Positions 1 to 23,230 of a DNA stretch of 23,230 nucleotides are shown in pieces. Each line of letters begins with the position of its first letter. Position 1 is the stretch's first letter. The position numbers and the translations under genes were made by a program. Below the pieces are notes generated by a model. It was not told the origin of the DNA. It saw only the letters and a list, made by a program, of their open reading frames with translations, and did no database searches. Source of the DNA: a virus; the IMG/VR virus record IMGVR_UViG_3300025127_000292, positions 1-23,230 of that record; one strand, 5' to 3'.

Positions 1-601
1 TGTTGTCAAATACTTCTGTTGCAAACGCTACAGTAACAGCAGTGTTAATTGCAATATTACTTTGCCCTGATGTTGGCTGTGCCAAAAAAGCAGGTTGCAA
101 TGGTTTGGTTATATGACCATTAGCATCAAATACCATGTGAGATGTTGTACCGAGTGCTGAACCCAACCCTATTGTTAGTGAATCTGCACTGTCATCTAAT
201 CCTATGTGGAAGTCCTGTGCATTACCATCAAACAATATCTTTTTATCTGCTGCACTTGCATCACCTATTGTTACGTCACCTGTAAACGTGCCTGTTGATG
301 CACTCAATGATTGATTACTTGGATGTCCTACTGTACCCACTGTTCTAAACAAGTAATACACAAAAATGTTATTACCTGAGTTGCTTGATGGTGCAGCAGT
401 AAATGTAAGTGTAGTTCCGTTGCTTACTGCATATGCTACAGATGGTTCTTGTATAACACCATCTACAGATACAAGTATGTCCTCATCAGACCCTACTGCG
501 TGGTCTAGTGTAAATGCAGTTGTAGAACCATCACCTGAAAACTGCTTGGCTGCTTTGGGTGCTACAAATCTATCTGGAGCAGGAGGTCCTATGTATGGCA
601 T
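1..601 (-). CDS. tail fibre protein, N-terminal part (runs off the left edge)
   Basis: The first 200 codons of a larger gene read leftwards out of the window with no stop. The product begins MPYIGPPAPDRF, followed at about residues 18-85 by a compact beta-rich module (FSGDGSTTAFTLDHAVGS, then DILVSVDGVIQEP and IFVYYL). I recognise this as a module common at the base of phage tail fibres. Residues 95-200 (TGTFTGDVTIGDASAADKK, FHIGLDDSADSLTIGLGS) resemble repetitive fibre shaft sequence. The ATG at 601 lies one base past the TAA of the upstream gene, with a GGAG about 10 bases before it, so the two are translationally coupled. Likely role: part of the receptor-binding or side-fibre apparatus, with the C-terminal tip outside the window. 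The fibre assignment is by sequence style and position; the receptor is unknown. Confidence 0.75.
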   Translation of the reverse strand, partial: MPYIGPPAPDRFVAPKAAKQFSGDGSTTAFTLDHAVGSDEDILVSVDGVIQEPSVAYAVSNGTTLTFTAAPSSNSGNNIFVYYLFRTVGTVGHPSNQSLSASTGTFTGDVTIGDASAADKKILFDGNAQDFHIGLDDSADSLTIGLGSALGTTSHMVFDANGHITKPLQPAFLAQPTSGQSNIAINTAVTVAFATEVFDN

Positions 602-602
602 C

Positions 603-962
603 TTATGTTATCTCCATTATGCTTAGTGTTCCTGATATCTTATCTGCTACAGAGCAATCTATCTGTATAGCATCTGTTGTCTCAAGTATGACCTTACCAC
701 CTGATAGCAGTTCTAGTGATGAACCTACAGGTATAGGCACATCGTTGGCTAGAAACGCTGTTCCGTTGGTTGCAGCTCTACCACCACCTGATGTGTCAGA
801 TACGAGCTTTACATCTGCTGTTACTTGAGCAGTATGTATGTTTGTAAGTATGAGTCCAATCACTACTGTAGTTGTACTACTAGGGGTTGTATATACTGTG
901 TACGGAGTTCCTGCACTAGCAGGTTCGGCAGCGAATGTGACTACTTTAAAAGTATTTGCCAT
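603..962 (-). CDS. small beta-rich virion-type protein upstream of fibre gene
   Basis: This 119-residue protein begins MANTFKVVTF and is rich in Val, Thr and Ala with alternating polar and apolar residues, as in a beta sandwich. Its C-terminal stretch (DKISGTLSIMEIT) resembles small structural proteins that sit beside tail-fibre genes in marine phages. The family resemblance is recalled, not searched. No catalytic motif or membrane segment is visible. It is the first gene after a perfect sigma-70 promoter (982-1010). The predicted transcript start near 975 leaves a leader of only about 13 bases, almost filled by the Shine-Dalgarno sequence AGAGGA. It is probably co-transcribed with the fibre gene to its left. 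Likely a fibre accessory or virion component; exact role unknown. Confidence 0.7.
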   Translation of the reverse strand: MANTFKVVTFAAEPASAGTPYTVYTTPSSTTTVVIGLILTNIHTAQVTADVKLVSDTSGGGRAATNGTAFLANDVPIPVGSSLELLSGGKVILETTDAIQIDCSVADKISGTLSIMEIT

Positions 963-981
963 TTGTTTTTTCCTCTATATA

Positions 982-1010
982 ATTATACTCGGTTTTGCCT
1001 TATTTGTCAA
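982..1010 (-). promoter_or_regulatory. consensus sigma-70 promoter for the fibre genes
   Basis: Read on the minus strand: TTGACA (1010-1005), a 17-base spacer and TATAAT (987-982), all twelve positions consensus. It fills the only gap between the fibre gene ending at 1023 and the gene starting at 962. It shares TTTTACTTGACAAA and ACCGAGTATAATTAT with the promoter at 21705-21733, so the two are one promoter class. Expected start is about 975. Confidence 0.85.
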
Positions 1011-1022
1011 GTAAAATCGGCA

Positions 1023-3449
1023 TCAACCAAGGGCAATCGCAAGTGCTGTGGGGTCGTCTGTTGTAAAACCTGCACTAGTTAAGTATGTTTTAACATCTGT
1101 CAATGCTACTTGCTTCATTGTACCATTGTCATTTGTTACCACTCTGTCTGCATCAGCTAATGTTGTAGAAGAAGCAGACGTATCACCATCCATGATGTTT
1201 AGCTCTGTTGCTGTTGCAGTCACACCATCTAAGATGTTCAATTCGGCAGCAGTTGATGTAATAGAAGTTCCTGCTATCTGTAAAGTTGTTGCATTTACTT
1301 CACCACTAGAACCATATATAACTGCTTTGCTATTTACTATTGTACCTGCAGATGAACCATCAACTAAATTAAGTTCCGTCGCAGTAGAAGTAACACCATC
1401 TAAGATGTTTAGCTCTGCTCCTGTTGATGTAACTGTTGTACCATTTATAGATAATGCATCTGTTTCTAATGTACCATCTACATCTACGTTTCCTGATATA
1501 TCTAGTGATGCTGCAATAAGCTGGTCAACTTGTAAGTCCTCGTGACTTGACCCTAGCTTTAGTTCAAACTTAGGACCTGATGTGTTATAGCTAAATGTAG
1601 CATCATCACCTGAACCACCTTCTATTGTAATACCTGCACCATTGATAACTGCACTTGTATCGTTACCACTATCTAATACAATATTGTGGTCATTTAGGTT
1701 TACTGTTGTTGAGTTTACTGTAGTAGTTGTGCCTGATACAGTTAAGTTTCCTGCTAGGGTTACATTAGCACCACTAAAAGTCATGGCAGTTGTTGGTGTA
1801 GAACCTGACTTAATTACAAGTTCGCCACTGCTATTTGTCATAGAACCAAAAGTTGTTCCACCATCTTTTAGTACAACATCTGCACCATCTGCATCAAGAG
1901 TGATGTCTCCTGCAGAATCTAGTGTAATAGTAGAACCTGTCATGTTTGTGATTACAGGGTCTGTTAGTGTTTTGTTTGTAAGAGTTTGTGTTGCTGCAAT
2001 ACCTGTAATTGTATCTGTGGTTGCAGGTAAAGTTAATGTTATGTTTCCTGAAAATGCTGAGTGTGCAGGAGCTTGTAGTCTTGCATAGTGTGCATTTGAT
2101 GATTCACAGTAAAAGTCTACATAAGACTGAGTTCCTGAGTTCTTAATGGATATAGAGCCTGACTGCATATCAATACCATTAGAACCATCTATTCTTACAA
2201 CACCACTTCCGTTTGGTGTAAGTGTAATATTACCATTAGATGTAGATACTATATCCTCACCATTTACATCAAGCGACCCACCGAGTTGAGGAGTTGTATC
2301 TTCTACTATGTTAGATAACGCAACACCACCAACAGCTAATCCTGACACGATTGTGCTTCTTGTTACTTTCTTTAGACCACCACCTGAAGTGTCTACTGCT
2401 AAGAATACATCATCATTTGCCACTGTAGATATTTCAGATAAGTCACCGACTGCTACAGAGTTAAAGTTTGTTCCATCTGCAATAAGTAAGTTACCTGATG
2501 TGTTAGTTCCCATAGTAATGTCATCACCTGCCACTGTTAAGTCACCTGTGATACTTAGGTTTCTAAAACCACTTACATCTTTATTTGAATCTGCTATTAC
2601 TGCTTTTGAAGCAGATACTGTTCCTGCAGTTATACCATCTACTAAGTTTAACTCTGATGCAGTTGAGGTTACACCATCAAGAATATTTATCTCGGCCGCA
2701 GTAGCAGTGATTACTGTACCATTAAAATTAATAGCATCTAAGTGTGCAGTGCCATCAATATATAGGTCTTTAAATTCTACAGAGCTTGAGCCTAAGTCTA
2801 TATCATTATCAGTAGAAGGTACAATAGCACCATTGGTAAATGTAACTTGATTTTCACCACCTGTTGATACTGTTATGACATCTGAGCCTGAAAATGTAAT
2901 TGCTGTATTTGTATCTGCGTCACCAGATATTGAATCTAATTGTATAGCACCTACATTTGATAAGGCAGCATCTCCGAAGTCTACTGCACCTGCAACTGTC
3001 AGTGTGCCTGATACATCTACATTACCATTTATATCTACTGTTGTAGCAGCTAATTGTATTTCTGTGTCTGCTACTAAATCTAATTGTCCATCCGTACTTG
3101 AATTGATGTATATAGCTGTGTCTCTGAATTGTAACTTCTCTGTAGAAGCAACAAGTATGTCATCACTAAATTCAAAATAATCCTCGTCTTCCATCCATTT
3201 GAGAACACCATCAGATGTCTCACCATCAAATGTTATTGTTATATCTGTTCCTGCAGTTCCTGCACCAAAGGTAAGTGTATTACCTAATAGCTTAGTAATA
3301 GGACCACCTTCTGCAGTTGTACCATCGTGAGTATGTCCTGTGCTTGATGCAAAGGCTGCTAATAACTGATTAAACTCATCATTGGTATGAGCAGCAGTTA
3401 TTGTATCTCCATCACTATAAGATGATTGTCTAGTGTATGTAGCTCCCAT
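1023..3449 (-). CDS. long repetitive tail fibre / shaft protein
   Basis: This 808-residue protein is low in aromatic residues and dominated by Thr, Ser, Asp, Gly and Val. The N-terminus (MGATYTRQSSYSDGDTITAAH, NDEFNQLLAAFASSTGHTHDG) looks like the virion-attachment end of marine phage fibres. The shaft carries three copies of a unit with the core AELNILDGVTSTATELNLVDG (near residues 250, 690 and 745). It also has recurring fibre phrases such as VEDTTPQLGGSLDVNG, TQTLTNKTLTDPVIT and NVDVSGTLTV, which suggest triple beta-helix or collagen-like trimer segments. No chaperone or endosialidase C-terminal domain is visible; the last residues are DDPTALAIALG. It starts directly after the stop of the tail protein gene. 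Role: trimeric tail fibre or spike shaft. Fibre identity is well supported by repeats and position; no receptor can be inferred. Confidence 0.85.
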   Translation of the reverse strand: MGATYTRQSSYSDGDTITAAHTNDEFNQLLAAFASSTGHTHDGTTAEGGPITKLLGNTLTFGAGTAGTDITITFDGETSDGVLKWMEDEDYFEFSDDILVASTEKLQFRDTAIYINSSTDGQLDLVADTEIQLAATTVDINGNVDVSGTLTVAGAVDFGDAALSNVGAIQLDSISGDADTNTAITFSGSDVITVSTGGENQVTFTNGAIVPSTDNDIDLGSSSVEFKDLYIDGTAHLDAINFNGTVITATAAEINILDGVTSTASELNLVDGITAGTVSASKAVIADSNKDVSGFRNLSITGDLTVAGDDITMGTNTSGNLLIADGTNFNSVAVGDLSEISTVANDDVFLAVDTSGGGLKKVTRSTIVSGLAVGGVALSNIVEDTTPQLGGSLDVNGEDIVSTSNGNITLTPNGSGVVRIDGSNGIDMQSGSISIKNSGTQSYVDFYCESSNAHYARLQAPAHSAFSGNITLTLPATTDTITGIAATQTLTNKTLTDPVITNMTGSTITLDSAGDITLDADGADVVLKDGGTTFGSMTNSSGELVIKSGSTPTTAMTFSGANVTLAGNLTVSGTTTTVNSTTVNLNDHNIVLDSGNDTSAVINGAGITIEGGSGDDATFSYNTSGPKFELKLGSSHEDLQVDQLIAASLDISGNVDVDGTLETDALSINGTTVTSTGAELNILDGVTSTATELNLVDGSSAGTIVNSKAVIYGSSGEVNATTLQIAGTSITSTAAELNILDGVTATATELNIMDGDTSASSTTLADADRVVTNDNGTMKQVALTDVKTYLTSAGFTTDDPTALAIALG
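1188..1262 (-). repeat. fibre gene internal repeat, copy 1
   Basis: One of three diverged copies of the segment encoding the ELNILDGVT...TELN(L/I)xDG unit of the fibre shaft. It shares the plus-strand string ACACCATCTAAGATGTT with copy 2. Boundaries are approximate. Confidence 0.7.
1356..1440 (-). repeat. fibre gene internal repeat, copy 2
   Basis: Second copy of the ELNILDGVT unit, about 170 bases from copy 1 and nearly identical to it over ACACCATCTAAGATGTT. The closeness of copies 1 and 2 at DNA level points to recent duplication or gene conversion. Confidence 0.7.
2634..2712 (-). repeat. fibre gene internal repeat, copy 3
   Basis: Third copy (AEINILDGVTSTASELNLVDG), more diverged at DNA level (ACACCATCAAGAATATTT) and 1.2 kb from the other two. 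It lies nearer the N-terminal half of the fibre. Confidence 0.65.
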
Positions 3450-5000
3450 TTATCTTCTTGCTCCTACTTGATATTCTAACTGAAATCCTTTTAATGAGTA
3501 TGGTGCAGTAGAACCACCATCGTTAACTCTAAGTGCGACTGCAAAGCCTGACCCTTCTACGGATTGTCTTACTAATGGTTGTGATGAACCACCATATGTT
3601 CCAAAACTAGTAGAACTGCCACCATATGTTGTAGTTCCATATATCGCAGCTATGTCACCTGAATCTAATTCATAAGCTGCAGGTCTTGCAGAATCTTTCG
3701 CTTCATAGTCGTATCTTAAAAATAAATCTGCATCTATTGTTGACTCAGGTGCAAAGTTTACAATAACACGTTGCATATGTTTACGTATACCTGCATCACC
3801 AAAAGTCATATCAGGACCTCTATACTTACCTAATATAGCAGTTCCGTCAAAGTCACTACCTGATTCTTGTCTGTATATGTATCCACCACTATATGCACCA
3901 TGTAAGGCTATTACATCTCCTGCAGATACAAATGTGTCTGTTGATGCAGGTTTTATACCTCTTAGCTCTGCAAACTCAAAAGTCTGTCCTTTTAGTACGC
4001 AGATAACACCTTTGGTTGCATTTTCACCTGTGCCATCTTTTGTAAAGAATATTCTATACTGTGTCTTATCAGGTATAACTATTGAGTCAAACTCAGATGC
4101 ACTAGATAAGTTTTCATCAAACAAACTCTGCACGTTAGAACTTATAGTTCCTAATTCAACGTCACCAATTCTTGCAGTACCTGCGATTGTACGTAATCCA
4201 TCAGGTCCTAAGAATATTAAGTCACCTGCAAATTCTTGGATTGTATCTCCGTTAATACATCCTATATCTCTTGTTACTGCAGTTATTGCAAAGTTACTAG
4301 TTGATGTTCCTGATAATTTAAATATTCTACTTTGACAAAATATAAATAAGTCTTCACGGAAAACTTTAAGTCCTGTTATTTCGTCATCAACCTTGATACT
4401 TCCTGCACCACTACCTGTAGCAAAACTATCTTCATCAAAGGGTACGCTAAATACTAACTCTTGTTTCGCACCTGACATACCTGCGTAAAACATATGTTCT
4501 TTAAATGCTACAACAAATTTAGCACCTGTTACTGCAGTGCTTACTTCTCCACCACCACCTGAAGATACATCTGTTGCACTAAATGATGTATTAAATACTG
4601 TGGGTGCGTTTGTTCCATCTACTACAATTAACTTATCATTACCATCAAAGTTAAATCTTTCAAATCTATATTTACCTGCGTTTGTTCTACCACTATCTAC
4701 TGTTGTCCATGAAGAACCTGCAGGGTCTGCAGTAAATATATTTGTTCCTCTTGCTGCTACAACCTTACTTGCAAATGTTGCAACCATCAATACTTTTTCT
4801 GATGAAGAAGATGTCTGAGGAACTACTACAGATACATACTTACTAAATCCGTTTATTCTTCTGTAACCACCACCTATGTCAGGTTCAAAGTTTTGTAATT
4901 CTAATGCCTCACCCGGTTTCATCATAAAGGTAGAACGATTGAGAACCAATCCCCCTTCACAGTTGAATGCTACAGGTGTTACTTGCGATAAGTCTGCCAT
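3450..5000 (-). CDS. tail nozzle / stabilisation-type tail protein
   Basis: This 516-residue protein has repeated beta-strand-rich blocks, such as KVLMVATFASKVVAARGTN, DNKLIVVDG-type turns and DIGCINGDTIQEFAGDLIFL. They are typical of the beta-propeller-like tail proteins that follow the adaptor in podoviruses (T7 gp12-like, P22 gp10-like role). The N-terminus (VAFNCEGGLVLNRSTFMMKPGEALELQNFEPD) matches the opening I associate with this family in marine phages. There is no transmembrane segment or enzymatic motif. It sits between the adaptor gene and the fibre gene, one base after the adaptor stop, which is the classic place for the nozzle or hub protein. Role inferred from order and fold style: closes the tail tube and anchors the fibre. 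Confidence 0.75.
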   Translation of the reverse strand: MADLSQVTPVAFNCEGGLVLNRSTFMMKPGEALELQNFEPDIGGGYRRINGFSKYVSVVVPQTSSSSEKVLMVATFASKVVAARGTNIFTADPAGSSWTTVDSGRTNAGKYRFERFNFDGNDKLIVVDGTNAPTVFNTSFSATDVSSGGGGEVSTAVTGAKFVVAFKEHMFYAGMSGAKQELVFSVPFDEDSFATGSGAGSIKVDDEITGLKVFREDLFIFCQSRIFKLSGTSTSNFAITAVTRDIGCINGDTIQEFAGDLIFLGPDGLRTIAGTARIGDVELGTISSNVQSLFDENLSSASEFDSIVIPDKTQYRIFFTKDGTGENATKGVICVLKGQTFEFAELRGIKPASTDTFVSAGDVIALHGAYSGGYIYRQESGSDFDGTAILGKYRGPDMTFGDAGIRKHMQRVIVNFAPESTIDADLFLRYDYEAKDSARPAAYELDSGDIAAIYGTTTYGGSSTSFGTYGGSSQPLVRQSVEGSGFAVALRVNDGGSTAPYSLKGFQLEYQVGARR

Positions 5001-5001
5001 T

Positions 5002-5940
5002 TTAATTTACTCTTATACTTAAATCTGCAGTGCTTGTATATCCTGTTTTTGGTATGAATGTAGACCTTATATACTCAAATCTATTGACCAACAATGTTTG
5101 CATATTTTTAATACCTTGCTCAAACCTTTGAAAGTTTAGTTGATATTGTTGTGTCTCGCCTCTATACTGATAAACAAAAGCAGTAGCACCATCAACTATG
5201 ACTGCCGCAAATCTATCAGGTATTGTTGTTGTGTCACTATGGGCAGACATATCTGTAGGAAAAGAAAAAAAGTCATACTTTAAACTAAATCCTTTAGTAG
5301 GAAAAGGATAAAGTAAAAAATTGTTGTCAGGTGTTCTTGCTACATATTGCGGCACGCCTCCATTTTCAAATTGTGCAACTTGCGTGTCATCACTGTGTGC
5401 CGCTGCTGTAGTGCTGTTAGCACCTCTAGTCGCACCTGTAAATGTGGTGCTAGATGTTCCTGTATAAGTTATTTGTTCATTGCCTACGAATATAGTTCCT
5501 GTAGAATCAAATCCTGTTGTGCTATTAACCGTAATAGTTGTTGCAGAATCTGTTAATGACCCATCTAAGTTTGTAGTTGTTATCTCATCTTCTTGTGTAA
5601 TATAACTATTTATATATTCATTATAATTTATTACATATAGTCTACCACCACTTGAACCTAAATCTGAATCTTTGACCAATCTAAATGTGTTATAATCTAC
5701 TGTTTTTGCAGTTGTTGGTATTGTATATCTTACTGTTCCTGGGACAAGTGTTTCTGTTTTTGTTGAATGATTGAAAGGGTATTGAAATTCTTTTTGATTA
5801 ATATATCTTACAGATTCGTTTATTGCATTCTGTGCTTGAACTTGTATTCCTCTAGCATTAGAAAAGTTACTTGAAGTTAGTTGCACTTCATTTAATCGTG
5901 CTAAAACTTTATTAGTTAATGTTAAGTAACTTTCTGCCAT
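5002..5940 (-). CDS. head-tail adaptor (tail tubular protein A-like) with inserted beta module
   Basis: This 312-residue protein resembles the adaptor ring of podoviruses (T7 gp11 type). The N-terminal helical part (TLTNKVLARLNEVQLT, then ARGIQVQAQNAINESVRYINQ) and the C-terminal helical part (AAVIVDGATAFVYQYRGETQ, FEQGIKNMQTLLV) are family-like. About residues 126-190 form a separate beta-rich module (ITVNSTTGFDSTGTIFVGNE, TYTGTSSTTFTGATRG) of a type seen inserted in many phage structural proteins. The start is set by AGGA six bases upstream. A strong hairpin (5959-5984) precedes the gene. Role: a dodecameric ring below the portal on which the tail protein docks. Family confidence is good; the module's role is unknown. 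Confidence 0.8.
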   Translation of the reverse strand: MAESYLTLTNKVLARLNEVQLTSSNFSNARGIQVQAQNAINESVRYINQKEFQYPFNHSTKTETLVPGTVRYTIPTTAKTVDYNTFRLVKDSDLGSSGGRLYVINYNEYINSYITQEDEITTTNLDGSLTDSATTITVNSTTGFDSTGTIFVGNEQITYTGTSSTTFTGATRGANSTTAAAHSDDTQVAQFENGGVPQYVARTPDNNFLLYPFPTKGFSLKYDFFSFPTDMSAHSDTTTIPDRFAAVIVDGATAFVYQYRGETQQYQLNFQRFEQGIKNMQTLLVNRFEYIRSTFIPKTGYTSTADLSIRVN

Positions 5941-5958
5941 CGTAATTCCTAAGTGTGA

Positions 5959-5984
5959 AGAGGAGCAAGTTGCCCTGCTCCTCT
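5959..5984 (-). other. 9-bp intergenic hairpin between head and tail genes
   Basis: On the minus strand AGAGGAGCA pairs perfectly with TGCTCCTCT around an 8-base loop (GGGCAACT). It lies just after the stop of the decoration-type gene and before the adaptor Shine-Dalgarno sequence. It is followed by TCACAC, not a T-run, so it is not a standard intrinsic terminator. It could be a transcript-stability or RNA-processing element that sets the ratio of abundant head proteins to tail proteins. Confidence 0.6.
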
Positions 5985-5990
5985 AAATAG

Positions 5991-6521
5991 TTATGCTAAT
6001 TGATCTCTATCAACTTCATCAGGCTTATCATCTAAGCCATGACCTGCTAAATCAATAACAGTGGCATACATTCTAAGTCTGCCTGTAGCTGGAGCGGCAC
6101 CTGCAATCTTAGCATCAATCGTATCTGTAGTAGTTACGAATTGAGTGTAAGTTGAAGCTCCACTTCCGACAATAGTGTTAGTCTGACCATTACTACCTGC
6201 GGCACAAAAGCCTGTAGATGTAATATCAGCACCATCAATAATGTCATCACCTGCTGCGAAGTCCATGTCAAGAGTACAACTTGAAGTAAATGCTTTCATT
6301 ACTTCTGCACCTGCATTTATGACTAAAGTATTTGCAGGGATTTCTAACACCTGAAAGATGTCTCCGTCTGCAAAGCTACCACCTGCTGCTACTAAGTCAT
6401 CAATATCAAGATAAGCCTCAATATTTCTCATAACATTAGTATTCTTAGCTGATGGCATAGCCACGATAGAGTCGGAAGATACACCAGTGGTATCTTTAGA
6501 AGTTAAATCATAAGTTGCCAT
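5991..6521 (-). CDS. capsid decoration / head-associated protein
   Basis: This 176-residue acidic protein begins MATYDLTSKDTTGV and has runs of small residues and many Asp (ADGDIFQVLEIPANTLVINAG, TLDMDFAAGDDIIDG). It sits directly downstream of the major capsid gene with a very strong Shine-Dalgarno sequence (AGGGAGG, six bases before ATG), consistent with high expression. Similar-looking proteins follow the capsid gene in many marine phages, and I take it as a virion decoration or head-fibre-base protein. No enzymatic motif, membrane segment or signal peptide is visible. Function is inferred from position, composition and expression signal; a role as head completion protein cannot be excluded. 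Confidence 0.65.
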   Translation of the reverse strand: MATYDLTSKDTTGVSSDSIVAMPSAKNTNVMRNIEAYLDIDDLVAAGGSFADGDIFQVLEIPANTLVINAGAEVMKAFTSSCTLDMDFAAGDDIIDGADITSTGFCAAGSNGQTNTIVGSGASTYTQFVTTTDTIDAKIAGAAPATGRLRMYATVIDLAGHGLDDKPDEVDRDQLA

Positions 6522-6532
6522 TTATACCTCCC

Positions 6533-7606
6533 TTATCCTACGTTATACTTAGCAGTTACGATTGCTTCAGGGCGAAGAATCTTTCTGCCATACATATGCA
6601 TACCACGAACAATATCAGCAAAAGAATCAGGGTCTCTATAAGTCTCTGTCTTGTTGATTTGCTCTGCAGTTGCTACTGCTGAACTATGTCCTGCAACGAT
6701 AACACCATAGTTAGAGTTTTGGTTAGCAGTTCCAGATGTACCTGGACCTGTTCCTACTGCAGGTAAGTTATTTGACATATATACGTCAAATCCGTGTATC
6801 TTTCCTACAGTTAGTCCTGCTCTTAATCCACCTGATTCGCCAAAGTCACCATTTAGAAGACGTGAATCTTCATCTTTTAAGACCTCAATAAAAGTTGGAT
6901 GTAGAACTAACCATCTACCATCAGTGTCTACGAACTGAGTATCAAGTAATCTTGCCATTCTTGCAATCACCTGTAAAGGAGTTGCAGTAGCAGTTGCTTG
7001 AGCAGTTGCACCACCTAGTCTTGGAGCTATTGGGATAGAGTGGTCACCTGCACTTGAAGTAGTGATGTTACCAAAGCTATCTTTTCTTAGCTTCATGCTT
7101 GTCAACAATTCGTCTGAACCTGCAGTTGATACTGCTTTAGTTCCGTTAACTGTTGAGTTAGCTGAACTTGCTACAGCATTGTTAGATGCTTGTGCAAATC
7201 CTGACAAATAACCAAGTACGTCTTGGTCATAGTTATCTTTCAGTCTGTATCCTGCTCTGTCACTTGCTAGTTGAGAGAAGTTTACATGACTGTGAGCCTC
7301 TTCAATATCGTCTATCTTAAAAGCAAAGTAGTTTGCTTTGTCAATAGTCAATGTGAAGTCTTCATCGTCAAGGTCTTGAGGCTGTACGTTTGCACCTCTA
7401 GCATATTCCTTAACGGTGATCTCTGGCTCTTTAATTATCTTTACGGAGTCACCCATGTTGGCAATCTCACCAAAGTAGTCTGAATTGGTGATATTTTCAA
7501 CAACGGAGTTCTTCCTGAAGGCTAACTGAACCTGCTTAGAGTAAATAACTGGGGAGAAATTACCATTAGGCAGATTACCATAACCTGCTGCAGTTTTAAA
7601 TGCCAT
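6533..7606 (-). CDS. major capsid protein
   Basis: The product is 357 residues from the preferred start at 7606 (MAFKTAAGYGNLPNG). A frame-longer ATG at 7618 would add four residues, but it overlaps the GGAGAT that serves the 7606 start six bases away. The sequence fits HK97-fold coat proteins of marine podoviruses: an N-arm (NFSPVIYSKQVQLAFRK), then NITNSDYFGEIANMGDSVKI and EITVKEYARG, a long helix region (ASDRAGYRLKDNYDQDVLGY), and a late segment with LLDTQFVDTDGRWLVLHPTF and EVLKDEDSRLLNGDFG. No cleaved N-terminal delta domain is obvious, so a separate scaffold (7833-8732) probably drives assembly. The gene has its own promoter (7800-7827) and a long structured leader, unlike any other gene here. 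Flanking genes are scaffold and decoration protein, the usual order. Confidence 0.92.
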   Translation of the reverse strand: MAFKTAAGYGNLPNGNFSPVIYSKQVQLAFRKNSVVENITNSDYFGEIANMGDSVKIIKEPEITVKEYARGANVQPQDLDDEDFTLTIDKANYFAFKIDDIEEAHSHVNFSQLASDRAGYRLKDNYDQDVLGYLSGFAQASNNAVASSANSTVNGTKAVSTAGSDELLTSMKLRKDSFGNITTSSAGDHSIPIAPRLGGATAQATATATPLQVIARMARLLDTQFVDTDGRWLVLHPTFIEVLKDEDSRLLNGDFGESGGLRAGLTVGKIHGFDVYMSNNLPAVGTGPGTSGTANQNSNYGVIVAGHSSAVATAEQINKTETYRDPDSFADIVRGMHMYGRKILRPEAIVTAKYNVG

Positions 7607-7793
7607 TTTTATCTCCATTGAAATAAACGAATGTATGTCTGAAACATACGACAGATTTCTTGTTATCGGCTAATAGTATATTGAGGTTGTGCGTCTAGTA
7701 GCTATTTAAACGCAGGCTCATACCATCAGGTAGGCTTCCAAGGTTTTAAGGTGAGTGTGAGTGTCCTAGAACTAGGGGTCACACGTCTAGTTA
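7607..7793 (-). promoter_or_regulatory. long structured 5' leader of the capsid gene
   Basis: About 187 bases separate the predicted transcript start (near 7793) from the capsid ATG, in a genome where most gene gaps are 0-15 bases. On the plus strand it holds GTATGT (7633-7638) pairing with ACATAC (7644-7649) over a 5-base loop. A compound dyad also occurs: outer GTGTGA (7755-7760) with TCACAC (7779-7784), inner CCTAG (7765-7769) with CTAGG (7772-7776). CGTCTAGT is repeated directly at 7692-7699 and 7784-7791, each preceded by a GGT-purine/pyrimidine run. No open frame of useful length is present. It may act in mRNA stability or translation control; no known riboswitch class is recognised. 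Confidence 0.5.
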
Positions 7794-7799
7794 CATATA

Positions 7800-7827
7800 G
7801 TTATACTTATAAATAACTATTTGTCAA
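7800..7827 (-). promoter_or_regulatory. probable sigma-70 promoter for the capsid gene
   Basis: Minus-strand TTGACA (7827-7822), a 16-base spacer and TATAAC (7805-7800). It starts five bases after the scaffold stop codon, in the only sizeable gap of the structural block. The -10 side contains TAGTTATACT (plus strand 7798-7807), a string also repeated in the leader of the right-hand promoter. The spacer is one base short and the -10 hexamer has one mismatch, so it is weaker than the other three. Confidence 0.6.
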
Positions 7828-7832
7828 CACTT

Positions 7833-8732
7833 TTATCTAGCAGAACCCGATACATCATATACGAAGTTTCCTGCACGGATTGACTCCATGATTATATCTG
7901 AGTTTTTCTCATATTCTTCTGCACTCATGTTCTGCACGTCAGATTCTCTTATCATGTTAGTTTTAGTGTTCGCAGTTGGAGCGTTCTTTTCAGACTTCGG
8001 ATTAACTGCCATAGCAGCACTTTCAGTGTTCTTGACCTTATCTTTCTTGCCAATACCTCTGTCTGCCTTGTACAAGTCAATAGCTCTAGCAGCTGATCTT
8101 GCGTCTTCACTATTTTCGTATAAGGCATCTTGTACCCACTTTGGTTGCTCTTCTGCCCAATCATGAAAATCGTCACTCTCTCTTATGTCTACAAAGTCTG
8201 GATGAATCTTCAGTAATTCTACTTCTGCTCTTTCTTTAGTAGCTTTTGCATTTAGTTCATCTATCTCTATTATTCTTTTTTCTAATATGTCAGATTGTTC
8301 TTTAGCTTTTTTAATAGCTATTGTCTCTACAATCTTAGCCACATCTGGGTATTCTTTTGCCCATTCTTCTATTTCTTTTTCTGTCTTTGGAAGCTTAATC
8401 TCTTTCTTAGTTGCTTTTTCTAATTGAGATTTTAAGTCATCCAACTGCTTTTGAAACTCTCTTTCTTTTTCTTGGGAGTGTCTACGTAAGTCTCCGTATC
8501 TTTTCTTGAAAGTTTTTTCTTCAGCACTCTTCGGTTCTTCTTCTTTTTCTTCCACCACTTCTTCTTTAGTTTCTTGAGTAGCTTCTTCAGTTTCACCAAG
8601 TGCTTGTTTTTTTAGTAGCTCTAACTCTTCTTCATCTTTTTTAATTCTATCTTCATGAGTAGAAGGTTTAGCCATAAATGCTGCTTTTTTTGGTGTAGCA
8701 TCTACCACCATTTCTTGTGCTTGTTCAGCCAT
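7833..8732 (-). CDS. capsid scaffolding protein
   Basis: This 299-residue, strongly charged, mostly helical protein is very rich in Glu and Lys (KEEVVEEKEEEPKSAEEK; KEREFQKQLDDLKSQLEK). It has long predicted coiled coil at residues 25-165 and low hydrophobicity. The central part has KTEKEIEEWAKEYPDVAKIV and KIHPDFVDIRESDDFHDWAE, phrases I associate with scaffold proteins of T7-like and marine podoviruses. The C-terminus (IRAGNFVYDVSGSAR) may be the capsid-binding end. It sits between the 640-residue virion-type protein and the capsid gene, the expected place. The start has AGGAGAG ahead of the ATG. Role: templates procapsid assembly and leaves before DNA packaging. No protease motif is seen, so it is probably not self-cleaving. 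Confidence 0.85.
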   Translation of the reverse strand: MAEQAQEMVVDATPKKAAFMAKPSTHEDRIKKDEEELELLKKQALGETEEATQETKEEVVEEKEEEPKSAEEKTFKKRYGDLRRHSQEKEREFQKQLDDLKSQLEKATKKEIKLPKTEKEIEEWAKEYPDVAKIVETIAIKKAKEQSDILEKRIIEIDELNAKATKERAEVELLKIHPDFVDIRESDDFHDWAEEQPKWVQDALYENSEDARSAARAIDLYKADRGIGKKDKVKNTESAAMAVNPKSEKNAPTANTKTNMIRESDVQNMSAEEYEKNSDIIMESIRAGNFVYDVSGSAR

Positions 8733-8793
8733 TTTTACTCTCCTAGGGTTATCGTAGCCATTATTGGGGGATAAGTAGCTAGTATGTGGATTA

Positions 8794-10716
8794 TTAACGT
8801 GAAGCTAATCCACCTCGCTTCATCTTCTTAACTTTAGGTTTTCTTCTTAAAAGTCCTTTATTTGTTTTATACTTTTCTCCTACAAAAGCACCTTTGTAAT
8901 CACCACCACCAAACGCATCAGAAAACATCCCTGAATCATCTTCAGTAACAGAACCAGTATCCTCAAATCCTCCACCATCATCACTTGGGGTATCATCAGG
9001 CTGTTGTTGTACAGCAGCTCTTGATTCAGCCTCTAGTTGTGCTAAAGATTTACCTGTAGCTTGTTGTACAGCTTTTTCTGCCGCAGCAGAGAATCTTTGT
9101 CCTGCCTCTTTTTCTTCTTGTTCTGTTGTATAGTCATTGTATGCATCTTTTTCTGAATCTGATAACTCGTTGTATGCATCTGTTGCAGACGTGCTAAGAT
9201 CAAATCCTAAAAATGACTTCTCTTTAGTTTTCTTCCCTAATCTATCAGCTATGTCTTCACCTAACTTAGTTACTTTGTCGTAGTCAACTTCTTTATTAGT
9301 AGTTTTGTCAACATATGCGTTTTTGACACTATCAAAAGCTATTGTGTTTTTGTTTAGTTTATCTAAATTATTTACATTTTCAACAAAATCTTTAGCAAAC
9401 TGCCCTGTTACATCATTTTTTATTTTCATAAAATCTTCAAAGGAAACAGTTTTAGTTATATTGCCTTTTGACATATCCACGGTAGTGCCTTTTGGAGCTT
9501 TGCCACCTATAATACCCGGCAATGAAGCTATTCCTAGTATGCCAGGAAGTTGTCCAGGAACATTATACTTTAGGTCAAATGTAGTTGCACCTGTTTGTAA
9601 TCCAGGTCTGTTAGGGTCTTTGTCTCCACCTATTGATAAAGTAGCTGACGATACTTTTGCACTGCCACTATCATCTCCACCAGTATCTACAGGTTTTACT
9701 TTAGTGGTTTCTGTTTTTGTCTCTGGCTTTTTTTCTTCTGTAGGTGTCTCCTCTAAGACAAACCCTTCAGGCACGGGATATAATGGATTGTTTGTTCCCT
9801 CAACATGAGGTATCATTCTCACTTGTCCAGTCGCTTTATTTACATATCGTTTATTTGTAGTTTTTACTTGACCTGTAGAGGACTGTGGTAACAGTGACTT
9901 AAATGTAGCTGGAGCATACGGAGTGACACCACCCGGTGTATATATCTGACCCATATTAGGATTATACACATTAGGAGTATTCATAGTTGTAACTTGATTA
10001 GGCATGGCTGTTGGATTGCCCATAGGGTTAGTTACTACACCACCAACTTGCATTTCCAGTGAATCATCTTCCATATCTAGATCGTCTATAGTGAATGGTA
10101 TGTCATCAGGAAGTGTTGCTTCATCAGAATTACCCATCTGACCCATGTCTTCCATCTTTTGTAGTCCTGCCTTCGCTCTTTGTCTTAGCTTCATCAAAAA
10201 GTCTAGACCTAGATATCTTACAACATCTGCAGGAAAAACGAACTCACCTTCACTAAGTCTAGCTGGTATATCATCTCTTACTTCTTCTTTTGTAGATCCC
10301 GGTGGAACTTCATTACCTGATTCTTCATCTACTTCTCCACCTTCATCTTTTAGTCCACCGTCTTCAAACATCTCCATTTGTTTTGGTATGCCACCTTCTT
10401 TAAATCCTACACTAGGGTTTTTCTTGAGGTCTTCCATACTTACTACTGTTTTTATACCTCTCATTCTATCTATCAATTTTGCTCTTTTTTCAGCCTCTTC
10501 ATCTGCTTCACTTGGAGGATAAAATAAATTTCTTGGGTTGCTAAGAGCCTTATTAGGATCAGTTTTAAACTCTATAACTGATTCATTGTAACCCATAACG
10601 TTTGGATCAGCGGCCATCTCACTCACCAATTTCATGTCATCATCAGGTCGTTTTTCAGGAAGCTCTTGTTTTTGCATCTCTGCTTTAGCTATATCTTTAT
10701 CTTTTTTCTTCGCCAT
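8794..10716 (-). CDS. large low-complexity virion-associated protein
   Basis: This 640-residue protein lies between portal and scaffold. Residues 1-110 are charged. About 130-200 contain the best conserved block (PPGSTKEEVRDDIPARLSEG, EFVFPADVVRYLGLDFLMKL, then AGLQKMEDMGQMGNSDEATL), which I recall at this position in many marine phages without an assigned function. The middle is Pro/Thr/Asn-rich and disordered-looking (NPMGNPTAMPNQVTTMNTPN; EETPTEEKKPETKTETTK). The C-terminus turns basic and ends KKMKRGGLASR. Three xGG[IL] motifs (KEGGIP, EDGGLK, KRGGLA) resemble motifs in the small basic proteins at 17.8-20.9 kb. The start has AGGGA nine bases upstream and overlaps the preceding gene by 20 bases. 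Possibly a capsid-internal or ejected protein; function unproven. Confidence 0.7.
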   Translation of the reverse strand: MAKKKDKDIAKAEMQKQELPEKRPDDDMKLVSEMAADPNVMGYNESVIEFKTDPNKALSNPRNLFYPPSEADEEAEKRAKLIDRMRGIKTVVSMEDLKKNPSVGFKEGGIPKQMEMFEDGGLKDEGGEVDEESGNEVPPGSTKEEVRDDIPARLSEGEFVFPADVVRYLGLDFLMKLRQRAKAGLQKMEDMGQMGNSDEATLPDDIPFTIDDLDMEDDSLEMQVGGVVTNPMGNPTAMPNQVTTMNTPNVYNPNMGQIYTPGGVTPYAPATFKSLLPQSSTGQVKTTNKRYVNKATGQVRMIPHVEGTNNPLYPVPEGFVLEETPTEEKKPETKTETTKVKPVDTGGDDSGSAKVSSATLSIGGDKDPNRPGLQTGATTFDLKYNVPGQLPGILGIASLPGIIGGKAPKGTTVDMSKGNITKTVSFEDFMKIKNDVTGQFAKDFVENVNNLDKLNKNTIAFDSVKNAYVDKTTNKEVDYDKVTKLGEDIADRLGKKTKEKSFLGFDLSTSATDAYNELSDSEKDAYNDYTTEQEEKEAGQRFSAAAEKAVQQATGKSLAQLEAESRAAVQQQPDDTPSDDGGGFEDTGSVTEDDSGMFSDAFGGGDYKGAFVGEKYKTNKGLLRRKPKVKKMKRGGLASR

Positions 10717-10906
10717 TTACTTCATCCCTTAGTAGTTTTAATCTACGCAACATGGCTATTGAGCCTTGACAAGCGTATATGATGTGCATATCTTTTGCCT
10801 GTTCCATTGTCTTATGCTGTTGTTCTATCAGCACATCAATGTATTTATTCAGATGGTGTTGGTGACTGACCAGCGGCTTGAGATTGCTGAGTATCTGTTT
10901 GTCCAC
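10697..10906 (-). CDS. small helical protein overlapping the portal gene end
   Basis: This 69-residue helical, charged protein (LKPLVSHQHHLNKYIDVLIE; ACQGSIAMLRRLKLLRDEVN) is embedded with 62 bases of overlap in the portal 3' end and 20 bases in the next gene. Marine phages often carry a protein of about this size and shape just after the portal gene, which is why I accept it despite the overlap. The start is a GTG at 10906 with AAGG immediately before it, which is poor spacing; an internal start near the portal stop is possible. No known motif is present. It may be a portal-associated or head-completion helper; this is inference from position only. Confidence 0.6.
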   Translation of the reverse strand: MDKQILSNLKPLVSHQHHLNKYIDVLIEQQHKTMEQAKDMHIIYACQGSIAMLRRLKLLRDEVNGEEKR

Positions 10907-12977
10907 CTTGTGCTACTCCCGAAAATCCTTGTTCTCCAGGTCTAGGAGCTTGTCCTGTACCTATCGTTCCCCCACCTACACCTGTTGGGTCATTTGGATT
11001 AAGACCTGCGGGTGGTTGTTGTTGTGGCATATCCCCTCTAAATTCTTTTAGTAACTCTGCTTGTCTTGCTGCTTCATCCATGTTGTTAGTAACTTTGTCA
11101 GGGTCTAAGTCCATAGCCTTTGCTATTTCACGAATGATAAAGTTAAACTTAGCAAATGGAGCAAGTGCAGGGTTAGACGCAGTTTGTAAGAACTGCATAA
11201 GTCTTTGTGACCTAACTTCGTTAGCCATAAGACTTTCTGTGCCTCTTGCCTTGACTTCTAGATCACCTCTTATTTCAGGGTCAAAGTCAAATTGCATATT
11301 AAATCTAAATAAACCCTCGCCTAAAGGTTTTAATAAATAGTCATCTATATTTTTTATTACAGTCTTTATACTACCACTTGCAGCATTCATTAACATAGAT
11401 ATACCTGATGCAGTTCTACCCACACCTGTTACACCTGTTTGACCATGAGCAAATGATGGAAAGCCAGTGCTCTCGTCTGCTAACACTCTTGCTTTATCAA
11501 ACAACTGCATATTCTCATTTGATACGTTAGGGAACTTAGTTCCAAATATAGCTTGACCCGGAGCACCACCTTGTCTTCTAAATATCTTTCCCGGATACAC
11601 GGATAGGTCTTGCCCTGGCACTAGGTTTGTTTCATCTACTTCTATGAGTAAGTTGCCTGATAATACTGCGTTGTCTACAGCCATTCTCATAAAGCCATTC
11701 ATTAGAGTTTGTGTGTCATCCATATTCTCTGCTAGACCAACACCAAAGAATGAGTACGGATTTAACTCGTATGGTGCGGCCATGTAAGGTATCTTTGCAG
11801 GTTTGAATGGGTTTAACACTGCTCTTAAAACTCTACCACCACATACCCAAATATTAGCTTGTAGTTCGTCAAAGTCTTGTAGCTCTTTTGGTATATCTAC
11901 TTCTTGTTCTTCTAGCATTGCAGTATCAATCATACCCCAATACTCAAAAACTTCAAATCTTTCTACATAGTTTTCTTGGTTATAGTCTGTTAGATCATCT
12001 TCCCAATACTTCTTTACGTAGTTCTCTCCATCCATGATAACGCTCTCAATAACGTTTTCTCTAAAGAATGGTCTACGTTTTAAAGAACGTAACTCTGTTC
12101 TTGACATCTTATGTCTTTCAATAACGTATTGTGCTTGATCTATGTTTGTAGAGTCAGGGTCTGGATAGAAGTTCCAAACAGACACATGACTTATCTGTGG
12201 TGTTGTTTTAAATGTAGGATCATACTTGCCTTCTGCATCCCAATTAGGATATTCTTTATCTAAAGCAAAAGGTCCTTTCATAACTCCAGTTCCAAATAGA
12301 GACATCTCAAATGCAGTGCTTCTTAAATGTTTGTTAGCTCCTGATTCCTCTAGTTGGTCTGTTATTTTCTTTTCCATACTTTTTGCCGCAACCATCGCAG
12401 GACTGAACGTGATCGCTGTAGGAGTTTTACCCACACCTTCTTCAAGGTTTTTAATTTCTGATAAGTCATCTTGCAAAGGTCCAAGCCTATCAAGTAAACT
12501 CTTTTCAGTAGAGCCTTTAGGGAGTTCCATGCCATCGCCACTGAAACCATAAGGTGAAGTGATTGGAGAATCTCCACTAAGCTCTTCAGGTTTTTTCGGA
12601 TCAAAGTTAACATCTTTCGCTACTCCTTCTGGTAATGTTGTAGGTTCTATGCTAATGGGAAACTTATTTCCTGCAAACAAAACATCAACTATTTGACCAT
12701 AAGCAGCCAATGTTTTTGTTTTAGTTATCTTTATAAATACTCTAGATTTTTCTGCTTCAGTAAACTGAACATCAGGACCATAGATTCCTCTGTAGTTTCT
12801 GTAAGCTCTTGTCCATCTAAGTTCATCTTCGTATCTGTAGTCTTCAGACTTTTTGAACTTAGTCATTACATAGTCTGCTAATTTAGAAGCTGAAGAGTCA
12901 TCTTCAGTGTCGTTTTCCTTAACGTCATTTAAAGCTATTGCTTCTTCTTCTTCTAATAAAATATCTTCTTCTGCCAT
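10845..12977 (-). CDS. portal protein
   Basis: The product is 710 residues from the ATG at 12977 (MAEEDILLEEEE), preferred over a TTG at 12989 because GGAT sits about seven bases ahead and the TTG overlaps the terminase stop. It resembles the large portals of marine podoviruses: acidic N-terminus, then RYEDELRWTRAYRNYRGIYG and FIKITKTKTLAAYGQIVDVL. Mid-region portal-like stretches include ISHVSVWNFYPDPDSTNIDQ, QYVIERHKMSRTELRSL and PYMAAPYELNPYSFFGVGLA. A late helix bears RTASGISMLMNAASGSIKTV. The C-terminal 60 residues are a Pro/Gly/Gln-rich tail. Role: dodecameric DNA channel and docking site for terminase and adaptor. It directly follows the large terminase gene (one base between the terminase stop and this ATG). 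Confidence 0.92.
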   Translation of the reverse strand: MAEEDILLEEEEAIALNDVKENDTEDDSSASKLADYVMTKFKKSEDYRYEDELRWTRAYRNYRGIYGPDVQFTEAEKSRVFIKITKTKTLAAYGQIVDVLFAGNKFPISIEPTTLPEGVAKDVNFDPKKPEELSGDSPITSPYGFSGDGMELPKGSTEKSLLDRLGPLQDDLSEIKNLEEGVGKTPTAITFSPAMVAAKSMEKKITDQLEESGANKHLRSTAFEMSLFGTGVMKGPFALDKEYPNWDAEGKYDPTFKTTPQISHVSVWNFYPDPDSTNIDQAQYVIERHKMSRTELRSLKRRPFFRENVIESVIMDGENYVKKYWEDDLTDYNQENYVERFEVFEYWGMIDTAMLEEQEVDIPKELQDFDELQANIWVCGGRVLRAVLNPFKPAKIPYMAAPYELNPYSFFGVGLAENMDDTQTLMNGFMRMAVDNAVLSGNLLIEVDETNLVPGQDLSVYPGKIFRRQGGAPGQAIFGTKFPNVSNENMQLFDKARVLADESTGFPSFAHGQTGVTGVGRTASGISMLMNAASGSIKTVIKNIDDYLLKPLGEGLFRFNMQFDFDPEIRGDLEVKARGTESLMANEVRSQRLMQFLQTASNPALAPFAKFNFIIREIAKAMDLDPDKVTNNMDEAARQAELLKEFRGDMPQQQPPAGLNPNDPTGVGGGTIGTGQAPRPGEQGFSGVAQGGQTDTQQSQAAGQSPTPSE

Positions 12978-12978
12978 A

Positions 12979-14526
12979 TTAATATCCAAATGTTGCGTCT
13001 GCTACAGGCATACTACTTTTTGGTCTACCTATAGGGTCATAGTCAAATATACTAAATCTAGGTCTTGACATAATGCCATATCTTAATGCGTCATAAATAT
13101 GGTCTTCTGCTCTAGTATCCACATCTTCAGGATTCTTTTTGTCTAGAGGTATTGCTGGTAGTTGTGCTATACTATTCATACACGTATTAAAAAATACCAT
13201 TCTTGGTTCTTCTGTAAACTCATCTATCTGTAGTCTTCTATGTATCTCGTTTTTACCTGATACTCTACTACCTTTACTTCTATCAGATGGTCTAAACCTA
13301 CAACCTCTTTGTATCATCTGTTCAGCCAAAGAAGGACCAGTATCGCCACGTTTATGCCAAAGAGAGCTATCCAAAACCCCATACTTAATATTTCCATCTT
13401 CAGACTCTAAATCTAGTATCATATCTGCCAAATCTGTGGCAAGGACTTTGCTAACATACAACTCTCTATATATAATAAGTTGCTCGTCTGGAGAAACAGC
13501 AAACCACAGCACAGCACTATAAGAACCATAACCATAGTCACAAGCACGAAATTTAACCCAATTTCTTGGAATGTCAAAAGGCTCAATAACGTGAGTATCC
13601 CTACTAAACTCAGTGAAAGCAGCACCCTCTTTAATATCCCAATCACCCTCAAGCAACTGTTTACGTTGGTGTTCAGGGAGGGATAGAAGCATTGCTTCAT
13701 AGTCTCCTTGATTTGAGAGGTATGGGTTGTCAGATAATCTAGCAGGTATGAATCTTCTTTTGAAAAGTGCTTCGCCTGCTTTACTATGCCCATCAGGATA
13801 TTTAAGAACTTGTCCTGTCTCAATGTTTGTGGCATCAAATGCTCTTCCATAAGGTGCTGGATCAATAAACATCTTCTTAACCCATTGATGACCCGGACCT
13901 CCTGGGTTAGTTGTCGCTCTCATGTACACTGGTAAATCAGTGGCAGTAGAACGTAGTCTTGACCTCATGTAGTTCCAAGCAAATGGTGTTGCCCACTGTG
14001 TTAATTCGTCAAAGCCTATCCAACTAAAAGCTAAACCTTGATATCTTAATACGTCATCATCTCGGTCTAGGTAGGACATCCACAGTCTTGCACCTGATGG
14101 AGCTACCCATTGCATCTTTCTTTCTGACCACTTTATACCCTTGTATATTTGAGGATATAATTCTCTTGACTTCCAAACTAGTTCTCTTAGTTCTTCTGTC
14201 GTGTGTCTTAGTAACAATCCACTAAACTGTGGATGATTCATATAACGTAGTGGATCTGCTAACATGGCATATGATTTACCACCACCTGCTGAACCACCAT
14301 ATAGAACTTCTCTTTCGGGTGATGCCAAGAACTCTGTTTGAGGACCTTCGTTAGGTCTAAAAACTATATTTTGTTCTTCTTGTGGTACAGCCTCTATATC
14401 TTCAACGATACTAGGCTTTTGCACCCGTTCTTTCTTCTTCGTAGGCTTTCGCTTTTTGTATTGCCTTTTCTGCCCATTCAGTCCATGACTTGAGAGTTCT
14501 AGCTTTGTTCTTACGTTGTCGCTCAT
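12979..14526 (-). CDS. terminase large subunit
   Basis: This is a 515-residue packaging motor and nuclease. The ATPase domain shows Walker A GGSAGGGKS (residues 77-85), Walker B IGFDE (D173, E174) and a coupling motif TTNPGG (205-210). The C-terminal RNase H-like nuclease is marked by D330 in RACDYGYG, D386 in GVLDSSLW and D475/D479 in EDHIYDALRYG. All key residues appear present. The ATG at 14526 gives a 116-base overlap with the HTH gene and lacks a good Shine-Dalgarno sequence. A GTG at 14424 (giving MQKPSIVEDIEAV) overlaps that gene less and is an alternative start that keeps every motif. It pumps DNA into the procapsid through the portal encoded next. Very confident in function, less in start. 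Confidence 0.95.
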   Translation of the reverse strand: MSDNVRTKLELSSHGLNGQKRQYKKRKPTKKKERVQKPSIVEDIEAVPQEEQNIVFRPNEGPQTEFLASPEREVLYGGSAGGGKSYAMLADPLRYMNHPQFSGLLLRHTTEELRELVWKSRELYPQIYKGIKWSERKMQWVAPSGARLWMSYLDRDDDVLRYQGLAFSWIGFDELTQWATPFAWNYMRSRLRSTATDLPVYMRATTNPGGPGHQWVKKMFIDPAPYGRAFDATNIETGQVLKYPDGHSKAGEALFKRRFIPARLSDNPYLSNQGDYEAMLLSLPEHQRKQLLEGDWDIKEGAAFTEFSRDTHVIEPFDIPRNWVKFRACDYGYGSYSAVLWFAVSPDEQLIIYRELYVSKVLATDLADMILDLESEDGNIKYGVLDSSLWHKRGDTGPSLAEQMIQRGCRFRPSDRSKGSRVSGKNEIHRRLQIDEFTEEPRMVFFNTCMNSIAQLPAIPLDKKNPEDVDTRAEDHIYDALRYGIMSRPRFSIFDYDPIGRPKSSMPVADATFGY

Positions 14527-14806
14527 TCATTAATCTTTTTCTTAATCCTACGTGAGATATATCTCTTCCTGTTTTTGTTGTCAACCAATTTGCAACTTGT
14601 CTGTACGAATATTGCTTTACATATTGTCTAGCAACTTCTATGGCTTCTAACTCAAAAGGTATAGGGTCAAGTAAATTAGAATCTTCTTCGTTAACCTTAT
14701 AACCAAAAGGCACTATTCTTGCTATACGTGGTATCTGTATCCACTCTTTATCTTCTTTTAAATCTGTTGGTTGTGGTAGCTTCCACTTACCTAAACTTCT
14801 ATTCAT
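14411..14806 (-). CDS. helix-turn-helix protein ahead of large terminase
   Basis: This 131-residue basic protein has a recombinase-like helix-turn-helix segment at about residues 66-93 (YSYRQVANWLTTKTGRDISH, then VGLRKRL). A preceding block (GKWKLPQPTDLKEDKEWIQI) and a Lys/Arg/Glu-rich helical tail flank it. I recall proteins of this shape directly upstream of the large terminase in cyanophages and other marine phages. No catalytic serine-recombinase domain is present, so it is a DNA-binding protein, not a recombinase. Its place between small and large terminase suggests a part in packaging-site recognition or in regulating late genes; this is inference. It overlaps its upstream neighbour by four bases and the terminase start by up to 116 bases. 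Confidence 0.75.
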   Translation of the reverse strand: MNRSLGKWKLPQPTDLKEDKEWIQIPRIARIVPFGYKVNEEDSNLLDPIPFELEAIEVARQYVKQYSYRQVANWLTTKTGRDISHVGLRKRLMNERQRKNKARTLKSWTEWAEKAIQKAKAYEEERTGAKA

Positions 14807-15066
14807 TGCTTCTTTTTTATATTATTAACAAAAGTTACAGGGTTGACATATTTTTTAGTAGTTAGTCCACCTGTTTTAAAAAAAATGTATCTTATTGGCT
14901 CATCATCGCCTATTTTATGTACAGGTGCTGAACCACCAATTATCCCTCTTAAATTTGTTTTGTAGCCAAGGGATTTAAGATTTTTATGAACTTGAGAAGC
15001 CTTTAATCTTCCTGCTGACCATTCATGGATAGATTTAGCCACTGCTATTTCTGTTTTTTCATCCAT
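14803..15066 (-). CDS. unknown small protein in terminase cluster
   Basis: This 87-residue protein (MDEKTEIAVAKSIHEWSAGR, LKASQVHKNLKSLGYKTNLRG) has a helical first half that looks like a small nucleic-acid-binding fold and a C-terminus with paired basic residues (TTKKYVNP, NNIKKKQ). I do not recognise the family. It has a good Shine-Dalgarno sequence (GGGG seven bases before ATG), starts four bases after the small terminase stop and overlaps the HTH gene by ATGA. Its position inside the packaging cluster suggests a DNA-maturation accessory, but no motif supports a specific role. Confidence 0.7.
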   Translation of the reverse strand: MDEKTEIAVAKSIHEWSAGRLKASQVHKNLKSLGYKTNLRGIIGGSAPVHKIGDDEPIRYIFFKTGGLTTKKYVNPVTFVNNIKKKQ

Positions 15067-15070
15067 GTTA

Positions 15071-15430
15071 CTACCCCTTCTTTGGTGGTAATATCATCAC
15101 ACCACCAGATGCTTCTACTTGTACCTTCTCAGTTTTAATCAAACCTACTCTGTCAAGTAATTCTTTTGCTGCACCGAGTTTATCTCTAATACCTAACTGT
15201 GTTGGGTCATCCATACCACTCACCATAGCAACTGCGGCCTTGGGTGCATTTCTACTCATGTATAGCTGTGTAGCCTCCATGATCTCATCTTTCATAGATG
15301 CAACAACTGCTGATGTGGATGAGTTCTCAGAATATCCTGCTAACAACTTAGCTTGTACAGGGTCTCCATTAGCTTTGTCAAACAAAACTTCTAGAAACAA
15401 CTTCTGTCTATCCGTTAGTTCTCTACTCAA
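15071..15430 (-). CDS. terminase small subunit
   Basis: From a TTG at 15430 the product is 119 residues, starting LSRELTDRQKLFLEVLFDKA, which fits the usual opening of this family. The TTG overlaps the lysozyme stop as TTGA, matching the coupling style here. A frame-longer start at 15499 would overlap lysozyme by 73 bases and add a 23-residue low-complexity leader. An N-terminal HTH-like DNA-binding part (GDPVQAKLLAGYSENSSTSA) is followed by helical oligomerisation sequence (RNAPKAAVAMVSGMDDPTQL, then IRDKLGAAKELLDRVGL) and the tail KTEKVQVEASGGVMILPPKK, a signature I associate with small terminases of marine phages. It recognises the packaging site and recruits the large subunit encoded two genes on. 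Confidence 0.88.
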   Translation of the reverse strand: MSRELTDRQKLFLEVLFDKANGDPVQAKLLAGYSENSSTSAVVASMKDEIMEATQLYMSRNAPKAAVAMVSGMDDPTQLGIRDKLGAAKELLDRVGLIKTEKVQVEASGGVMILPPKKG

Positions 15431-15882
15431 TGTGGTATACCTTGTGTTAAAACTCTGTCTATTAAACGCTGTGCTCTGTTGGGTGTCTGTCTGTACCAAC
15501 GTGAGTCTTCCATCTGATTTGCCATTTCTTGATAGTCATTGTTGTTGACTGCAGCAATCATGTTCTTAAATTTACTTAGAGTTGGTCTTCCTAATTGAAA
15601 AGACATATTTGCCAATACTCTTTGTATCTCTTCGGGTAGTCCATCAAAGTCATCAAAGATTTGTTTACAGTCACTTATAGAAACTTGTATGTCTCTTTCA
15701 AACCAATCATTTACTTGTTCATGTGGTACAGGGTATCCTATAGGTTTACCATAGTAATCTACATCCCATTCTGTGATAAGATGCCCAATACCCCCGGTTA
15801 GATGATTTTCTGAGCATAAATACAACTCATATTTTATACCCTCGTCATTAGCTATCTCGTCTTGTAGCTTAATTAAATTCAT
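15427..15882 (-). CDS. GH24 (T4-type) lysozyme, endolysin
   Basis: This 151-residue muramidase-type endolysin shows the T4 lysozyme active-site spacing: E14 (in NDEGIKYELY), position 23 nine residues later and T29 six after that (LTGGIGHLI), as E11/D20/T26 in T4. Position 23 is Cys in place of Asp, giving an E-C-T triad, a known variant among T4-type endolysins. Later conserved parts include LANMSFQLGRPTLSKFKNMI and RWYRQTPNRAQRLIDRVLTQ. There is no signal peptide or SAR segment, so release through the holin encoded two genes upstream is expected. The start overlaps the 41-residue gene stop (ATGA) with AGGA eight bases ahead. Length is typical. Confidence 0.92.
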   Translation of the reverse strand: MNLIKLQDEIANDEGIKYELYLCSENHLTGGIGHLITEWDVDYYGKPIGYPVPHEQVNDWFERDIQVSISDCKQIFDDFDGLPEEIQRVLANMSFQLGRPTLSKFKNMIAAVNNNDYQEMANQMEDSRWYRQTPNRAQRLIDRVLTQGIPH

Positions 15883-16004
15883 CGCCTAAGTCCTAATTTC
15901 ATTTGTTGTTTACGTATTTCTTTTACGTGTAGATGCCAAAAATAGTTTCCCACTTTACTAATTATAGCAGAAATCTTTAAAAATGTCAAGGCTTTCCAAC
16001 TCAT
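15879..16004 (-). CDS. 41-residue basic small protein between holin and lysozyme
   Basis: This short gene is bounded by ATGA overlaps on both sides: its ATG overlaps the holin TGA and its TGA overlaps the lysozyme ATG. That double coupling argues that it is real. The product begins MSWKALTFLKISAIISKVGN, continues YFWHLHVKEIRKQQ and ends MKLGLRR. It has an amphipathic, mildly hydrophobic first 25 residues with aromatics and a strongly basic second half. No family is recognised. Location inside the lysis block suggests a membrane-active lysis helper such as an antiholin-like or pinholin-like peptide, but this is inference. The coding sequence also contains a perfect sigma-70 promoter (15961-15989). 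Confidence 0.75.
   Translation of the reverse strand: MSWKALTFLKISAIISKVGNYFWHLHVKEIRKQQMKLGLRR
15961..15989 (-). promoter_or_regulatory. consensus sigma-70 promoter inside the 41-residue gene
   Basis: Minus-strand TTGACA (15989-15984), a 17-base spacer and TATAAT (15966-15961), a perfect match. Predicted start near 15954, upstream of lysozyme and the terminase genes. It lies wholly within coding sequence of the gene at 15879-16004. It would let lysozyme, terminase and portal be transcribed independently of the accessory cassette. Confidence 0.7.
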
Positions 16005-16393
16005 TTCTTTTTCAACATCTTAGCTGCTTGTCCTACACCTTTAATACCAAATGATGCAGATATGGCTATATACAACAGATACTGATACCAATCAGGTAAT
16101 GTAGCTAATATCTCAAAGCCTTCTTTTACATATTCTCTCATACCCGGAATAAAGACTAGTATAGCAGGAGCTAGTAGCACAACTAATGCAAATTCGTCTT
16201 TCCAAGAATCCACTGTTGCATCTGCCATCTTGCCTTCCCACGCAACTTGACCTGTTGCAACCTTTTCTGCAACAGTAGCACGAGCTTTTGCCTCTGCAAC
16301 TTTAGCTTGTCCATCTGCCTTTGTTTTTTCTATTTTGTTTTGAAACCACGTTCCTGCGAGATTTGCTATTGGCCCTATTAGTGCTTGTATCAT
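16001..16393 (-). CDS. holin, GTA-holin (3TM) type
   Basis: This 130-residue protein begins with a short hydrophobic N-terminus (MIQALIGPIANLAGTWF). A Lys/Ala-rich amphipathic helix follows (residues 19-60; KVAEAKARATVAEKVATGQV), then the conserved-looking SWKDEFALVVLL. Two transmembrane segments span about 68-84 (ALVVLLAPAILVFIPGM) and 102-120 (WYQYLLYIAISASFGIKG), with a basic end KMLKKK. The order and the phrases SWKDEF, FIPGM and WYQY match the gene-transfer-agent-type 3TM holin family as I know it. It sits directly upstream of the 41-residue gene and lysozyme, as a lysis cassette. It would form inner-membrane lesions that let lysozyme out at the end of infection. Confidence 0.8.
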   Translation of the reverse strand: MIQALIGPIANLAGTWFQNKIEKTKADGQAKVAEAKARATVAEKVATGQVAWEGKMADATVDSWKDEFALVVLLAPAILVFIPGMREYVKEGFEILATLPDWYQYLLYIAISASFGIKGVGQAAKMLKKK

Positions 16394-16440
16394 TTTCTAG
16401 TTTCTCTTTTATTCTCTCTTGTTTTAATTTTTCTTTTACT

Positions 16441-16701
16441 TTAGCTGAATCTACGAAAGCTTGATGTTTTCTTTGCAATCTTGCGGGGTTGCTTAGAAAA
16501 TTGTTTACCTCTTCTAGTTGCTTTGCGTTTAGCAGCCGAAGAGGCGGCGTATTCAGAGGGCGATAAAGCTTTAATTGCTTTTTCAGGTAAGTAACGCTCA
16601 CCAGTTGCTTTACTCCCTTGTGTACTAGGTTTACCAGACTTGGTTCGCCATTTTTGTTTTGTCCACGCAACTAATGACCTCTGTGATTTTGCAAGTGCCA
16701 T
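16441..16701 (-). CDS. small basic conserved phage protein
   Basis: This 86-residue, very basic protein (MALAKSQRSLVAWTKQKWRT, GERYLPEKAIKALSPSEYAA, RRGKQFSKQPRKIAKKTSSF) is of a type I recall in cyanophages and pelagiphages as a conserved hypothetical with the GERYLPEKAI core. No catalytic motif or membrane segment is present. The charge pattern suggests nucleic-acid or anionic-surface binding. The start has AGGA six bases upstream, overlapping the stop of the 38-residue gene before it by spacing only. A competing frame (16302-16670) covers the same DNA but lacks any familiar pattern. Function unknown; probably a virion or late accessory protein. Confidence 0.75.
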   Translation of the reverse strand: MALAKSQRSLVAWTKQKWRTKSGKPSTQGSKATGERYLPEKAIKALSPSEYAASSAAKRKATRRGKQFSKQPRKIAKKTSSFRRFS

Positions 16702-16709
16702 GCTTTATC

Positions 16710-16826
16710 CTACATACACAAATCTTCATATTTAGTTGTATGAAGTCTATGTTTTGCTAATTCTCTAGCATCGCTTATGCCAACTCTGCTATTGTACTTT
16801 AAAATATTTATTAACCAACTTATCAT
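16710..16826 (-). CDS. 38-residue small protein
   Basis: This short gene has a good Shine-Dalgarno sequence (AGGA, five bases before ATG), and its start overlaps the TGA of the upstream membrane protein (ATGA). The product begins MISWLINILKYNSRVGISDA, continues RELAKHRLHTTK and ends YEDLCM. A short hydrophobic or amphipathic N-terminus (residues 1-10) is followed by a charged helix. No family is recognised. Its coupling to the coiled-coil membrane protein and closeness to the holin make a membrane-associated or lysis-timing role conceivable, but nothing in the sequence proves it. Confidence 0.65.
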   Translation of the reverse strand: MISWLINILKYNSRVGISDARELAKHRLHTTKYEDLCM

Positions 16827-17266
16827 AATTTTCCTGTCCATTTACCAAGAACCCATGCTAATAATCCTGCAAAGAACAATAACATTATAAATCCTATCCC
16901 ATACCCTGCATATTCTATTAATTCTTGCCTACGTTTTTCTGCCATCTTTTCTTGATAACGTCTTGACTTCCTAGCCTCTGCTTGAAACTGTTGCCAATCT
17001 TGCCAAAGTCCGGGTCTCCCTGCATAAATCATTATCTCTTTAAGTTGCTTTTCTTGTTCTGCAATTTTTTCAAGAGCCATAAACTCTTCTAAATCAGAAC
17101 CTCCTACACCTTTAGCTTTTTGTTTCTTTGCTTTCTTTTCTATTTGCTCTTTAGCAAACACAAAATCAGATATTTGTTTTGCACACCCTGAAAGTTCTTT
17201 TCCGTTTGACACGAAATTTTTTATTATACCGAAAGCAGCATTAGCTGCGGCTAGTTCTGCTAACAT
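16823..17266 (-). CDS. coiled-coil protein with C-terminal membrane anchor
   Basis: This 147-residue protein opens with a small-residue helix (MLAELAAANAAFGIIKNFVS). A long charged coiled coil follows at about 35-115 (KEQIEKKAKKQKAKG; EKIAEQEKQLKEIMIYAGRP; EARKSRRYQEKMAEKRRQ). One transmembrane segment lies at about 119-141 (YGIGFIMLLFFAGLLAWVLG), with a short basic end. I recall this architecture, including the YAGRPGLWQDW phrase, as a conserved hypothetical in marine phages. It lies two genes upstream of the holin. Candidates are a spanin-like or holin-partner lysis protein, or a virion membrane-contact protein; the topology (C-terminal anchor, cytoplasmic coil) argues against a standard i-spanin. 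Good Shine-Dalgarno sequence (AAGG) before ATG. Confidence 0.75.
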   Translation of the reverse strand: MLAELAAANAAFGIIKNFVSNGKELSGCAKQISDFVFAKEQIEKKAKKQKAKGVGGSDLEEFMALEKIAEQEKQLKEIMIYAGRPGLWQDWQQFQAEARKSRRYQEKMAEKRRQELIEYAGYGIGFIMLLFFAGLLAWVLGKWTGKL

Positions 17267-17267
17267 T

Positions 17268-17450
17268 TTACCTTTTCCTTATGGGTTTACAATATGCAGT
17301 TATACGTAAAGTAGGTCCTTCCTCCTGTGGTATAGGGGGTTGTTTATGCAGTCTTTCTGCAAAATATAGGCATCTATCTAAATCTTGGAAGGTTTGTGTT
17401 TGGTCTATTACTCTTACTCCCATCATAAACACAAGCACAAACTCAATCAT
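17268..17450 (-). CDS. small protein with hydrophobic N-terminus and paired cysteines
   Basis: This 60-residue protein begins with a hydrophobic stretch (MIEFVLVFMMGVRVI) that could be a signal anchor. Then come QTQTFQDLDRCLYFAERLHK, a Pro-rich link (QPPIPQEEGP) and ITAYCKPIRKR. Two cysteines (in DRCLYF and AYCKP) could form one disulfide outside the cytoplasm. I recall similar short proteins in marine phages without function. Its start overlaps the TGA of the Cys-rich gene (ATGA), with AGGAG seven bases ahead. The architecture resembles the protein at 21141-21377 (hydrophobic start, then a Cys pair around a helix), suggesting a shared family or convergent design. Confidence 0.75.
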   Translation of the reverse strand: MIEFVLVFMMGVRVIDQTQTFQDLDRCLYFAERLHKQPPIPQEEGPTLRITAYCKPIRKR

Positions 17451-17563
17451 ACAGGTGCTCCTAACACCTCTTCTTCTTGTTCTTCATGGCAGTCACAGTT
17501 GCAATCTTCACAATCACAGTCATAACATTCACAAGTATCACATCTTTTTCTTTTTTCGCTCAT
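17447..17563 (-). CDS. 38-residue cysteine-rich (metallothionein-like) protein
   Basis: This short gene encodes a peptide with eight Cys in 18 residues, at positions 8, 11, 13, 16, 18, 21, 23 and 25 (KRCDTCECYDCDCEDCNCDC), followed by His26 and an acidic run (EEQEEE). The regular CxxCxCxxCxCxxCxCxC spacing is what metal-thiolate clusters use, so Zn, Cu or Fe-S binding is plausible. No known metallothionein family is claimed. Its stop overlaps the next gene's ATG (ATGA), and the first 26 bases overlap the gene before it in another frame, so the start could be questioned. The only upstream signal is a weak GAAAG. The cytoplasm is the likely location, since no signal peptide is present. Confidence 0.7.
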   Translation of the reverse strand: MSEKRKRCDTCECYDCDCEDCNCDCHEEQEEEVLGAPV

Positions 17564-17843
17564 TTGCTTTCTTTAAACTTTCTTTTGCTTTTTTAAATAT
17601 CGCTACAACTTCAGTCTTGCCCATCACTTTTGCTCGTTGTTCAGCAACAGTAAGGATTTGTATCTTTCTCGCATATGGTTTATTGATTTTTTTAACTTTT
17701 GCAACGGTTGCTCTTGCATCGGCTGGGGTGGCGAACTTGATGCTAACTGTGTCTTTAGGGTTTTCATCCGTATATAAGCGTCTGTCTGATCCTTTGGGTT
17801 TTTTACCTGTGCCAACTTTAGGGTCTCTTTTCTTTTTTGCCAT
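17538..17843 (-). CDS. basic conserved phage protein
   Basis: This 101-residue lysine-rich protein (MAKKKRDPKVGTGKKPKGSD; TVSIKFATPADARATVAKVK; PYARKIQILTVAEQRAKVMG) shows a helix-rich central part and a basic tail (KKANERKKKKM). I recall the GSDRRLYTDENPKDTVSIKF core as a conserved hypothetical in marine myo- and podoviruses. No enzymatic signature is visible; strong positive charge suggests DNA, RNA or ribosome contact. It starts through a TAATG overlap with the DUF5872-like gene, with which it is commonly paired in my recollection. Function unknown. Confidence 0.78.
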   Translation of the reverse strand: MAKKKRDPKVGTGKKPKGSDRRLYTDENPKDTVSIKFATPADARATVAKVKKINKPYARKIQILTVAEQRAKVMGKTEVVAIFKKAKESLKKANERKKKKM

Positions 17844-18175
17844 TAGTTTCTATATCCACCACCTGCTTTTTTATAAGCCGCGGCTAACATCTGAGCTTTT
17901 CTAGCTGACCATTGTCCAGGAGCACCACCTTTTCCCCCCGCTTTGATTCTATTAAATATTCTTTTACGGAGTTCGGGTTTGGTATAATTACCTGCCTTAT
18001 TTACTGTGCTTTTACTTTTTTTCTTTGTAGTTTTTTTTCTAGTTTTCTTTTTTGCAGAACCACCTTTTCGTAACTCTAATTCTGATAAAGCTTTTGCTTG
18101 ACCTGCATGAGCTTGACTAGCTTTTTTAAGTTTTCCTGCGACTTTTTTTATTGTCGCTTTTGCTTTTTCTGTCAT
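17843..18175 (-). CDS. DUF5872-like basic protein
   Basis: The 110-residue product has two parts. Residues 1-60 are a Lys/Ala-rich histone-like tail (KAKATIKKVAGKLKKASQAH; KKKTRKKTTKKKSKS), with LRKGGSAKK in the middle. Residues 64-108 are a compact domain (YTKPELRKRIFNRIKAGGKG, then APGQWSARKAQMLAAAYKKA and GGGY). The second part matches what I know of DUF5872, found in phages and giant viruses and of unknown function, proposed only by charge to bind nucleic acid. The start has AGGA six bases upstream and lies 50 bases inside the previous gene. A virion DNA-condensing or host-chromatin-binding role is possible but unproven. Confidence 0.82.
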   Translation of the reverse strand: MTEKAKATIKKVAGKLKKASQAHAGQAKALSELELRKGGSAKKKTRKKTTKKKSKSTVNKAGNYTKPELRKRIFNRIKAGGKGGAPGQWSARKAQMLAAAYKKAGGGYRN

Positions 18176-18851
18176 TAGTGTCCTCGTAAAGATTGTTAAA
18201 GGTAACTGAAGGGTCTAAGTAAGACTCATGAGATTCTGCAGAGTGTATCCATTGTGATGGTGTAAAATCAGGAGCACCATCTCCAGTTCTCCACAAAGCA
18301 GGACTTGTCGCTCTCACTCTGTTGTTTGGAAGTGCAACTATGTTGCCAGTCCATTTACCTGCATCTAACAAATACAGTACGTGTGACTGTTTATGTTGTG
18401 CAGGATCATCTGCTATATCGCTATCTGTGTAGTCTACAGTAAATAAGTATTTGCCTGTATAGAAATCATTGTCAATCTTACATAGCCACGGAGAAGAACT
18501 TACTCTGTCCATAACTATAACTGAATGATGCCTTGACTCACAATCCCAAGGTTGACACAGATGGTCTTCCATTGGCTCTGCCCAATCATCTACGGGTATG
18601 TCTGCGACTAAAGCTTGAATAGGCATTCTTGCCCACATTGCACCACCATGCACATTTTCTTCGGGTCCTCCTTCCATGTCTATCTCACATCCAGTGAAAA
18701 CGACTTGGAAACTTAAAGACCTATCTGGTATGGTGTTTACTGCAAATGCCATTGCGTGAAGGAACTCACCGTGATAGTCTTGATGATTACAAGTGAACTC
18801 TCTTCGTACCCAACACTTAAAGTGTGGTACGTTGCTTATTAGATAAGACAT
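18126..18851 (-). CDS. conserved unknown protein rich in His, Trp and Cys
   Basis: This 241-residue protein is unlike its basic neighbours: acidic, rich in aromatic residues, His and Cys. Blocks include HFKCWVRREFTCNHQDYHGE, FLHAMAFAVNTIPDRSLSF, EENVHGGAMWARMPIQALV, HLCQPWDCESRHHSVIVMD and PALWRTGDGAPDFTPSQWIH. I recall homologues in marine phages annotated only as hypothetical. Several Cys and His (C13, C21, H23, H27 region; C99, C104, H108/H109 region) could bind metal, but no enzyme family is recognised. The basic tail (DRKSKSDNKKSRRKT) lies in the overlap with the next gene. It begins with a TAATG overlap with the triple-repeat gene. It is the only sizeable globular-looking protein in the accessory cassette. 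Confidence 0.75.
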   Translation of the reverse strand: MSYLISNVPHFKCWVRREFTCNHQDYHGEFLHAMAFAVNTIPDRSLSFQVVFTGCEIDMEGGPEENVHGGAMWARMPIQALVADIPVDDWAEPMEDHLCQPWDCESRHHSVIVMDRVSSSPWLCKIDNDFYTGKYLFTVDYTDSDIADDPAQHKQSHVLYLLDAGKWTGNIVALPNNRVRATSPALWRTGDGAPDFTPSQWIHSAESHESYLDPSVTFNNLYEDTNDRKSKSDNKKSRRKT

Positions 18852-19000
18852 TATCTACGTTTAGCAGCTCCACCCCTTGAGTACATCTTTGTTTTCTTTT
18901 TCATGCCTGCACCACCTCGTGCATACATTTTTGTCTTTTTCTTCATTCCCGCACCACCTCTTGCGTACATTTTAGTCTTCTTTTTTCCATGCATCGGCAT
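18851..19000 (-). CDS. 49-residue basic protein made of three 14-residue repeats
   Basis: After a short lead (MPMHG) the protein is three tandem copies of KKKTKMYARGGAGM: residues 6-19, 20-33 and a diverged 34-45 with Ser for Ala and no final Gly-Met, ending AAKRR. Net charge is very high and there are no acidic residues at all. A strong Shine-Dalgarno sequence (GGGAG, eight bases before ATG) and stop-start coupling (TAATG) to the next gene support expression. The repeats look like short linear peptides for binding nucleic acid or an acidic partner. I recall MARGG/YARGG-type peptides in marine phages but no function. Confidence 0.8.
   Translation of the reverse strand: MPMHGKKKTKMYARGGAGMKKKTKMYARGGAGMKKKTKMYSRGGAAKRR
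18866..18985 (-). repeat. 42-base tandem repeat, three units
   Basis: Units at 18944-18985, 18902-18943 and a shortened 18866-18901 encode the repeated basic peptide of the 49-residue gene. Units 1 and 2 translate identically; third-position changes (for example TACGCA and TATGCA for Tyr-Ala) show that they have diverged at silent sites, so the peptide is under selection rather than freshly duplicated. Confidence 0.85.
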
Positions 19001-19013
19001 AGTTGTCTCTCCC

Positions 19014-19265
19014 TTATGACTTTTTATTTTTCTTACGAGCAGTTTTTGTTCTTGCGTAAGATCTATTTTTTGAACGAGGAACTACTTTCAATTTACTTTT
19101 TTTCTTTGAAGCATCTCCACCCACATGGTGAACATCTTTTTTGTCACCTTTTTTAACTAGACCTTTACGTTTCATAATACGTCTAGCTAAATTTCTATTT
19201 ACACGTTTCTTTTTACGTGACTTTGATTCGTTAGCATATTCTTTTTTATAGTCACGCTTAGACAT
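19014..19265 (-). CDS. small basic protein with degenerate HNH-like core
   Basis: This 83-residue protein starts at ATG 19265 (MSKRDYKKEYANES), preferred over a TTG one codon earlier because GGGG lies four bases ahead of the ATG. A basic N-terminal helix (NLARRIMKRKGLVKKGDKK) leads into DVHHVGGDASKKKSKLKVVP and RSKNRSYARTKTARKKNKKS. The pattern DVHH-x(n)-LKVVPRSKNR parallels HNH nucleases, where the first His pair and the later Asn bind metal. Here H46, H47 and N67 are kept, but the middle Asn of the HNH triad is not evident (Lys-rich stretch). It may be a nucleic-acid-binding relic or an active minimal nuclease. It overlaps the previous gene by eight bases. Confidence 0.7.
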   Translation of the reverse strand: MSKRDYKKEYANESKSRKKKRVNRNLARRIMKRKGLVKKGDKKDVHHVGGDASKKKSKLKVVPRSKNRSYARTKTARKKNKKS

Positions 19266-19476
19266 CAAACCCCATATTTCTTACAGCACCTCTGCCTTTT
19301 TGTGTTTTAGCGAGTTCTCTAAGTCCTTTGTTTGGTAGGTTATCTACTACAGTAGCTCCTGATGAAGCATACAAGTGTCTCTTTCCACTCGCCATTCCAC
19401 CATAAGCCATACCTTTAGGTTTGCCTACAGCTATTATGATAGCAAGTTTATCTTTTTTCATTTTCTTTTTAGCCAT
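19258..19476 (-). CDS. small basic conserved protein with YGGMASG motif
   Basis: This 72-residue protein (MAKKKMKKDKLAIIIAVGKP, GMAYGGMASGKRHLYASSGA) ends with DNLPNKGLRELAKTQKGRGA and VRNMGFDV. I recall the NKGLxxLAKTxKGRxAVRNMGF tail in pelagiphage and cyanophage hypothetical proteins. It is basic with a short hydrophobic patch (LAIIIAVG) too short for a membrane anchor. It carries one copy of the [K/R/Y]GG motif seen in its neighbours. Start has GGGGGA seven to eight bases ahead and overlaps the upstream gene by eight bases. Function unknown. Confidence 0.75.
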   Translation of the reverse strand: MAKKKMKKDKLAIIIAVGKPKGMAYGGMASGKRHLYASSGATVVDNLPNKGLRELAKTQKGRGAVRNMGFDV

Positions 19477-20263
19477 AGAACAATCCCCCTTTTCTCATGT
19501 CTGTGTGTCCTTTTTTAGATTTGCTTTTAATATTACCTTGTGTACCTTTCATAGCAGCACGAGCAGCCGCAGAACCTGTACCACCAAACTTTGCCATAAG
19601 TCTCTTTCTGTCATCCTCATTAGATGCAAAGATGTTACCCTTCAAGCCAAATCCCACATTACCACCTGCTGTGATGTTTGTTCTCTTTGGTTTGTCCTCT
19701 TTTGGTGGAGATATTTTCTTTGTCTTAAAAGTTTTTACTTTTACATCTCTTAGCTTTTTTAGAGGTTGAGTGTTTTGCTTCTTTTCTAAAGGTTTAGTCT
19801 CTGAGGTCTTCTTGTTGTCGCTAACCTTCACATCTTTCTTTTTAGGCATACTTTCCATTTTTTCAGGACCTGTAAGTTGCCCTAAAGTAAATGCTCCAGC
19901 CGTAGTTAAAGCAGTTAAAGTTTTACCTGGATTACGAGTTATGATGTTTCCAGGCTTCTTCTGATCTTTAGGTTTGTTATCTTTAGGTTTTTTGTTTTGC
20001 TGAGTTTTTTTCTGTTGATTTTTAGGCTTAACCTGTGAAGTAGGTTTAGTTTGTGTTTGTACTTTAGGTTGGTTCTTCGTAGACTTTTGAAGCTTCTTAA
20101 CTTGATTGAGCTTAGTCACTTTAGGAGCATTCTTAGCTTTCTTGCTATTCTTAGCAATCTGCTTAAAGCCTTGCTTCTTTAGAAAATTAAACACAGATCT
20201 AGTGCCTGCTTGTAAAACAACACGACCTAACTGCATTACGATGGGTATAAACATAGCCCCCAT
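19469..20263 (-). CDS. lysine/glutamine-rich protein with conserved C-terminal motif
   Basis: The 264-residue product has a hydrophobic N-terminal helix (residues 1-26; IPIVMQLGRVVLQAGTRSVF). A long disordered Lys/Gln/Pro tract follows (about 40-120; QVKKLQKSTKNQPKVQTQTK), then a short hydrophobic stretch (KTLTALTTAGAFTLGQLTG, 128-146), a second charged tract, and a C-terminal region with SNEDDRKRLMAKFGGTGSAA and MRKGGLFYG. The mix of membrane-like helices and basic linker could suit a peptide that crosses or coats a membrane or capsid. No known domain is recognised except the ending, which I associate with marine phage proteins. It starts through a TAATG overlap. Confidence 0.7.
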   Translation of the reverse strand: MGAMFIPIVMQLGRVVLQAGTRSVFNFLKKQGFKQIAKNSKKAKNAPKVTKLNQVKKLQKSTKNQPKVQTQTKPTSQVKPKNQQKKTQQNKKPKDNKPKDQKKPGNIITRNPGKTLTALTTAGAFTLGQLTGPEKMESMPKKKDVKVSDNKKTSETKPLEKKQNTQPLKKLRDVKVKTFKTKKISPPKEDKPKRTNITAGGNVGFGLKGNIFASNEDDRKRLMAKFGGTGSAAARAAMKGTQGNIKSKSKKGHTDMRKGGLFYG

Positions 20264-20865
20264 TATTTCATCTTCTTTTTAGGTTTTAGGCTTACTCCAC
20301 CATAACTCATTTTTTTCTTGGTAGGCTTTCTTGTCTTGCCTGTCATAAAGTTCATGTAGTCTCTCAAAGATAATCCACTCTTGTTTAGATCAGCTTGTGT
20401 AACTGCGGCCTTTCGCTTTCCATCTTTACCCATATAGTATAAAGATCCTGCCTTCTTCGCAGCGGCTATTGTTTTGTAGTCTCTGAAAGATTTAGGAGGA
20501 GCTAAACCTGCAGACTCACCACTTGTTTTTTTCTTTTTAATTTTGCCACCTAGTGCTCCTGGAGACATACCTGTTGGTCTTTTCTTTTTCATTGCTTCTG
20601 ATAGTCCAACGTCTACCTTGCCTAGTTTCTTCTTCTTTAGTTTAGGACCTGCAATGTATTTATCAAAGATAGAACCAAGAGTTTCTTTGTTTTTCTTACG
20701 TATGTCAGCTTTTCTCTTCTGTTCTTTCATCGCAGCAGGTGTCTTCTTAGGTGACTTAACATTTGGATCGTCTAGTCCACCTGTCATTTTTTTAGTTAGC
20801 TCTCTTTGCTTTTTTCTTTTCTTTTGTTCTTCAAGTATCTTTTTTCGTTTCTCTAAGTATGACAT
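20263..20865 (-). CDS. highly basic conserved unknown protein
   Basis: The 200-residue product is lysine-rich throughout. Residues 1-60 form a charged coil (KRKKILEEQKKRKKQRELTK). The middle has GPKLKKKKLGKVDVGLSEAM. Residues about 130-175 are the most ordered part, with FRDYKTIAAAKKAGSLYYMG, KDGKRKAAVTQADLNKSGLS and LRDYMNFMTGK, and the end is KKKMSYGGVSLKPKKKMK. The AAKKAGSLYYxGKDGKxxxAVT core recurs in marine phage proteins as I recall, with no function. The start has AGGA eight bases ahead. Likely nucleic-acid binding by composition; a virion location is possible because the gene lies in the late-direction block. Confidence 0.72.
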   Translation of the reverse strand: MSYLEKRKKILEEQKKRKKQRELTKKMTGGLDDPNVKSPKKTPAAMKEQKRKADIRKKNKETLGSIFDKYIAGPKLKKKKLGKVDVGLSEAMKKKRPTGMSPGALGGKIKKKKTSGESAGLAPPKSFRDYKTIAAAKKAGSLYYMGKDGKRKAAVTQADLNKSGLSLRDYMNFMTGKTRKPTKKKMSYGGVSLKPKKKMK

Positions 20866-20880
20866 AGTAAATTTCCTTTC

Positions 20881-21174
20881 CTACCATTTCACTTTATGAC
20901 TCCAATACTTAGCCGATAGCTTAGTAGTGGGTTTTCCTTGAGCATTATGTCTAGCATAATAACTCCTCTTACGTGCCTTATCCTTTGCAGAGGTAGGATT
21001 TTTACCAGCACCTTTAACGCCCTGTTGCCCAAATCTAATCAGTTTCATGTTGTGACCTTCTGCGGCCAACACCATATGTGACTTAGTTTTGTGATCAGGA
21101 GTTCTTTTGGGTTTATTTACACCCTTCAATCCATGTTTCTTTAGTAACGCTGCTCTTCGTTTCTCGTGTGCCAT
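20881..21174 (-). CDS. DUF6321-like basic protein
   Basis: This 97-residue protein (KTKSHMVLAAEGHNMKLIRF, GQQGVKGAGKNPTSAKDKAR, KRSYYARHNAQGK) ends AKYWSHKVKW. The string IRFGQQG, the run of Arg/Lys with RHNAQGK, and the terminal AKYWxxKVKW match a domain I recall as DUF6321, found in phages and large DNA viruses, function unknown. The assignment is from memory of the pattern. It overlaps the upstream secreted-type gene by 34 bases and has no clear Shine-Dalgarno sequence, so translational coupling is likely. Confidence 0.78.
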   Translation of the reverse strand: MAHEKRRAALLKKHGLKGVNKPKRTPDHKTKSHMVLAAEGHNMKLIRFGQQGVKGAGKNPTSAKDKARKRSYYARHNAQGKPTTKLSAKYWSHKVKW

Positions 21175-21377
21175 TGTGTTTTAACTTTGCCTTCTTCAAG
21201 CATACATTTATATTTTAAAGCATAATAGTTTGGCATATATGAGGGTAACTCTACAGCTATCTCATACGCTCTTGTAACACATTGCTTTTCTGTTTTGTAT
21301 GGACCTTCTAAATCTTCTAGTGTATGGCATACATTAGTTGTGCCTACTAGACAAACAAGCACAAATGCTTCAAACAT
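21141..21377 (-). CDS. small probably exported protein with cysteines
   Basis: This 78-residue protein starts MFEAFVLVCLVGTTNVCHTL, a hydrophobic leader that could be a signal peptide or anchor. A helix with EKQCVTRAYEIAVELPSYMP and YALKYKCMLEEGK follows. Four Cys (C9, C17, C33, C58) allow one or two disulfides after export. The overall plan matches the 60-residue protein at 17268-17450. Its ATG overlaps the previous stop (by eight bases) with AGAGG directly upstream. Role unknown; a periplasmic or envelope-directed accessory, for example superinfection exclusion, would fit the design but is not shown. Confidence 0.72.
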   Translation of the reverse strand: MFEAFVLVCLVGTTNVCHTLEDLEGPYKTEKQCVTRAYEIAVELPSYMPNYYALKYKCMLEEGKVKTQWHTRNEEQRY

Positions 21378-21582
21378 CCTCTAACATTCCCTCTGCCTTC
21401 ATAGCATTCTCTACGTGCTTCAGCGTATAACGTTTACCTGTCTTTGCTTCTATCGCAGCACGAATATAGAACACGGAACTGTGAGGAATATGTAACTTAT
21501 GTAAAGTATTTGTACGAATAGCATCGTAAAATGATTCTAAAATATTCTCTGGTGTATATAGTTTTACTGATTTTTTACTCAT
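21370..21582 (-). CDS. small protein, first gene of the leftward block
   Basis: This 70-residue protein starts at ATG 21582 (MSKKSVKLYTPENILESFYD), chosen over a TTG two codons earlier; neither has a clear Shine-Dalgarno sequence. Sequence continues AIRTNTLHKLHIPHSSVFYI, RAAIEAKTGKRYTLKHVENA and ends MKAEGMLEDV. The second half (VFYIRAAIEAKTGKRYTLKHVENA) looks like a helix-turn-helix or small winged-helix segment, so DNA binding is conceivable. As the first gene after the strong promoter at 21705-21733, it could autoregulate the block. No family is recognised. The first-gene position and about 116-base leader with repeats support a regulatory possibility. Confidence 0.65.
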   Translation of the reverse strand: MSKKSVKLYTPENILESFYDAIRTNTLHKLHIPHSSVFYIRAAIEAKTGKRYTLKHVENAMKAEGMLEDV

Positions 21583-21627
21583 TGTCAAGAAACAATTTAT
21601 TTAGCACGGAAATTATTGGGGTAATTT

Positions 21628-21697
21628 TAGTTTAACTATGTAGTTATACTGTTTATTATAGTTATATACTACTTATAGTTGACTATTTAGTTTTACT
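21628..21697 (-). repeat. TAGTT-type short repeats in the transcript leader
   Basis: Five TAGTT-starting decamers on the plus strand begin at 21628, 21641, 21659, 21676 and 21688, with spacings of 13, 18, 17 and 12 bases; several fit TAGTTWWACT. They lie just downstream of the -10 of the right-hand promoter. An identical TAGTTATACT overlaps the -10 of the capsid promoter (7798-7807). They are candidate operator sites for a phage regulator. Confidence 0.4.
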
Positions 21698-21704
21698 ATA
21701 CATA

Positions 21705-21733
21705 ATTATACTCGGTTTTTGACTCTTTGTCAA
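21705..21733 (-). promoter_or_regulatory. consensus sigma-70 promoter for the leftward gene block
   Basis: Minus-strand TTGACA (21733-21728), a 17-base spacer and TATAAT (21710-21705), a perfect match. It shares TTTTACTTGACAAA and ACCGAGTATAATTAT with the fibre promoter. Expected start is near 21698, about 116 bases before the first ATG at 21582. It is the only good promoter seen before the accessory cassette. Confidence 0.85.
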
Positions 21734-21871
21734 GTAAAATATTTTATCTGCGTTTTTACTGCCCAAAATGTACCCTTTTTTATATACTAATCTGCAGCAT
21801 TTCAACAGTTAGTTAAGTGGTTAACACTTGAAATACCTAATCTGTGTATATATCCATGATACGTACTACTA

Positions 21872-21901
21872 CCAGGGGTGTACCCCCAGCCCCCCCATGC
21901 C
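21872..21901. other. GC-rich island with G/C runs in the intergenic region
   Basis: A run of about 30 bases is mostly G and C inside sequence that is otherwise strongly AT-rich. Inverted arms GGGGT (21875-21879) and ACCCC (21882-21886) are followed by a run of seven C (21890-21896). The pattern resembles a structural or protein-binding site more than coding or promoter sequence. Confidence 0.45.
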
Positions 21902-22006
21902 AAAAAATCGCCATACCATAGCCAAAAATAAAAAATATTCTATTGATATTACTTAAAATTATCTAATTTCTAGAAACTGTTAAGAAAACAGTAATTAGTT
22001 AGAGCT

Positions 22007-22028
22007 AAAAACGTCATAGTCTAAGACA
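22007..22028. repeat. outer inverted repeat, left copy
   Basis: This sequence, containing AAAAACGTCATAGTCTA, matches in inverted orientation 21 of 22 bases at 23142-23163. It is also an imperfect dyad (GTCATA/TAAGAC) flanked by an A-run and a T-run, so it could double as a weak bidirectional terminator. It lies 126 bases before the -35 of the rightward promoter. Confidence 0.75.
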
Positions 22029-22111
22029 TTTTTTTATTGATAGTTTCTATTTAGAATATTTAAACATATATCTATATATTTTTTGAAGCTTAAAACAAAA
22101 TATCTATATAC

Positions 22112-22123
22112 ATGATAGCTATA
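22112..22123. repeat. inner inverted repeat, left copy
   Basis: ATGATAGCTATA is the exact reverse complement of 23094-23105. It lies inside the outer inverted repeat pair. Confidence 0.5.
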
Positions 22124-22153
22124 CTTAATTTCATAAGCTTATATATAAATATA

Positions 22154-22181
22154 TTGACACTATTGGTAAATGCTTTAATAT
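22154..22181 (+). promoter_or_regulatory. probable promoter of the plus-strand gene
   Basis: TTGACA (22154-22159), a 16-base spacer and TAATAT (22176-22181). The -35 is perfect and the -10 fits weakly. Expected start is near 22188, about 50 bases before the preferred ATG at 22240. The site overlaps the third ATATCTATAT repeat. Confidence 0.6.
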
Positions 22182-22239
22182 CTATATTGAAGCTTAAAAA
22201 GTTTCACAATTTTAATTTAGCAATATGAAAGGTAAAACA

Positions 22240-23013
22240 ATGTTAAATTTATTTAAAAACAAAACTACTAAAGAAACTAAAGTTAAAGCCAAAACCATTT
22301 TTCAAAAAATAGATATTAATTCTAGCTTTGAAAATATGACTAATACATGGGATAAGCTAGACCAATATAACAAAAAATCCCATAAGGGTTTTATGGAAAG
22401 CTTGGAATATGAGTTAGCTATTGGTAGCAATATGGCAAAAATTGAAGAAGCTGTAAAAAACTCTAAGAATAAAAATAAAGCTAAACATGATTTATATTCT
22501 AAATGTGGATATGGTAAACATACTACTAATGAAAAAAATCAAAGTAAGTTTTTATATTGTGAAGAAAGATTTACTAGTCAAGATAGTGCTAGAAAGTTTT
22601 TAAATCTTAGAAAGTTAGCTTTTCAACATTCAACATTATTCATTAAATATTGTAAAGATATTGAAGCTACAAGTTTTCAATTCACTTTCATTAAGTTTAA
22701 TAATGAGATTTTAAAACCAATGAAGAATGATAATAATGAAGGTAAACAAGCTTCACATTCTAGAAAGACTAATAAACAAGCTAAGACTAACAAAAAAGAA
22801 AATGTTAAAAGTAAAGCTTCTTTTGATAGTCAAAAAATGCTAGACAAAATTGTTAGTAATAAATCTTATAAAGAATTATCTAATGAGGAATTAGCTAAAC
22901 AATGTTTAGTTTTAATTGAGGTTATGTATGCTGAAAATGGCATGGAATTTTCAAAACTCATGACTAATGATAAAACTAAGAGCACTATCTTAAAAGCTTT
23001 AAAAATAGCATAA
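22240..23013 (+). CDS. unknown AT-rich protein, divergent from the phage late block
   Basis: The product is 257 residues from ATG 22240 (MLNLFKNKTTKE), preferred over an ATG at 22225 because AAAGG lies seven bases ahead. It is lysine- and asparagine-rich with codons ending in A/T. Part 1 (about 1-80) is helical. Part 2 (about 85-155) contains KCGYGKHTTNEKNQSKFLYC and EERFTSQDSARKFLNLRKLA, the latter loosely resembling a DNA-binding helix pair as in DUF3102-type proteins. Part 3 is a Lys/Asn-rich linker (GKQASHSRKTNKQAKTNKKE). Part 4 is a C-terminal helical domain (SNEELAKQCLVLIEVMYAEN). No certain family. It has its own promoter and tandem terminators and lies inside nested inverted repeats. 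Replication initiator, partition or regulator are candidate roles, all inferred from context. Confidence 0.75.
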   Translation: MLNLFKNKTTKETKVKAKTIFQKIDINSSFENMTNTWDKLDQYNKKSHKGFMESLEYELAIGSNMAKIEEAVKNSKNKNKAKHDLYSKCGYGKHTTNEKNQSKFLYCEERFTSQDSARKFLNLRKLAFQHSTLFIKYCKDIEATSFQFTFIKFNNEILKPMKNDNNEGKQASHSRKTNKQAKTNKKENVKSKASFDSQKMLDKIVSNKSYKELSNEELAKQCLVLIEVMYAENGMEFSKLMTNDKTKSTILKALKIA

Positions 23014-23038
23014 ACTTAAAAACATAAACTTTAAAATT

Positions 23039-23065
23039 AGCCTAGTTTTTTACTAGGCTTTTTTT
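23039..23065 (+). terminator. intrinsic terminator 1
   Basis: Stem AGCCTAGT (23039-23046) and ACTAGGCT (23052-23059), 5-base loop, then six T. It lies 26 bases after the stop of the plus-strand gene. Confidence 0.9.
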
Positions 23066-23093
23066 ATGCCTTAAATTAATTACAATATATTCT

Positions 23094-23105
23094 TATAGCT
23101 ATCAT
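23094..23105. repeat. inner inverted repeat, right copy
   Basis: TATAGCTATCAT is the exact reverse complement of 22112-22123. Most of it is also the left arm of the second terminator stem, so part of the match may reflect terminator structure. Confidence 0.5.
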
Positions 23106-23127
23106 ATTTTTTATGGTAGCTTTTTTT
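23097..23127 (+). terminator. intrinsic terminator 2
   Basis: Ten-pair stem AGCTATCATA (23097-23106) with TATGGTAGCT (23112-23121), one G-T pair, 5-base loop, then a T-run. It follows terminator 1 with no gene between, so it is a back-up for the same transcript. Confidence 0.88.
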
Positions 23128-23141
23128 ATGTCTTTAAAAAG

Positions 23142-23163
23142 TGTCATAGACTATGACGTTTTT
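23142..23163. repeat. outer inverted repeat, right copy
   Basis: Contains the perfect dyad GTCATAGACTATGAC (23144-23158) and ends in GTTTTT. It is the reverse complement of 22007-22028 with one mismatch. Flanking A-run and T-run again allow a weak bidirectional terminator, but the one-base centre fits a protein-bound DNA dyad better than an RNA hairpin. Confidence 0.75.
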
Positions 23164-23230
23164 CTTTCCCTATGCTCATAAAGGTCATGACTACGGTCAT
23201 AACTAGAGAGGTCTTGAGCAGATCAACTAT

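Follow-up and report, generated by a model that had tools for sequence, protein, structure and literature searches.

A 38-codon gene encoding a peptide with eight regularly spaced cysteines was found on the stretch of viral DNA analysed here (23,230 nucleotides, hereafter the window). It is a genuine protein-coding gene under strong purifying selection, and it is phage-borne, conserved and uncatalogued in the libraries searched. The peptide, MSEKRKRCDTCECYDCDCEDCNCDCHEEQEEEVLGAPV, is read on the minus strand from 17563 to 17447; the original prediction, made from the DNA letters, had left the strand unstated, and a stop is present when the interval is read forward. The coordinates that it gave (17447-17563), the 38-codon frame, Cys at positions 8, 11, 13, 16, 18, 21, 23 and 25 followed by His26 and an acidic tail, and the ATGA junction with the neighbouring gene (17450-17447) all agreed with the sequence. 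The peptide of the window has the Cys pattern CxxCxCxxCxCxxCxCxC, is 21% Cys, carries a net charge of -9, has a mass of less than 5 kDa and is almost without hydrophobic residues. The features of the locus are collected in Table 1. No family match was found for the 101-aa upstream protein. A 49-aa frame of near-identical KKKTKMYARGGAGM-type repeats was also observed at 18851-19000 on the minus strand.

Table 1. Features of the cysteine-cluster locus and its operon in the window.
Feature	Position	Strand	Basis or remark
Cys-cluster mini-protein gene, 38 aa	17447..17563	-	ATG start, TGA stop; conserved family, dN/dS ~0.05
Invariant core, codons 8-26, CDTCECYDCDCEDCNCDCH	17486..17542	-	Alignment of 40 members, codon table of 63
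Coupled partner gene, 60 aa, predicted beta-beta-alpha-beta, two invariant Cys	17268..17450	-	Pairing in relatives; fold pLDDT 93
ATGA shared by start of partner and stop of Cys gene	17447..17450	-	Sequence
AGGAG ribosome-binding site of partner, within Cys-gene tail codons	17458..17462	-	Likewise placed in relatives with QGVPV/LGAPV tails
Upstream gene, 101-aa Lys-rich protein	17538..17843	-	26-nt overlap of its end with Cys-gene start (17538-17563)
Perfect sigma-70 promoter TTGACA-N17-TATAAT	21705..21733	-	Heads leftward operon

A protein-coding gene under purifying selection

The regular Cys spacing had been considered hard to obtain by chance, and this was confirmed with a second-order Markov model of the window, under which about 5e-8 motifs with eight Cys and the His are expected per window and none was seen in 120 simulated windows. 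A synonymous-site bias in relatives had been proposed as a check, and such a bias was found. Across 63 different DNA sequences of the core from members of the window's type, the minor-base frequency was 0.05, 0.05 and 0.39 at the first, second and third codon positions, respectively, and an excess of synonymous change was seen in the Cys frame only, the other frames showing the opposite (pN/pS >2). As one earlier pattern scan had selected for the motif, conservation was recomputed on an unselected sample, consisting of relatives fetched only by the terminase or by the gene at 18126-18851 and thus without using the Cys gene. Core dN/dS in this sample was 0.04-0.06 (pairs with 10 or fewer differences), and all seven core ligands were kept in 53 of 54 family hits (42 distinct core DNA sequences). 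Loss of the frame or of its cysteines, which would have spoken against the prediction, was looked for in relatives and not found, with the exception of one truncated copy. This copy (L092:295-378) is a natural half-deleted peptide, MNEKSDECNCDCHDETDEEVQGVPV, in which the first half of the core is gone and the frame, the tail and the partner gene are kept. Long antisense ORFs do cover the gene (17281-17904, plus strand), but a chance ORF or opposite-strand by-product is ruled out, with virtually no probability left to it, by the substitution pattern, given that only the Cys frame shows excess synonymous change and that the motif is so rarely expected by chance.

Family, catalogues and distribution

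Conservation of the Cys spacing in related marine phages had likewise been put forward for examination, and profile and pattern searches of viral contigs recovered a conserved family of 133 gene copies, representing 92 distinct versions. In a diverse set of 40 members, Cys 8, 11, 16, 21, 23 and 25 and His26 were invariant, and the spacing C-x2-C-x4-C-x4-C-x-C-x-C-H was maintained with zero indels over 19 residues. Within the window's type, Cys13 was kept in 61 and Cys18 in 45 of 63 sequences; Thr10 and Tyr14 were invariant in all 63, and the non-ligand codons gave a pN/pS of 0.18. The shortest family members, at 25-28 aa, contain little beyond the core. A sister type (CDSCIECGC...) has its counterpart of Cys13 one residue further on. 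The Cys core of this type possibly stands at the end of longer proteins (L040:5447-5752, L257, L051 and L179), the starts of which are not settled, and some of these longer proteins contain an additional CECDD...VCEC segment. Distant forms, CFACSEKPCNRETCPCDCH and CKKCEGGSCHPETCNCWCH, were found on contigs with few or no window-like genes. All forms, the distant ones included, are likely to share common descent; convergence of the distant forms on the seven ligands is possible.

No significant match to the family was found in Pfam, PHROGs, NCBIfam, PADLOC or the PDB, and none of the 40 members matched Pfam, NCBIfam or PDB sequences at E values up to 1 to 10. A tblastn search of named phages with four family members returned no homologue, a negative weakened by the low-complexity filter, and eight whole records were therefore also searched by profile. 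Vequintavirus matches in the tblastn search (E 3-6) were rejected, their translation being without the motif. No relevant report of phage metallothioneins was found in a weak literature search of open-licence papers. The original prediction had regarded a peptide of this kind in a phage as unusual, which holds in relation to catalogued families but not in relation to uncultured marine phages, where the peptide is common.

The 23-kb record (GC 37%) belongs to an HMO-2011-type marine podovirus, a bacterial virus. Its TerL is 79% identical over the full length to those of Roseobacter phage CRP-1 and Puniceispirillum phage HMO-2011, and both the terminase and the gene order place it in this group, the order of modules being the same. 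HMO-2011-type phages have been described as dominant in the ocean and as widespread there (PMC9038755). Among 80 listed relatives found via the 18126-18851 gene, the Cys gene was present in 40 and absent from 28, the other 12 being too short to judge. It was found in every informative contig with a TerL identity of about 85% or more and, with one exception, was absent below about 83%; as its presence and absence track TerL identity in this way, the gene is a marker of one HMO-2011-type subclade. Variants of the peptide were also found in phages other than the HMO-2011 type. The gene was not found in eight complete HMO-2011-type genomes by a profile search in which the window served as positive control, and a pattern search around the terminase in eight named genomes showed no relaxed Cys motif. 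Approximately 1,150 bacterial genomes were covered in all, and the gene was not found in 296 from the family of an Amylibacter MAG, 385 from the class of an alphaproteobacterial MAG, 274 from the class of a gammaproteobacterial MAG or 198 from the phylum of a Bacteroidales MAG. Where genome contigs matched the eight-Cys pattern, the frames were antisense or of low complexity, and none was a convincing homologue from a cellular organism.

Both hexamers of the promoter heading the operon were kept in 15 of 19 relatives, several of which are copies from one contig, while the spacer varied. A sigma-70 promoter with conserved hexamers suggests that the operon is transcribed by host RNA polymerase. 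Two further perfect TTGACA-N17-TATAAT promoters, also leftward, were seen on the minus strand at 15989-15961 and 1010-982, making three in all. The gene at 18126-18851 (minus strand) encodes a 241-aa protein that is very common, with at least 600 matches among viral contigs, and that matches PHROG 3704 ('ferredoxin, auxiliary metabolic gene'). No Pfam support was found for the ferredoxin label, which may be wrong.

Coupling to a 60-aa partner gene

A homologue of the partner gene was detectable on the same strand for 63 of the 92 distinct Cys genes, and in 62 of these the two genes abutted or overlapped (51 at -10 to +25 nt and 11 overlapping by 49-94 nt). The single exception, L242, has a distant partner homologue located far from the Cys gene. 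The pair stays together where the neighbouring genes have been rearranged (L168, L208, L210 and L214), and the Cys gene was present in 98 of 111 contigs with a partner homologue. Ten of the 13 partner contigs without an intact Cys gene carry only homologues of about 30% identity; L145 and L067 have a homologue of about 60% identity and no Cys gene, and L092 has the truncated copy described above. Sister types of the Cys peptide are not adjacent to the partner gene, indicating that the partner is not essential to the function of the core everywhere.

The tails of the Cys peptides differ because this part of the gene either carries the ribosome-binding site of the partner or overlaps its start. 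QGVPV and LGAPV tails encode the Shine-Dalgarno sequence (AAGGAG, AGGAG), AEKGND tails encode AAAGG together with the overlapping ATG, and the long HNDRV tails extend across the partner start, with no Shine-Dalgarno sequence visible there, so that in HNDRV-tailed members coupling alone can serve as the route of initiation. We infer that the tail was shaped by coupling, and that only the core was shaped by the peptide's own function. The proteins returned by a fold search with the partner model were all small, from phages and without a known function. Separately, a 78-aa protein encoded at 21141-21377 (minus strand) has a hydrophobic strand, a Cys before a helix and a Cys near its end; on a comparison of layout by eye, it is possibly a second copy of the partner fold.

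Putative metal binding and candidate functions

Purifying selection, together with invariant Cys and His residues at fixed spacing, supports the view that the peptide binds metal, and coordination chemistry would make two Zn, perhaps three with all eight Cys, the natural reading. The explanation that we favour, tentatively and at somewhat less than even confidence, is a mini-domain that folds around zinc and acts on a partner. Its functional unit would be a metal-thiolate cluster: the peptide would be unfolded without metal and would fold around two Zn(II), or possibly three, with a first site formed by C8/C11/C16/C21, in zinc-knuckle spacing with Cys replacing His, and a second formed by C23/C25/H26 and either C13 or C18. 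Less certainly, the rigid structural module so formed would bind a protein, most simply the coupled 60-aa protein or else a host protein. The fixed spacing, the constrained non-ligand residues and the obligate pairing favour such a module only slightly over a bulk metal store, the constraint on non-ligand codons and on Thr10 and Tyr14 being as expected of a surface. Against the module, members of 25-28 aa leave little surface outside the cluster, and against a role for the partner, L092 has the partner but just half the Cys core. When modelled alone with AlphaFold2, the peptide showed no secondary structure (pLDDT 60), which is expected of metal-dependent folding but proves nothing. Nucleic-acid binding is unlikely, as the core is strongly acidic.

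The invariant Cys 8, 11, 16 and 21 have the spacing of the CCHC zinc knuckle (C-x2-C-x4-H-x4-C), a very small unit folded by metal, as is predicted for the Cys peptide. In contrast to the knuckle, however, the Cys peptide has Cys in place of His in all members, adds the invariant C-x-C-H and further Cys, and is acidic rather than basic and aromatic, with no sign of nucleic-acid binding; with Cys at the His position and no Pfam hit, it does not classify as a CCHC knuckle. The DnaJ cysteine-rich domain is made up of repeated CxxCxGxG, and these repeats are absent from the Cys peptide, which would share its Cys-rich, zinc-binding character if zinc is bound as predicted. Such a DnaJ-type domain is mentioned for HMO-2011-type phages by way of a reference in PMC9038755. 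By analogy, the Cys peptide may be compared to TraR and lambda Orf73, small zinc proteins of phages with host machinery as their target (PMC9239242), in being a tiny phage protein with a putative zinc site that would act on a partner, although no sequence relation was found and it has 38 aa as opposed to 73.

A possible but more doubtful explanation is a metallothionein-like buffer, in which two or three Zn(II) (or Cu(I) or Cd(II)) would be held in one shared thiolate cluster and stored, buffered or handed on during infection. The high Cys content, the CxC and CxxC motifs, the scarcity of hydrophobic residues and the small mass would all suit such a buffer, and they place the peptide within the broad definition of metallothioneins (<10 kDa, Cys-rich, CxC/CxxC). 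With His as a likely ligand, it also resembles the bacterial metallothioneins SmtA and PflQ2 MT, and its eight Cys and one His approach the Zn3Cys9His cluster reported for the latter, from Pseudomonas (PMC7387436). The shortest members are nearly all cluster, and Cys13 and Cys18 show the variability that might be expected of cysteines serving capacity. However, the spacing is absolutely fixed, the non-ligand residues are constrained, no recognised metal-transport or metal-regulator gene adjoins the pair, and no metallothionein match was found in Pfam, NCBIfam or the PDB; none of the 40 members gave a profile match to SmtA/BmtA. A GATA-type zinc-finger fold has been reported for bacterial metallothioneins (PMC10612145), whereas the 38-aa peptide has too few hydrophobic residues for this fold and none showed in its low-confidence AlphaFold2 model. 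By the tests run, the peptide probably lies outside the bacterial metallothionein family, though it could work in a similar way.

Less likely than not, in our estimation, is a class of mini-proteins confined to phages and spread across different tailed phages, each binding two or three zinc ions, in which a knuckle-spaced four-Cys site would be fused to C-x-C-H. In HMO-2011-type phages, such a protein would form a stoichiometric pair with the 60-aa partner and would take zinc away from a zinc-dependent host machine or lock onto it.

A redox or iron-sulfur role, in which the cysteines would form disulfides or hold an Fe-S cluster and serve in redox chemistry or in the delivery of clusters, is improbable. 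It would suit a Cys-rich peptide in an operon with a ferredoxin-labelled gene, and iscU or erpA occurs in some HMO-2011-type genomes (PMC9038755); yet the invariant His and nine potential ligands within 19 residues are unlike known ferredoxin or IscU spacing, no Pfam or PDB match was found, and the ferredoxin label is itself without Pfam support. Still less probable is an inert leader peptide, with slowing of the ribosome on Cys codons, or on a metal-bound nascent chain, controlling the 60-aa gene. The short ORF, with its many Cys codons, does lie directly upstream of that gene and is translationally coupled to it, and leader ORFs rich in Cys occur in other bacteria, but selection keeps the spacing, His26, Thr10 and Tyr14 in addition to the Cys codons, and the same core occurs in sister types located elsewhere without the partner gene.

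Gene families of about 40 aa thus escape standard libraries even if they are common and strongly selected. As a conserved, uncatalogued and putative metal-cluster peptide with a fixed partner gene, the family offers a handle on how marine phages may act on zinc or on zinc-dependent host proteins.
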